Below, one piece after another: positions 1 to 64,000 of a stretch of 64,000 nucleotides of DNA. A program made the position numbers and the translations under genes. Within the stretch, counting starts at the first letter, position 1, and each line of letters begins with the position of its first letter. Source of the stretch: Xanthomonas sp. F10 (GTDB lineage Bacteria > Pseudomonadota > Gammaproteobacteria > Xanthomonadales > Xanthomonadaceae); contig NZ_JACHNP010000003.1 of the NCBI RefSeq assembly GCF_014206815.1, positions 310,001-374,000 of the forward strand. The letters are read 5' to 3'. Under the pieces are notes generated by a model. The model saw nothing but the letters and a program-made list of their open reading frames with translations. It was not told the DNA's origin and ran no database searches.

Positions 1-2
1 TT

Positions 3-266
3 GGGCGCGCACAGCAAGCGATAGAAAGGCGGGAGTATAGTCGGATTTGTAAATCGCCAATACCGCCTACGGGCGATAAATGTAAGGATGCTCTTGCGAA
101 CCTCCAGCGTCTTAAACAGTGCCTGCAGTTGCGGGACGCTTTTAGTAAAAAATGGTTTAATGATCAGGATGTCGGGCATGTAATCGAGGTTGAAAATACC
201 CGGAGGGCAATTAGGAAGTTGGAGGATTTTATTGGCCGCAATTGTCCCGCAATGATCATTAGCTGA
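3..266 (+). CDS. C-terminal end of a polymorphic (probably Rhs-type) toxin, 5' end outside the window
   Basis: The reading frame is open from the first bases and stops at TGA 264-266, giving 87 residues of the end of a longer protein. The piece is hydrophilic and basic with Cys-rich positions (GDKCKDAL, LKQCLQL, RNCP) and a GHVIEVENTRRAIRKLED helix. Cys-bearing helical tails like this occur at the variable tips of Rhs/YD-repeat toxins, but I cannot name the toxin family. Support for the toxin reading comes from context: eight bases downstream is an ankyrin protein of immunity type, and an rhs core fragment follows. Codon use is AT-rich compared with the chromosome further along. The enzymatic activity is unknown. 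Confidence 0.55.
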   Translation, partial: GRAQQAIERREYSRICKSPIPPTGDKCKDALANLQRLKQCLQLRDAFSKKWFNDQDVGHVIEVENTRRAIRKLEDFIGRNCPAMIIS

Positions 267-273
267 GGTTGCC

Positions 274-633
274 ATGAAAATAGAGGATGTTTTTTCATTG
301 TACAAAGATCTTCCTGAATATGCTGGAATTGATTTGGATAGTGTGAAAAGGGTGAGTCTATTCGGCGACTATCCAATTAATGTTGCAGCAACGCGGGGCT
401 CTGTGCGAGAGATGTCTGCTCTCTTTATTTCTGGCGCAGACCTTAATACTCCTGGTGAGCATGGATATACGCCTCTTCATAATGCGGTTGAGCAAGGTAA
501 TGTTGATGCTGTTAGGTGGCTTTTAGAGAATGGTGCAGATAAGAGTTTGCTTAACTCGGCAGGTGAAACTCCCGCTGATTTGGCAAACATTTTGTGTGAG
601 ACTTTAATTGGGTCGATCTTGAATTCTTGTTGA
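274..633 (+). CDS. Ankyrin-repeat protein, candidate immunity protein for the upstream toxin tail
   Basis: A 119-residue cytoplasmic protein with no signal peptide. Residues about 35-110 form ankyrin repeats: PINVAATRGSVREM, then a canonical HGYTPLHNAVEQGNVDAVRWLLENGADK (residues 62 on), then GETPADLA. Ankyrin proteins are a known class of immunity proteins that bind the polymorphic toxin encoded just upstream. The ATG lies 7 bases after the toxin stop with an AGGTTG-type ribosome site overlapping that stop, so the two are likely co-translated. Base composition matches the AT-rich toxin tail rather than the GC-rich core genome, which fits acquisition as a cassette. Neutralising activity is inferred from position only. 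Confidence 0.65.
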   Translation: MKIEDVFSLYKDLPEYAGIDLDSVKRVSLFGDYPINVAATRGSVREMSALFISGADLNTPGEHGYTPLHNAVEQGNVDAVRWLLENGADKSLLNSAGETPADLANILCETLIGSILNSC

Positions 634-661
634 GGTGTGTTTTTAAGATGCTTGCCGCTGC

Positions 662-1681
662 CTTGATTACGACCATGCAGTACTCGTATGGCATCCGCGG
701 CTGGCGACACAGGTTAAGCGCAGCGGCACCACCGTGGCGAACTATGCCTACAACGGCCGAGGGAGCAGGTGCGGCGGGTGGGCAAGACCAACGTCTACAC
801 GCGTACGACGAGAGCGGTCACTGGCTGGGCGACTACGACAACAACGGCGCCGTCGTGCAGCAGGCGATCTGGCTGGAGGATCTGCCGGTCGGCGTGCTGG
901 CCAAGACCACGCTGCGCTACGTGCAGCCGGACCATCTGGCACCCCACGCGCGGTGATCGACCCGGTCCGCGACGTGGCGATCTGGCGCTGGGACCTGAAG
1001 GGCGAAGCCTTCGGTACTACTGCCCCGGACCAGGATCCGGACAAGGACGGCACGGCCTTCGTGTTCGACATGCGCTTCCCGGGCCAGCGCTACGACGCGT
1101 TGAGTGGGCTCAATCGGAACTACTTCCGTGACTACGAGGCCGGTACGGGGCGGTATGTGCAGAGTGATCCGATTGGGTTGGCAGGGGGAATCGGCACTTT
1201 TATCTACGCTCAATCGCGGCCCGTGTCAGCTATAGATTTTTATGGCCTCGAATCGGTCGATTCGTTTAATAACGGCGGCCATCGAATGTCTTGGGAGGAT
1301 GGCCCGAAGCGTACCCCCGATTATTTTAAGCTTCAATCAGACCTCTATGTTTTCAGTTTTTCAATTACGCTGTCACGTAGTGGGAAAGTTTTTGTGGGGG
1401 GAGGATTTGCTCGTAATTATTTGACGTACAATACTAAAACCCCAGGAATCTCACTATCGGCAGGATTCTTGAATCAATGTGACGACCCAAGCGGTAGCGA
1501 GGTTGACAATTTTATCGGTGGTTTTGGCATGGGGGCTGCAGGTGGCTATCGTGGAATTGGAGGCGCCTTTGCATGGTCACCTGGCCAAGGTACGGCTACT
1601 GAAGTGGGTTTAGGCATTGGCGCTGGCGCTTCACCCGGAGAAGTCACTACAGAGAAGTGGAGGATCGGAAGTGGCTGGTAA
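662..1681 (+). pseudogene. Fragment of an rhs core with a distinct C-terminal tip; carries single-base deletions
   Basis: The translated pieces read as the end of an Rhs/YD-repeat core: QVKRSGTTVANYAYNGRG, then RRVGKTNVYT, then YDESGHWLGDYDNN and LRYVQPDHL, then GTPRAVIDPV, RYDALSGLNRNYFRDYEAG and the hallmark RYVQSDPIGLAGG. These lie in three frames. Matching them requires one missing base near 763, one near 800 and one near 938. Together the three losses restore the original frame, leaving an open frame from 734 to 1681 with about 58 scrambled residues inside it. After the hallmark motif comes a roughly 130-residue Gly-rich tip that I do not recognise. There is no N-terminal part of an rhs gene. 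This looks like a displaced tip left by recombination. Sequencing error is the alternative explanation for the deletions. Confidence 0.75.
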
Positions 1682-2117
1682 AAAAACTAATATTTTCTTC
1701 AAAGTAGTCTTTTTTGTTGCTTTTGGAGCCATAGCTTTATCTATTATTCTGGGCCATGACGGCTCTGATAAAGTTGCCATGGCTGATCTTAAGAAGGCTG
1801 CAAGATCATCTCTGCCATCAAATTGGCCGACGACCTTAGAAGCAACCATTAATAAAGTAACATTCATCGGATATGCCATATCCAAGAATAGCCCTGTCGA
1901 CATAATAGAAAGCGGCAAAGCTATCGAAAAGCTGGCTAACGCTGAAGGATTTCATGAGAAATCCAATGTCGGCTCTAACGCTCATTATCGAAAAGTTTTT
2001 TGTCGCCAATCCACAGCTCTTGATGTGGAAATATACAAAAAGACCGATAAAGAATTTGTTGTTGAATCAGGTGCTTATTGGGCGTCACAAAAGAGTGACT
2101 CTAGATATTGCCGATAG
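1671..2117 (+). CDS. Small single-span membrane protein, candidate immunity partner of the second Rhs tip
   Basis: I place the start at GTG 1671, 12 bases after GGAGG (1658-1662 area). This overlaps the end of the rhs tip by 11 bases and gives 148 residues. Residues about 8-28 (FFKVVFFVAFGAIALSIIL) form one membrane helix with a short basic N-terminus, so the remaining 115 residues should be periplasmic. That domain contains two late cysteines (VFCRQ, SRYCR) that could form a disulfide. The overlap and AT-rich composition match toxin-immunity pairs of Rhs loci. No family is recognised, and an immunity role is inferred from position. An upstream ATG at 1617 is possible but lies far inside the rhs tip. 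Confidence 0.5.
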   Translation: MAGKKTNIFFKVVFFVAFGAIALSIILGHDGSDKVAMADLKKAARSSLPSNWPTTLEATINKVTFIGYAISKNSPVDIIESGKAIEKLANAEGFHEKSNVGSNAHYRKVFCRQSTALDVEIYKKTDKEFVVESGAYWASQKSDSRYCR

Positions 2118-2336
2118 CACTAAGTAAAACTACATGCCCGCGAAGCCACGAGTTAAAACCTAAGCAATCTCTAGAACCAAAATCCTATTTGGGCGTAGGT
2201 GTAAAATTATATTCAGAGCAACAGAATCTGATTCTTAGCGGACCAAGTCGGAGTATTTGAGTAAATTATACAAACCATGCTTGCGGAACAGATATCGTAC
2301 TATTTGCCAAAGCGATTGCAACGGTAGACGGCAGGG
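2118..2336. other. AT-rich spacer with short unassigned coding-like remnants
   Basis: No complete gene is visible. One frame reads a short stretch ending LYSEQQNLILSGPSRSI before a stop near 2261. Another reads NYTNHACGTDIVLFAKAIAT immediately before the next gene. They look like ends of decayed tip or immunity genes, but I cannot place them in a family. Composition is as AT-rich as the flanking Rhs-associated genes. Confidence 0.3.
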
Positions 2337-2747
2337 ATGAAGATTTTCAAGTGGGCGTTAATGCTTTTATCTTTTTTGGCATTTTCTCTTATCGCATTGA
2401 ACACCCTTTTTGCTAATAAGCACTTACTTAATAGCTATTCGGCGGGAGACTATTTCAGATATTTATTTTTCTTTCCTGGAATAACGCTCTGCTTATATCT
2501 GGCGTTTTCACTCTATAAAGCAAGTATGTGGTCACATTTTTTCGTTGCTGTCTTCCTTTGCCTGCCGGCGCTGATTGCGGTGCATTTCGTCGTGTCTGTG
2601 ATGAATGCACATACGGGCGGAGCATATTGGTGGTGGCAGGTGTTGGAGATCGCGGTGACTTATTTGGCATGGTCGCGAACAGGAAAGCGCTGGTCCAAAT
2701 CGCTGCTATCTGATAGAGCGAAGCACTCTGCAAACGGAATCTCGTAG
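2337..2747 (+). CDS. Orphan multi-span membrane protein, possible leftover immunity gene
   Basis: A 136-residue protein, mostly hydrophobic, with about four predicted spans: residues 5-25, 41-61, 66-90 and 97-115 (AYWWWQVLEIAVTYLAW). The tail is short and basic (RTGKRWSKS). The ATG is preceded by a weak GGCAGGG ribosome site. It follows the Rhs tip and immunity pair in the same orientation and shares their AT-rich composition, so it may be an immunity gene that has lost its toxin. No conserved motif was recognised. Confidence 0.45.
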   Translation: MKIFKWALMLLSFLAFSLIALNTLFANKHLLNSYSAGDYFRYLFFFPGITLCLYLAFSLYKASMWSHFFVAVFLCLPALIAVHFVVSVMNAHTGGAYWWWQVLEIAVTYLAWSRTGKRWSKSLLSDRAKHSANGIS

Positions 2748-2982
2748 GAGAACTTCGCCTAGTACCGCGGGCGCGTTGAGCCAATCACTGGAGCCATACA
2801 GGCTGCACCGGATTGCATGTCCCCTCGGCGGGGCGAGTCTGGGGAAATAGGGCTGTCGTTGGTTTCGTTTTAATGTGGTTGCGCTATTCCCCACGCACCA
2901 GAGCATCAACACGCCACAGTCTGGATTTTTATAAACCCCAGCAGTAGAGCCAGAGGTTCTCCGCTGTACCTCGGATCCTTGC

Positions 2983-3390
2983 TCACTGCGGCGGCGCCGC
3001 CAACTCCCGCGCGCTGAGGTAGCCGTCGCCGTTGGTGTCCTGCTTGCGGAAGCGCGCGGTGAGGGTGGCGATGTGCTGAGTGCGGGTGATCGGCGGGCCG
3101 CGGCCGCCGGGCAGTTCGGCAGGGCTGAGCACGCCGTCGTGGTCGCGGTCGCGTGCATCGAAGGCGTAGCTCATCCAGGCCAGGTATTCGTCCAGGCTGA
3201 CACGGCCGTCGCCGTCGCGGTCCATGCGCTGCAGGTAGCTGGCGGTGCTGTCGATCGCCTGCGCCTGGGCGTCGGCGATGCCACCAGCGAACAGGGCGCC
3301 AGCGAGGCTCAGCGTCGACAAGGCCAGTAACGACGAACGCCGCGCAAGGCGGCGTTCGTGCGACCGGGTGCGCGGTCCGCCGCGGCTCAT
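2983..3390 (-). CDS. Secreted EF-hand calcium-binding protein
   Basis: A 135-residue protein. After an Arg-rich N-terminus comes a signal peptide (LLALSTLSLAGALFAGGIADAQA, residues about 20-43), predicting export. Three EF-hand loops follow: DRDGDGRVSLDE, DRDHDGVLSPAE and DTNGDGYLSARE. All have acidic residues at loop positions 1, 3, 5 and 12, apart from a His in the second. The ATG overlaps the stop of the desaturase gene (ATGA), so translation is probably coupled and both genes form one unit. It probably binds Ca2+ in the periplasm, but the physiological partner is unknown. Confidence 0.8.
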   Translation of the reverse strand: MSRGGPRTRSHERRLARRSSLLALSTLSLAGALFAGGIADAQAQAIDSTASYLQRMDRDGDGRVSLDEYLAWMSYAFDARDRDHDGVLSPAELPGGRGPPITRTQHIATLTARFRKQDTNGDGYLSARELAAPPQ

Positions 3391-4583
3391 GCCAGGGCGT
3401 AGCCCTTCAATCGCGCCGCGTACGCCTGCAGCGCGGCGATGCCGCTGGCTTCGGCATCGTGGCACCAGGCCTGCAGGTGCTTGAGGCGTTCGCTGGCGTC
3501 GTGGGTGCGCGCTTCCAGCAGGGCGGCCAGGCGCGCGCGGTGCTCGACCAGGGTGCGCATGCGCGGACGCTGCGCCACCCAGTGCTGCAGCTGTGCGCGG
3601 GCGTCGGGCTTGAGCCAGCGGCCATCGTCGACCAGGCCCTTGCGCAGGCGCCGCGGCAGCAGCTTGCGCAGCTTGGCGCCGGCCTGCGCGGCTTCTTCCT
3701 TCAGCGTCGGCGCGAACACGTTGCGCTGGTAATCGGTCATCGCCTGGAAGCGATGCGACAGCAGCGCGCGCAGGGTGTCGGCGTCGGGCACGGCGATGTT
3801 CGGGCGCACGTCCAGGGTCGGCGCCACGCGCAGGATCTTGGCCAGGCGCAGGGCCGCCAGCGCACGGATCGCGATCCAGCCGATGTCCAGTTCCCAACGG
3901 CGCATCGAGAAGCGGGCCGAGCTCGGGAAGGCATGGTGATTGTTGTGCAGTTCTTCGCCGCCGATCCACAGCGCCCACGGCGTCAGGTTGGTCGAGGTGT
4001 CGGCCGACTCGAAGTTGCGGTAGCCCCACCAGTGGCCCAGGCCGTTGATCACGCCGGCGGCCCAGAACGGGATCCAGGCCATCTGCAGCGCCCACAGGGC
4101 GATGCCGGGCAGGCCGAACAGCGCGAAGTTGACCACGAACAGCGCCAGCGGCCCCAGGTTCGCGTGCGGGGTGTACAGGTGCCGCTCGATCCAGTCGTCC
4201 GGCGCGCCCTTGCCGTACTGCTCGATGTCGCCGCGCTGGGTCCGCGCTTCGCGGTACAGCTCCACGCCGCGCCAGAACACGCGGGCGATGCCCTTGGTCT
4301 GCGGGCTGTGCGGATCTTCCTCGGTCTCCACCTTGGCGTGGTGCTTGCGATGGATCGCCACCCACTCCTTGGTGATCATCGAGGTGGTGAACCAGGTCCA
4401 GAAGCGGAAGAAGTGCGACAGCAGCGGATGGAAATCCACGCCGCGGTGCGCCTGGCTGCGGTGCAGATACAAGGTCACCGCGAAGATGGTGAGCTGGGTG
4501 AACAACAGCAGCACGGCCAGCATGCCCCACCAGCCGACGCCGAGCAGGCCGTTGCCGAGGAAGTCGAGGATCGCGTCGAACAT
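3387..4583 (-). CDS. Membrane fatty-acid desaturase (delta-9 acyl desaturase type)
   Basis: Introduces a cis double bond into saturated acyl chains at the inner membrane using a di-iron centre. I choose ATG 4583 (398 aa) over an upstream start at 4646 because GGAG sits 9 bases before it. The three His boxes are present: HRSQAH (about residue 41), HRKHH (about 79) and HNNHHAFPSS (about 214), flanked by hydrophobic hairpins (GMLAVLLLFTQLTIFAVTLY and others). The C-terminal 130 residues are a soluble helical tail ending WCHDAEASGIAALQAYAARL, a pattern also seen in some transposase C-termini and common on proteobacterial DesA-like proteins. Its stop overlaps the start of the EF-hand gene. Confidence 0.85.
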   Translation of the reverse strand: MFDAILDFLGNGLLGVGWWGMLAVLLLFTQLTIFAVTLYLHRSQAHRGVDFHPLLSHFFRFWTWFTTSMITKEWVAIHRKHHAKVETEEDPHSPQTKGIARVFWRGVELYREARTQRGDIEQYGKGAPDDWIERHLYTPHANLGPLALFVVNFALFGLPGIALWALQMAWIPFWAAGVINGLGHWWGYRNFESADTSTNLTPWALWIGGEELHNNHHAFPSSARFSMRRWELDIGWIAIRALAALRLAKILRVAPTLDVRPNIAVPDADTLRALLSHRFQAMTDYQRNVFAPTLKEEAAQAGAKLRKLLPRRLRKGLVDDGRWLKPDARAQLQHWVAQRPRMRTLVEHRARLAALLEARTHDASERLKHLQAWCHDAEASGIAALQAYAARLKGYALA

Positions 4584-4715
4584 TGCCAGAAGCTCCAGAG
4601 CGTAGGACGGCGTGGGGTCAGAACATGATGGGGGTTGCGACTGCAAACTTCACCCGGCGCTCGCGTATGGTATTCAGCCGCCAAGCGCTTCCGATCACAG
4701 AACGGTGTCGGTTCC

Positions 4716-5558
4716 ATGTCAGTCGCCTCTCCCCAAGCAACCCCTGTGCCAGCATCTGCGCCGCTGATCGAACTGGACCGCGCCAGCGTCGTGCGCGGCC
4801 AGGTCCGCGTGCTGCACGCGCTGAGCCTGCGCATCGCACTCGGCCAGCACACCGCCATCCTCGGCCCGAACGGCTGCGGCAAATCCTCGTTCATCAAGCT
4901 CATCACCCGCGAGCTGTATCCGCTGGCGCGCGCCGGCGAGGAACCGGCGGTGCGGGTGCTCGGCCAGAGCCGCTGGCAGGTGGATCGGCTACGCAGCCAG
5001 TTGGGCATCGTCACCGGCGATCTCAGCGTCAATCTCGCCGACATGCCCGGGCTGGATGTGGAAAGCGCGGTGCTGTCCGGGTTCTTCGCCAGCTATGTGG
5101 TGCCGCCGCACCGCGAGGTGACCGAGGCAATGCGGGCGCGGGCGCGCGAGGCGCTGCAGGCCGCGCACGCGCTGCCGCTGCTGCGGCGCCCGTACGCCGA
5201 ATTGTCGGCCGGCGAAACCCGACGCGTGCTGATCGCGCGCGCCCTGGTCAACCGGCCGCAGGCGTTGCTGCTGGACGAACCCAGCACCGGGCTGGACCTG
5301 GTCGCACGCGAGCACCTGCTGGCGACGATGCGCGACCTCGCCCGCCAGGGCATCACCCTGGTGTTGGTCACGCACCACATCGAAGAGATCGTGCCGGAGA
5401 TCGCGCGGGTGATCCTGCTGCGCGAGGGCCAGGTGTACGCCGACGGCACGCGCGAGGACCTGCTGGCCGATGCACCGTTGTCGGCGGTATTCGGCGGACC
5501 GGTGCGGGTGCAGCGCGACGGCGACAGCTACAGCGCGCGGGTGATCGCGGAGCGCTGA
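4716..5558 (+). CDS. ABC transporter ATP-binding protein, stand-alone
   Basis: A 280-residue cytoplasmic ATPase with a complete set of motifs: Walker A GPNGCGKSS, signature LSAGETRRVLIARAL, Walker B LLLDEPSTGLD and H-loop VLVTHH. The start MSVASPQ is chosen because the upstream extension (from 4635) is basic and lacks family similarity. The sequence resembles the iron/molybdate-type ATPase group (ModF/YlmA-like). No permease or binding protein is adjacent. The desaturase is divergent and an HxlR gene follows in the opposite orientation, so the partner is encoded elsewhere or the protein acts alone. The substrate is undetermined. Confidence 0.75.
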   Translation: MSVASPQATPVPASAPLIELDRASVVRGQVRVLHALSLRIALGQHTAILGPNGCGKSSFIKLITRELYPLARAGEEPAVRVLGQSRWQVDRLRSQLGIVTGDLSVNLADMPGLDVESAVLSGFFASYVVPPHREVTEAMRARAREALQAAHALPLLRRPYAELSAGETRRVLIARALVNRPQALLLDEPSTGLDLVAREHLLATMRDLARQGITLVLVTHHIEEIVPEIARVILLREGQVYADGTREDLLADAPLSAVFGGPVRVQRDGDSYSARVIAER

Positions 5559-5647
5559 TCCGGGGTTGCCGAGGTCGGGCGTTCGGGGCTGTCGGGTTTG
5601 CAGGGTTGCGAGATGCCGCAAGTGATGCCGGTAATGCGGAAATGTCC

Positions 5648-5713
5648 GTAGGAGCGGCTTCAGCCGCGACCGGGCGTTCCAGTAAAGCCCGTCGCGGCTG
5701 AAGCCGCTCCTAC
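5648..5713. repeat. Xanthomonad palindromic intergenic repeat, copy 1
   Basis: GTAGGAGCGGCTTCAGCCGC at the left is repeated inverted at the right, with about 20 bases between, so the transcript can fold into a long hairpin with its own nested GCGGCTTCAGCCGC stem. It lies between the ABC ATPase stop and the HxlR stop (convergent genes), where it may serve as a bidirectional terminator. Further copies are near 47.8, 48.0, 55.0, 56.8 and 61.3 kb. Confidence 0.85.
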
Positions 5714-5774
5714 GTATCTACGTATGGGGCGTCCTCGGTGATCAGCAGCCCCACCATTCGTGCTCACACTGCGC

Positions 5775-6227
5775 TCAGCCAGCGGCGGCGTGCGCGCTCG
5801 GTGCCGGTGAATCGCTCTCGAACGCGGCGCGAGCGCTGCGGATCTGCGCGTGGTGATCGGCGGCCCAGCGCACCAGCGGCGCCAGCACCACGCTCAGCGA
5901 TTGGCCCAGCGGAGTGAGCCGGTACTCCACCCCAGGCGGCACGGTCGGCAGCACCTCACGCGCGACCAGCCCTTCGCGCTGCAGGTCGCGCAGGGTCTGG
6001 GTCAGCATGCGCTGGGAGATGTCCGGCAGCGCGCGGCGCAGTTCGCCGAAGCGGTGCGGGCGTTCGGCCAGCAGCATCACGAACAGGGTGCTCCACTTGT
6101 CGCCGATCTGCGCCAGCACGTCGCGCACCGGGCACTGGTCGATGGCCATGCCGGCGCGCTGGTAGTCCTGCAATTGCTGGCTCATCAGCACGTCGCAGGT
6201 GGCGGCCGGCGGTGCGACGATGTCCAT
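5775..6227 (-). CDS. HxlR-family winged-helix transcriptional regulator
   Basis: A 150-residue DNA-binding protein. The HxlR fold is seen in [29 protein letters not shown] (residues 32-60), then [26 protein letters not shown] (recognition helix) and a wing ending VEYRLTPLG. Cys32 is in the position used by redox- or quinone-sensing members such as YodB and QorR. Divergently transcribed from a QorB-like reductase, the same arrangement as E. coli ytfH/qorB. A perfect 14-bp palindrome lies immediately upstream of its start. An internal start at M15 is possible. It probably represses itself and the reductase until oxidised. Confidence 0.85.
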
Positions 6228-6232
6228 GGAGG

Positions 6233-6246
6233 TTACCTCGAGGTAA
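6233..6246. promoter_or_regulatory. Palindrome TTACCTCGAGGTAA, likely HxlR operator
   Basis: A perfect 14-bp inverted repeat 5 bases upstream of the HxlR start codon, inside its leader and containing its GAGG ribosome site. HxlR proteins bind short palindromes between divergent genes. Occupancy here would block transcription and translation initiation of the regulator. Whether the reductase promoter about 100 bp away is also controlled from here is inference. Confidence 0.55.
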
Positions 6247-6359
6247 GCAGGGGCGGAGAAAGTGCCGTCTTTACAGGTCGGCCGAGGTCTCTAGGATAGA
6301 CCAGGTTCCTTTTCCAGACCAAGGCGTCCAGCGACGCCCCCTTCCTCAGGAGACCTGTC

Positions 6360-7265
6360 ATGTCCGCATCTTCCGACTCCCTGCTCGTCACCGGCGCCGG
6401 CGGCCACTTCGGCCAGCGCGTGCTCGCGCACCTGCTCGACACCCTGCAGATCGCGCCATCGCGCGTGGTGGCGATGACCCGCCAGCCCGAACGCCTGGCC
6501 GCCTGGGCGGCGCGCGGCGTGGACGTGCGCCACGGCGATTTCGACGACGCCCCCTCGCTCGACGCAGCGTTCCGCGGCGCCGGCCGCTTGCTGCTGATCA
6601 GCACCGACGCACTGGACCGCCCCGGCCACCGCCTGCAGCAGCACCAGGCGGCGATCGCCGCGGCCGAGCGCGCCGGCGTCGGCCACCTGGTCTACACCTC
6701 CTGCCCAGAACCGCACGGCTCGCCGCTGCTGTTGGCCACCGACCATGCCGGTACCGAAGACGCCCTTGCCGCCAGCGCCCTACCCGCCTGGACCGTGCTG
6801 CGCAACCACTGGTACTTCGAGAATCTGTTCATGAGCCTGCCGTCGGTGCTGGCCTCGGGCCAGTGGTACAGCGCAGCCGGCGATGGCGGCATCGCCCACA
6901 TCGCCCGAGACGACCTGGCCCGCGCTGCCGCGGTCGCCCTGGCCAGCGGCGACGGCAAGCGCACGCTCACCCTCAGCGGCGCCCGCGCCTACACCACCGC
7001 CGAGATCGCCGCACTGGTCGCCCAGGTCCTGGACGTACGGATCCAGGTGGTGCCGGTGCCGGTCGAGGGCCTGGTGCAGGGCATGGTCGGCGCCGGCCTG
7101 CCCGAGCCGGTCGCGCGCGTCTATGCCTCGTTCGACACCAACACCGCGGCCGGCCGCGTCGCCACGGTCACTGGCGACTACCAGGCGCTGACCGGGCAGG
7201 CACCGCTGCCGTTCGAACAGTGGCTGCAGGACCAGCGCGCGCAGCTGGCGGCGTCGAAGCCGTAA
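6360..7265 (+). CDS. qorB: NmrA-like NAD(P)H:quinone oxidoreductase (QorB type)
   Basis: A 301-residue cytoplasmic Rossmann-fold enzyme expected to reduce quinones with NADPH. The dinucleotide motif GAGGHFGQRV is at residues 12-21. VYTSCPEPHGSPLL and the NHWYFENL substrate-pocket motif follow the QorB/NmrA pattern. The start ATG has AGGAG 8 bases before it. Length is close to E. coli QorB (286 aa). The divergent HxlR regulator and shared operator region suggest induction by quinone or electrophile stress. A flavin-free NmrA sensor without catalytic activity is the alternative, but the YtfG-like context favours an enzyme. Confidence 0.8.
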   Translation: MSASSDSLLVTGAGGHFGQRVLAHLLDTLQIAPSRVVAMTRQPERLAAWAARGVDVRHGDFDDAPSLDAAFRGAGRLLLISTDALDRPGHRLQQHQAAIAAAERAGVGHLVYTSCPEPHGSPLLLATDHAGTEDALAASALPAWTVLRNHWYFENLFMSLPSVLASGQWYSAAGDGGIAHIARDDLARAAAVALASGDGKRTLTLSGARAYTTAEIAALVAQVLDVRIQVVPVPVEGLVQGMVGAGLPEPVARVYASFDTNTAAGRVATVTGDYQALTGQAPLPFEQWLQDQRAQLAASKP

Positions 7266-7294
7266 GCAGGCTCGGTGGCGCGCGCGCGTGCGCG

Positions 7295-8638
7295 CTACTT
7301 GCCGATGCAGAAGCTGGAGAAGATCCGCCCAAGCAAGTCGTCGGCGCTGAGCGTGCCGACGATCTCGCCGAGCGCGGCATGCGCCAGGCGCAGTTCCTCG
7401 GCGGCCAGTTCCAGGCGTTCGTGCTGCAGTTCGGCGACGGCCGCGTCGGCATGGGCGGCGGCCCGCTGCAGCGCATCGACGTGGCGCGCACGTGCGGAGA
7501 ACTCGCCGTCGCTGCCCTCGCCGGCCGCGGCGCCAGCGATCGCGCGCAATTGCGCGTGCAACTGCTCCAAACCACTGCCGGTGGCGGCGGAGACATAGAC
7601 GCGCTCGGCGCTGGCGGCAGGTACAGCAGCGAGCAGGTCGCTCTTGTTGTGGATCCACAGGCGCTGCGGCACCTCGGCGATGGCATCGGCGATCGCCGCC
7701 TGCCCGGCCCCGGCCTCGCGCGCATCGAGCACGATCAGCGCCAGGTCGGCGCGCTGCAGTTCCTGGCGCGCGCGGCGCATGCCCTCGCGCTCGATCGCAT
7801 CGCCGCCCTCGCGCAGGCCGGCGGTGTCGACCAGGGTCAGTTCCACGCCATCCAGGCGCACGGTCTCGTGCAAGGTGTCGCGGGTGGTGCCGGCGATGTC
7901 GGTGACGATGGCGCGGTCGCTGCCGGCCAGCGCGTTGAGCAGGGAACTCTTGCCGGCATTCGGTGGGCCGACCAGCACCGCGTGCAGGCCATCGCGCAGG
8001 CGCCGGCCGCGTTCGGCGTCGACGCGCAGCTGCGCCAGATCCGCGCGCGCCTGCTCCAGCCCGGCGCGGACCTGCGCACCGCCCAGCGTGTCCAGCGCCT
8101 CGTCGGCGAAATCGATCGCCGCTTCGATATGGATGCGCAGGCGGATCAGCTGTTCGGCCAGGTCGTCGACGCGGCGCGAGAACACCCCGTCCAGCGAGCG
8201 CCGCGCCGCACGTGCCGCGCGCAGGTCGCCGGCAGCGATCAGGTCGGCGATCGCCTCGGCCTGGGCCAGGTCGAGCTTGCGGTTGAGGAAGGCGCGTTCG
8301 CTGAACTCGCCCGGACGTGCGGGACGCGCGCCGAGTTCGCAGCAGCGCGCCACCAGGTGCCGCAGCAGCACCGGGCTGCCATGCGCCTGCAGTTCCAGCA
8401 CGTCCTCGCCGGTGAAGCTGCGCGGCGCCGGGAACCACAGCGCGATGCCGTCGTCCACGACCTCGCCATGCGCGTCGCGGAAACGCGCGTAGCGGGCGCT
8501 GCGCGGCACCAATCCGCCAAGACCGAGACCGGCGGCAACGGCCGCCGCCGCCGGACCCGACACGCGCACCACGCCGACACCGCCCGCACCAGGGGCAGTG
8601 GCGATGGCGGCGATGGTGTCGGTGGCGGAAGACGGCAT
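7295..8638 (-). CDS. mnmE: tRNA modification GTPase MnmE
   Basis: A 447-residue GTPase that, with MnmG, installs 5-carboxymethylaminomethyl groups on U34 of tRNAs. The N-terminal formyl-THF-binding domain starts at [20 protein letters not shown], with the start set there by family N-termini. The G domain contains [12 protein letters not shown] (G1), DIAGTTRD (G2 loop), DTAGLREGG (G3) and NKSDL (G4). The C-terminus ends in the required FCIGK with the catalytic Cys. The neighbouring lipoprotein gene follows 31 bases upstream in the same orientation. mnmE (thdF) belongs to the conserved origin-linked block of Xanthomonas. Confidence 0.97.
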
Positions 8639-8669
8639 GGCGAGGGCGGCAGGTTGGTGGTGCGGTGGA

Positions 8670-11411
8670 TTAGAGCGTCTGCAACTGGCCACGGACGTAG
8701 GCGGCCGATGCACCATTGGGTTGCAGTTCCAGGTAAGTCTGGAAGGCGCGCTTGGCCTTGGCGGCATCGCCCAGCTGGCGGTAGGCGTCGCCCAGGTTGA
8801 CGTAGGCCACCGCGCGCGAGGGGTCGATCTTCAGCGTGTTCTCCAGCCAGCGCACGGCCTGCGCGTACTTGCCCTGGCGATAGTAGATGAAGCCCAGGTT
8901 GTTGGCCGCCAGCGCGAAGTCCGGGCGCAGCTTCAGCGCCTCGGTGAACTGCGCTTCGGCCTCGTCGTAGCGCTTCTCCTTGTACAGCTGCAGGCCGCGG
9001 TCGTTGGCGCGCTGCGCGCGCTGCCGGTCGGACACCGGGCCGGCCGCCGCCGGCACCGCCAGCGGCCGCTCGCCGCCCTGCAGGTCCTTGACCACCACCG
9101 CCGGTTTGGCCGGGGCGGCCGGCGCGTCGGCGCTGCTGGCGCCGGCGTTCGGCGTCGCGGTCGATGCCGGCGCGGCCGCATCGACGCGGTCGTTCATCGC
9201 GATCGCCGCCGAGGACAGTTGCTGCGTGCTGGCGGTGAGGAATTCCTCGCCCTCCGGCACCTGCAGCACGAACTCGCCGCCCTGCGAACCGGGCAGGCTG
9301 CCGAACGCGGGCGTCTGCTGCGAGATGCTCGACACCGCCGGCGCCACGTAGGCCGCCAGCTCGGTGCCGGTGATCAGGCCGTCGCCGTTGAGGTCGGCCT
9401 TGCCCGACAGCGCCTGCAACAGCACCCAGGTGAACACCGAATGGCCGTTGGGGCCGCTGTCGGCCACCTGCTGGTCGGCGCCGCCGGCGGTGAGCATCTG
9501 CCGGGCGATGCGCCGCGCGTTCTCGCGCAGGTAGGCGCTGGTGCCGCCGCCGCGGGTCAGGCCCAGGCCGCTGTAGCACGCGTCCATCACGAACAGCACG
9601 TGCTTGGCTTCCAGGCTTTCGGCGATGTCCTGGATCTCGGTCATCGGAATCGCGTCGGTGGCGAACTGCGCCGGGTCCGAATCAGCGGGGATGATGTAGC
9701 CGAGGTCGCGTCCGGAGGCCAGCTTGCGGGTCGCGCCATGGCCGGCGAAGAACACGAACACGCGATCGTTCTTGCCCACGCCGCCGTGCGCGAGCCGATC
9801 GTGGAAGGCGGCCAGGATATTGTTGCGGGTGGCTTCCTGGTTCTTCAGCACGATCACCTGCGACGAGGGGAAGCCGAAGCTGCCGGTGAGCGTCTGCGCG
9901 ATCGCCTGTGCATCGTTGGCCGCGTACTGCAGCTTGGGCCAGTGCGCGTAGTCGTCGATGCCGATCACGATCGCCCACGACTTGTCGTAGCCGCTGGTCA
10001 CCGCCGGTGCGGCAGCGTTGCTGGCCGCGCGCGCCACGCTGAAGTCGCGCCCGTTCCAGGCAGCGAACTGGTAGCCGTCGGCGCTGAGCCGGTCCAGGAT
10101 CTGCGGCAGCGCCTTGACCGTGCGTTCGTGGATGTCGTGGAACAGCAGGATGCCGCGCTGCTCGCGGCCGACCTGCTCGAGCACGCGCTGCACGATCGAC
10201 TCCGGCACCGGGTCGGCCCAGTCCAGCGAATCCACGTTCCACATCACCGACTTCAGCCCGGCCTCGCCGAGGATCTGCATGCCCTCGGCGTTGCGCGCGC
10301 CATAGGGGAAGCGGAACAGCGGCGCACGCTTGGCATCGACCGCGCGCAGCATGCGGTCGGTGTCGAGGATCTGGCTGCGCAGCGCGGCGCCGGTTTCCTT
10401 GGACAGTTGCGCGTGGGTCAGGCTGTGGTTGCCGACGGTGTAGCCCTGCTCCATCAGGCTGCGGCTGACGTTGGCCAGCGGCGACAAGTCGACCTTGCCA
10501 TCGGGCTCCAGCTTGCCCAGGTTGCGGCCGACTTCGAAGAACGTGGCCGGCACGTCGTAGCGCTTGAGGATGGCGACGATCTCGTCGGTGTACGCGCGGT
10601 GCGGGCCGTCGTCGAAACTCAGCACCACGGTCTTCGGCGGGAGGTCGCGGCCGAACACCTCTCGGTCGCTGTCCTTCATCGACATCGGGTACGGCGTGAT
10701 CACGCCGTAGTCGCGCAGGATCGCCTCGCGCGTGTACAACGTGCCCAGGTGGGCGACGTAGTCCTCCCACTTCTCGCGCTTCTGCACGATCGCGCGGGTG
10801 CGATCGAAGCGGCTGAAGATCGCGGTGATCTCGCGGTTGTAGGTGCGCTCGATTTCGTCGAGCGCCTCCAGGTCCTCGCCGATGCGCTGGTGCAGCTTGA
10901 TCGCCGGCAGCGAGGAATCCTTGCCGATGCGCAGCTGCCAGTCGGCGAGAATCTCGCGGAATGCCAGGCGGTCGGCGTCGTACAGGTCCAGTGCCGATTC
11001 GACGTAGTCCAGCAGGCTGCCGACCGCGGCGAAGCGCTGCGGATCGGGCAGCGCCAGCAGCGCGTCGAACTGCCTGGCCAGCGTTTCGCGGCGCTCCAGG
11101 CCCTCATGGAACAGCTGCTGTCCGACGCTGCTGGAGGTCTGCCGGTCGGCCGGCGATTGTCCGGCCTCGTCGGCCAGCAGCACGATGATCTTGCGCTGCG
11201 CCGCCAGCTGCGCCTGCAGGCCTTGCAGCAGCGCCGTGGCCTGGGTCTGCAACACCGGCGAGCCGGGGATGGCGATCGCCGCCTCGGGCGATGCGGGCTT
11301 GGCGGCCGCCGTCTCGCTGCCGGCCGGCGAGCGCTGGCAGGCGGCCAGGGCCAACGCGAGCAGGCCGATCACGGCCACGGATGGCGACAACGGACGACGG
11401 CGCTTGCGCAT
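8670..11411 (-). CDS. Lipoprotein fusing polysaccharide deacetylase, caspase-like peptidase and TPR domains
   Basis: A 913-residue protein. The signal ends in lipobox LALAAC (Cys25), so it should be lipid-anchored. A helical region (about 50-240) is followed by a NodB deacetylase domain (about 258-450) with SFDDGPH (D267, D268), NHSLTH (H329, H333), FRFPYG and LLFHDIH. Next is a caspase/C14 domain (about 477-720) starting [14 protein letters not shown], with catalytic His558 in FFAGHG and Cys612 in VMDACYSG. An EF-hand-like loop [12 protein letters not shown] lies inside it. A Pro/Ala linker leads to three TPRs (about 800-905). It corresponds in place and size to the 'orf900' reported in X. 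campestris 17 between thdF and yidC. Substrates are unknown. Confidence 0.9.
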
Positions 11412-11481
11412 GACCAGGGACTCGCGAGCAAGACGGTGCGGAAACGCACACGCCGGCGCCTCCCCCGGCCGCATGCGCAAC

Positions 11482-11499
11482 GCCCGCCGGAGGGCGGGC
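11482..11499 (-). terminator. Hairpin after yidC
   Basis: GCCCGCC-GGAG-GGCGGGC forms a perfect 7-bp stem just beyond the yidC stop. On the minus strand only GTTG follows, while on the plus strand TTT follows. It could be a weak intrinsic terminator or an mRNA 3'-end stabiliser separating yidC from the caspase lipoprotein gene. Confidence 0.45.
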
Positions 11500-11509
11500 T
11501 TTGTCGGGT

Positions 11510-13240
11510 TTACTTCTTGGCCTTGGCCGGCGGCTTGCCGCTGCCGCCACCGCCGGCCGTGGCCGGTTCGCCGTGGCGCTTGGTCATCCACCACTGCTGC
11601 AACAGGCCCAGCGAACCGTTGGTGACCCAGTACAGCACCAGGCCGGACGGCACGAAGGCCATCATCACGCCGAACACCAGCGGCATGAACTGCATCATCT
11701 TGGCCTGCACCGGATCCATGCCCGGCGACGGCGTCAGCTTCTGCGTCAGCCACATCACCGCCACGTTGATCACCGGCAGGATGAAATACGGATCGCGCGC
11801 GGTCAGATCCTGGATCCAGGCGAACCACGGCGCCTGACGCAGTTCCACCGACTCCACCAGCACCCAGTACAGCGCGAAGAAGATCGGCATCTGGATCAGC
11901 ACCGGCAGGCAGCCGCCCATCGGGTTGATCTTCTCCTTCTTGTACAGCTCCATCATCGCCGTCTGGAACTTCTGCTTGTCGTCGCCGTAGCGCTCCTTGA
12001 GCTGCTGGATGCGCGGCTGGAACTTGCGCATCTTGGCCATGCTCTTGTACTGCGCGGCCGACAGCGGATACAGGATCAGCTTGAGCAGCACCACCAGGCC
12101 GACGATCGACCAGCCCCAGTTGCCGAGCAGGCTGTGCAGATGGCTGAGGATCCAGAACAGGCCCTGGCCCAGCATTGCGGGCAAAGTGAAGCGGCTGTAA
12201 TCGACGACGCGATCCAGGCCCTGCACTTGTTCCTTAGCAATTTGGTTGACCAACTTCGGCCCAACCCACAACCGCGCTTCGGTGCTTGCGCTGGCGCCCG
12301 GCTCCACTGTGAAGCCCGGGCCGCGCGTTTCGATCACGTGGCGCGGACCGTCATTGGACAGCACAAACAGGGATTGCTGATCAGCCTGCGGAATCCAGCT
12401 TGTAAAGAAGTGATGCTGCAGCAGTGCGATCCAGCCGCCCTTGATGGTTTGGTTGAGCGGACCATCTTCCATGTAGTCCTTGAACGCCCTGCGCTGGTAG
12501 CCGTCCTGCTTGCTGAACCAGGTGGCGCCGTTGAAGCTGAAGGAATCCGGATTGGTCATGCCGCGGCTGACGATGGTCGGCACCCGGCTCAGCTTGCGGA
12601 ACACATAGCCCTGCCACGGCTTGCTGCCGTGGTTGATGACCTCGTCGTGCACCTGCACCGCGTAGTGGCCACGCTGCAGGGTGTAGACGCGGCGGATGCT
12701 GACGCCGTCCGGGCCGTTCCACACGAACGGCACCTGCAGGCTGTCCTGGCCCTTGGCCAGCACGTAGTCCTGGCCCGGCTGCTCGGGGCGGAAGCCGCCC
12801 GGACCCGGCGACGGCGAGTTGTGCTCGCCCACCCAGCCGCTGATGGCGGTGTACGGATGCGCCGGGTCCTCGGTCAGCAGTTGCACCGGCGGGCTGCCGG
12901 GCTGCTTGGTCTGCGGGAACAGCAGCAGGTCGGCGTCGAACACGCTGCGGCCATCCAGGGTCAGGCGCAGCACGTCGGTGGTGACGGTGACCCGCGGCGC
13001 GGCGCTGGCCGCGGCGGTCTCGGGCGTGGTGCTGGCCGGCGCAGTGCCGGGCACCGTGGCCTGCGGCACCGCGGGCGCATGCGTGGCGCCGGCGTCGGCG
13101 TCCTGCGCCGGCGGCACCGTGGTCGCCGCCGCGACCGTTGTCGCAGTGGCGTTCGGCGCATGCTCCTTGTTCCACTCCATCCACAACAGCGCCGCGACCA
13201 TCAGCCAGGCGAAAATCAGGAAAAGGCGGGTCTGGTTCAT
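11510..13240 (-). CDS. yidC: Membrane protein insertase YidC
   Basis: A 576-residue inner-membrane insertase that works with Sec and alone. The N-terminal anchor is [15 protein letters not shown] (residues 6-20), followed by an Ala/Thr/Pro-rich stretch and the large periplasmic beta-sandwich. The conserved five-helix core starts about residue 355, with [22 protein letters not shown] and [23 protein letters not shown]-type segments near the end. The tail is basic (KPPAKAKK). It lies 18 bases downstream of rnpA in the rpmH-rnpA-yidC order. No yidD lies between rnpA and yidC, unlike many bacteria. Confidence 0.97.
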
Positions 13241-13258
13241 CGGACAGGCAAGCTCGGC

Positions 13259-13696
13259 TCAGCCAGAAGCGGTTTCTGACGTGGAAGTGGGGGAAGAAGG
13301 ACGGAGAGGCGGCGGCATTGTGCCGTCCGCGGCCGGGGCCGGCAATGCGCCGGCGCGACGCAGCAGGCGCTCATAGGCCTGGCGCAGTTGCACGCCGCTG
13401 GCCTGGGCGGCGGCGCTGCGCGCCACCACCACGTAATCGCCGGGCGCCAGCCACGGCAACAGCTGCCGCGTGGCCTCGCGCAGCACGCGCTTGATGCGAT
13501 TGCGCACGACCGCGCGCTTGTCGACCTTGCGCGACACCGCCAACCCCAGTCGTGCCGGGTGCGGCGCACTGCGCCAGTGCAGGCTCATCAGCGGCTCGGA
13601 GCAGCGGCGCGCGGCATCGAACACGACGCGGTATTCCGCAGACGTGCGAACCCGCGCAGAGCGAGGAAATCGCCTACGCGGGTCGGGAGGATTCAC
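13259..13696 (-). CDS. rnpA: Ribonuclease P protein component
   Basis: A 145-residue basic protein that assists the RNase P RNA in maturing tRNA 5' ends. The start is set at GTG 13696 ([17 protein letters not shown]), 38 bases after rpmH. A longer open frame overlaps all of rpmH out of frame and is not credible. The hallmark RNR motif is in [16 protein letters not shown], preceded by [13 protein letters not shown]. The Pro-rich C-terminal extension ([17 protein letters not shown]) goes beyond the usual 110-120 residue core. Confidence 0.93.
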
Positions 13697-13734
13697 GGTC
13701 CGGATTGCAGGCGCCGCCTGGGGCGGCGAAGCAA

Positions 13735-13875
13735 TCAAGCGCTCAGGCGCTTGCGGCCCTTGGCGCGGCGGCGGGCCAGGATCTTGCGGCCGTCGGCGGT
13801 GGCCATACGGGCACGGAAGCCGTGGTCGCGCTTGCGCTTGAGGTTGCTGGGCTGGAAGGTGCGCTTGGTGGCCAT
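13735..13875 (-). CDS. rpmH: Ribosomal protein L34
   Basis: A 46-residue basic protein, [16 protein letters not shown]... ending KGRKRLSA, with the invariant RTFQPSN-KRKR-HGFR pattern of bL34. It belongs to the large ribosomal subunit. First gene of the rpmH-rnpA-yidC unit, transcribed away from dnaA. Its promoter must lie in the 231-bp divergent interval shared with dnaA. It is shorter than the usual ORF cutoff and was read directly from the sequence. Confidence 0.97.
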
Positions 13876-13985
13876 CGGGGCGCTCTGATCTGAATGGGGC
13901 GGAAAGAACCGGAAATTCTATAGGACCACTCACGGCGCGGTCAACTCCCTGTACCTGCTACGCCCGTCAGGCCCCCGCCGCGGCC

Positions 13986-14006
13986 TGTGGATGGATCTGT
14001 GAATAG
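13986..14006. promoter_or_regulatory. Two imperfect DnaA-box-like sites upstream of dnaA
   Basis: TGTGGATGG (13986-13994) and TGTGAATAG (13998-14006) lie head to tail, with two and one mismatches to TGTGGATAA/TGTGAATAA. They sit about 130 bp before the dnaA start, where autoregulatory DnaA binding is common. The function is inferred. Confidence 0.4.
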
Positions 14007-14136
14007 CCATGGGAAAACCATTCCCGACCCTGCGCGCCGGTGGTAGTCTGATCCATCCGCTTTCCTCTCCCACCGGCCGAATGCGCCGCGCCCGAGCGCG
14101 CCCTTCATGCCCGGTCTATCGACGAATTTAGATCTG

Positions 14137-15477
14137 ATGGATGCTTGGCCCCGTTGCCTGGAACGTCTGGAAGCCGAATTTCCAGCCGAGGACGTTCACA
14201 CTTGGTTGAAACCGCTGCAAGCCGAACAGCGCCATGACAACAGCATGGTGCTGTACGCCCCGAACGCCTTCATCGTCGAGCAGGTGCGCGAGCGCTACCT
14301 GCCGCGCATCCGCGAGCTGCTGACCTACTTCGCCGGCAGCGGCGAGGTGCTGCTGCAGGTCGGCTCGCGCCCGCGCGCGCCGGAACCGGTCGCCGCCCCG
14401 CCCAGCGAGGCCGCCGCCGCGCGCACGCCGGCGCCGCCATTGCTGGAGCCGTTCGCCGGCAATCTCGATTCGCACTACACCTTCGCCAACTTCGTCGAGG
14501 GCCGCAGCAACCAGCTCGGCCTGGCCGCAGCGGTGCAGGCCGCGCAGAAGCCCGGCGACCGCGCGCACAACCCGCTGCTGCTGTACGGCGGCACCGGCCT
14601 GGGCAAGACCCACCTGATGTTCGCCGCCGGCAACGCCATGCGCGAGCAGAACCCGAATGCGCGGGTGATGTACCTGCGTTCGGAACAGTTCTTCAGCGCG
14701 ATGATCCGCGCGCTGCAGGACAAGACCATGGACCAGTTCAAGCGCCAGTTCCAGCAGGTGGACGCGCTGCTGATCGACGACATCCAGTTCTTCGCCGGCA
14801 AGGACCGCACCCAGGAAGAGTTCTTCCACACCTTCAACGCGCTGTTCGACGGCCGCCAGCAGATCATCCTGACCTGCGACCGGTATCCGCGCGAGGTCGA
14901 GGGCCTGGAGCCGCGGCTGAAGTCGCGCCTGGCCTGGGGCCTGTCGGTGGCGATCGATCCGCCCGATTTCGAGACCCGCGCGGCGATCGTGCTGGCCAAG
15001 GCGCGCGAGCGCGGCGCGGAAATCCCCGACGACGTGGCGTTCCTGATCGCCAAGAAGATGCGCTCGAACGTGCGCGACCTGGAAGGCGCGCTCAACACGC
15101 TGGCCGCCCGCGCCAACTTCACCGGCCGCGCGATCACCACCGAGTTCGCCCAGGAAACCCTGCGCGACCTGCTGCGCGCGCAGCAGCAGGCCATCGGCAT
15201 CCCCAACATCCAGAAGACCGTGGCCGACTACTACGGCCTGCAGATCAAGGATCTGCTGTCCAAGCGGCGTACGCGCTCGCTGGCGCGGCCGCGGCAGGTG
15301 GCGATGGCGCTGACCAAGGAACTGACCGAACACAGCCTGCCGGAAATCGGCGACGCGTTCGCCGGGCGCGACCACACCACCGTGCTGCACGCCTGCCGCC
15401 AGATCAAGCACCTGATGGAGACCGACGGCAAGCTCCGCGAGGACTGGGACAAGCTGATCCGCAAGCTCAGCGAGTAG
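14137..15477 (+). CDS. dnaA: Chromosomal replication initiator DnaA
   Basis: A 446-residue AAA+ initiator that binds DnaA boxes and melts oriC. The start [15 protein letters not shown] is chosen because family N-termini begin there; an in-frame ATG at 14107 would add ten residues without a better ribosome site. Domain I is residues 1-80, followed by a short Pro/Ala linker (about 85-110). The AAA+ domain has Walker A GGTGLGKT (151-158) and Walker [10 protein letters not shown] (211-219). Domain IV carries the DNA-binding signature [14 protein letters not shown]. Divergent from rpmH and followed by the origin and dnaN. Confidence 0.97.
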
Positions 15478-15544
15478 GGCGGCGGCCGGTGCGGAGGACG
15501 CCGGATAAATCGGTGCATGACTTCGCGACAAATCCGGGAGAAAC

Positions 15545-15553
15545 TGTGGATAA
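15545..15553 (-). promoter_or_regulatory. DnaA box TGTGGATAA
   Basis: Exact reverse complement of the consensus TTATCCACA, inside the dnaA-dnaN interval. It is the only perfect box in that interval. Confidence 0.85.
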
Positions 15554-15579
15554 AGCGCGACGCGGCGGCGACGGCAAAA

Positions 15580-15588
15580 CTATCCACA
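15580..15588 (+). promoter_or_regulatory. DnaA box CTATCCACA (one mismatch)
   Basis: Differs from TTATCCACA only at the first base. It faces the perfect box 26 bases upstream and borders the A/T-rich half of oriC. Confidence 0.7.
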
Positions 15589-15751
15589 GGTTTCCCCACC
15601 AGTTCCGGGACAGTAGTACACGGGATTGGGAGCGCCAAAAATTCTTTGTTTTCAGTCGCTTGAGCTACATTTGCACCGAATTTCGCTCTACCATCACCAC
15701 CAAGCTTTTGATTTATTCCACATCTTTTAAAGCATAGGGGCACGGAACCAC

Positions 15752-16852
15752 ATGCGTTTCACACTGCAGCGCGAAGCCTTCCTCAAGCCATTGGCGCAAG
15801 TCGTCAATGTGGTCGAACGCCGCCAGACCTTGCCGGTTCTGGCCAACTTCCTGGTGCAGGTGCAGGGCGGCCAGCTGTCGCTGACCGGCACCGATCTGGA
15901 AGTGGAAATGGTCTCGCGCATTGCGGTCGACGATGCCCAGGACGGCGAAACCACGATCCCGGCGCGCAAGCTGTTCGAGATCGTGCGTGCCCTGCCAGAC
16001 GGCAGCAAGGTCACCGTGTCCCAGTCCGGCGACAAGATCACCGTGCAGGCCGGGCGCAGCCGCTTCACCTTGGCCACTCTGCCCGCCAACGACTTCCCGT
16101 CGGTCGACGAAGTCGAAGCCACCGAGCGCGTGGTGGTGCCGGAAGCCGCGTTGAAGGAACTGATCGAGCGCACCGCGTTCGCGATGGCGCAGCAGGACGT
16201 GCGCTATTACCTCAACGGCCTGCTGTTCGACCTGCGCGACCAGACCCTGCGCTGCGTGGCCACCGATGGCCATCGCCTGGCGCTGTGCGAGACCGAGTTG
16301 GAGAACGCTGGCGGCGCCAAGCGCCAGATCATCGTGCCGCGCAAGGGCGTGACCGAGCTGCAGCGCCTGCTGGAAGGCGGCGAGCGCGAAGTCGAACTGG
16401 AAGTCGGTCGCGCGCACGTGCGGGTGAAGCGCGACGATGTCACCTTCACTTCCAAGCTGATCGATGGTCGCTTCCCCGACTATGAAGCCGTGATCCCGAT
16501 CGGTGCCGACCGCGAGGTCAAGCTGGATCGCGAAACCCTGCGCGCGGCGCTGCAGCGTGCGGCGATCCTGTCCAACGAGAAGTACCGCGGCGTGCGCGTG
16601 GAAGTCTCCCCGGGCCAGCTGAAGATCAGCGCGCACAACCCGGAGCAGGAAGAAGCGCAGGAAGAAGTGGAAGCGGACACCAAGGTCAGCGACCTGGCGA
16701 TCGGCTTCAACGTGAACTACCTGCTCGATGCGCTGTCCGCGCTGCGCGAGGAGTTCGTGGTGATCCAGCTGCGCGACGCCAACTCGTCGGCGCTGGTGCG
16801 CGAAGCCAGCAGCGCCCGCTCGCGCCACGTGGTGATGCCGCTGCGTCTCTGA
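15752..16852 (+). CDS. dnaN: DNA polymerase III beta subunit (sliding clamp)
   Basis: A 366-residue clamp that dimerises around DNA and tethers polymerase III. It begins MRFTLQREAFLKPLAQVVNVVERRQTLPVL, the typical beta N-terminus. It contains the TLPANDFPSVDE region, the LLFDLRDQTLRCVATDGHRLAL middle-domain signature and the C-terminal MPLRL clamp tail. GGGGCACGG is the only ribosome-site-like element before its ATG. Followed directly by a parS-type palindrome and a terminator, so dnaN and recF are probably separate transcripts here. Confidence 0.97.
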   Translation: MRFTLQREAFLKPLAQVVNVVERRQTLPVLANFLVQVQGGQLSLTGTDLEVEMVSRIAVDDAQDGETTIPARKLFEIVRALPDGSKVTVSQSGDKITVQAGRSRFTLATLPANDFPSVDEVEATERVVVPEAALKELIERTAFAMAQQDVRYYLNGLLFDLRDQTLRCVATDGHRLALCETELENAGGAKRQIIVPRKGVTELQRLLEGGEREVELEVGRAHVRVKRDDVTFTSKLIDGRFPDYEAVIPIGADREVKLDRETLRAALQRAAILSNEKYRGVRVEVSPGQLKISAHNPEQEEAQEEVEADTKVSDLAIGFNVNYLLDALSALREEFVVIQLRDANSSALVREASSARSRHVVMPLRL

Positions 16853-16865
16853 CGTTCTCGCTTCG

Positions 16866-16881
16866 TGTTCCACGTGGAACA
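16866..16881. promoter_or_regulatory. parS: parS centromere-like site 1, TGTTCCACGTGGAACA
   Basis: A perfect 16-bp palindrome, extended to 20 bp by flanking CG pairs, 13 bases after the dnaN stop. It matches the chromosomal parS sequence of Pseudomonas (TGTTCCACGTGGAACA) and differs from the Bacillus form only by C/G at two positions. ParB loads here to organise the origin. parA and parB are not in the window. Confidence 0.9.
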
Positions 16882-16894
16882 CGCGCGAAAAGCG

Positions 16895-16923
16895 ACCCGG
16901 CCTTGTGCCGGGTTTTCTTTTTG
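16895..16923 (+). terminator. Intrinsic terminator after dnaN
   Basis: ACCCGG-CCTTGTG-CCGGGT followed by TTTCTTTTTG: a 6-bp GC stem and a T-rich tail about 40 bases after the dnaN stop. Confidence 0.8.
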
Positions 16924-17336
16924 TCGCTTGGGACGAAGCACTGCAAGGCGCATTGAGCTGGATCCGCGCAGGCCAATGACCGACGAGGTGGATCCATTCG
17001 GTGCGCGCGCAGGTCATCGACGGAGACGCTGTCCGGCTCGGCGCAAGGACATCGAGGGACGGCTTCGACGCCAAGCACATCCCGTCGTCGATGAACCGGA
17101 AGCAGCGCCCCTTCCTCCATGTCTTGCGGCTTGCGTTTCGACGCAGCGCACCGCCGTTGGGCTAGGCCGCGAGCTGCCTGGCTCAGCGGGACATAACGAA
17201 ATCGGTATGACGTAGCGTGCCCCCGCACGGGATTGCCCGACCAACGCGACCCAACCGTTTTGGGTATGCTGCCGCCCTACCCCACAGCCTTCGATCTGCG
17301 TGCGCCCGGCGCGAGCGCTTTCGCCTCTATCCCCGC
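16924..17336. other. 413-bp interval with no recognised gene
   Basis: Lies between the dnaN terminator and recF. Open frames exist on both strands but carry no recognisable protein pattern or convincing ribosome site. The recF promoter should lie in the last part (near 17200-17330). Nothing else is recognised. Confidence 0.5.
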
Positions 17337-21013
<3,677 letters not shown>

Positions 21014-21027
21014 CCGCGGCGGCGGTC

Positions 21028-21047
21028 GCCCCGGCGCGTGCCGGGGC
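21028..21047 (+). terminator. GC hairpin after gyrB
   Basis: GCCCCGGC-GCGT-GCCGGGGC is a perfect 8-bp stem 14 bases after gyrB. No T-run follows, so termination would be inefficient and the next gene may be partly co-transcribed. Confidence 0.45.
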
Positions 21048-21091
21048 CGGCTGCCCTCCGTGCCTTCCGCCCGCTTCCGCGCAGGACCGCG

Positions 21092-21943
21092 ATGACCGCA
21101 CCGCCGCCGTTGCCCGCCGCTCCGCTGTCTTTGTCCTCCCCGCCGGCGCCGACCCGTCCGCGCCGGCCGATCCTCGGTTTCTTCCTCGACGTGCTGCTGG
21201 CGGCGGTGGTGCTGCTTGGGGTGAGCGTGCTGTGCGGCCTGGTCTGGGGCGTGCTGCGCGGCTTCCAACTGGCCATGCAGCTGAAGGCGCAGGGCATTCC
21301 CGCCGATCGCCTGGCCACGCTGGTCGCGCAGCAGGTCGGCCAGCCGGGCGCGCTGGCGCAGCTGCTGATCGCGCTGGTCAGCACCCTGTCCGCGGCGCTG
21401 TTGCTGTACTTCCTGCGGCGCCCGGCCAGTGCCGCCGAGCGCCGCGCCTCGTGGCAGGCGGCGCGCGTGCCGTCGACCTGGGGCTGGGTGCTGCTGGTCG
21501 CGGCCGGGGTGTTCTTCGGCAGCGCGGCGATCTCCGCGGTGTCGGCGCAGTTCGGCATCAAGCCCGAACCCACCAACCTGCCGCTGATGCGCGAGGCGAT
21601 GGCGCAGATGCCGTTGTTCCTGATCGTGTTCGCCGTGGTGATCGCCCCGGCCTACGAGGAACTGCTGTTCCGCCGCGTGCTGTTCGGGCGGCTGTGGGAT
21701 GCCGGCCGGCCACGGCTGGGCATGCTGCTCAGCGGCGCCGCCTTCGCCCTGGTGCACGAGGTGCCGGGAACCACCGGCAACAGCCTGGCCGCGACCGCCC
21801 AGCTGTGGCTGGTCTACGGCGGCATGGGCGCGGCGTTCGCCTGGCTGTACAAGCGCACCGGCACCCTGTGGGCGCCGATCGCCGCGCATGGGCTCAACAA
21901 CGCCCTCGCGGTGGCCGGGCTCTATTGGTTTGGCGCAACCTGA
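21092..21943 (+). CDS. CPBP-family intramembrane metalloprotease
   Basis: A 283-residue multi-span protein whose ATG is preceded by GCAGGA. A Pro-rich N-terminus is followed by hydrophobic spans at about residues 30-55, 90-112, 130-155, 180-200 and 215-265. The CPBP (Abi) motifs are present: EELLFRRVLFGRLWD (EExxxR), FALVHE, and a C-terminal APIAAHGLNNAL His. CPBP proteins are Rce1-like glutamyl or metal-dependent proteases that cleave membrane-associated substrates. Here the substrate is unknown. It is followed by a separate M48 protease gene. Confidence 0.85.
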   Translation: MTAPPPLPAAPLSLSSPPAPTRPRRPILGFFLDVLLAAVVLLGVSVLCGLVWGVLRGFQLAMQLKAQGIPADRLATLVAQQVGQPGALAQLLIALVSTLSAALLLYFLRRPASAAERRASWQAARVPSTWGWVLLVAAGVFFGSAAISAVSAQFGIKPEPTNLPLMREAMAQMPLFLIVFAVVIAPAYEELLFRRVLFGRLWDAGRPRLGMLLSGAAFALVHEVPGTTGNSLAATAQLWLVYGGMGAAFAWLYKRTGTLWAPIAAHGLNNALAVAGLYWFGAT

Positions 21944-22012
21944 AGGTTTGTTTGACGAAATGTTAAGACGTGGCCCCCCACACTGCGAGGCGTGTTAGGA
22001 GGGGGGGACCGT

Positions 22013-22819
22013 ATGAAGCAAGTGGTACTTGGCGCGTCGTTCGCGATGCTGCTGGCAGCGTGTGCGACGACGACATCGCCAACCGGGCGCACCCAGGTCG
22101 TCGGCGGCATCTCGCAACAACAACTCGACCAGATGGGCGCGCAGGCGTTCGCCGAAGCCAAGGCCAAGGAACAGCTGGACACCGATCCCAAGCGCAATGC
22201 GTACGTGCGCTGCGTGGTCAACGCGCTGGTCGCGCAACTGCCCGACCAATGGCGCGGCACCGGCTGGGAAACCGCGCTGTTCAACGACAAGGAACCCAAC
22301 GCGTTCGCCCTGCCCGGCGGCAAGGTCGGGGTCAACAGCGGCATCTTCAGCGTGGCCAAGAACCAGGACCAGCTCGCCGCCGTGCTCGGCCACGAGATCG
22401 GCCACGTCATCTCGCGTCACCACGAAGAACGCATCACCCGCCAGCTCGGCGCGCAGGCGGGTCTGAGCGTGATCGGCGCGCTGGCCGGCGCGCGCTACGG
22501 TCAGGGCGCGGCCGACACCGTCGGCCAGGTCGGCGGCATGACCGCGCAGACGCTGTTCCTGCTGCCGGGTTCGCGCCAGCAGGAAACCGAGGCGGACATC
22601 GTCGGCCAGCGCCTGATGGCGCAGGCCGGGTTCGACCCGGCGCAGGCGGTGGATCTGTGGAAGAACATGATGGCCGCCGGCGGCGACCGTCCTCCGCAAT
22701 GGCTCTCCACCCACCCCGATCCCAGTGCCCGCATCGGCGAGCTGCAGCGCGACGTCGCCGCGCTGGAACCGGTGTATGCGCAGGCGCGCAGCGCCGGCAG
22801 GACGCCCAAGTGCGGCTGA
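22013..22819 (+). CDS. M48-family zinc metalloprotease lipoprotein
   Basis: A 268-residue envelope protease. A strong AGGAGGGGGG ribosome site precedes the ATG. The signal peptide ends in lipobox LLAACA (Cys16-17 region), so the protein is lipid-anchored, probably to the outer membrane. The zinc site is HEIGHVISRHHEE (HExxH), with a downstream ETEAD Glu ligand (QQETEADIVGQRLM). Family members such as LoiP, YcaL and BepA degrade misassembled outer-membrane proteins, so a quality-control role is likely. It has no TPR region, unlike BepA. Confidence 0.9.
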   Translation: MKQVVLGASFAMLLAACATTTSPTGRTQVVGGISQQQLDQMGAQAFAEAKAKEQLDTDPKRNAYVRCVVNALVAQLPDQWRGTGWETALFNDKEPNAFALPGGKVGVNSGIFSVAKNQDQLAAVLGHEIGHVISRHHEERITRQLGAQAGLSVIGALAGARYGQGAADTVGQVGGMTAQTLFLLPGSRQQETEADIVGQRLMAQAGFDPAQAVDLWKNMMAAGGDRPPQWLSTHPDPSARIGELQRDVAALEPVYAQARSAGRTPKCG

Positions 22820-22966
22820 GTCGGTCGTCGTCCCCGCGCCTGTCACAGAAAACGCATCTAAAAACGTTTTCACGGCGTACAGGTTTCTGATAGGTTTGCT
22901 GGCTCGGCCGAGGAATGGCCGCTCCGTCTTCCGTGCCGCTCCGGGCGGTTTCCACCGAGGTGACCC

Positions 22967-24160
22967 ATGAAATTCCGCATCCGCAAGCAAGCGTTGTTGT
23001 CCCTGGTGATCGCAGGTGCCCTCGGTGGCGCGGTGGTGACCGATGCCGCTGCGCAGAGCGATCGCTCCGACCACCGCTCCTCTCGCAACGCGAAGACCGA
23101 GAAGGCGGCGGTGCTGTTCCCCAACGCCGAGCGCAAGGAGCCCAACGGCAAGCCGTCGTCCAAGCTCGGCAGCAAGCTGCAGAAGCTGATCGACACCTAC
23201 AACAAGGGCGAGGACTACGCCTCGGTGCGCACCCAGGCCGACGAGATCCTGGCCAACAGCGGCGCCAACGAGTACGACAAGTCGCTGGCCGCGCAGCTGG
23301 CCGCGCAGGCCGCCTACAACCTCGACGACAGCAAGGCCGCGCAGGCGTACCTGAAGCAGGCGATCCAGTTCAACGGCCTGGACAACAACGGCCACTTCCA
23401 GTCGATGCTGATGCTGGCGCAGTTGCAGCTGCAGGACGACCAGACCGCCGAAGGCCTGGCCTCGCTGGACAAGTTCCTCGCCGAGTCCAAGTCGACACGT
23501 CCGGAAGACCTGATCCTCAAGGGCCAGGCCCTGTACCAGGCGCAGCGCTACCAGGAAGCGATCCCCGTGCTGAAACAGGCGATCGCCGCCTCGCCGGAGC
23601 CGAAGGACAGCTGGAACCAGCTGCTGATGGCGTCCTACGCCGAAGCCGGCCAGACCGGTGAGGCGGTCAAGGCCGCCGAGGCGCTGGCCGCCAAGTCGCC
23701 CAACGACAAGAAGGCCCAGCTCAACCTGGCCAGCATGTACATGCAGGCCGACCAGATGGACAAGGCCGCAGCGGTCATGGACAAGCTGCGTGCCGCCGGT
23801 CAGTTGACCGACGAAAAGGAATACAAGCAGCTGTACTCGATCTACGCCAACACCGAGGGCCACGAAAAGGACGTCATCGCGGTCATCAACGAAGGCATGC
23901 AGAAGGGCATTCTGAAGCCGGACTACCAGACCTACCTCGCCCTGGCGCAGTCGTACTACTACACCGACCAGCTGCCGCAGGCGATCGAGAACTGGCAGAA
24001 GGCCGCGCCGCTGTCCAAGGACGGCGAAACCTATTTGAACCTGGCCAAGGTGCTGCATTCGGAAGGCCGTGTGGCCGAAGCCAAGCAGGCCGCGCAGCAG
24101 GCACTGGCCAAGGGCGTCAAAAAGCCCGAAGACGCCAAGAAGATCATCAACCTGAAGTAG
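22967..24160 (+). CDS. Periplasmic tetratricopeptide-repeat protein upstream of tonB
   Basis: A 397-residue protein with an N-terminal signal peptide (LLSLVIAGALGGAVVTDAAAQ, about residues 10-30) and no lipobox. Residues 65-395 form about nine helical TPR-like repeats, for example KGQALYQAQRYQEAIPVLKQAIAAS, LNLASMYMQADQMDKAAAVM and LNLAKVLHSEGRVAEAKQAAQQAL. TPR proteins provide protein-protein scaffolds. Lying just upstream of tonB-exbBD in the same orientation, it may support TonB-dependent transport, but this is inference. A GAAAACG/CGTTTTC inverted repeat sits about 95 bp before its start. Confidence 0.8.
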   Translation: MKFRIRKQALLSLVIAGALGGAVVTDAAAQSDRSDHRSSRNAKTEKAAVLFPNAERKEPNGKPSSKLGSKLQKLIDTYNKGEDYASVRTQADEILANSGANEYDKSLAAQLAAQAAYNLDDSKAAQAYLKQAIQFNGLDNNGHFQSMLMLAQLQLQDDQTAEGLASLDKFLAESKSTRPEDLILKGQALYQAQRYQEAIPVLKQAIAASPEPKDSWNQLLMASYAEAGQTGEAVKAAEALAAKSPNDKKAQLNLASMYMQADQMDKAAAVMDKLRAAGQLTDEKEYKQLYSIYANTEGHEKDVIAVINEGMQKGILKPDYQTYLALAQSYYYTDQLPQAIENWQKAAPLSKDGETYLNLAKVLHSEGRVAEAKQAAQQALAKGVKKPEDAKKIINLK

Positions 24161-24312
24161 CACGCAAAAAAAGCCCCCGACGACCAGTGCTGAAAGTAGT
24201 GCAGGTAACAGGGATTGGTATAAGCTTGGAGGTTCCTGCGGTGTCATCGCCGCGTGAACTTGGATCCCGCTCCACAGCGGAATCCGCCCCCCTTTAATCG
24301 AGTCATTGGCGC

Positions 24313-24987
24313 ATGACGGAACAACTGGTCATCCATCGGCAGTACGACAAAGATGACGCCTCCGGCCTCAGCTGGCCGCGCATCATCGGTATTGCCTTCG
24401 TAATCGCGCTGCATCTTGCGGCGCTGATGTTGCTGCTGATTCCGGCCGTTGCGCCCAAGGCGGTGGCGGAGAAGGAACGCAACATCATGGTCACCCTGGT
24501 GGATGCACCGCCGCCGCCTCCCCCGCCGCCGCCGCCGCCGCCGAAGCCGCCGGAAACTCCGCCGCCGCCGGTGAAGAACCTGGCGCCGCCGAAGCCGACC
24601 CCGCTGCCGCCGCCGCCGGAAGCCCCGGTGATCGACGTGCCGGAGCCGCGCCCGAACGACGTGGTTACCCCGCCATCGCCGCCTGCGCCGCCGTCGCAGC
24701 CGACCGACATCGGCGCGAGCGTCGATATCTCGTCGAAGAACATGAACCCGCCGAAGTATCCGCCGGCCGCATTCCGGTCGGGCGCGCAGGGCGAGGTGAT
24801 CCTGATCATCGATGTCGATGCGAATGGTAACGTGACGAACGTTGCCGTCGAGAAATCCAGCCGCAACCGCGACCTGGACCGCGCCGCCATGGAAGCAGCG
24901 CGCAAGTGGCGGTTCAATGCCGCTATGGCTAATGGACAAAAGACCGCCGGCCGCGTCCGCGTCCCGGTCAACTTCGCGCTGAACTGA
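24313..24987 (+). CDS. tonB: Energy transducer TonB
   Basis: A 224-residue protein that links ExbB/ExbD proton-motive energy to outer-membrane receptors. One N-terminal span (IIGIAFVIALHLAALMLLLI, residues about 24-43) contains the conserved His. A long Pro-rich spacer (about 65-130, with a run of prolines) would cross the periplasm. The C-terminal TonB domain begins about residue 140 (NPPKYPPAAFRSGAQGEVIL) and ends RVPVNFALN. First gene of the tonB-exbB-exbD-exbD cluster. The two TonB-dependent receptors in this window (39.9 and 58.4 kb) are potential clients. Confidence 0.95.
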   Translation: MTEQLVIHRQYDKDDASGLSWPRIIGIAFVIALHLAALMLLLIPAVAPKAVAEKERNIMVTLVDAPPPPPPPPPPPPKPPETPPPPVKNLAPPKPTPLPPPPEAPVIDVPEPRPNDVVTPPSPPAPPSQPTDIGASVDISSKNMNPPKYPPAAFRSGAQGEVILIIDVDANGNVTNVAVEKSSRNRDLDRAAMEAARKWRFNAAMANGQKTAGRVRVPVNFALN

Positions 24988-25083
24988 TACAAGGGTTCGC
25001 GGGCCGGCGCACCGCCGGTCCGCACGGCCTGTCTACTCTTTGCACCACCCTCATCACCACCACACACAACAAAGGTAAGCGTC

Positions 25084-25848
25084 ATGCTGCAGGAAATTTT
25101 CATCGCCGCTGCTGCGGGGGGCAACAACGCATCGAACGCCCTGTCGCAGATGGGCTTCGAGCACCTGATCACCGAAATGACCTCCAAGCCGGGTGACTTC
25201 GCCGTCTCCTGGGTGGTGCTCATCACCCTGATCATCATGTCCGCCTCGTCCTGGTACTGGACGATCATCAACATCTTCCGCGCCACCCGCCTGAAGAGCC
25301 AGGCCGACCGCGTCACCAGCCTGTTCTGGGACACCCCGAACGCGCAGGACGCCATCCGTGCGATGGAAGAGCAGCCGGCTTCCGAGCCGTTCTCGAAGAT
25401 CGCGCTGGACGCCGCGCAGGCCGCTGCGCACCACCAGCGCGCCGAAGCCGGCGCCGGCACCGGCCTGGGCGAGACCCTGAGCCGTTCGGAGTTCGTCGAC
25501 CGCGCCCTGCGTCAGGCCGTGACCCGCGAAAGCACCAAGCTGCAGTCGGGCATGACCCTGCTGGCGACCGTCGGTGCGACCGCGCCGTTCGTCGGTCTGC
25601 TGGGTACCGTGTGGGGCATCTACGGCGCGCTGATCAAGATCGGTGCCACCGGCTCCGCCTCGATCGACGCCGTGGCCGGCCCGGTCGGTGAAGCGCTGAT
25701 CATGACCGCGATCGGTCTGTTCGTCGCGATCCCGGCCGTGTTCGCCTTCAACTTCTTCAGCAAGGTCAACAGCTCGGTGATCGCCAAGTTCGACACCTTC
25801 GCTCACGACCTGCACGACTTCTTCGCCACCGGTTCGCGCGTTCGCTGA
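25084..25848 (+). CDS. exbB: TonB-system proton channel subunit ExbB
   Basis: A 254-residue MotA/TolQ/ExbB-family inner-membrane protein forming the proton-conducting complex with ExbD. The three expected spans are seen: about residues 37-60 (SWVVLITLIIMSASSWYW), 158-182 (LLATVGATAPFVGLLGTVWG, with the conserved Gly/Thr channel motif) and 205-228 (GEALIMTAIGLFVAIPAVFAFN). It lies 96 bases after tonB and 40 before exbD, clearly one operon. Confidence 0.95.
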   Translation: MLQEIFIAAAAGGNNASNALSQMGFEHLITEMTSKPGDFAVSWVVLITLIIMSASSWYWTIINIFRATRLKSQADRVTSLFWDTPNAQDAIRAMEEQPASEPFSKIALDAAQAAAHHQRAEAGAGTGLGETLSRSEFVDRALRQAVTRESTKLQSGMTLLATVGATAPFVGLLGTVWGIYGALIKIGATGSASIDAVAGPVGEALIMTAIGLFVAIPAVFAFNFFSKVNSSVIAKFDTFAHDLHDFFATGSRVR

Positions 25849-25888
25849 TCCCGGCTAAGTCGTCCACGCAACGTTAACGGAGCCCGTT

Positions 25889-26314
25889 ATGGCTTTCAGT
25901 AGTGGTAACAGCGGCGGCCCCATGGCCGACATCAACGTCACGCCCCTTGTGGACGTGATGCTGGTGCTGCTGATCATCTTCATCATCACGGCACCGCTGA
26001 TGTCCCACAAGGTCAAGGTGGAACTGCCCCAAGCCAACTTGAAGCAGGATCCGGACAAGGACGACAAGCGTTCGAATCCGATCACGCTGGCGGTCAAGGA
26101 AGATGGGTCGCTGTACTGGAACGATGAGCCGATCTCCAAGGAAGCTTTGGAGTCGCGCTTCTCGACCGCCGCACAGCAGACCCCGCAGCCGCCGCTCAAC
26201 CTGCGTGGCGACCGCACCACCAAGATGCGCACGATCAACGAGATCACCAAGATCGCGCAGAGTCAGGGCATGCTGGACGTCGGCTTCGTTGCGACCAAAG
26301 AGAAGGGGAACTGA
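25889..26314 (+). CDS. exbD: Biopolymer transport protein ExbD (first copy)
   Basis: A 141-residue single-span protein (residues about 18-40, [20 protein letters not shown]) with the essential Asp in PLVDVML that carries protons. The periplasmic C-terminal domain runs from about 50 to 141. The N-terminus is short, with the Gly/Ser-rich AFSSGNSGGPMADIN. Only three bases separate it from the second exbD. In X. campestris this copy is the one needed for iron uptake, according to published genetics. Confidence 0.93.
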   Translation: MAFSSGNSGGPMADINVTPLVDVMLVLLIIFIITAPLMSHKVKVELPQANLKQDPDKDDKRSNPITLAVKEDGSLYWNDEPISKEALESRFSTAAQQTPQPPLNLRGDRTTKMRTINEITKIAQSQGMLDVGFVATKEKGN

Positions 26315-26317
26315 GCC

Positions 26318-26731
26318 ATGGCGTTCAGCTCAGGAGGCGGCCGTGGTCCCATGGCCGACATCAACGTCACGCCGCTGGTCGACGTGATGCTGGTGCTGTT
26401 GATCATCTTCATCGTCACCGCGCCGATCATGACGTACCCGATCGACGTGGATCTGCCGCAGCGGGTCATCAACCCGCCGCCGCAGTTGCGCGATCCGCCG
26501 CCGCCGATCGATCTGCGGATCGATGCGTCGAACCAGGTGTTCTGGAACAACAGCCCGGTGGCGGTGAGTGCGCTCCCGCAGATGATGGAAAACGAAGTCC
26601 AGCGCGATCCGACCAACCAGCCGGAACTGCGCATCGATGCCAATCCGGATTCCGAGTACGAAGTGATGGCCAAGGTGCTGGCCGCCGCCAAGAACTCGGA
26701 CATGAAGAAGATCGGCTTCGTGCAGCAATAA
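26318..26731 (+). CDS. exbD2: Biopolymer transport protein ExbD (second copy, ExbD2)
   Basis: A 137-residue ExbD paralogue with the same single span and [10 protein letters not shown] Asp, but a distinct Pro-rich region ([19 protein letters not shown]). Ribosome site GGGGAACTGAGCC overlaps the end of exbD. Published work in X. campestris pv. campestris showed exbD2 is dispensable for iron uptake but involved in plant interaction. The operon ends here with a strong terminator. Confidence 0.92.
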
Positions 26732-26781
26732 GCTTCACCGCAATTCGCTTCACCGCAACACCTCAGTCATGACGCGACTGC

Positions 26782-26812
26782 AAACGCCACCGGCAACGGT
26801 GGCGTTTTTTTT
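26782..26812 (+). terminator. Strong intrinsic terminator after exbD2
   Basis: AACGCCACCG-GCAA-CGGTGGCGTT followed by eight T: a 10-bp perfect stem 50 bases after exbD2. It closes the tonB-exbB-exbD-exbD2 operon and separates it from the third exbD. Confidence 0.92.
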
Positions 26813-27048
26813 ATGCGCGGACGGACGCCATCCCCTGCCCGTTCGCCAGGCGTGCCAGGTCCGGCCGAATACGCTGGAGCGACATGCGTCCGATTGGTTC
26901 GGACACGCGCCTCCCGTCCATCCTGCAGCCTGCTTGTCCGCCGCCCGGGCCAGGCCGTCACGCCGACCACGCCATCCTTCCCCCTCGCGCACCGCCGCGT
27001 AGCAGGTGTAGGCTGGCAGCGCGACACCACACCCACAGGAGGCTGGCC

Positions 27049-27456
27049 ATGGCGTTCAGTGCTGCAGGGACTCGGGGACCGCTGGCGGAGATCAATGTCA
27101 CCCCGCTGGTCGATGTGATGCTGGTGCTGTTGATCATTTTCATCGTCACCGCGCCGATGCTGACGCGGACGATCGCCATGGACCTGCCGCAGCGCGATTC
27201 GAGGCCGACGCGACCGCTGCCACCACCCGAGCCGATCGAGTTACGCCTGGATGCGAGCGGGCAACTCTTCTGGAATGCCATCCCCCTGCCCTTGCGCGAA
27301 CTGCAGCCGCGATTGCAGGAAGCGATGGCACAGGCCGGCAACAACGCACCGGATGTGCGCATCGATGCCAGCCCGGATGCCGACTACGACGCCATGGCCA
27401 AGGTGCTGGCGGCGGCGAAAAACGCCGACGTGCAGCGCATCGGCTTCGTGCAGTAA
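27049..27456 (+). CDS. Third ExbD/TolR-family protein, close paralogue of ExbD2
   Basis: A 135-residue ExbD homologue. ACAGGAGG lies 8 bases before the ATG. The start [19 protein letters not shown] and the span [19 protein letters not shown] nearly repeat ExbD2, as does the end ([21 protein letters not shown] against [21 protein letters not shown]). The middle differs ([20 protein letters not shown]). The conserved Asp is intact. It lies beyond the operon terminator, 317 bases after exbD2, so it needs its own promoter and may be expressed separately. It probably arose by tandem duplication of exbD2. Confidence 0.9.
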
Positions 27457-27471
27457 CAGGCCGCCCGCGAT

Positions 27472-27498
27472 GCGACGCCACTGTTCCGGTGGCGTCGC
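27472..27498 (+). terminator. GC hairpin after the third exbD
   Basis: GCGACGCCAC-TGTTCCG-GTGGCGTCGC forms a perfect 10-bp stem 15 bases after the stop. No T-run follows. It resembles the exbD2 terminator stem in sequence (GCCAC/GTGGC) but has lost the tail. Confidence 0.5.
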
Positions 27499-27649
27499 GC
27501 CTGGCAACGCGCGTCCCCCTGGTTGCGGGAGGCAGCGGAAACCCCACGCTGACCGGACTGCGCTGATCGCTACTGTCTTGCAGAACGCGATCGCGTCCGC
27601 GCAGCGTGCAGGCCAGCAGGGTGCGCACGCCTCGCGTGGTCGGCCTGGC

Positions 27650-28402
27650 TCAGCGTGCGCCCGCCAGCACCGCCAGATAGGCCTTCACCGTGGCGTCGAG
27701 CCCGGCGTAGAGCGCCTCGCCGATCAGCGCGTGGCCGATCGAGACCTCCAGCACCTGCGGCACGTTCGCCAGGAATGCGCCGAGATTGGCCTGGGCCAGA
27801 TCGTGGCCGGCGTTGACGCCCAGACCGGCCGCCTGCGCGCGGCGTGCGGCGTCCGCGAACGGCACTGCCGCGGCGCTGTCGCCCCGCTCCCACGCTGCGG
27901 CATAGGGGCCGGTGTAGAGCTCGATGCGGTCGGCGCCCAGTTCGGCCGCGACCGCCAGCTCGGGATTGTCGGCATCGACGAACAGGCTGACCCGGCAGCC
28001 CAGCGCTTTCAGTTCGGCGATCAGCGGGCGCAGGCGCGCACTGTCGCGGCCGAAGTCGAAGCCGTGGTCGGAGGTGAGTTGGCCGTCGCCGTCGGGCACC
28101 AGGGTGGCCTGTGCCGGGCGGGTCTGCGCGCACAGGGCGATCAACCCGGGATAACCGGGCCGCGGCGGTGCGAACGGGTTGCCCTCGATGTTGAATTCGA
28201 CGCCGCGGTCGCGGATCAACTCGGCCAGCGCCAGCACGTCTTCGGCATGGATGTGGCGGCGGTCCGGGCGCGGGTGCACGGTGATGCCGTGCGCCCCGGC
28301 ATCCAGGCAGGCGCGCGCGGCCTCGAGCACGCTGGGCAGGTCGCCGCCGCGCGAATTGCGCAGCACCGCGATCTTGTTGACGTTGACGCTGAGCTTGGTC
28401 AT
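27650..28402 (-). CDS. pdxJ: Pyridoxine 5'-phosphate synthase
   Basis: A 250-residue TIM-barrel enzyme that condenses 1-deoxyxylulose 5-phosphate with 3-amino-2-oxopropyl phosphate to make pyridoxine phosphate. The start [20 protein letters not shown] fits the family, and a longer upstream frame overlaps the next gene. Motifs: [24 protein letters not shown] and [15 protein letters not shown] near the end. Convergent with the exbD genes. The small membrane-protein gene lies 14 bases upstream, so they are probably co-transcribed. Confidence 0.96.
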
Positions 28403-28416
28403 CGCCGGCGTGCCGC

Positions 28417-28683
28417 TTACGGTGCCGCGGCGTCGTCGCTGGCGGCGGCCGCGGCGCGGCGCGCCTCGGCCTGCTCGCGCAGGCGGCGCAGTTCCGCCGG
28501 ATCGATCATCGGCATCGCGTCGCGCTGGCTGGCATCGCCGATCTTGGCCACGTACCAGCCGCGCGCCCAGGCCAGCAGGAAGGCCAGCGCGGCCAGCAGG
28601 CTCACCACCAGCAACCACATGTGCGGCGTCGTGAACGCCAGAACGAAAGCACCCAGCGCAAGCGGCAGAAAGAGCCAATACAT
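28417..28683 (-). CDS. Small two-span membrane protein, unknown function
   Basis: An 88-residue protein. GGGGAG sits 7 bases before the ATG at 28683. Two hydrophobic helices ([17 protein letters not shown] and [18 protein letters not shown]) form a hairpin, followed by a charged helical tail ([18 protein letters not shown]). No family was recognised. It heads the pdxJ transcript. Confidence 0.7.
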
Positions 28684-28793
28684 GACGATCTCCCCAAGGA
28701 TGGCGCAGTGTAGCGCCGCCGGGCGTGCCGGTTCCACGTGGCGCCGCAGCTGGCGCGCCGCATCCGGGCGCCGGGGTGGCGCGACGGCCGCGG

Positions 28794-30266
28794 CTACAGC
28801 AGCGGCGAGGTCAGCCGCGCCACCGCCTCAGGCAGCCGGTAGCGCCACAGCGAGCGCTTGCGGTCGTCGCGTACGCGTACCGCGTCGGCCATCTCGCCTT
28901 CCAGCAACTCGGCCAGTTGCCGGGTCAGTCCGCGGTCGCGGAACAACGTGGCGACCTCGAAATTGAGCCGGAAACTGCGGTTGTCGAAGTTGGCGCTGCC
29001 GACCAGGCACAGGTCCTCGTCGGTGATCAGCGCCTTGGTGTGCAGCATGCGCGGGCCGTACTCGTAGATCCGCACCCCGGCCTGCAGCAATTCGTCGAAG
29101 TACGAGCGCGCGGCCAGCGTCACCAGCCGCGAGTCGCTGCGCTTGGGGACCAGCAGGCGCACGTCGAGCCCGCCCAGCGCCGCCGAGGTCAGCGCCATGC
29201 GCGCGGCTTCGCCCGGCACGAAGTACGGCGTGACCAGCCACACCCGCCGCTGCGCCTCGTAGATCGCCGCGACCTGCAGGCGATGGATGCTCTCCCACGA
29301 CGAATCCGGCCCCGACACCAGCACCTGCGCCTGGATGCTGCCGGCGTCGCGGCTGGGCATGTCGTTGGGCCAGATCCGCGCCATGTCGAAGGCATCGCGG
29401 CCCTGCCGGGTGGCGTACAGCCAGTCCTCCACGAACACCAGCTGCAGGCTGCGCACCACGTGGCCCTCGCAGCGCAGGTGCAGGTCGCGGTAGGCATCGG
29501 CGCGCAGCGCCTCGTTCTCCTCGTCGGTGACGTTGATGCCGCCGGTGAAGGCGATGCGGCCGTCGATCACCACGATCTTGCGGTGGGTGCGCAGGTTGAC
29601 CCAGGGCCGCTTGAACTTGAACGGCCGCAGCAGCTGGGTGGGATGGAACCAGGCCACCTCGGCGCCGGCCTCCAGCAGCGGCCGCAGGAAGCGCTTGCGC
29701 ACCTGCGAGGAGCCGACCGCATCCAGCAGCAGGCGCACCCGCACCCCGGCGCGGGCGCGCTCGACCAGCGCGTCGCGGATGCGCGTGCCGGTGCGGTCGG
29801 GATTGAAGATGTAGTACTCCAGGTGCACGTGGTGCTGGGCGGCACCGATGTCGCGCACGATCGCCTCGTAGGTGGCCGCGCCGTCGACCAGCCACTGCAC
29901 CGCGGTGGCCGAGCTGGGCGCCAGCCCGGTGGTGGCCTGGCCGATCTTGGCCAGTTCCGTGCAGTCGGCGTCCGGCGGGCACACGCTGCTGTAGTGCTCC
30001 ATGCCCGAGCGCGAGCGGCCGCGGCGCAGGCGCTGCCGCTTCACCTTCTGCGGGCCCAGCAGGTAGTAGATGACGAAGCCGAGGTAGGGCAAGGCGGCCA
30101 GCGACAGCACCCAGCTCAGCGTGGCCGCCGGCTCGCGCTTCTGCAGCACGATCCAGCCGCTCAGCCACAGGATGTACAGCAGGTAGGCGGCGGTGAGGTA
30201 GGCGCCGATGTGCGGGATACCGGTCAGCCGGTCCCAGGTGTTCTGCAGAGTCGCGATCACGAGCAT
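28794..30266 (-). CDS. cls: Cardiolipin synthase
   Basis: A 490-residue phospholipase-D-family enzyme that joins phosphatidylglycerol units into cardiolipin at the inner membrane. Two N-terminal spans (about residues 20-41 and 49-70) are followed by two HKD motifs, HRKIVVID (H228, K230, D235) and HTKALITD (H409, K411, D416). Length and layout match ClsA. Residues 72-88 are strongly basic ([13 protein letters not shown]). It is monocistronic, with no close neighbour in the same orientation. Confidence 0.92.
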
Positions 30267-30647
30267 CGGCGGATTCTAGAGGGTGGCGCGGAGGTTGCGG
30301 CGAAGGCGGTGCAGGCGCGGGATGTCGCGGTCGGCCGGCTCGACGCGGTGGCCGCCTGTCTTGCTGCTGGCAACTGGCGACGCGAACCGGCATGGCACTG
30401 CACGGTGTATGACAGCTGCCCGCGGCAGCCGCGTGACACCTGCGGGACCTGGTCGCGCGCTACGGGGACCGGCCCCCGGCCAAGCGCGGCATCATCGCGG
30501 CCGGACACCGTGAGCGTCGACCTGCTGCGCTGCCAGCGCGCAATCCTGCGCAATCGGAGAAGGTGGCCGTGCCGCAATCGTCGGCCTGAAACATTCAGCG
30601 CAGCGGCAGGCACCGTCGCATCCGCCGAGACGCTCGGCGCGTAGCCT
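30267..30647. other. 381-bp interval without a recognised gene
   Basis: A divergent interval between cls and the radical SAM gene. It is GC-rich, with no convincing ribosome site plus reading frame, no repeat copy and no tRNA. It must hold both promoters, but I cannot point to the elements. Confidence 0.4.
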
Positions 30648-31739
30648 ATGCCGATGAGCACTGCCATCAAGGGCCGCGGCGCCGGCAGCCACCTGCCCGG
30701 CCGCTTCGAACGGACCGTCAGCCAGGCCGAGGACGACGGCTGGTACCCCGACGACAGCGAGGAATTCGCCGCCCCGCGCCTGCGCACCCAGGTGAGCGAG
30801 GAGACGGCGCGCAGCATCATCAGCCGCAACCAGTCGCCGGACGTGGGGTTCGCGCAATCGGTCAACCCGTACCGCGGCTGCGAGCACGGCTGCAGCTACT
30901 GCTTCGCCCGCCCCAGCCATGCCTATCTCAACCTGTCGCCGGGGCTGGACTTCGAGACGCGGCTGTTCGCCAAGACCAATGCTGCGGAGTTGTTGCGCCG
31001 CGAGTTGGCCAAGCCCGGTTACGTGCCCAGCCCGATCGCGCTGGGCATCAACACCGACGCCTACCAGCCGATCGAGCGCAAGCTGCAGCTGACCCGGCGC
31101 CTGATCGAGGTCTTCGCCGAGACCCGCCACCCGTTCTCGCTGATCACCAAGAACGCGCTGGTCGAACGCGACCTGGACCTGCTGGCGCCGCTGGCCCGCG
31201 ACAACCTGGTCAGCGTGCACTTCTCGGTGACCTCGCTGGACCCGCGGCTGTCGGCCAGGCTGGAGCCGCGCGCCTCCGCCCCGCACGCGCGGCTGCGGGC
31301 GATGCGTACCCTGCACGCCGCCGGGGTGCCGGTCGGGGTGATGGTGGCGCCGGTGATCCCGTGGATCAACGACCACGCGCTGGAAGCGGTGCTGGAAGCG
31401 GCCCGCGAAGCAGGCGCCGAGTCTGCTGGCTACGTGCTGCTGCGCCTGCCGCACGAAGTGGCGCCGCTGTTCCGCGACTGGTTGCAGGCGCACCACCCCG
31501 ATCGCGCCGCGCACGTGATGAGCACGGTGCAGCAACTGCGCGGCGGCAAGGACTACGACAGCACGTTCGGCAAGCGCATGCGTGGCGAAGGCGTCTACGC
31601 CGACCTGCTGGCGCGGCGCTTCGCCCTGGCGCACAAGCGGCTGGGCTATGCCGAGTCCCCACGCCGCCGCCTGGAGTGCAGCCACTTCGTCAAACCGCTG
31701 CCGCCGCGCCCGCCATCGCCGCAGGGCGAGTTGTTTTGA
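30648..31739 (+). CDS. PA0069-family radical SAM protein
   Basis: A 363-residue protein with the radical-SAM cluster motif CEHGCSYC (C78, C82, C85) within NPYRGCEHGCSYCFARPSHAY, as in the PA0069/SplB-like group. Also LGINTDAYQPIERKLQLTR and MVAPVIPWIND. It should bind a [4Fe-4S] cluster and cleave S-adenosylmethionine; the substrate is unknown. A second Met at residue 3 could be the start. Followed by an inverted pair of GGGATTGGGGATT repeats. Confidence 0.88.
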   Translation: MPMSTAIKGRGAGSHLPGRFERTVSQAEDDGWYPDDSEEFAAPRLRTQVSEETARSIISRNQSPDVGFAQSVNPYRGCEHGCSYCFARPSHAYLNLSPGLDFETRLFAKTNAAELLRRELAKPGYVPSPIALGINTDAYQPIERKLQLTRRLIEVFAETRHPFSLITKNALVERDLDLLAPLARDNLVSVHFSVTSLDPRLSARLEPRASAPHARLRAMRTLHAAGVPVGVMVAPVIPWINDHALEAVLEAAREAGAESAGYVLLRLPHEVAPLFRDWLQAHHPDRAAHVMSTVQQLRGGKDYDSTFGKRMRGEGVYADLLARRFALAHKRLGYAESPRRRLECSHFVKPLPPRPPSPQGELF

Positions 31740-31740
31740 G

Positions 31741-31910
31741 CGGGGATTGGGGATTCGGGATTGGGGATTCGTCGAAAGCAGGGGTTAGGGATTTGAGATT
31801 CGGGATTCGCAAAAGCGGCGCGACGCCTCGGTCCGCCGCCATTGCAATTCAACCGCCAAGAAAGCCGCTCTTGCGAATCCCCAATCCCCACTCCCTGCTT
31901 TTGACGAACC
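31741..31910. repeat. Inverted GGGATTGGGGATT repeat tract
   Basis: At the left GGGGATTGGGGATTCGGGATTG repeats in tandem register to about 31810. At the right the complement appears as GCGAATCCCCAATCCCCACT (31873-31893 area). The arms face each other across about 70 bases between a plus-strand and a minus-strand gene end, so they can form a long imperfect hairpin. The same motif recurs near 56.48 and 57.03 kb. Confidence 0.75.
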
Positions 31911-31911
31911 C

Positions 31912-32619
31912 CTACTCCCGGCCGTACAACGCCTGCGCCGACTGGAACAGGATCCAGCTGGTGGCGATGAACTTGTCGCCGCGCTGCGGGCGGTTGCCGC
32001 GGTGGGTGTGGGTGAAGGCGGTAGGGGCGATCAGCAGGCTGCCGGCGCGCGGGGCGATCTTGCGGCGCTGGAACAGGAACTCGGTCTCGCCCTCGTCGAA
32101 ATCGTCGTTGAGGTACAGGGTCCACAACAGGTGCCGGTGCAGGGTCTCGGCGCCGGGATCGCGCGGATACAGCTCGCAGTGCCAGTACGGATAGCCACCC
32201 TCGCCGGCCTCGTACCACTGCAGGTTGATCGCGCCCGGGCGCAGGCAGGTGCGCGCCAGGTTGGACAGTGCCGCGTCGTCGAGCAGGGCGAAGTCGTCGG
32301 CACTGAGCCGGTGCGGCTGGCCGTCGGCGCCCGGCACCTGCAGCATCAGCGGCGAGATCAGGGTCTGCGGGTACTTGCGCAGGTAGCCCAGCAGCCCGCC
32401 GAACACGGCCTGCTGCAGTCGCTGTTCCACGTCGCGCCACGGTTCCAGGCCGCTGATGCGCAGGTCGCGGCTGCGCTTGAGCTCGGGAAACACGCCGCTG
32501 CCGACTTCGCCGGGCCGCAACTGGGTACTGCCGCGCAGACGGCGCAGGATGGCGGCGCAGTCCTCGCGGGACATGGCGCCCTCGAACACTTCGATGAAAT
32601 CGGGATGCGGGTCGGACAT
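31912..32619 (-). CDS. 2-oxoglutarate/Fe(II)-dependent oxygenase
   Basis: A 235-residue cytoplasmic protein with the double-stranded beta-helix pattern of prolyl-4-hydroxylase-like oxygenases. The iron-binding facial triad can be read as H147-x-E149 (PYWHCEL) and a distal His (H204 or H206 in FTHTHRGNRP). The 2OG-binding basic residue follows (R207 or K216). FDEGETEFLFQRRKIAPRAG is the usual strand before the distal His. HxE instead of HxD is noted. The target may be a protein or small molecule and is not predictable. Convergent with the radical SAM gene. Confidence 0.8.
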   Translation of the reverse strand: MSDPHPDFIEVFEGAMSREDCAAILRRLRGSTQLRPGEVGSGVFPELKRSRDLRISGLEPWRDVEQRLQQAVFGGLLGYLRKYPQTLISPLMLQVPGADGQPHRLSADDFALLDDAALSNLARTCLRPGAINLQWYEAGEGGYPYWHCELYPRDPGAETLHRHLLWTLYLNDDFDEGETEFLFQRRKIAPRAGSLLIAPTAFTHTHRGNRPQRGDKFIATSWILFQSAQALYGRE

Positions 32620-32704
32620 CGCGCGACCTTACCAGCGATTTCGCAGGGTTGCAGCCGCAGCGAAGCGGCCCCCAGCGATCGGCGCGGCGACGCGGCGGGC
32701 CGCC

Positions 32705-33316
32705 TCAGGCCAGCGGCGGCGGGTACGGATTGGCCTTGAGCAGGCGCGCCAGGTGCGCGGCGTTGCTGGCGGCGGTCGTGATGGTGTCGGCCAGCACCTT
32801 CGGTGTCTGTTTCAGGTCCCGGTAGTCGGTGCTGCCCATGGCTTCGCCAACCCAGTACGGCGGGCTGCCGGCGGCGACGCTGAAGCCGAAATCGGTGAGC
32901 CCCTGGTACAGGTCGGCGCTGACCTTGTGCGCACCGTCCTCGTTGCCCACCACCGCGACCATGGCGACGCGGTTGAAGGTCGGATAGACGCCGTCGTCGC
33001 CGATTTCGCCAAGAAACGCATCCATGCGCTCCAGCACGCGCTGCGCCAGGCTCGACGGATGGCCGACCCAGATCGGCGTGGCCAACACGAAGATGTCTGC
33101 GTCCAACACGCGCTGGCGCAGCTGCGGCCAGGCATCGCCCTCGCCTTCGTCGGCACGCACGCCGGGCCGCACGTCAAAGTCGGCCACGCGCGCCGAATCG
33201 CCCTGCACGCCGTGCGCCGCCAGTGCCTGCAGCACCTGGTCGAGCAGGCGCTGAGTGGACGAGGGCGCGGTACCGCGCTTGAGCGTGCAGTTCAGGCCGA
33301 AGGCGCGCAGGGACAT
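32705..33316 (-). CDS. Flavodoxin-type NAD(P)H-dependent FMN reductase
   Basis: A 203-residue cytoplasmic protein. The start is set at ATG 33316 with GGAAG 6 bases upstream. The flavodoxin-like fold is seen in SLRAFGLNCTLKRGTAPSST (phosphate-binding loop for FMN, residues 2-21), ADIFVLATPIWVGHPSSLAQ (residues 74-93, isoalloxazine loop) and VAVVGNEDGA (residue 121 on). It is likely to reduce quinones or other acceptors with NAD(P)H. The exact substrate is unknown. Confidence 0.82.
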   Translation of the reverse strand: MSLRAFGLNCTLKRGTAPSSTQRLLDQVLQALAAHGVQGDSARVADFDVRPGVRADEGEGDAWPQLRQRVLDADIFVLATPIWVGHPSSLAQRVLERMDAFLGEIGDDGVYPTFNRVAMVAVVGNEDGAHKVSADLYQGLTDFGFSVAAGSPPYWVGEAMGSTDYRDLKQTPKVLADTITTAASNAAHLARLLKANPYPPPLA

Positions 33317-33501
33317 GGCTGCTTCCGTGAGGACGATGGGTGGCCGCACTGTGGCCGGTCGCGCATGCGCATGCCGTCGCTGTTGCGTGCAGGCCGGGTG
33401 AGGTGGACGTGGCGGGCTGCATCGCGACCCAGCGGTGACGGACGACTGCGGGCGCACTGGCTGTCGTGCTCTAGCGCAGCATGTGCCGCGGCGACCGTCG
33501 C

Positions 33502-33774
33502 CTAGCGCTTGGCGGCCGGCGCCGGGTTGCCGCGGATCGCGATGCCCAGCAGCACCAGCCACATCGCCAGCGCCAGCAGGGTCGGCAACTCGAAACGGCT
33601 GGAGTTGGACAGGGTGAAGCTCCTGGCGGCGAAGAACAACAGCGTCCACAGCGCCAGGTTGATCAACACGATGCGCTTTCGCCAGCGGTGGCGGGTGAAC
33701 AGCGCGATGACGGTAGGCATCAGCGCGACCGGTGCGGTGGCGAAGAAGAACAGCACGACGAGGGTCTGGTTCAT
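33502..33774 (-). CDS. Small membrane protein resembling the superinfection-immunity family
   Basis: A 90-residue protein. GGGAGGAAACCC precedes the ATG at 33774. Three hydrophobic segments: residues 4-24 (LVVLFFFATAPVALMPTVIAL), 34-48 and 64-82. A basic RHRWRKR loop lies between the first two, followed by IVLINLALWTLLFF. This pattern recalls the small Imm-like membrane proteins (superinfection immunity family), but the match is by eye and weak. No phage genes are near. Confidence 0.5.
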   Translation of the reverse strand: MNQTLVVLFFFATAPVALMPTVIALFTRHRWRKRIVLINLALWTLLFFAARSFTLSNSSRFELPTLLALAMWLVLLGIAIRGNPAPAAKR

Positions 33775-33986
33775 GGGTTTCCTCCCGCCCGGTACGACCG
33801 GTGCACGCGACGATCGCCAGGCATCGGCGCCCTCGGCGCATGTCACCGGGCTGCCGCTACCCTACCGCAGCCTGGATGCTTAGCCGAAGCCGATGTGCCA
33901 ACGGCCGTCGGCGCAAATCCGGGGGGGGCCGTCGGGGTGGATGGCCTGCCGTGCGCCACGATGCAACCAAAGACGCAGAGGCGGCT

Positions 33987-34499
33987 TCAGTGCGCCGCAC
34001 GCGCTGGCCAGACCCGCTCGACCAGGTCGCCGATCTCCATCGGCGCCCGTTGGCCCTCGGCGGCACGCTGCCAGGCCGCTGGTGCTGGCCCTTGGCGCTC
34101 GGTCGGCGGCGCGTCCCAAAGGGTGACGTTGAGCGCGAACACCACCACGCCGCCCTTGGCCTGGAATGGTGGCACTCGCTCCAGTGCCGTGGTCAGCGCA
34201 GTCGCCGTCGCATCGGGAAGAGCGGGTGCCAGATCCAGCCAGATCCTGGAACGGCCGCCGGGGCGGACGGCCACGGCCACGAAGCCGGCAGCAGGCCGGG
34301 GCGTGCCGACCCGCGCCAGTTCGCGCGACGCCGCGGCATTCAGCGCCTTCACATACGCCGCCAGCGCTTCGATGTGCTCGGCACGCTCGCGCATCACCGA
34401 GTCGGGCTGCAGCAGCATCAGGTTCTGCATGCGAAAGGGTTCGGCCGCCGACAGCAGGCCGCTCCATAACACCGCCACCAGCATCACGCACCAGCGCAT
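33987..34499 (-). CDS. Secreted protein of unknown function
   Basis: A 170-residue protein. AAGGAGGTTCCG precedes the ATG. The signal peptide is WCVMLVAVLWSGLLSAAEP (cleavage near residue 18). The mature part has a helical region (VMRERAEHIEALAAYVKALNAAASRELARVG), then a domain with GFVAVAVRPGGRSRIWLDLAP and a hydrophobic strand GGVVVFALNVTLW. No cysteines occur after the signal. I do not recognise the family. It lies in a row with the next small secreted gene, 80 bases apart. Confidence 0.6.
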   Translation of the reverse strand: MRWCVMLVAVLWSGLLSAAEPFRMQNLMLLQPDSVMRERAEHIEALAAYVKALNAAASRELARVGTPRPAAGFVAVAVRPGGRSRIWLDLAPALPDATATALTTALERVPPFQAKGGVVVFALNVTLWDAPPTERQGPAPAAWQRAAEGQRAPMEIGDLVERVWPARAAH

Positions 34500-34579
34500 C
34501 GGAACCTCCTTGTTCGTCTTGGTCGCTGCATCCTGCCGCATCGCTGCGCGCCCGGCCAGGGCGCGGCGCGCGTGTGCGA

Positions 34580-34903
34580 TCAGTACAGCAGGTCGACGTA
34601 GTGGATCTTCTTCGCACCGAAGCCGCCACAGCCCTCGCTGGTCGTGAACTGCAGCACGACCTGGGTCCTGGAAGAGGCGGCGGAGAGGATGGCCGAATAC
34701 TTTTCCTTGGCGATGGCGTCCGCGGAAAAATCGATCACCCAGCGCCCGTCGGACGCGCACTCGTTGTTGGTCGGCTGGTTCTCCAGCCAGACCGAGGCGT
34801 AGCTGGATTCGACCACCACACGGGTGATCTTCCCTTGTTGCGTGGTGTCGGCACAGGCCACACCCGAGACGAGCAGCAGCAGCAGTCCGAAGACATGTTT
34901 CAT
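34580..34903 (-). CDS. Small secreted two-cysteine protein, unknown function
   Basis: A 107-residue protein with signal peptide KHVFGLLLLLVSGVACADT (cleavage near residue 20). The mature 87 residues are rich in beta-strand patterns (KITRVVVESSYASVWLEN, TQVVLQFTTSEG). Two cysteines (NNECASDG and SEGCGGFG) could form a disulfide. A ribosome site GGGGAAAGTGCG precedes the ATG. The family is not recognised. It is followed 80 bases on by another secreted protein gene in the same orientation, possibly one transcript. Confidence 0.6.
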   Translation of the reverse strand: MKHVFGLLLLLVSGVACADTTQQGKITRVVVESSYASVWLENQPTNNECASDGRWVIDFSADAIAKEKYSAILSAASSRTQVVLQFTTSEGCGGFGAKKIHYVDLLY

Positions 34904-35166
34904 CGCACTTTCCCCTGTTTGAGTTGTTTTACCGCCACCGGCGCTGCGACGGCGATAGCGCACATCATCGCGCCGAGGCGCCGCCCAGGAGCGACGGCTG
35001 CCGTTCCAGGACGATCTCGCCGAAGCGCAATACGCCGCCTGTGGCGGCTTCCCCTGCACCACCGCGGCGATGCGTCGGCGTTGCGGCAGCGACTATACGG
35101 CAGCGCTGGCGACAGCCGCCATCGTCCAGGATCGCCCGGACGCGCGACCGTCGCACCACCACACAT

Positions 35167-36183
35167 TCAGCGTTGGCGGCTGTCGTGCTCCAAGTGATAC
35201 CGCACCGCCTCGGCCACTTCGTTCTTGGAGCCAAGGAACACCGGCACGCGCTGATGCAGTTGCTCCGGCTGCAGGCCGAGGATACGCGCGCGGCCGGTGC
35301 TGGCGGCGCCGCCGGCCTGCTCCACCAGCATGCCCATCGGGTTGGCTTCGTACATCAGCCGCAGCTTGCCGGCCTTGCCGGGATCCTTCTTGTCCCAGGG
35401 GTAGATGAAGATGCCGCCGCGGGTGAGGATGCGGTGCACGTCGGCGACCATGCTGGCAATCCAGCGCATGTTGAAGTTCTTGCCGCGCACGCCTTCGGTA
35501 CCGGCGAGCAGGTCGGCTACGTACTGCTGCATCGGCGCTTCCCAATGGCGCTGGTTGGACATGTTGATCGCGAACTCGGCGGTGTCCTCGGGGATGCGCA
35601 TGTCGGCCTGGGTCAGCAGGAAGCTGCCCTCCTCGCGCTCCAGGGTGAAGGCGTGGGTGCCGTGGCCCAGGGTCAGCACCAGCATCGTGCTGGGGCCGTA
35701 GATGCAGTAGCCGGCGGCGACCTGCGCGGTGCCCGGCTGCAGGAAGTGTTCGTCGCCGGGCTTGTCGGTGCCGGGCGGCGCGCGCAGCACCGAGAAGATG
35801 GTGCCGACCGAGACGTTGACGTCGATGTTGGAGCTGCCGTCCAGCGGGTCGAACAGCAGCAGGAAATCGCCGCTGGGGTACTTGTCGGGCACCGGCTGGC
35901 AGTGGTCCATTTCTTCCGAGGCGCAGGCGGCGAGGTGACCGCCCCAGGCGTTGGCTTCAAGCAGGATGTCGTTGCTGAGCACGTCCAGCTTCTTCTGCGC
36001 TTCGCCCTGCACGTTGCCGGTGCCGGCGTCGCCGAGCACGCCGCCAAGGGCGCCCTTGCTGACCGCGATGGAGATGCGCTTGCAGGCGCGGGACACGATC
36101 GTGATGAGCTGGCGCAGTTCCGGGCCGATACGCCCGGCATGCTGTTCTTCGATCAGGAAGCGGGTCAGCGACGTTCGCGACAT
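35167..36183 (-). CDS. fbp: Fructose-1,6-bisphosphatase class 1
   Basis: A 338-residue cytoplasmic enzyme that hydrolyses fructose 1,6-bisphosphate in gluconeogenesis. ATG 36183 ([14 protein letters not shown]) is preferred over an upstream frame. Signatures: the metal site [28 protein letters not shown], and the C-terminal [21 protein letters not shown] with the substrate-binding Lys/Arg. Length matches the family. Single gene between the small secreted genes and a MarR regulator in the same orientation. Confidence 0.96.
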
Positions 36184-36302
36184 GGGCAGGGCGGCCTTGC
36201 GTGAGAAGGGGGCCGCCATTGTCGCGGGTTGCGCCGCGGATTTCGATGCGCCGTGCTGCACGCGCGTCGAAACACCGCGTAGCGGCCGACGCGCGCGTGC
36301 CG

Positions 36303-36788
36303 CTATGGCGTGCGCTCGCCGGCTTCGAGGGCAGCGGCGAACTTCGCCATCAGCCGCACCAGATCCGTCACGTCCTGCGGTGCCCAGGAGGCGAAGATCC
36401 GCCGGCCGATGCGCTCGCGTGCCGCATCCAGACGGTCGGTCATGTCCTTGCCCTTGGGCGTGACGGTGGCCTCGCGCAGGCGCCGGTCCTGCGCGTTGCC
36501 GCGGCGTTCGACCAGCTCCATCGCCGCCAGCTTGGCGACCTGGCGGCTGATGGTCGTGTAGTCGCGGCCCAGGCGCTCGGCCAGGTCCACCACCCCGATC
36601 GGCCCGAATCGCTCGATCACCACCAGCAGGCGGAACAGCGCCTGGTCCAGGGTCAGGCCGGCTTCTTCCAGCAGCCGCGCGTCGTTGCGCGGGCGGTTCA
36701 TCACGCTGGCGATGCTGACCATGGACAGGTGCAGCGACTTCAGTTCGGGCGAGATATGTGTATCTTGCACTCTCTTATCGGCAGGCAT
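36303..36788 (-). CDS. MarR-family transcriptional regulator
   Basis: A 161-residue winged-helix dimer. GAGAGGA sits 6 bases before the ATG at 36788. DNA-binding core: [30 protein letters not shown] (recognition helix) and the wing [19 protein letters not shown]. Divergent from an FAD monooxygenase. Two copies of a GTGNATNTTGCAC-type element flank its start codon, one inside its first codons and one in the intergenic region. This fits autorepression plus control of the monooxygenase, relieved by an aromatic ligand. Confidence 0.88.
36758..36770. promoter_or_regulatory. MarR operator-like element GTGTATCTTGCAC
   Basis: Differs by two bases from the element at 36807. It lies inside the first codons of the marR gene, so binding would block elongation of its transcript. 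Confidence 0.55.
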
Positions 36789-36806
36789 ATCGTCCTCTCC
36801 AGTTAA

Positions 36807-36819
36807 GTGCATTTTGCAC
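36807..36819. promoter_or_regulatory. MarR operator-like palindrome GTGCATTTTGCAC
   Basis: GTGC-ATTTT-GCAC inverted repeat in the 50-bp interval between the divergent start codons, 49 bases from its partner element. It overlaps the likely promoter region of both genes. Confidence 0.65.
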
Positions 36820-36838
36820 ATTTATGGAGCCTGCAGCG

Positions 36839-38323
36839 ATGACGATGTCCCCCGAGGTGGTGATCTGCGGTGCCGGCGCGGCCGGTTTGACCCTGGCGAT
36901 CGAACTGGCCCGCCGCGGGGTCGCGTTCCGGCTGCTGGAACAGCGCGACCAGCCCTTCCCCGGCTCCCGCGGCAAGGGGATCCAGCCACGCAGCCAGGAG
37001 ATGTTCGAGGACATGGGCCTGATCCATCGACTGTTCGCCGCCGGTGGCCTCTACCCGGTGTCGCGCACCCATCGCGCCGACGGCAGCTGGGTCGACACGG
37101 TCGTGGTGGACGGCGGTCCCGCCACCCCGGCCGAACCCTATCGCAGCCCGTTGATGGTGCCGCAGTTCCTGACCGAAGCGGCGCTGCGCGCGCGCCTGTC
37201 GGAACTGGGGCACCAGGTGGAGTTCGGCCATGCCTTGCTCGATTTCGCGCAGGACGCCGAGGGCGTCACCGTACGCGTGGCCACGCCGGCCGGCGAGCAG
37301 ACCATCGCAACGCGCTACCTGATCGGCGCCGACGGCGGCCGCAGCGCGGTGCGCCCCATGCTGGGCATCGGCTTTCCCGGCCAGACCCTGGGCGTGCGCG
37401 CGGTGGTCGCCGACATCGTGCTGCACGGGCTGCCGCGTGATGCCTGGCATACGTTCCACGAGGACGACAACGCGCGGCGCATTTCGCTGTGCCCGTTGCT
37501 GGGCACGGCGCTGTTCCAACTGCAGGCGCCGGTGCCGCGCGACGGCGAGGTGGACCTGTCGGTCGCGGGCCTGGCGGCCATGCTGCGCGCGCGCACCGGC
37601 CGCGACGACCTGGTGATCGACCGCGTCTGTTGGGCATCGGCCTATCAGATGAGCGCGCGCTTGGCCGATCGCTACCGCGCCGGGCGCGTGTTCCTGGTCG
37701 GCGATGCGGCGCACATCCATCCGCCGACCGGCGGCCAGGGGCTGAACACCAGCGCCCAGGATGCGTACAACCTGGGCTGGAAGCTGGCCGCGGTGCTGCG
37801 CGGCGCGCCCGCCGCCCTGCTCGATACCTACGAGGAGGAGCGGCGGCCGATCGCCGCCGCGATGCTGGGCCTGTCCACGCGGCTGCTCGATCGCGCCCGC
37901 CACGGCGACCAGCGGCGCGGTCGCGAGGTGCAGCAGCTCGACCTGCAGTACCGGGCCTCGTCGCTGTCGCTGCAGGCCGACGCGGGCGAGCGCCGGATAC
38001 AGCCGGGCGACCGGGCGCCGGATGCGCCGCTGCGCGGTGCGGGCGGGCAGCCGCTGCGGCTGTTCGAGGTCTTGCGCGGCACCCACTGGACCCTGCTCGG
38101 CTATGCCGCCGATCGGGCCCTCGCCCCCGGGTGCCGCGGACTGCACGTGCACATCATCGGCCCGGCCGGGGATCTGCGCGATGTGCACGGCCACTTCGCC
38201 GACGCCTACGCACCGCACCCGGGCGAGTGGCTGTTGGTGCGCCCGGACGGCTACGTCGCCGCACGGGTGGCGACCCCGCACCTCGCGGCGCTGATCGGCC
38301 ATTTCCAACGGCATGCGGCGTGA
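36839..38323 (+). CDS. FAD-dependent aromatic monooxygenase (PheA/TfdB type)
   Basis: A 494-residue flavoprotein hydroxylase. ATG 36839 has GGAG 9 bases upstream, whereas ATG 36824 lacks a ribosome site and lies in the operator. FAD motifs: GAGAAGLTLAIELARRG (residues 10-26), YLIGADGGRSAVR (DG motif) and GRVFLVGDAAHIHPPTGGQGLN (GD motif), followed by AQDAYNLGWKLAAVLRG. The C-terminal 110 residues are the thioredoxin-like domain of phenol-hydroxylase-type enzymes. It is expected to hydroxylate an aromatic compound with NAD(P)H and O2; the substrate is not predictable. MarR control suggests induction by that compound. Confidence 0.88.
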   Translation: MTMSPEVVICGAGAAGLTLAIELARRGVAFRLLEQRDQPFPGSRGKGIQPRSQEMFEDMGLIHRLFAAGGLYPVSRTHRADGSWVDTVVVDGGPATPAEPYRSPLMVPQFLTEAALRARLSELGHQVEFGHALLDFAQDAEGVTVRVATPAGEQTIATRYLIGADGGRSAVRPMLGIGFPGQTLGVRAVVADIVLHGLPRDAWHTFHEDDNARRISLCPLLGTALFQLQAPVPRDGEVDLSVAGLAAMLRARTGRDDLVIDRVCWASAYQMSARLADRYRAGRVFLVGDAAHIHPPTGGQGLNTSAQDAYNLGWKLAAVLRGAPAALLDTYEEERRPIAAAMLGLSTRLLDRARHGDQRRGREVQQLDLQYRASSLSLQADAGERRIQPGDRAPDAPLRGAGGQPLRLFEVLRGTHWTLLGYAADRALAPGCRGLHVHIIGPAGDLRDVHGHFADAYAPHPGEWLLVRPDGYVAARVATPHLAALIGHFQRHAA

Positions 38324-38438
38324 CCTGCGCTGGCGTGCCTGCGCAGGTGGCACAGGATGCCGTGCGGCGACCCGATCGATCGCGCCACACGGCACAGCGC
38401 CGCCTGCGCGACCCAGCCGCCGGCGTTGGCGTCGGGCA

Positions 38439-38469
38439 TAAAAAACCGGGAGGCTTGCGCGCTCCCGGT
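38439..38469 (-). terminator. Intrinsic terminator after the aminotransferase gene
   Basis: On the minus strand ACCGGGAG-CGCGCAAGC-CTCCCGGT is followed by TTTTT: an 8-bp stem with a T-run, 57 bases past the aminotransferase stop. Confidence 0.88.
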
Positions 38470-38525
38470 GCGATGTCCTGGCCGGACTGCATCAGGCCGC
38501 CAGGCGGCGGCCTCGCCGGCGGCAC

Positions 38526-39728
38526 TCAGCCCTTGTGCACGGTCGCCACGGCCTGGGTCACGTAGTCCAGGTTCTTCTGGCTCAGCGCGGCCACGCAGAT
38601 GCGGCCGGTGCCGACCGCGTAGATGCCGAACTCCTCGCGCAGCCGGTCAACCTGCGCCTTGCTCAGGCCCGAGTAGGAGAACATGCCGGCCTGCTGCTGG
38701 ATGAAGCCGAACTCCGGCGCGCCCAGGGCGGCCAGCTTCTGCACCATGCCGGCGCGCAGGGCGTGGATGCGCTCGCGCATCTCGGTCAGTTCCTGCTCCC
38801 ACATCGCGCGCAGTTCCGGGCTGTTGAGCACCCCGGCGACCAGCGCGGCGCCGTGCGTGGACGGGCTGGAGTAGATGGTGCGGATGATGCGCTTGACCTG
38901 CGACTGCACCGCCTTGCTCTCGGCGGCGTTGGCCGAGACCACCGACAGCGCGCCGACGCGCTCGCCGTACAGCGAGAACGACTTGGAGTAGGAACTGGCG
39001 ACCACGTAGTTGTCGATGCCGACCTCGGCCAGCAGGCGCACCGCGTAGGCGTCGGCGTCGATGCCCTTGTCGAAGCCCTGGTAGGCGATGTCCACGAACG
39101 GGAACAGGTTGCGTTCCTTCAGCAGCTCGGCCACGGTGCGCCACTGCGCCTGGCTCAGGTCGGCGCCAGTGGGGTTGTGGCAGCAGGCGTGCAGCAGCAC
39201 CACGCTGCCGGGCGCGAGCGCGCGCAGGTCGGCGAGCATGCCGTCGAAGTTCAAGCCGTGGCTGGCCGGATCGAAATAGGTGTAGTCGACCACGTCGAAG
39301 CCGGCGGCGGTGAACACCGCGCGATGGTTCTCCCAGCTCGGGTTGCTGATGGCGATGGTCGAGGTGGACAGCAGCTTTTTCAGCAGGTCCGCGCCAACGC
39401 GCAGCGCACCGCTGCCGCCGACGGTCTGCGAGGTGGCGACGCGGCCGGCGGCCAGCAGCGGCGACTCGGCGCCGAACAGCAGCTTCTGCGTGGCCAGGTC
39501 GTAGGCGGGCAGGCCGTCGATCGGCAGGTAGCCGCGCGGCTTGGCCTCCTGCGCCAACTGCTGTTCGATCTGCTGCACGGCGCGCAGCAGCGGGATGCGC
39601 CCGTTTTCGTCGTAGTAGATGCCCACGCCCAGGTTGACCTTGGTCGGGCGGGAGTCGGCGTTGTAGGCCTCGGTCAGGCCCAGGATCGGGTCGCCTGGGA
39701 CCTGTTCCACGTTTGCAAAGAAGGACAC
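38526..39728 (-). CDS. tyrB: Aromatic/aspartate aminotransferase, class I
   Basis: A 400-residue PLP enzyme transferring amino groups between aromatic amino acids or aspartate and 2-oxoglutarate. The start is read as GTG 39728 (VSFFANVEQVPGDPILGL), matching family N-termini; a longer frame to 39791 is unlikely. The PLP lysine is in VASSYSKSFSLYGERVG. Other motifs: NPSWENHRAVF, HACCHNPTGADL and the terminal arginine region GRICVAALS. AspC and TyrB cannot be separated by eye. It ends in a strong terminator. Confidence 0.9.
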   Translation of the reverse strand: MSFFANVEQVPGDPILGLTEAYNADSRPTKVNLGVGIYYDENGRIPLLRAVQQIEQQLAQEAKPRGYLPIDGLPAYDLATQKLLFGAESPLLAAGRVATSQTVGGSGALRVGADLLKKLLSTSTIAISNPSWENHRAVFTAAGFDVVDYTYFDPASHGLNFDGMLADLRALAPGSVVLLHACCHNPTGADLSQAQWRTVAELLKERNLFPFVDIAYQGFDKGIDADAYAVRLLAEVGIDNYVVASSYSKSFSLYGERVGALSVVSANAAESKAVQSQVKRIIRTIYSSPSTHGAALVAGVLNSPELRAMWEQELTEMRERIHALRAGMVQKLAALGAPEFGFIQQQAGMFSYSGLSKAQVDRLREEFGIYAVGTGRICVAALSQKNLDYVTQAVATVHKG

Positions 39729-39858
39729 GGCGGTACTCGTTCGGTGGCGAAGGTGGGGGCCGGGGGGACCGGAGCCGGCGCGGTCAAACACCTCATCCTA
39801 ACAAACGCGGTCGCGCTTGGCCGGGTGCGGGGCGGCGGCACATGGGCGATGATGGCGC

Positions 39859-41985
39859 ATGTCCGTTCCCTCCCCCTCCGCCCTGCTTTGCGGGGCCTGC
39901 GCCATGGCGCTGTCGTCCCTGGTCCGCGCCGCCCCCGGCGAGGATCCCGCCACCACCCTGCCCGTCTTGCAGGTCCAGGCCGCCCGCGTCGGCGGTGTCG
40001 CCGATTTCGACCTGCCGGCGTCGCTGACCACCACCGGCCTGGGCGATAGCGACCGCCTCGGCGTGCAGGCGTCCGAGGCCCTGGCCGGGGTGCCCGGCCT
40101 GCTCGCGCGCGACCGCCAGAACTATGCGCAGGACACCCAGCTGTCGATCCGCGGCTTCGGCGCGCGCTCGGCGTTCGGCGTGCGCGGCGTGCGCCTGCTG
40201 CTCGACGGCATCCCGGCCACCATGCCGGACGGCCAGGGCCAACTGTCCAACTTCAACCTGTTCGGCAGCGAGCGGGTCGAGGTGCTGCGCGGGCCGTTCT
40301 CGGCGCTGTACGGCAATTCCTCCGGCGGCGTGGTGCAGCTGTGGAGCGCCGATGGCCAGCCGGACGATCCGTGGCGGCTGCGCAGCGCGATCGGCAGCCA
40401 CGGCACCGCCGCCCTCAGCGCGCAGGCGCTGGGCCAGCAGGGCGGCGTCCACTACAACCTGGCCGCCACCCATTTCAGCACCGACGGCTACCGCGACCAC
40501 AGCCACGCGCAGCGCACCACCTTCAACGCCAAGATCGGCATCGACCTGGCACCGGGGCGGCGCCTGGACCTGCTGCTCAACGCACTGGAGGCGCCCGATG
40601 CGCAGGATCCGCTGGGCCTGAGCCGCGCCCAGGTCGCCGCCGACCCGCGCCAGGCCACCGCCGCGGCCAGCCAGTTCGATACCCGCAAGTCCACCCGCCA
40701 GGTGCAGGCCGGCGCCATCTTCACCCAGCAGGTGGACCGGCAGACCTGGCGGCTGATGGGCTACGCCGGGCGCCGCGACGTGGAGCAGTACCTGTCGGTG
40801 CCGGTGGGCGCGCAGAGCAACCCGCTCAATGCCGGCGGCGTGATCGACCTGGATGGCGACTACGGCGGCCTCGACGCGCGCTGGGCCTGGCAGGGCGAAC
40901 TGGGCGGCCGCCCGTTCCAGTTCACCGTCGGTGCCAATGCCGATCGCCAGCAACAGCACCGCACCGGCTACGAGAACTTCGTCGGCAGCACGCTGGGGGT
41001 GAAGGGCCGGCTGCGCCGCGACCAGCAGGACCGGGTGGAGAACGTGGACCAGTTCGCCCAGGCCTGGTGGCAGTTCGCCGAGCGCTGGTCGCTGCTGGCC
41101 GGTCTGCGCCACAGCCAGGTGCGGTTCCGCTCGGACGACGCCTACATCGTCGGCCGCAACCCCGACGACAGCGGCCGCACCGACTATGCCGCGACCACGC
41201 CGGTGGCCGGGCTGGTGTTCCGCGTCAGCGACGATCTGCGGCTCTACGCCTCGGCCGGGCGCGGGTTCGAGACCCCGACCTTCAACGAGCTGGGCTACCG
41301 CCGCGACGGCGGCGCCGGCCTGGCCCTGGACCTGGCCGCTGCGCGCAGCCAGAACCTGGAACTGGGCGCGAAGTGGCGCAATGCCGCCGGCGCCAGCTGG
41401 GACGCGGCGCTGTTCCGCGCCAGCACCGACGACGAACTGGCGGTGGCCAGCAACACCAACGGCCGCAGCACCTACCGCAACATCGGCCGCACCCGCCGCC
41501 AGGGCGCCGAGACCAGCCTGACCCTGCCGCTGGGCGACAGCGCGCAACTGCAGCTGGCCTACACCTGGCTGCAGGCGACCGTGCGCCAGGCCTACCTGAC
41601 CTGCGCCAGCAGCGGCTGCGCCACGCCCACCGCGGTGGTGGCCGCCGGCACGCGCCTGCCCGGCGTGCCGCGCCAGCAACTGTTCGCGCGCTGGCAGTGG
41701 CAGCCGCGCGCCTGGCAGTTCGCGGTGGAGGGCGTGGCCGCCGGCGACACCGTGGTCAACGACCTGGCCAGCGAGGCCGCGCCCGGCTACGCCGTGCTCA
41801 ACCTGGAAGCGGCGCGGCGCTGGACCACCGCGCACGGCACCCTGCGGACCTTCGCGCGCATCGACAACGCGTTCGATCGCCGCTACATCGGTTCGGTCAT
41901 CGTCAACGACGGCAATGGCCGTTACTACGAGCCGGGTCCGGATCGCAGCTATACGGTCGGGTTGCAATGGGATTTCATGCCCTGA
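39859..41985 (+). CDS. TonB-dependent outer-membrane receptor
   Basis: A 708-residue beta-barrel receptor. A signal-like N-terminus (LLCGACAMALSSLVRAAPG) is followed by a plug domain (about 35-160) with LPASLTTTGLGDSD, QLSIRGFGARSAFGVRGVRLLLDGIPATMPDGQGQ and VEVLRGPFSALYGNSSGGVV. The barrel runs to the end. Plug and barrel resemble the YncD/FecA-like group of metal-chelate receptors, but the ligand is unknown. No extracytoplasmic sigma factor or periplasmic binding gene is adjacent. Energised by the TonB system at 24.3-27.5 kb. Confidence 0.87.
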   Translation: MSVPSPSALLCGACAMALSSLVRAAPGEDPATTLPVLQVQAARVGGVADFDLPASLTTTGLGDSDRLGVQASEALAGVPGLLARDRQNYAQDTQLSIRGFGARSAFGVRGVRLLLDGIPATMPDGQGQLSNFNLFGSERVEVLRGPFSALYGNSSGGVVQLWSADGQPDDPWRLRSAIGSHGTAALSAQALGQQGGVHYNLAATHFSTDGYRDHSHAQRTTFNAKIGIDLAPGRRLDLLLNALEAPDAQDPLGLSRAQVAADPRQATAAASQFDTRKSTRQVQAGAIFTQQVDRQTWRLMGYAGRRDVEQYLSVPVGAQSNPLNAGGVIDLDGDYGGLDARWAWQGELGGRPFQFTVGANADRQQQHRTGYENFVGSTLGVKGRLRRDQQDRVENVDQFAQAWWQFAERWSLLAGLRHSQVRFRSDDAYIVGRNPDDSGRTDYAATTPVAGLVFRVSDDLRLYASAGRGFETPTFNELGYRRDGGAGLALDLAAARSQNLELGAKWRNAAGASWDAALFRASTDDELAVASNTNGRSTYRNIGRTRRQGAETSLTLPLGDSAQLQLAYTWLQATVRQAYLTCASSGCATPTAVVAAGTRLPGVPRQQLFARWQWQPRAWQFAVEGVAAGDTVVNDLASEAAPGYAVLNLEAARRWTTAHGTLRTFARIDNAFDRRYIGSVIVNDGNGRYYEPGPDRSYTVGLQWDFMP

Positions 41986-42059
41986 GTGGGTCGTCAACGT
42001 GCAGCATTGCGCGGGCACCGTCAGTACGCTGCCACCCTCGCACGCGTTTGGAGACGCTG

Positions 42060-42395
42060 ATGAAAACCGGATGGCTGCTCGCCCTGCTCGCCCTCACGCC
42101 GATCACCGCGCTGGCCGCGTCCGTCACCGGCACGCTGGTCGATGGCGGCGGCATCGACGACATGACCATCGTCGTGCGTGCGGCCGATGGGCGGCAGGTG
42201 GAGGCGTATTGCGCGATGGAGTGTGGCGACTGGTTTGTCGTCGACCCAGAAAGCGAGGTGTCGGTGTTGAAGAAGGCACTCAAGGGCAGGCAGGTCGCGT
42301 TGGAGTACGCCACCGAAGCCAACGGCGACCGCATTGCCGGTCCGGGCCCGGACGAGCGGTTGCGGTTCGTGAAGCGCGTGCGCCTCCTTCCCTGA
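42060..42395 (+). CDS. Small secreted protein of unknown function
   Basis: A 111-residue protein. GGAGACGCTG precedes the ATG. The signal peptide is WLLALLALTPITALAAS (cleavage near residue 20). The mature domain reads as a small beta-fold: TGTLVDGGGIDDMTIVVRAADGRQVEAYC, a CAMEC pair and the motif DERLRFVKRVRLLP at the end. It may bind a ligand or metal. It follows the TonB receptor by 74 bases in the same orientation, so they may be co-transcribed. No family was recognised. Confidence 0.65.
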   Translation: MKTGWLLALLALTPITALAASVTGTLVDGGGIDDMTIVVRAADGRQVEAYCAMECGDWFVVDPESEVSVLKKALKGRQVALEYATEANGDRIAGPGPDERLRFVKRVRLLP

Positions 42396-42551
42396 GCGGT
42401 CCTGGCGGCACAGGCGCAGCAGCGCAGCCAGGCGCCGGGACGTAGCCGCCTCACACGCATGCTCATCACGTCGCTGCTGGCGATTGGCGATCACTACAGG
42501 CGAGCTCGATGATCGTGTGCAGTGTTGCCGGCAGCGTCGCGACACCCTGCT

Positions 42552-44447
42552 TCAGTGCGTCCCCAACTGCAGCCGCCGATACAGCGTGCTGCGGCTGATG
42601 CCCAGCCGGCGCGCGGCCTGCGACACATTGCCGTGGCAGGCATCCAGTGTCTGGCGCATGGCGCCGAGCGCCAGGCTGTCCAGGTCGGCATCGGGCAACG
42701 GCATCGCGGCGCCACCGTGGCCGCCCTGCTCCGCCGCGCGGAGGCCGGGCAGGTAGGCCGGCAAGGCGTCGGTATCGACCAGCGCGTCCGCCTCGCTCAA
42801 CGCCACCAGCGTGCGCAGGCAGGCCACCAGTTGGCGCAGGTTGCCCGGCCACGCATAGGCGCTGAGCGTCGCCAGGGCCGCCTCGGTCAGGCGCCTCCCC
42901 TGCCCCAGCCGCGTCCACAGCTCGGCGACCAGCGTGCGCCGGTCCGGATGCGCACGCAGCGCCGGCACCTGCACGCAGTGGTGGGCGATGCGGTAGTACA
43001 GGTCGGGGCGGAAGCGCTGTTCGGCCATCGCCGCGTCCAGGTCGCGGTGGGTGGCGCAGATCAGCGCGAAATCCAGCTTCACCGGCTTGCCGCCGCCCAG
43101 CGGCAGCAGCTCGCGTTCCTGCAGCACGCGCAGCAGCCGCGGCTGCAAGGCCAGCGGCATGTCGCCGATCTCGTCCAGGAACAGCACGCCGCCATCGGCC
43201 TGGCGCAGCAGGCCCGGGCTGCCGTGCTTGCGCGCGCCGGTGAAGGCGCCGTCCTCGTAGCCGAACAGTTCCGCTTCGATCAGCCCTTCCGGCAGCGCCG
43301 CGCAGTTGACCGCCACGAACGGGCGCCCGGCGCGCGCGCTGCGCCGGTGCAGTTCGCGCGCGAACACTTCCTTGCCGGTGCCGGTCTCGCCCTGCACCAG
43401 CACCGGCAATTGCGCGTCGAGCACGCGCCGCGCGCGTTCCAGCGCCAGCTCCTGCGCGGCATCGAACAACGGCGCGTCGGACGCGGCCGCCGCCGAAGGC
43501 CGCGACGACGCGGTCACGGTGATCGGCGCCTGCTGCGGGCGCCGCCGCGGACGGTCGTCGGCCGGGCTGTCGATGCGTCCGTGCAGTGCGCGCCCCTGCA
43601 GGTCGAACACGCTGCCCTGCTGGCGCAGCCGCGACAGCGGTTCCTCGAACAGCGCCTCGTAGGGCGCGCGCCCGAGTTCGTGGCGTTCCAGCCCGAACAG
43701 CCGCAACCCGGCCTGGTTGGCCGCCACCAGGCGGCCGTTGCGGAACGCCAGCAGTGCCTCGCGCGCGGTGCCGAGCAGCGCCGGGTCGTGGTGCACGCGC
43801 AGCAGTTCGCAGCCGGGAATGCCGTCGTCGAAGTAACGGTGCTCGATGTTGGCCACCGCCATCCGCGCCAGTGCCAGCGCATGCATGTGCTGCACGCTGG
43901 CGTCGCCGGAGATGTCGAGCACGCCGGCCAGGCCGCCATAGGGATCGAAGATCGGCACCGCCGCGCAACTGAGGATCTGATGCGGGGCGAAGTAGTGCTC
44001 GCCGCCGCGCACTTCCACCGAGCGGCTTTCGACGATGGCGGTGCCGATCGCATTGGTGCCGACCTGGGTTTCGCTCCAGCACGCGCCGGGCATCAGCGCC
44101 ACCCTGCCCGCCTTGTCGAGGAAGCGCGGGCTGCCTTCGGCGTCGAGGATCCAGCCGGCTTCGTCGGTGAGCAGCACGATGCTGCCGGTGGCCGCGGCGT
44201 CGCCGGCCAGGCCTTCCAGTTCGGCGCGGGCCAGCCGCCACAGGCGCTCGTGCGCCTCGCGCAGGGCGCGCAGGCGCGAGGCCTCCAGCGGCTCGATCGC
44301 TGGCTTGGCGTCTGCGGCCAGGCCCAGGCGCTGGCAGCGCTGCCACGACTGCAGGATGGTGTCGGGCACCTGCCCGACCGGCGCGCCGCCGCGTTCGAAG
44401 AAGGCGCGGCGCGCCAGGCCGAGCTGATGTTGCGATGGTTGCGCCAT
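42552..44447 (-). CDS. AcoR-type sigma-54-dependent transcriptional activator
   Basis: A 631-residue enhancer-binding protein. N-terminal GAF-type sensor (residues about 60-200, GTNAIGTAIVESRSVEVRGGEHY), then a PAS-like part (225-290), then the AAA+ core with Walker A GETGTGKE (353-360), the sigma-54 contact loop GAFTGA (400-405) and Walker B VLFLDEIGD. The C-terminal Fis-type helix-turn-helix is LDACHGNVSQAARRLGISRSTLYRRL (about 601-626). ATG 44447 is chosen because the longer frame reaches the operator region. Divergent from an aldehyde dehydrogenase preceded by matching operators and a -24/-12 promoter, so it likely activates that gene in response to an aldehyde or acetoin-like signal. Confidence 0.9.
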   Translation of the reverse strand: MAQPSQHQLGLARRAFFERGGAPVGQVPDTILQSWQRCQRLGLAADAKPAIEPLEASRLRALREAHERLWRLARAELEGLAGDAAATGSIVLLTDEAGWILDAEGSPRFLDKAGRVALMPGACWSETQVGTNAIGTAIVESRSVEVRGGEHYFAPHQILSCAAVPIFDPYGGLAGVLDISGDASVQHMHALALARMAVANIEHRYFDDGIPGCELLRVHHDPALLGTAREALLAFRNGRLVAANQAGLRLFGLERHELGRAPYEALFEEPLSRLRQQGSVFDLQGRALHGRIDSPADDRPRRRPQQAPITVTASSRPSAAAASDAPLFDAAQELALERARRVLDAQLPVLVQGETGTGKEVFARELHRRSARAGRPFVAVNCAALPEGLIEAELFGYEDGAFTGARKHGSPGLLRQADGGVLFLDEIGDMPLALQPRLLRVLQERELLPLGGGKPVKLDFALICATHRDLDAAMAEQRFRPDLYYRIAHHCVQVPALRAHPDRRTLVAELWTRLGQGRRLTEAALATLSAYAWPGNLRQLVACLRTLVALSEADALVDTDALPAYLPGLRAAEQGGHGGAAMPLPDADLDSLALGAMRQTLDACHGNVSQAARRLGISRSTLYRRLQLGTH

Positions 44448-44459
44448 GTCCGGCTCCGC

Positions 44460-44476
44460 TGTCGCAGATTGCGACA
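44460..44476. promoter_or_regulatory. AcoR-type activator site 1, TGTCGCA-GAT-TGCGACA
   Basis: A perfect 17-bp palindrome with a 3-base centre, 12 bases upstream of the activator start codon and about 142 bp upstream of the -24 element. The TGTCGC/GCGACA half-sites match those of AcoR-family enhancers. Confidence 0.75.
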
Positions 44477-44575
44477 CCTGTTGATACGGGTGTCCCGATA
44501 AACAGCACATCCGTCGGCGCGGTGCAATCGCCGTACGTGACGCGACGCAGCAAAACCGGCGCACCTGCGTCGTTG

Positions 44576-44590
44576 TGTCGCGGTGCGACC
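44576..44590. promoter_or_regulatory. AcoR-type activator site 2, TGTCGC-GGT-GCGACC
   Basis: The same half-site pair with one mismatch at the last base, 116 bp downstream of site 1 and just before the -24/-12 promoter. A site this close may assist rather than drive activation. Confidence 0.6.
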
Positions 44591-44617
44591 GCGTGACGCG
44601 GCGCAGCACGCAAAACC

Positions 44618-44632
44618 TGGCATCGGACTTGC
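44618..44632 (+). promoter_or_regulatory. Sigma-54 promoter for the aldehyde dehydrogenase gene
   Basis: TGGCAT-CGGAC-TTGC matches the consensus TGGCAC-N5-TTGC with one mismatch and correct GG/GC spacing. The implied start site is near 44644, about 47 bases before the ATG. Enhancer-like activator sites lie upstream. Confidence 0.85.
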
Positions 44633-44690
44633 GCATATGCGGCTACCGGACGGCCCTGCCCGTCCTTTCCGACCGCCGAAGGAGAACACG

Positions 44691-46220
<1,530 letters not shown>

Positions 46221-46271
46221 CGCATGGGGCAGGGCGGCGGTACACAGCAGCGTGTCGTCGCCTGCCAGCAA

Positions 46272-46285
46272 CTGATCTGGATCAA
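46272..46285 (+). promoter_or_regulatory. FNR/CRP-family box CTGAT-CTGG-ATCAA before adhP
   Basis: One mismatch to the FNR consensus TTGAT-N4-ATCAA, 59 bases upstream of the adhP ATG. It could give oxygen-responsive control of adhP independent of the sigma-54 promoter. A chance match is not excluded. Confidence 0.4.
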
Positions 46286-46344
46286 GGCACTCCGTCGCCG
46301 GTCGCGCGATGGTGACATCACCCGTTTTTCTCAGGAGCGTTGCA

Positions 46345-47373
46345 ATGGACAAGACGATGAAAGCCGCCGTGGTGCGGGAATTCGGCAAGCCGCTGGCGAT
46401 CGAGGAAGTGGCGGTACCGCGGCCGCAGGCCGGCGACATTCTGGTCAAGATCGAGGCCTGCGGTGTGTGCCACACCGACCTGCACGCGGCCGAAGGCGAT
46501 TGGCCGGTGAAGCCGAATCCGCCGTTCATTCCCGGCCATGAGGGCGTGGGCCACGTGGTGGCGGTCGGCGCCGGCGTGGACCACGTCAAGGAAGGCGACC
46601 GCGTCGGCATTCCGTGGCTGTACTCGGCCTGCGGCCATTGCGAGCACTGCCTGGGCGGTTGGGAAACCCTGTGCGAGACGCAGCAGAACACCGGCTACTC
46701 GGTCAACGGCGGCTTCGCCGAGTACGCGCTGGCCAATGCCAATTACGTCGGCCACCTGCCGAAGGGCATCGGCTTCGTCGAGGTCGCACCGATCCTGTGC
46801 GCCGGCGTCACCGTGTACAAGGGCCTGAAGGTCACCGACACCAAGCCTGGCAACTGGGTGGTGGTCTCCGGCATCGGCGGCCTCGGCCACATGGCGGTGC
46901 AGTACGCCAAGGCGATGGGCCTGAACGTGGCCGCGGTGGACGTGGACGACGCCAAGCTGGCGCTGGCCACGCGCCTGGGCGCGACGGTGACGGTGAACGC
47001 GCGCACCACCGACCCGGTGGCGTACCTGAAGAAGGAGATCGGCGGTGCGCACGGTGCGCTGGTCACCGCGGTCTCGCCGAAGGCGTTCGAACAGGCCATC
47101 GGCATGGTTCGCCGCGGCGGCACCGTCTCGCTCAACGGCCTGCCGCCGGGCGAGTTCCCGCTGGATATCTTCGGCATGGTGCTCAACGGCGTGACCGTGC
47201 GCGGCTCGATCGTCGGCACCCGCCTGGACCTGCAGGAGTCGCTGGAATTCGCCGAGCAGGGCAAGGTCGCCGCGACTGTGGCCACCGACACCCTGGACAA
47301 CATCAACGACGTGTTCGCACGCATGCACGCCGGCAAGATCGAAGGCCGCATCGTGCTGGACATGGCCGCCTGA
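46345..47373 (+). CDS. adhP: Zinc-dependent alcohol dehydrogenase AdhP
   Basis: A 342-residue MDR-family alcohol dehydrogenase. AGGAGCGTTGCA precedes the ATG. Catalytic zinc ligands: Cys in [10 protein letters not shown] and His in GHEGVGHVV. Structural zinc: [15 protein letters not shown] (four Cys). Cofactor loop [17 protein letters not shown], with the Asp (AVDVDD) that favours NAD. The final IVLDMAA is typical. It interconverts ethanol and acetaldehyde. The stop overlaps the start of the DUF779 gene, giving translational coupling. Confidence 0.94.
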
Positions 47374-47768
47374 TGGACGCGTCCGCGCCCGCGGCCGCGC
47401 TGCCGCCGCAGGTACTGGCAACGCTGCCGGCCCTGCAGCTGATCGCCAAGCTGCGGGCGCGGCACGGCGCGCTGCTGTTCCACCAGTCCGGCGGGTGCTG
47501 CGACGGTTCCTCGCCGATGTGCTATCCGCAGGACGACTTCATCGTCGGCGACCGCGACGTGCTGCTGGGCGAGATCGGCGAGGCGCCGTTCTACATCAGC
47601 CCGTCGCAGTTCGCCTACTGGAAGCACACGCAGCTGATCATCGACGTCGTGCCCGGCCGCGGCGGCATGTTCTCACTGGAGAACGGCGAAGGCGTGCGCT
47701 TCCTGGTGCGCTCGCGGCTGTTCGCCGACAGCGAGTACGCCGCGCTGGAGGCGGCGGGGAAGGTGTAG
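47373..47768 (+). CDS. DUF779-family protein linked to aldehyde dehydrogenases
   Basis: A 131-residue cytoplasmic protein whose ATG shares its A with the adhP stop (TGATG). The conserved core HQSGGCCDGSSPMCYP, with three cysteines and an Asp, is typical of DUF779. Then DRDVLLGEIGEAPFYISPSQFAYWKHTQLIIDVVPGRGG. Members sit next to aldehyde dehydrogenases in many proteobacteria and probably serve them, but no activity is established. The Cys-rich motif suggests metal or redox binding. Confidence 0.87.
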   Translation: MDASAPAAALPPQVLATLPALQLIAKLRARHGALLFHQSGGCCDGSSPMCYPQDDFIVGDRDVLLGEIGEAPFYISPSQFAYWKHTQLIIDVVPGRGGMFSLENGEGVRFLVRSRLFADSEYAALEAAGKV

Positions 47769-47797
47769 CCGTGGAAGCGCGCGACCTTATGCATTGG

Positions 47798-47865
47798 TAG
47801 GAGCGGCTTTAGCCGCGACCGTGGCGTTACCGGTAACGTCGGTCGCGGCTAAAGCCGCTCCTACA
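47798..47865. repeat. Palindromic intergenic repeat, copy 2
   Basis: Arms GTAGGAGCGGCTTTAGCCGC and its inverse, carrying the same T/A variant at the nested loop on both sides, about 20 bases apart. It lies 29 bases after the DUF779 stop and may end the exaC-adhP transcript. Confidence 0.85.
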
Positions 47866-48013
47866 TGGACGGGATTCGGACGCAGTGGAGGAGGGTTCGT
47901 GTCCCTGGTGAAGCAAGCTTCTTCCATTGAGCAGGTCACCGACCAAGTCGATGTACTGGCCGATGCAAAGGATGCGCGATGATGCTCACCACAACGCAGC
48001 GCCGGGCACTGCC

Positions 48014-48080
48014 GTAGGAGCGGCTTCAGCCGCGACGGGCCTTCCGAAAATGCTCGGGTCGCGGCTGAAGCCGCTCCTAC
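48014..48080. repeat. Palindromic intergenic repeat, copy 3
   Basis: The same arms as copy 1, with a variant centre. It lies about 150 bases after copy 2 and 64 bases before the end of the minus-strand small gene. Confidence 0.85.
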
Positions 48081-48144
48081 ACACATCCGTTGTACGTCGC
48101 AAAACGACGACGAGCGCGACAACAACGTCCTAAGACGCCTCCCG

Positions 48145-48537
<393 letters not shown>

Positions 48538-48609
48538 TCACGAACCGCTAACGGGGCGGGCGCTACTGCTGCGCATCCCCCCGCCGACGTTGCCGCCCGG
48601 AGCCCTGCC

Positions 48610-49005
48610 ATGCGCCCCAGCGACCGCCCCGACCCCTTGCTGTTCAACGCCCATCTGGACCCCTTGCCGAGCGTGCCGCCGCCGCGTCGCCGTGGCGCCG
48701 CACCGCGCCCGCAGGATGCGCCGGACTACCGCCGCTACAGCCTGGCCGACTATCGCCAGCGCCGTGCGCGCCACCGCACCCCGTGGCGCGACCTGTGCCC
48801 GGCCTATGCCTTCGCCCTGCAGACCCACGCCCGCGGCTGGCCGCGCGGGCCGGAAGCGGAGACCGATGGCGAGCTGGCCGCGCACTGGGACCTGGTGCGC
48901 GGCGACTCGCGGCTGGACTGGGACCAGGCGCGGCAGGTGGTCGAGGACGCCTGGCAGGCGCTGGATCACCTGCCGGCTCAGGCCACCGGCATGGAGGCGC
49001 ACTGA
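48610..49005 (+). CDS. Small protein upstream of ku
   Basis: A 131-residue cytoplasmic protein. The first 60 residues are Arg/Pro-rich (VPPPRRRGAAPRP). The rest has the pattern AYAFALQTHARGWPRG, ELAAHWDLVRGDSRLDWDQARQVVEDAWQ, which resembles stress-response proteins whose repeats read Y.(R/F)G and W..ARP.V..AW. The stop overlaps the ku start codon (TGATG), so it is translationally coupled. A role with Ku is inferred from this overlap only. Confidence 0.65.
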   Translation: MRPSDRPDPLLFNAHLDPLPSVPPPRRRGAAPRPQDAPDYRRYSLADYRQRRARHRTPWRDLCPAYAFALQTHARGWPRGPEAETDGELAAHWDLVRGDSRLDWDQARQVVEDAWQALDHLPAQATGMEAH

Positions 49006-49982
49006 TGCCGCGCCCGATCTGGACCGGCACGCTGTCCTTCGGCCTGCTCAACGTGCCGGTGTCGTTGATGTCCGGCGAACGCCGGGTCGATCTGCACTTC
49101 CGCATGCTCGACGCGCGCGACAAGCGCCCGATCCGCTTCGAGCGGGTCAATGCCGATACCGGCGAGGAAGTGCCGTGGAAGGACATCGTCAAGGCCTACG
49201 AATACAGCAAGGGCAACTACGTGGTGGTCGAGCAGCAGGACATCGCCTCGGCCGCGCCGGAGAGCCATGAGGCGGTGGAGGTGGAAGCCTTCGTCGACGC
49301 CGCCGAGATCGACCTGCGCTACTTCGAAAAGCCCTACGTGCTGGTGCCGGGCAAGAAGGCCGAGAAGGGCTATGTGCTGCTGCGCGAGACGCTGCGCAGC
49401 ACCGGCAAGGTCGGCATCGCGCGGGTGGTGATCCGCACCCGCGAATACCTGTCGGCGGTGATGCCGCTGCAGGACGCGCTGGTGCTGATCCTGCTGCGCT
49501 ATCCGCAGGAACTGGTCGACCTGGACGACTACACGCTGCCCAGCGGCAAGGCCGCCGACTACCGGATCAGCGCGAAGGAAACCGAGATGGCGGCGCAGCT
49601 GATCGACTCGATGTCCGGGCGCTGGGATCCCGATGCCTACCACGACGAATTCCGCGAGCGGCTGCACGCGGTGATCCAGAAGCGGATCAAGGCGCAGGAG
49701 GGCACCACCCAGGTCGACGAGGACGCCGAGGCCCCGCACCGCGAGGATGCCGCCACCAACGTGGTCGACTTCATGTCGCTGCTGCAGAAGAGCCTGGAGG
49801 CCAAGAAGCGCACGCCGGCCAAGCAGGACGAGCGCGTGCCCGTGCGCAAGACCGCCAAAAAGGCCAGCAAGCCGGCCAAGGCGGCGTCCGGCAAGGCGAA
49901 GAAAGCCACGCGCGCGAAACCGGCGGCAGCCAAGGCCAAGCCGGCCGCACGCAAGGCGCCGGCGCGGCGCAAGGCGGGCTAG
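49005..49982 (+). CDS. ku: Non-homologous end-joining protein Ku
   Basis: A 325-residue DNA-end-binding protein forming a ring dimer. It begins MPRPIWTGTLSFGLLNVPVSL and has FERVNADTGEEVPWKDIVKAYEYSKG and YFEKPYVLVPGKKAEKGYVLLRE. The C-terminus is a long Lys/Ala-rich tail (about 60 residues) that aids DNA binding and LigD contact. Its ATG overlaps the stop of the gene upstream. ligD is not in the window. Confidence 0.95.
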   Translation: MPRPIWTGTLSFGLLNVPVSLMSGERRVDLHFRMLDARDKRPIRFERVNADTGEEVPWKDIVKAYEYSKGNYVVVEQQDIASAAPESHEAVEVEAFVDAAEIDLRYFEKPYVLVPGKKAEKGYVLLRETLRSTGKVGIARVVIRTREYLSAVMPLQDALVLILLRYPQELVDLDDYTLPSGKAADYRISAKETEMAAQLIDSMSGRWDPDAYHDEFRERLHAVIQKRIKAQEGTTQVDEDAEAPHREDAATNVVDFMSLLQKSLEAKKRTPAKQDERVPVRKTAKKASKPAKAASGKAKKATRAKPAAAKAKPAARKAPARRKAG

Positions 49983-50256
49983 GGCGGGTCGGTGGTGGTG
50001 GCGCCAGGTGTGCCACCGATCCGGAGGGCGACGCACCGCATCGGGCCGGCAAGCGCGCCGCTGGCGGTGCGGCGCACAGCGCCTGCCGGTCGTCAGGTCG
50101 TGCCGCGCGCCGTCAATGCCGCGGCTCGCCTGCCACCCCGAGCGCGCGCGGTGGCGAGGGCGTCATTCGCTGGCGTGCCTTGCCATCCGCGTTCTGGCTT
50201 CCTCGCGACAGGCACGCGCCATCGCGGCCTGGCAGGTTGCGAATGGCTGACACGCC

Positions 50257-51420
50257 CTACGCCGAGACCATCGCCTCGCGCGTCACCTGCGCCAGCGACT
50301 CGCGCGAAATCGCCGCGATCGACTTGGCGCCGGTCAGGGTCATCGCCACCTGCATCTCCTTCTCGATCAGGCTCAGCAGGTGCTCCACGCCGGCCTGGCC
50401 GGCGGCGGCCAGCGCGTACACGAAGGCCCGGCCGAGCAGCACCGCGTCGGCACCCAGCGCCAGCATGCGCACCACGTCCAGGCCGCTGCGCACGCCGGAA
50501 TCGGCCAGGATCTTCAGCTCGCCCTGCACCGCATCGGCGATCGCCGGCAACGCCCGCGCGCTGGACAGCACGCCGTCGAGCTGGCGCCCGCCATGGTTGG
50601 AGACCACGATGCCGTCGGCGCCGAAGCGCACCGCATCGCGCGCGTCGGCCGGGTCGAGGATGCCCTTGATCACCATCGGCCCGGTCCAGAACGCGCGGAT
50701 CCATTCCAGATCCTTCCACGTGATCGACGGGTCGAAGTTGGCGCCGAGCCAGCCGATGTAGTCGGCCAGCCCGGTCGGGTGGCCGCGGTAGGTGGAGATA
50801 TTGCCCAGGTCGTGCGGGCGCCCGCGCAGGCCCACGTCCCAGGCCCAGCGCGGATGGGTGACCGCCTGCAGCATGCGCCGCAGCGGCGCATTGGGTCCGC
50901 TCATGCCCGAATGCGCGTCGCGGTAGCGCGCGCCCGGCACCGGCATGTCCACGGTGAACACCAGGGTGGTGACGCCGGCCGCCTTGGCGCGCTCCAGCGC
51001 GTTGCGCATGAAGCCGCGGTCCCTGAGCACGTAGAGCTGGAACCACATCGGCCGGTCGATCGCCGGCGCCACTTCCTCGATCGGGCACACCGACACCGTG
51101 GACAGAGTGAAGGGCACGCCCTTGGCCGCAGCCGCCTTGGCCGCCTGCACCTCGCCGCGCCGCGCGTACATGCCGGTCAGGCCCACCGGCCCCAGCGCCA
51201 CCGGCAAGGCCAGGCGTTCGCCGAACAGCTCGGTGCGCAGGTCCAGCGCCGACATGTCCTCGCGCAACACCCGCTGGCGCAGGGCGATGTCGCTCAGGTC
51301 GGACACGTTGCGGCGCAGGGTGTGCTCGGCATAGGCGCCGCCGTCGATGTAGTGGAACAGAAACGGCGGCAGCCGGCGCTGCGCGGCGGCACGGTAGTCG
51401 GTGGACGCTGAAATGATCAT
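50257..51420 (-). CDS. lldD: FMN-dependent L-lactate dehydrogenase
   Basis: A 387-residue membrane-associated flavoprotein oxidising L-lactate to pyruvate and feeding electrons to quinones. The start [18 protein letters not shown] is chosen by family. FMN and active-site motifs: [29 protein letters not shown] (substrate Arg) and [11 protein letters not shown] (catalytic His). It ends in a helix after [17 protein letters not shown]. It lies 13 bases after lldR (lldRD operon). The lactate permease lldP is not present. Confidence 0.94.
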
Positions 51421-51433
51421 GGGAGCGGGGCGG

Positions 51434-52234
51434 TCAGGGAGAGGAGGGCAGGCGCGAGGCGCGGGCGCGGCGCGCATCGTCCTCGTCGAGGGTGCGCAGC
51501 GCGCTGTGCACGAATTCCAGGTGGGCGTGCGCGGCGGCGCGGGCGCGTTCCGGGTCGCCGGCCAGGATCGCGTCGCGCAAGGCGCGGTGCTGGGCGTGCA
51601 GGGCGGCGAAGATGCGCGGCGAGGCGAACAGCTGTTGCCGGCTCTGCGAGATGTTGGCCTGCAGCAGGTCGAACAGGCCGCGCATCACCTGCAGCAGCAC
51701 GCGGTTGTGGGTGGCCTCGGCGATGGCCAGATGGAAGTCGGCATCGGCATGCGCCTGGGCGGCCGCATCGGCCTGCGCATGGGTCTGCAGCAGCGCCTCG
51801 AACGCGGCGTCGATGCGCGCGCGGTCGTCGTCGGTGGCGCGTAGCGCCGCGTGCCAGGCGGTGGCGCCTTCCAGGGCGTGGCGAGCCTCCAGCACGTCGA
51901 AACGGTATTCCGGGTCGGCGTGCAGCAGCGGCAGGAACGGCTGCAGCGGCGCCACCACGTGGTCCTCCGGGGTCGGTGGCCGTTGCACGTAGGTACCGCC
52001 GCCCACGCGGGCCCGCAGCAGCCCCTGGCTGGCGAGCTGGGCGATGGCCTCGCGCAACACCGGGCGGGACACGCCCAGTTCCGCAGCCAGGGCACGCTCG
52101 GCGGGCAGGCGCGCGTCGACCGCCAGGCCGCGTTGCGTGATCAGCGTCCGCAACTGCGCGGCGACCCGGTCGCTGAGCCGGGCAAGGGACTCGGCGGCTG
52201 CCGGTGTGCTGGCGGCCCTGGAGATTTTGGTCAT
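51434..52234 (-). CDS. lldR: GntR-family (FadR subgroup) regulator LldR
   Basis: A 266-residue regulator. The winged helix (about residues 20-88) contains [41 protein letters not shown]. The C-terminal FCD domain carries the ligand-site residues in [12 protein letters not shown] and [12 protein letters not shown]. First gene of the lldRD unit. Two operators matching TTGGTNNNACCAA lie at and upstream of its start. One overlaps its own start codon, implying direct autoregulation. L-lactate is the expected effector. Confidence 0.92.
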
Positions 52235-52239
52235 ACCAA
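52227..52239. promoter_or_regulatory. LldR operator 1, TTGGTCATACCAA, over the lldR start codon
   Basis: TTGGT-CAT-ACCAA is a 13-bp palindrome whose centre is the start codon of lldR (CAT at 52232-52234). It matches the LldR/PdhR-type consensus TTGGTNNNACCAA. Confidence 0.8.
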
Positions 52240-52324
52240 TTTCGCGGAGAGGAGAAACGCTACAGCGACATTAAGCGCCTGATCTCACGTGGCGTCAATC
52301 GCTTCAGCGCCATGGCTGCACAGA

Positions 52325-52339
52325 ATTGGTAATACCAAT
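52325..52339. promoter_or_regulatory. LldR operator 2, ATTGGTAATACCAAT
   Basis: A perfect 15-bp palindrome, 98 bp upstream of operator 1 centre to centre (about nine helical turns). It could form a repression loop with operator 1. Confidence 0.82.
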
Positions 52340-52367
52340 CAGTGGGGTCGTGACCAGCGACGTGGCC

Positions 52368-52949
52368 TCACCACACCCACGGCAGCAGTCGCCAGCTGTG
52401 CGCGGCGTAGTCCGGGTACTCCTCGGGGAAGGCCTGGGTCAGCATCGCTTCCTCGACCTGGATGCGGCGCAGGAACGCCCAGGTCACCGGCAGCACGATC
52501 GCCAGCAGCGACAGCACGTTGCCCATGCCCAGCGCCAGCCCGTAGAACGCCAGCAGCGCGCCGGTGTAGGAGGGATGCCGCAGATAGCGATACGGCCCGT
52601 GGCGGACCAGGCGGTGGCCTTCCTGGATGGTCACGTCGACGGTGAACCAGCGCGCCAGCACGCGGATCGACCACAACCGCAGCGCCAGGCCGCTGGCCAG
52701 CAGCACGCACGCCGTCCAGCGCAACGGCTCGCGCAGGTGCGGCGCATACCGCCACACGCCGAGCATCGACAGCACGACGCCCAGCGCCACCGCGGCATAC
52801 AGCACGCGCCACAGCAGCCGCAGCGTGCCCTGGTCGCGGGCGCCGCCATCGGCCGCGCGGCGGCGGCGGCCGAGCAGGATTTCGTAGGCGCCCCAACTCA
52901 GGCCGAGCAGCATGAACAGCAGATCCGGATGGTGCAGGGTCATGGGCAT
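52368..52949 (-). CDS. Isoprenylcysteine carboxyl methyltransferase-family membrane protein
   Basis: A 193-residue four- to five-span protein (segments about 10-22, 42-62, 74-92, 135-160). The conserved C-terminal ICMT motif is LVRHGPYRYLRHPSYTG (residues about 121-137) followed by EEYPDYAAHSWRLLPW. AGGAC precedes ATG 52949; ATG 52943 is an alternative. Bacterial members methylate lipids or other substrates with S-adenosylmethionine; no prenylated target is known here. Convergent with no neighbour and divergent from the sensor kinase. Confidence 0.8.
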   Translation of the reverse strand: MPMTLHHPDLLFMLLGLSWGAYEILLGRRRRAADGGARDQGTLRLLWRVLYAAVALGVVLSMLGVWRYAPHLREPLRWTACVLLASGLALRLWSIRVLARWFTVDVTIQEGHRLVRHGPYRYLRHPSYTGALLAFYGLALGMGNVLSLLAIVLPVTWAFLRRIQVEEAMLTQAFPEEYPDYAAHSWRLLPWVW

Positions 52950-53173
52950 GGCGGTGTCCTCGTGCGGCGTGCAAGGCAGGCATTGCGTGGCAGGGTGGAT
53001 GAAGCGGCCCCATCCAGCGCGCCGGGTGTCCAGCGCGCAGCAGGGCATGGACGCAGTGTGCCGCCATCGTGGTGGCGCGGCAGTGGCCGCTGGTCACCCG
53101 CTCCGCCTGCCGGAAGTCACTTTCTGCGTCCGGCCCATTGCCGCGGCGTCGCCGCGCGGTCAGCATCCGCCGC

Positions 53174-54271
53174 ATGAACCGATTCCTGCGCGACCTGATC
53201 GAACCCAAGCGCCTGGCCGGCTTGCTGACCGTGGCCACCGTGCTGTGGTCGTTCCAGTTCGCGCCGCATGCATTGGCGGCTTGGCGCTGGCTCGCGGCGA
53301 TGCTGTTCCTGCTGCCGCTGCTCGGCGCCCACTACTTGCCCGGGCGCTGGCGCGATGCCGCGCTGTGGCTCGAGGCGGCGGCGGCGATGGCCCTGGTCTG
53401 GCTGGAGCCGCATGTCGGCACGGCGCCGGTGCTGCTGGTGGTGGTGGTCGCGCAGCTGGCGCTGCAGTGGCCGCCGCGGCAGGTGCTGGCGCTGGCGTTG
53501 CTGGCCAACCTGGGCACGTTCCTGGCGCTGTCCGCCGCCGGCATCAGGCATCCTCTGCCGACCACGCTGATCTACGCCGGCTTCCATGCCTTCGCCGGCC
53601 TGAGTGCGCACTACGCGCGCACCGCCGAACTGGCGCGCGAGGCGCTGGCGCGGGTCAATGCCGACCTGTTGGCCACCCGCGCGCTGCTCGCCGACAGCAC
53701 CCGCGATGCCGAGCGCCTGCGCCTGGCGCGCGAACTGCACGACGTGGCCGGGCACAAGCTCACCGCCATGCGCATCCAGCTGCGCCTGCTGCTGGCCGAT
53801 CCGGCGCTGGCGCAACGGGCGGAGGTGGCGACGGTGGAGCGGCTGTCCGGCGAGTTGCTGGCCGACATCCGTGCGGTGGTGCAGTCGCTGCGCGACGAAC
53901 GCGGCGTGGACCTGGAGACGGCGCTGTGTGCCCTGGCCGCGCCATTCCCGCGGCCGCAGCTGCAGTTGCAGATCGACCCGGCGCTGCGCATCACCGACCC
54001 GCACCTGGCCGAGACCCTGCTGCGGCTGGTGCAGGAAGCGCTGACCAATGCCGCGCGGCATGCCGACGCCGCGCATGTGCGGGTGCGCCTGGGCCAGGAC
54101 CGACAGCAGCTGTGCCTGGACATCGAGGACGACGGCCACCGCGCCGAGCGCATCCGCGAGGGCAACGGCATCGCCGGCATGCGCGAGCGCCTGGCCGCGC
54201 TGCACGGGCGCCTGGACCTGGGCCGCACGCCGCTCGGCGGCATGCAGCTGAGCGTGAGGCTGCCGCTGTGA
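53174..54271 (+). CDS. Sensor histidine kinase, HisKA_3 (NarL/DesK type)
   Basis: A 365-residue membrane kinase. Five to six spans in residues 10-160 (with WFQ-type aromatic spans), no large periplasmic loop, so it probably senses the membrane or an intramembrane signal. A coiled linker (AELAREALARVNADLLATRALL) leads to the phosphoacceptor ARELHDVAGHKLTAM (HisKA_3). The HATPase region runs from LVQEALTNAARHADA to GNGIAGMRERLAAL. The stop overlaps the start of the response regulator by four bases, an obligate pair. Confidence 0.9.
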   Translation: MNRFLRDLIEPKRLAGLLTVATVLWSFQFAPHALAAWRWLAAMLFLLPLLGAHYLPGRWRDAALWLEAAAAMALVWLEPHVGTAPVLLVVVVAQLALQWPPRQVLALALLANLGTFLALSAAGIRHPLPTTLIYAGFHAFAGLSAHYARTAELAREALARVNADLLATRALLADSTRDAERLRLARELHDVAGHKLTAMRIQLRLLLADPALAQRAEVATVERLSGELLADIRAVVQSLRDERGVDLETALCALAAPFPRPQLQLQIDPALRITDPHLAETLLRLVQEALTNAARHADAAHVRVRLGQDRQQLCLDIEDDGHRAERIREGNGIAGMRERLAALHGRLDLGRTPLGGMQLSVRLPL

Positions 54272-54900
54272 GCGCGCTGCGGATCGCCCTGGCCGACGAC
54301 CAGGTGCTGGTGCGCGCGGGCCTGCGCGCGTTGCTGCAGACCCAGGGCATCGTCGTCGCCTGCGAGGCCGACGACGGCCAGGCCCTGCTCGACGCGGTGG
54401 CGGCGACGCCGGTGGACGTGGTGCTCAGCGACATCCGCATGCCGGGCATTGACGGCATCCAGGCGCTGCAGCAGCTGCGCGCGCGCGGCGACCGCACGCC
54501 GGTGCTGCTGCTCACCACCTTCGACGAATCCGACCTGCTGCTGCGCGCCACCGCCGCCGGCGCGCAGGGCTTCCTGCTCAAGGACGCTGCGCCGGAGGAT
54601 CTGCGCGAGGCGATCGCGCGCGTAGCCGCGGGCGAGACCCTGCTGCAGCCGGTCAGCACCGACCCGGTGCGCGCGCGCTACCGCTACCGCGACGAGGACG
54701 CGCCGCGCGACACCTTCAACGAACGCGAAGTGGCGATCCTGCGCCTGCTCGCCGGCGGCTACTCCAACAAGGAGATCGCGCGCAGCCTGTTCCTGGCCGA
54801 AGGCACGGTGAAGAACTACGTCTCCACCATCCTCGACAAGCTCGGCACCCGCGACCGCACCCGCGCCGTGCTCAAGGCGATCACCTTGCGCATCATCTGA
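54268..54900 (+). CDS. Response regulator, NarL/LuxR family
   Basis: A 210-residue regulator starting at GTG 54268, which overlaps the kinase stop (GTGA). Receiver residues 1-120: acidic pocket DD at ALADDQ, phosphoacceptor Asp in VVLSDIRMPGIDG, Thr in LLLTTFDE and Lys in FLLKDA. The C-terminal LuxR helix-turn-helix is NEREVAILRLLAGGYSNKEIARSLFLAEGTVKNYVSTILDKLG. The targets are unknown. The kinase/regulator pair resembles DesK/DesR in layout. Confidence 0.93.
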   Translation: MSALRIALADDQVLVRAGLRALLQTQGIVVACEADDGQALLDAVAATPVDVVLSDIRMPGIDGIQALQQLRARGDRTPVLLLTTFDESDLLLRATAAGAQGFLLKDAAPEDLREAIARVAAGETLLQPVSTDPVRARYRYRDEDAPRDTFNEREVAILRLLAGGYSNKEIARSLFLAEGTVKNYVSTILDKLGTRDRTRAVLKAITLRII

Positions 54901-55263
54901 TGCGCACCCAGGCGATCTCGCCGAGACATCCACCGTCAGCGCGTCGGGACTGAAGTCCCTCCCACACCGGTTCCATCCACCGCGCTATGCCCCCGCTCGC
55001 CGTAGGAGCGGCTTCAGCCGCGACAACCGACGGCGCGATGCGTGGCTCGCCGACCAGCGCGATCCACCTCGCGCCAGCGCAGCGCCCGCCACCACGATGC
55101 CTGCCTTTGTGGGAGCGACTTCAGTCGCGACGCGACACCCCTGCACGCGCGCGCCTCCACCCGCACCGCGTTCCATACCCTGCCGTGTGCTGCCACCGGG
55201 ACTTCTGCATGCCCGCCGCAGACATTAAGATGCCGCGGGCATTGTGCCGACGAGGAATTCACG
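54901..55263. repeat. Repeat-bearing interval before fabV
   Basis: 363 bp without a gene. It holds single arms of the palindromic repeat family: GTAGGAGCGGCTTCAGCCGC (55002-55021), GGGAGCGACTTCAGTCGC (55111-55128, a TCA variant) and an inverted GGGACTGAAGTCCCTCCCAC arm (about 54946-54965). The arms do not pair as perfect hairpins. The fabV promoter must lie in the last 100 bases. Confidence 0.7.
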
Positions 55264-56469
55264 TTGATCATCCATCCGAAAGTCCGCGGTTTCATCTGCA
55301 CCACCACGCATCCGCTCGGCTGCGAGCGCAACGTGCTCGAGCAGATCGCCGCCACGCGCGCGCGCGGCGTGCGCCACGATGGGCCAAAGAACGTGCTGGT
55401 GATCGGCGCGTCCAGCGGCTACGGCCTGGCCTCGCGCATCACCGCCGCGTTCGGCTTCGGCGCCGCCACCCTCGGCGTGTTCTTCGAAAAGCCCGGCAGC
55501 GAGAAGAAGGCCGGCACCGCCGGTTGGTACAACGCCGCCGCCTTCGACAAGCAGGCCAAGGCCGACGGTCTGTACAGCAAGTCGATCAACGGCGACGCCT
55601 TCTCCGACCAGGCGCGCGAGAAGGTGATCGAGCTGATCAAGCAGGACATGGGCGGCCAGGTCGACCTGGTGGTGTATTCGCTGGCCTCGCCGGTGCGCAA
55701 GCTGCCGAGCACCGGCGAAGTGAAGCGCTCGGCGCTCAAGCCGATCGGCCAGACCTACACCGCCACCGCGATCGACACCAACAAGGACGCGATCATCGAG
55801 GCCTCGATCGAGCCGGCCACCGAGCAGGAGATCGAAGATACCGTCACCGTGATGGGCGGGCAGGACTGGGAGTTGTGGATCGATGCGCTCGAAGGCGCCG
55901 GCGTGCTCGCCCCGGGCGCACGCACCGTCGCCTTCAGCTACATCGGCACCGAGATCACCTGGCCGATCTACTGGCACGGTGCACTGGGCAAGGCCAAGGT
56001 CGACCTCGACCAGACCGCGCAGCGCCTGCACGCGCGCCTGCAGCCGCAGGGCGGCACGGCCAACGTGGCGGTGCTGAAATCGGTGGTGACCCAGGCCAGC
56101 GCGGCGATCCCGGTGATGCCGCTGTACATCTCGATGGTCTACAAGATCATGAAGGAAAAGGGCCTGCACGAAGGCACCATCGAACAGGCCGACCGCCTGT
56201 TCCGCGAGCGCCTGTACCGCGAGGACGGCCAGCCGGCCGCCACCGACGACGAGAACCGCCTGCGCCTGGACGACTGGGAACTGCGCGACGACGTGCAGAA
56301 CGCCTGCAAGGCGCTGTGGCCGCAGGTGACCACCGAGAACCTGTTCCAGCTCACCGACTACGCCGGCTACAAGCACGAGTTCCTCAAGCTGTTCGGCTTC
56401 GAACGCAAGGACGTGGACTACGACGCTGAGGTCGACCCGGACGTCAAGTTCGATTGCGTGGAGCTCTGA
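55264..56469 (+). CDS. fabV: Trans-2-enoyl-ACP/CoA reductase FabV (TTG start)
   Basis: A 401-residue enoyl reductase, the triclosan-resistant type that completes fatty-acid elongation. The start is read as TTG 55264, since GAGGAA sits 7 bases upstream and the family N-terminus ([23 protein letters not shown]) begins exactly there; upstream ATGs have no ribosome site. NAD motif [15 protein letters not shown] (about 44-58) and catalytic [10 protein letters not shown] (Tyr-x8-Lys, Y236, K245) are present. Followed by a terminator hairpin. Confidence 0.93.
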
Positions 56470-56533
56470 GGAGCGGGGATTGGGGAGTGGGGATTCGGGA
56501 GTCGTTGTGATCCCGGATCCTGGAAAGAACATG

Positions 56534-56566
56534 CGGCCGGCAGCGATGTCGGCCGTTTTCTTTTTC
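56534..56566 (+). terminator. Intrinsic terminator after fabV
   Basis: CGGCCG-GCAGCGATGT-CGGCCG followed by TTTTCTTTTTC. A 6-bp stem and a strong T-rich tail 64 bases after the fabV stop. Confidence 0.72.
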
Positions 56567-56743
56567 GATGGCAGCCGAAGCGATGGCAGCGCCGGGATGA
56601 GCGGCCTCCATGGCGAGACAGGCGAGGGCTGTGCAGTGGCGGCGGGCCAGGCCGTACAGTGATTAGCGGCGCTGCCGGCAACACCGAAGCAGCGACATGT
56701 GCGCCATTGCGCTCGCACCGCGCATTGCTGATGTTCGATGGCT

Positions 56744-56810
56744 TGTCGCGGCTGAAGCCGCTCCTACGAGAGCGCACGCCGCACCCGTAGGAGCGGCTTC
56801 AGCCGCGACA
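56744..56810. repeat. Palindromic repeat pair, reversed arm order
   Basis: The left arm is the CTGAAGCCGCTCCTAC side and the right arm GTAGGAGCGGCTTCAG, facing outward. The order is inverted relative to copies 1-3 and 20 bases lie between the arms. Confidence 0.8.
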
Positions 56811-57057
56811 AGCGAAGCGGCAATGCGTGCGTTGACCGAGTCGCGTCGGGACTGAAGTCCCTCCCACAAAGACCCCACCCATCCCCGCGGCAGCTTTCCC
56901 CGGCTTCAGCCGCGACAACCGAAGCCGCGATGCTGGAATTGACCGAACCGCGTCGGGAATGAGGTCGGTTCCATACCGCGGCGCCGCCCCGCGCCGCGAA
57001 ACCCGCAGCGCTAGCGCCTTTGCCAATCCCCAATCCCCATTCCCCAATCCCGGCTTC

Positions 57058-58080
57058 TCACCGCCTCACATCGAACCGCGTCGCCCCCACGCAGGCCTGC
57101 ACCTCGGCTTCGCTCAGCGCCAGCACGTCGCCGGGCAGCGTGTGCTTGAGGCAGCCGGCGGCCAGGCCGAAGCGGATCGTGGCGGTGTCGTCCCACCCCT
57201 GGCTCAACCCGTGCAGCACGCCGGCGGCGAAGGCGTCGCCGCCGCCGATGCGGTCGACGATGCCGCTCAGCTCTTCGGCCGGCGCCTGCGCGACGCTGCC
57301 ATCGCGGCGCAGCAGCATCGCGCCCAGGCTGTGCCGGTCCACGCTGTGCGCCACGCGCTGGGTGCAGGCCATCGCCTGCAGTTGCGGGAACGCGGCGAAG
57401 GCGTCGCGCGCACCGGCCTCAACCCGCGCCTGCACGCTGTCCTGCGGGTAGCGGTGACCCAGCACCACCTCCAGGTCGCGGTAGTCGGCGAACAGCACGT
57501 CGGCCTGCGCCAGCAATTGCCGCAGGATGCCGGGCGCGTCGCCGTTCCAGGCTTCCCACAGCTTGGGCCGGTAGTTGCCATCGAACGACACCCGCACCCC
57601 GGCCGCGCGCGCTGCCTGTGCCGCGGCCAGCGCCGCCGCCGCGCCGCGCTCGCCCAGCGCCGGGGTCACCCCGGACAGGTGCAGCCACTGCGCGCCGCGC
57701 AGCAGCGTCGGCCAGTCGTGCTGGTCGCCCGCATCCAGCGCGAAGGCCGAGCCGGCGCGGTCGTAGGTGACCTCGCTCGGCCGGTGCCCGGCGCCGGTGC
57801 TGAGGAAGTACAGGCCCATGCGCCCGGGCACGAAGCGCACCCCGCGGGTGTCCACGCCATGCCGGCGCAACTCGCCGGCCGCGGCTTGGCCCAGCGGGTT
57901 GTCCGGCAGCACGCTGACCACGGAGACGGCATGGCCGAAATGCGCCAGCGCCACGCCCACGTTGGCCTCGGCACCACCCACCTGCACCTCCAGTCGCGGC
58001 GTCTGCAGCAGCCGTTCGTGGCCGGGCGCGCCCAGGCGCAGCAGCAGTTCGCCGAAGCAGACGATGCGGGAAACGGTCAT
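57058..58080 (-). CDS. kdgK: 2-keto-3-deoxygluconate-type PfkB sugar kinase
   Basis: A 340-residue cytoplasmic ribokinase-family kinase. Substrate and ATP motifs: FGELLLRLGAPGHERLLQ (N-term), VGGAEANVGVALAHFG, FDGNYRPKLW and the catalytic DRIGGGDAFAAGVLHG with Asp base. The best fit is KdgK, which phosphorylates 2-dehydro-3-deoxygluconate for the Entner-Doudoroff route. A related sugar-acid kinase is possible. Divergent from a TonB receptor, with a 17-bp repeat beside each start. This suggests an uptake and breakdown unit for a uronate-containing polymer. Confidence 0.85.
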   Translation of the reverse strand: MTVSRIVCFGELLLRLGAPGHERLLQTPRLEVQVGGAEANVGVALAHFGHAVSVVSVLPDNPLGQAAAGELRRHGVDTRGVRFVPGRMGLYFLSTGAGHRPSEVTYDRAGSAFALDAGDQHDWPTLLRGAQWLHLSGVTPALGERGAAAALAAAQAARAAGVRVSFDGNYRPKLWEAWNGDAPGILRQLLAQADVLFADYRDLEVVLGHRYPQDSVQARVEAGARDAFAAFPQLQAMACTQRVAHSVDRHSLGAMLLRRDGSVAQAPAEELSGIVDRIGGGDAFAAGVLHGLSQGWDDTATIRFGLAAGCLKHTLPGDVLALSEAEVQACVGATRFDVRR

Positions 58081-58149
58081 GGCGGGCGGGTCCGGGCGGC
58101 CGAAGGAACGCCAAGCATGCCGCGAAACGCGGGCGTCGGCCAGAAGAAC

Positions 58150-58166
58150 TGACTAGCGGTGTCATT
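58150..58166. promoter_or_regulatory. Direct repeat A, TGACTAGCGGTGTCATT (kdgK side)
   Basis: Identical 17-base element to repeat B. It begins TGAC and has GTCA near its end, a LacI/GntR-like half-palindrome, 70 bases upstream of kdgK. Confidence 0.8.
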
Positions 58167-58306
58167 TCTGTGCGGCTACAGGCGTTTCGGCACTGGCCGC
58201 CATCGCGATCATTCGCTATCTCATTGACTGGAAAGACCCTTGGAGCGCTTGGCACTCTGTTGCGCTGCAAGATGCCGCAATGTTTCGCAACTGTTAACGT
58301 TGTTTT

Positions 58307-58323
58307 TGACTAGCGGTGTCATT
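58307..58323. promoter_or_regulatory. Direct repeat B, TGACTAGCGGTGTCATT (receptor side)
   Basis: Second exact copy, 157 bp from repeat A (about 15 helical turns), 54 bases before the receptor start. It is suited to regulator binding with looping between copies. Confidence 0.8.
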
Positions 58324-58376
58324 CGCGACAACGCCCGCAGTTCCACGCCGTCATGTAACCCTTGGGAGGGGAGGAC

Positions 58377-61151
58377 ATGCAATCACGTACCGAACGCCGG
58401 AAGACACCGGTTACCTTGCTCGCGCTGTCGATCGGGCTGGCCCTGCAGGCCGGTGCCCTGCAGGCGCAGGACGCCCCGGCGCAGGCGCCGGCCACGGCCT
58501 CCGCCGACGCCACCACCGAGCTCGACACCGTCGTCGTCACCGGCTACCGCGCCAGCGTGGAGAAGGCGCTGGACATCAAGCGCGCCGAGAAGGGCATGGT
58601 CGACGCCATCGTCGCCGAGGACGTGGGCAAGTTCCCCGACACCAACCTGGCCGAATCGCTGCAGCGCATCCCCGGCGTGGTCATCACCCGCGACGCCGGC
58701 GAAGGCCGCAACATCTCCGTGCGCGGCCTCGGCCCGGATTTCACCCGCGTGCGCATCAACGGCATGGAGGCGCTGACCACGGTCGGCGCCAGCGACCAGA
58801 GCGGCGGCACCAATCGCGGCCGCGGCTTCGATTTCAACGTGTTCGCCTCGGACCTGTTCACCCAGATGGTGGTGCGCAAGACCGCCTCGGCCGACGTCGA
58901 GGAAGGTTCGCTGGGCGCCACGGTCGACCTGCGCACCGCGCGGCCGTTCGACTACGACGGCTTCACCTTCGCCGCCAACGGCCAGGCCACCTATAACGGC
59001 ATGTCGGAGAAGGCCGATCCGCGCATCGCCGCGCTGGTCGCCAACACCTGGGCCGACGGCACCTTCGGCGCGCTGATGTCGGTGGCCTATTCCGAGCGCC
59101 AGGTGCTCGAGGAAGGCAGTGGCACCACCCGCTGGGCCAACGGCCCCAGCAACAACGGCTACAGCCCCGCTTCGCCGTTCGCCGCGGCCAACAGCGCCAA
59201 CGTGTTCAGCCCGCGCATCCCGCGCTACACGCAGATGGAGCACAAGCAGAACCGCCTGGGCGTGACCGGCTCGCTGCAGTGGAAGCCCAACGACAGCACC
59301 GAGTTCTCGCTGGACGGCCTGTATTCCAAGATCGACGCCAAGCGCGACGAGCACTACATCGAGGCGATCAGCTTCAGCCGCGGCCGCTCGCAGAACGGCA
59401 AGCCGGAGATGATCGTGCGCGACGGCTATGTCGATCCGGCCTCCGGCGCGCTGCTGTACGGCCGCTTCGACAACGTCGACATCCGCTCGGAGAACCGCCA
59501 CGACGAGTGGAACACGGTCTTCAAGCAGCTCACCCTGAGCGGCGAGCACCGCTTCAGCGACACCTTCAAGATCACCGGCGAGGTCGGCACCTCCAGTTCC
59601 AAGCACCGGAACCCGATCCAGACCACGGTGATCATGGACAAGAACAACGTGGCCGGTTACAGCTACGACTACCGCAACAGCTACACCTCGCCGGTGTTCG
59701 ACTACGGCATCGACCCGACCGCCGCCAACGGCTGGACGCTGGCCGAAGTGCGCATGCGCCCGCAGTCGGCCAACAACGACTTCGACACCGGCTCATTGAA
59801 CTTCGAGTGGAACCTGGGCCCGAACTTCACCCTCAAGGGCGGCGTGCTGGCCAAGAACTATGGCTTCGACACCAAGGAGTTCCGCCGCGCCTCCGAGACC
59901 AGCGTGCCGACCTTCGCCACCGGCAACCGCATCGTGCCGGCCGACCTGGTGGCGCTGGCCGGGCTGAAGGGCATCGAAGGCACGCCGTCGAACTGGGCGG
60001 TGCCCGACCTCAACGGCATCGCCGATGCGCTGGACATCTACAGCGGCAACGGCACCTGGGCGCTGGCCGAGCGCGCGGTCAACACCCGCAGCGTGGAAGA
60101 GAAGGACCGCGGCGCCTGGTTGATGGGCGACTTCGCCTTCGACATCGGCGCGATTCCGTTCTCCGGCAACATCGGCGTGCGCTACGTGAAGACCAACCAG
60201 TCCTCCACCGGCTACGCCCTGGTCGGCTCCAACCTGATCAACACCACGGTCGAGCGCGACTACCACGACACCCTGCCGTCGCTGAACCTGGTCGCCGAGA
60301 TCACCCCGGATTTCCTGATCCGCTTCGGCGCCGCCAAGGTGATGACGCGGCCGGGCCTGGGCAGCCTGACCCCGGGCGTGACGGTCGCCGTCGCCGGTGG
60401 TGCGCGCACGGTCAGCGGCGGCAATCCGAACCTGGATCCGATCCGGGCCAAGACCGCCGACCTCGGCTTCGAGTGGTACCTGCAGGAAGGCGCGATGCTG
60501 GGCCTGGCGCTGTTCTACAAGGACATCGACAGCTTCGTGCAGACCGCGCGCACCATCGCCCCGTACTCCAGCAGCGGCCTGCCGGTCAGCCTGCTCGACG
60601 GCACCGGCGCGGCGGCTAGCGACGACTTCGTCTTCAGCGTGCCGCTCAACACCCCGGGCGGCAAATTGAAGGGCGCCGAGTTCAACTACATCCAGCCCTT
60701 CAGCTTCCTGCCGGGCAAGTGGGCCAACTTCGGCACCCAGCTCAACTACACCTACGTGCAGTCGAAGATCCAGTACGTCACCGGCACCGGCGCGCTATCG
60801 TTCAACACCGACCTCACCGGCCTGTCGAAGAATTCGTACAACGCCACGCTGTTCTACGAAGGCGAGCGCTTCAGCGGCCGCGTGTCGCTGACCCACCGCG
60901 ACGGCTACCTGACCCAGGTGCCGGCCACCGAGACCGGCTTCGACATGCACGGCATGCGCGGCACCAATGTCGTCGACGCCAAGCTGACCTACAAGATCGA
61001 CGAGAAGATCGACATCAGCCTGGAAGGCTCGAACCTGACCAACGTGCCGTACTACGAGTGGGTGCAGACCAGCGCGGGCGGCGCACAACTGCCGCTGACC
61101 TACAGCGAGACCGGTCGCCAGTACGCGATCGGGGTGCGTTACAAGTTCTGA
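58377..61151 (+). CDS. TonB-dependent receptor, carbohydrate-uptake type
   Basis: A 924-residue receptor. GGGAGGGGAGG precedes the ATG. Signal peptide about residues 15-36 (LALSIGLALQAGALQAQ). TonB-box-like ELDTVVVTGYR leads into a plug (about 55-190) with DVGKFPDTNLAESLQRIPGV, EGRNISVRGLGPDFTRVRING and a long barrel ending in YAIGVRYKF (terminal Phe). The LPxTNLxExLQRIPGV-type plug and large barrel match receptors for plant polysaccharide fragments in Xanthomonas. Adjacent kdgK and the secreted LamG protein support oligosaccharide import. Confidence 0.9.
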   Translation: MQSRTERRKTPVTLLALSIGLALQAGALQAQDAPAQAPATASADATTELDTVVVTGYRASVEKALDIKRAEKGMVDAIVAEDVGKFPDTNLAESLQRIPGVVITRDAGEGRNISVRGLGPDFTRVRINGMEALTTVGASDQSGGTNRGRGFDFNVFASDLFTQMVVRKTASADVEEGSLGATVDLRTARPFDYDGFTFAANGQATYNGMSEKADPRIAALVANTWADGTFGALMSVAYSERQVLEEGSGTTRWANGPSNNGYSPASPFAAANSANVFSPRIPRYTQMEHKQNRLGVTGSLQWKPNDSTEFSLDGLYSKIDAKRDEHYIEAISFSRGRSQNGKPEMIVRDGYVDPASGALLYGRFDNVDIRSENRHDEWNTVFKQLTLSGEHRFSDTFKITGEVGTSSSKHRNPIQTTVIMDKNNVAGYSYDYRNSYTSPVFDYGIDPTAANGWTLAEVRMRPQSANNDFDTGSLNFEWNLGPNFTLKGGVLAKNYGFDTKEFRRASETSVPTFATGNRIVPADLVALAGLKGIEGTPSNWAVPDLNGIADALDIYSGNGTWALAERAVNTRSVEEKDRGAWLMGDFAFDIGAIPFSGNIGVRYVKTNQSSTGYALVGSNLINTTVERDYHDTLPSLNLVAEITPDFLIRFGAAKVMTRPGLGSLTPGVTVAVAGGARTVSGGNPNLDPIRAKTADLGFEWYLQEGAMLGLALFYKDIDSFVQTARTIAPYSSSGLPVSLLDGTGAAASDDFVFSVPLNTPGGKLKGAEFNYIQPFSFLPGKWANFGTQLNYTYVQSKIQYVTGTGALSFNTDLTGLSKNSYNATLFYEGERFSGRVSLTHRDGYLTQVPATETGFDMHGMRGTNVVDAKLTYKIDEKIDISLEGSNLTNVPYYEWVQTSAGGAQLPLTYSETGRQYAIGVRYKF

Positions 61152-61272
61152 AGGTTGCGTGCGCCGGTGCCGCGCTGCGGCATCGGCAACGCCCCGCTGC
61201 CCGCATACTCGCGGGCCGGGGAGGGAGGTCGCCGCGCGCTGCCATGGCGCGCGCCGATCGCAAAGGAGCGAG

Positions 61273-64000
61273 ATGAAACAGGCAATTCGCAGTGGCGCCG
61301 TCGCCGACCACATCGTCGCGGCTGAAGCCGCTCCTACGCGCGCACCGGCTCCTCGTAGGAGCGGCTTCAGCCGCGACAGCTGGCCTCGGTCCGCTCCTGC
61401 ACTCCCCGTGCGCCTGCGCGGCATGCTCCACAGTCTCGCTCTGCTGTGCGGACTCGTCTGTCCCACCATCGCCATAGCCGCCACCCCCGAACTCCTATTC
61501 CGCGTCTCCGCCGACAAAGGCCTGGACGCCGACGTCGCCAAGGGCGACCCGACACCCAACTTCCGCGACAAGATCGCCCTGGTGTCCACCGGCGTGTCCG
61601 GGCAGGCGATCGAATGGGCCGACGACGGCGTGCTGTCCTGGAACGCCCCCGGCAACATCTACACTCAGCGCGGCACGCTGTCGTTCTTCTGGCGCTCGCG
61701 CTATCCAGTCGGCGAAGCGCCGTTCGTGATCTTCCGCGTCGGCTATGCCGACCACACCAGTTGGGACATGGCCTGGCTGCGCATCGACTGGAACGGCCAC
61801 GGCTTCGATGCCTTCGTCACCGACGCCAACCTGGCGCGCACCCGCGTCTCCTTCACGCTCGACAAACACCCCGCGCCCAGCGCCTGGACCCACCTGGCCT
61901 TCGCCTGGGACGAGACCCGCGGCGTGCGCCTGTACGTGGACGGCAAGGAAGCCGCGCGCGTGGACTGCACCCAGGCCTGCGCCGAGGGCGGCTCGCTCGA
62001 CTTCGACGCCGCGCTCGACCAGCTTGGACTGGCCGCGCGCGTGCTGGCGCCGCACCAGGTGCAGAGCCGCTACAACTTCCTGCGGGGTAGCGACGTCGAC
62101 GAGATCCGCGTCTACGACCGCATGCTCGATGCCGTCGGCATCGCCGCGTTGGCCCGGCAACAGGAACCGCGCAGCGCCGAGCCCGTGCCCGACAGCGCCG
62201 CGCGCAACGCTTGGCTGCGCCGCTTCGGCTGGGACCATGGCCGTGCCCCACCGGCGCTGGATGCGCCGTCCACGCGCATCCGCAAGGTCGAGTTCGCCGA
62301 CGCCAAGGACCTGAAGGAGTGGATGTGGAAGGCCACCGACGGCATCGCCGAGACCACCTGGCCCGGCGTCTACAACCGCTCGCGCCTGCCCGGCCGCAAC
62401 GACTACTTCCAGTTGCCCGACTGGAACGTCTACGTCGAAGGCGGCAAGGCGCTGGATCTGGCCCTGCCCGACGAACCGTTCAACCGCATCGAACTGCGCG
62501 GTGCCGCCTACGGTCAGGCCACCTATGCCGCCGATGGCGCGACGCCCACGCCGCTGTTCGCGCGCGCCCAGGGTACCGTGCGCAGCGTCGACCAGTTCGA
62601 ACGCCGCCGCGGCGGCCACCTGCGCTTCAGCAACGTTGCCCAGGAAACCCCGATCCAGGAGATCTGGGCCTACGACGTCGGCGCCGGCGCCGAGCCGGCC
62701 ACCCCCAGCGCCACGCTGCGCTACACCGTGCGCAGTGACATCGCCCCGGACTACGCCAACCTCGCCGCGCTGCGCGCCTACATCGCCGGGCGCTACCCGC
62801 CGGACGAGCGCAGCACCGTGGTCGCACTGCCGACCAAGGCGCCCTCGCGCAAGCGTGCAGACGAGAAGACCGCGGTGCCGCCGCTGCCCATCGTCCACGT
62901 GCTCATCCCGTCCAACCTCGGCGACGCGCCGGCCGCACAGCCGCTGATGCGCAGCTGGTCGTACGGCTGGGAGAACATGCACGACGGCCTGGACGGCATC
63001 GCCATCGACCTGCCGGCGCTGCAACTGCCGGCCACGCACGACGGCCTGATCCCGCTCAACATCCGCGTCAAGGATCCCATCTGGCCCGGCCGCGACATGC
63101 TCGACGTGTCGGTCTCGGTCGCGCCCGGACAGGCGCGCACGCTGTGGCTGGACCTGCGCGACCGCATCCTCGGCGACGACAGCCTGATGCTCAGCATCGC
63201 CTCGGCCGCACCCGGCTTTGACGCGCGCGCGCTGGACGGCGCGCAACTGCGCCTGCTGTTCAAGCCGCGCGCGCAGGCCAAGGCCGAGCACATCGCCGAC
63301 CGCTTCAACCAGGTCAAGGACAACTGGGGCTTCCTGGTCGAGGAACACACCACCTCCAAGCGCCAGCGCCTGTACGCGCGCCTGGATGCCGACATCCGCG
63401 ACCTGCTGCGGGTGGACCCGGACAACGCGCTGGGCCGCCAATACTGGGCCGACATCAGCTACGGCAACCAGGGCCCGCTGCCGGTGCAACTGCCGCAGCC
63501 GCCCAAGGGCGTGCCGGGCTGGGCGTTCTGGCAGCTGGAAGATCTCAAGGCCACGCGCCTCTACATCAACTGGTGGATCGACGAGCGCCAGGTCGACTAC
63601 GGCGATTTCGGCGGCGGCATCTCCGACGATTCTGACCTCACCCAGCAATGGCCCGGCGTCGCCCTGATGGGCGTGGACCCGGACAAGCTCAACGCCTCGC
63701 TCACCGCCCTGTCAGACGCCAACTACCGCAACGGCATGTTCACCGACGGCCTCTCCACCATCGAGACCGACGAACTGCATTCCTACGAAGACGGCATCAA
63801 CATCAACAGCGCCATGCTCTACCTCAACTGGGGCGACCCGCTGACGGTGGAGCGGCTGATGCGCACGGTCAAGGCCTTCGACAACATCATCCAGGTCAAC
63901 CCGCAGGGCCACCTGCTGTTCGCCAGCAACTGGTTCGGCGGGCGCAAGGTCTACCGCGAACCGAACTGGCAGTGGCAAAAACCCTATTCGTTCCCGATCC
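61273..64000 (+). CDS. Large secreted LamG-domain protein, 3' end outside window
   Basis: Open from ATG 61273 (AAAGGAGCGAG just before it) to the window end, over 909 codons. The first 50 codons include a repeat insertion (residues about 14-35), followed by a signal peptide MLHSLALLCGLVCPTIAIAA (in-frame Met at 61423, a possible alternative start). The mature protein begins with a LamG/concanavalin-like domain (LSFFWRSRYPVGEAPFVIFRVG, THLAFAWDETRGVRLYVDGKE). Later regions (LWLDLRDRILGDDSL, GDFGGGISDDSDLTQQWPG) match no family I can name. Probably a polysaccharide-active exoprotein for the receptor/kdgK locus. Confidence 0.75.
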   Translation, partial: MKQAIRSGAVADHIVAAEAAPTRAPAPRRSGFSRDSWPRSAPALPVRLRGMLHSLALLCGLVCPTIAIAATPELLFRVSADKGLDADVAKGDPTPNFRDKIALVSTGVSGQAIEWADDGVLSWNAPGNIYTQRGTLSFFWRSRYPVGEAPFVIFRVGYADHTSWDMAWLRIDWNGHGFDAFVTDANLARTRVSFTLDKHPAPSAWTHLAFAWDETRGVRLYVDGKEAARVDCTQACAEGGSLDFDAALDQLGLAARVLAPHQVQSRYNFLRGSDVDEIRVYDRMLDAVGIAALARQQEPRSAEPVPDSAARNAWLRRFGWDHGRAPPALDAPSTRIRKVEFADAKDLKEWMWKATDGIAETTWPGVYNRSRLPGRNDYFQLPDWNVYVEGGKALDLALPDEPFNRIELRGAAYGQATYAADGATPTPLFARAQGTVRSVDQFERRRGGHLRFSNVAQETPIQEIWAYDVGAGAEPATPSATLRYTVRSDIAPDYANLAALRAYIAGRYPPDERSTVVALPTKAPSRKRADEKTAVPPLPIVHVLIPSNLGDAPAAQPLMRSWSYGWENMHDGLDGIAIDLPALQLPATHDGLIPLNIRVKDPIWPGRDMLDVSVSVAPGQARTLWLDLRDRILGDDSLMLSIASAAPGFDARALDGAQLRLLFKPRAQAKAEHIADRFNQVKDNWGFLVEEHTTSKRQRLYARLDADIRDLLRVDPDNALGRQYWADISYGNQGPLPVQLPQPPKGVPGWAFWQLEDLKATRLYINWWIDERQVDYGDFGGGISDDSDLTQQWPGVALMGVDPDKLNASLTALSDANYRNGMFTDGLSTIETDELHSYEDGININSAMLYLNWGDPLTVERLMRTVKAFDNIIQVNPQGHLLFASNWFGGRKVYREPNWQWQKPYSFPI
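61315..61377. repeat. Palindromic repeat pair inside the LamG gene start
   Basis: Arms CTGAAGCCGCTCCTAC (left) and GTAGGAGCGGCTTCAG (right), outward-facing, 17 bases apart. It is in frame with ATG 61273 and would be translated as an Ala/Arg-rich stretch ([20 protein letters not shown]). Confidence 0.85.

Follow-up and report, generated by a model that had tools for sequence, protein, structure and literature searches.

A predicted envelope-anchored deacetylase-caspase-TPR protein of Xanthomonas: conserved enzyme sites in an accessory gene

What does a bacterium do with a polysaccharide deacetylase, a caspase-type protease and a set of TPRs on one chain? The question is raised by a gene in the stretch of Xanthomonas sp. 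F10 DNA analysed here (the window: 64,000 nucleotides of contig NZ_JACHNP010000003.1), since the literature connects genes of this kind to an apoptosis-like cell death, whereas the product appears to be directed to the cell envelope.

Architecture, family and active sites

The first-pass annotation had placed a lipobox, a complete NodB site, a His558/Cys612 dyad, an EF-hand-like loop and TPRs on the chain, and all of these were confirmed by Pfam, motifs and fold (Table 1). A Pfam scan gave the domain order PF01522, C14, TPR, and both enzyme folds as well as the TPR fold are recovered in sequence or model. For the all-helical N-terminal region Pfam, searched up to E=10, returned nothing in the window protein; a Variovorax relative had no match either, and a Massilia relative a single weak one (SATase_N, E=0.36). 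PADLOC returned a caspase, a TPR and one further weak model. A promoter and terminator scan found nothing. By eye, an inverted repeat (gcccgcc/ggcgggc) that the terminator scan did not report lies at 11482-11499, within the gap between yidC and the gene, and a similar repeat comes after yidC at locus L116.

Table 1. Features of the locus, in positions of the window; residues are those of the predicted product
Feature	Position	Strand	Remark
Whole gene	8670..11411	(-)	exported NodB-caspase-TPR protein, 913 aa (export predicted)
Signal peptide with lipobox LAAC	11337..11411	(-)	residues 1-25, Cys25; lipidation predicted
All-helical N-terminal region	10662..11264	(-)	residues about 50-250; without Pfam family
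NodB/CE4 deacetylase domain	10062..10646	(-)	residues 256-450
Caspase-type C14 domain	9255..9989	(-)	residues 475-719; p20 and p10-like part
Catalytic His558	9738..9740	(-)	
Catalytic Cys612	9576..9578	(-)	sole cysteine beyond the lipobox
Flexible loop after Cys612	9507..9572	(-)	residues 614-635, pLDDT <50; candidate self-cleavage region
EF-hand-like loop	9360..9395	(-)	12 residues (673-684), p10-like half
TPR domain	8676..9029	(-)	residues 795-912
mnmE (trmE)	7295..8638	(-)	start probably lies 31 nt downstream from the stop of the caspase gene
yidC	11510..13240	(-)	98 nt upstream of the caspase gene

The architecture itself is already known, as a real conserved family was described in 2012 (PMC3501461). 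The Xanthomonas-type metacaspase of that study (PF01522 + Peptidase_C14 + TPR) has the same domain order, the same HC dyad, a predicted mass of 97-100 kDa, the same adjacency to trmE/mnmE and the same arrangement of yidC, in Xanthomonas, Xylella and Stenotrophomonas. According to the available text of the paper, metacaspase genes of conserved architecture occur in 8 of 10 Xanthomonas genomes, and the family extends to Xylella, Stenotrophomonas and two Acidobacteria; all 17 sequences have the dyad, and trmE is a neighbour. The window protein belongs to this family on the basis of PF01522 followed by C14 and TPRs (one to three in the family definition), the dyad and the trmE neighbour found in Xanthomonadaceae. 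The annotation took the role to be undescribed and cited for orf900 of X. campestris a homologue reported only in Xylella; an undescribed protein of so narrow a distribution is not supported in view of that description. A literature search that reached few subscription journals found neither a paper on a Xanthomonas orf900 nor a later functional study of the deacetylase-metacaspase family. In the available text of PMC3501461 we saw no mention of a lipobox, an EF loop or a Burkholderiales member. New here are an anchor that varies while predicted export stays constant, a catalytic cysteine that stands alone, the spread to Burkholderiales, the loss or breakage of the gene in some Xanthomonas, and a predicted S1 pocket that conflicts with the DEVDase reading in the literature.

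Scanning species genomes yielded 57 loci, including a few weak ones, and further genome searches brought the number of strong-match loci to 73. The protein is spanned at 64 of these, from which an alignment of 60 distinct full-length rows was built, with the window protein as one of them; the 9 remaining loci are incomplete or broken. The peptide patterns of the scan favour close relatives and many of the 60 rows are close kin. Invariance within the set is informative because identity to the window protein drops to 52% (55 rows compared). Invariant in all 60 rows are FDDGP (266-270), H329, H333, R367, D394, W398 and H425 in the NodB part, D500, H558, D610 and C612 in the caspase part, and D673, N675, G676, D677, T681 and E684 in the EF-like loop. 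Both enzyme sites are intact, and the loss of catalytic residues across homologues that the annotation had named as grounds for giving up its reading was not seen. In a quick tree (midpoint root) the 35 Xanthomonadaceae-type rows formed one starred group and 18 Oxalobacteraceae another. The former includes a copy (L039) from a contig labelled as an Azonexus MAG, which is either mis-binned or transferred. Searches of plasmids and phages gave domain-level matches only, and when the phylum of genome G229 was searched with the alignment, 3 of 200 genomes matched, of which two were previously known members of the family.

Envelope anchor, lone cysteine and deacetylase

The N terminus carries a lipobox in 38 of the 60 rows and a membrane helix in 21 (18 Oxalobacteraceae, 2 Polaromonas and L059), the remaining row (L036, with a shifted N-terminal frame) being assigned to neither. 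The calls of two rows were exchanged by hand, which left the totals unchanged: L031 has TVACS, and in L059 the Cys lies within a long helix. In most Massilia forms KRK precedes the helix at the start of the protein, which by the positive-inside rule would place the enzyme domains in the periplasm. Export is thus a constant predicted feature of the family and it is the anchor that changes, so that the envelope location proposed in the annotation is likely.

Beyond residue 40 the catalytic Cys612 is the only cysteine in 59 of the 60 rows, L036 being the exception. As a lone thiol it has no disulfide partner within the chain in an oxidising compartment. The trait must not be overrated, given the few cysteines of the mnmE, yidC and dnaA products of the window (3, 1 and 3). 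Neither is a single cysteine a general rule for exported C14 proteins, as lipobox-bearing C14 relatives elsewhere hold 4 or 5. Five other loci (L137, L139, L142, L147 and L148) have single-cysteine ORFs, 745-761 aa long, whose C14 domain lies near the end.

The NodB domain contains the elements of a CE4 deacetylase, namely the NodB fold, the Asp-His-His zinc ligands and the catalytic Asp and His (D267, D268, H329, H333, D394 and H425, in all 60 rows), and is predicted to deacetylate in a metal-dependent way. By sequence, the top match of the family profile among solved NodB structures is PgdA of S. pneumoniae (2c1g, E=3.3e-38), whereas the single sequence slightly prefers 7y51, a predicted xylanase/chitin deacetylase (E=5.5e-31 versus 5.5e-30 for 2c1g). 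Considering the likeness to PgdA and the envelope anchor, the likeliest substrate is peptidoglycan. S. pneumoniae PgdA and Bacillus Bc1960, both CE4 peptidoglycan deacetylases, are Gram-positive enzymes, and the alignment is limited to their NodB part; in the Xanthomonas protein NodB is fused to a caspase and TPRs.

The caspase domain and its expected cleavage

The Pfam match to C14 ends at profile position 196 of 233, whereas the fold match extends to residue 719-722. Over residues 473-722 the caspase fold is shared with the MALT1 paracaspase and the plant metacaspases 4 and 9, at an identity of 18-21%, and the HC dyad and acidic residues align with those of yeast Yca1. Different from all of these, the Xanthomonas protein combines an EF-hand-like loop in the p10-like half with predicted export. 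A C14 protein encoded on a Pseudoalteromonas piscicida megaplasmid (L120, 2968-4716) is 41% identical over residues 475-722 and, by eye, has no evident signal peptide.

In the alignment with Yca1, D500 matches the Asp of the NDA motif, while D610 lies two residues ahead of Cys612. Together with the HC dyad, this predicted acidic S1 pair fits a C14B orthocaspase/metacaspase. The counterparts of the pair in TbMC2, Asp95 and Asp211, are reported to serve substrate binding (PMC6426788, PMC4357240) and to accommodate basic residues (PMC6426788). Among distant C14 relatives D610 was Asp in 29 of 29 and D500 was Asp in 27 and Glu in 2. These figures come from a survey that matched all 29 loci; two earlier surveys by motif had caught few proteins, and a first profile survey had covered 20 of 30 loci with many matches outside the caspase domain. 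On account of the conserved acidic S1 residues, cleavage after Arg or Lys is expected and cleavage of DEVD is not.

The EF-like loop is flanked by predicted helices (659-671 and 682-694) in the structure model. We call it EF-hand-like because its Pfam score of 12.7 bits is below the gathering threshold of 25.9, although the ligand positions are invariant. It is not a unique trait of the family: by eye, about 6 of the 29 distant C14 domains (L123, L125, L126, L127, L133 and L146; other bacterial proteins, found via the caspase domain alone) have a similar loop at the matching place, and an EF-hand motif has been reported in 7 archaeal orthocaspases (PMC6426788), so that the loop is rather a recurrent trait. 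Many metacaspases require calcium (PMC4357240), and in type III metacaspases calcium near p10 has been tied to activity (PMC6426788). The Arg/Lys specificity and calcium binding suggested by the annotation are plausible in the light of the S1 aspartates and the invariant loop ligands.

The protease might be directed at the chain itself, cutting its own flexible loop or linkers so that pieces of it come free of the membrane anchor or are activated. Self-processing is conceivable because the flexible loop after Cys612 holds two arginines, R620 and R634, that are invariant in the 60 rows, and PMC3501461 suggested auto-processing as the explanation of a gap in size, the reported enzyme being 55 kDa against about 100 kDa expected. 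Such arginines may, however, be structural, conserved cleavage sites have not been reported in type I metacaspases according to the available text of PMC4357240, and the conserved linker island VVVKDLQGG had to be rejected as a cleavage site, as only 52 of the 60 rows have a basic residue there, the Lys being exchanged for Ala in 7 rows, for Thr in 1 and for Arg in 1. We therefore consider it unlikely that self-cutting is what the caspase half is for.

The published reading is that of an executioner of rapid or programmed cell death in Xanthomonas, a caspase-3-like protease activated under metabolic stress. The deacetylase-caspase product of X. campestris pv. glycines (GI 88792532), homologous to the family, reacts with caspase and PARP antibodies (PMC3501461); the cross-reaction, the likeness to PARP and the link to programmed cell death go back to Raju 2007, as cited there. 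DEVDase activity and labelling by FITC-DEVD-FMK were found in dying X. campestris cells, the DEVDase activity and death markers depending on putA (PMC4006831), and the gene studied here is the sole C14 match in its genome. Several points argue against the assignment. An exported protein would face the periplasm, whereas DNA breaks occur in the cytoplasm, and the S1 residues predict a basic P1 and not Asp. The mature window protein has a calculated mass of 96.4 kDa, and one cleavage after R620 would split it into fragments of 65.6 and 30.8 kDa, not the reported 55 kDa. Pfam showed no PARP family up to E=1. The text of PMC4006831 contains neither the word metacaspase nor the word deacetylase, and the available text of that paper and of PMC3501461 describes no knockout of the gene. 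The predicted extracytoplasmic position and Arg/Lys preference thus fit poorly with the executioner role, which we regard as decidedly improbable.

Distribution, loss and proposed role

From a permanent place between mnmE and yidC near oriC the annotation had suggested that the function may be housekeeping. In Xanthomonadaceae the gene indeed lies between yidC and mnmE, with mnmE present at 45 of the 73 loci and both genes at 43. At the other 28 (26 in Burkholderiales or other proteobacteria, L039 and L079) neither neighbour was found in the flanking DNA examined; shadow ORFs blurred a survey of the neighbouring genes in Burkholderiales. The gene was found in 16 of 20 genomes of its own genus, in 17 of 149 of a family sample (own genome included) and in 7 of 398 of a phylum sample. 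Linkage to oriC was rejected as a sign of housekeeping: mnmE still follows yidC in all four genus genomes that lack the gene, and all 12 gene-free family genomes with a yidC match keep the order dnaA, yidC, mnmE (13 searched, one without such a match).

Two of the four genus genomes without the gene, L116 and L117, keep short 3' remnants between yidC and mnmE, which match at 72% over 135 nucleotide positions and at 74% over 123. The gene has thus disappeared from these genus genomes, in one event or several. At L116 (near 1363-1428) about 60 of the 135 matched positions belong to the gene and the rest to mnmE; at L117 the remnant sits in about 1.2 kb. Copies with shifted or stopped frames were found at L061 (same break as L023), L067, L073 and L078, and at L070 the first 259 residues of the protein are unmatched; these incomplete copies are from X. 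axonopodis, X. arboricola pv. juglandis, X. nasturtii, X. cissicola and X. bromi. Assembly errors could account for some of these defects, but at L078 several breaks occur together with a gap. With a patchy distribution, and dispensable as it is, the gene is accessory and the housekeeping claim does not hold.

Where the gene is kept, both enzyme domains are under purifying selection in the eight pairs tested. The dN/dS values were 0.019-0.071 for the caspase core, 0-0.174 for the p10/EF part (0 in three pairs), 0.018-0.178 for NodB and 0.033-0.201 for the TPRs. The leader had the highest value in 7 of the 8 pairs (0.199-0.746 over all) and the linker in the eighth. The absent and broken copies might suggest that the product serves as a regulator or scaffold and no longer needs one of its two catalytic sites. 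This is very improbable in view of the selection and of two sites without a single substitution in 60 intact rows.

The most likely role is that of an accessory envelope enzyme, a glycan deacetylase and Arg/Lys protease in one. In its full form, a two-enzyme protein tethered to the membrane and facing the periplasm, with a CE4 deacetylase, an Arg/Lys caspase, a calcium-ordered pocket and TPR docking, we give the proposal about an even chance of being correct. The PgdA-like domain would deacetylate peptidoglycan, or else another N-acetylated glycan of the envelope, and the caspase-fold domain would cut proteins after Arg or Lys. Calcium in the EF-hand-like loop would most likely order the substrate pocket of the protease and might in this way gate it, while the C-terminal TPRs may dock a partner or substrate. 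The two activities may be coupled, in an accessory role in envelope remodelling or stress. More tentatively, the protein could represent a class of extracytoplasmic caspases, calcium-gated and envelope-tethered Arg/Lys proteases that share a chain with a peptidoglycan deacetylase and couple wall modification to proteolysis.

If such a class exists, the published assignment as a caspase-3-like, PARP-like death executioner would be mistaken. If both activities are real, this would be an unusual single chain that joins glycan deacetylation to caspase-type proteolysis outside the cytoplasm. The gene proposed for the Xanthomonas caspase is directly testable as a death protease versus an envelope enzyme.
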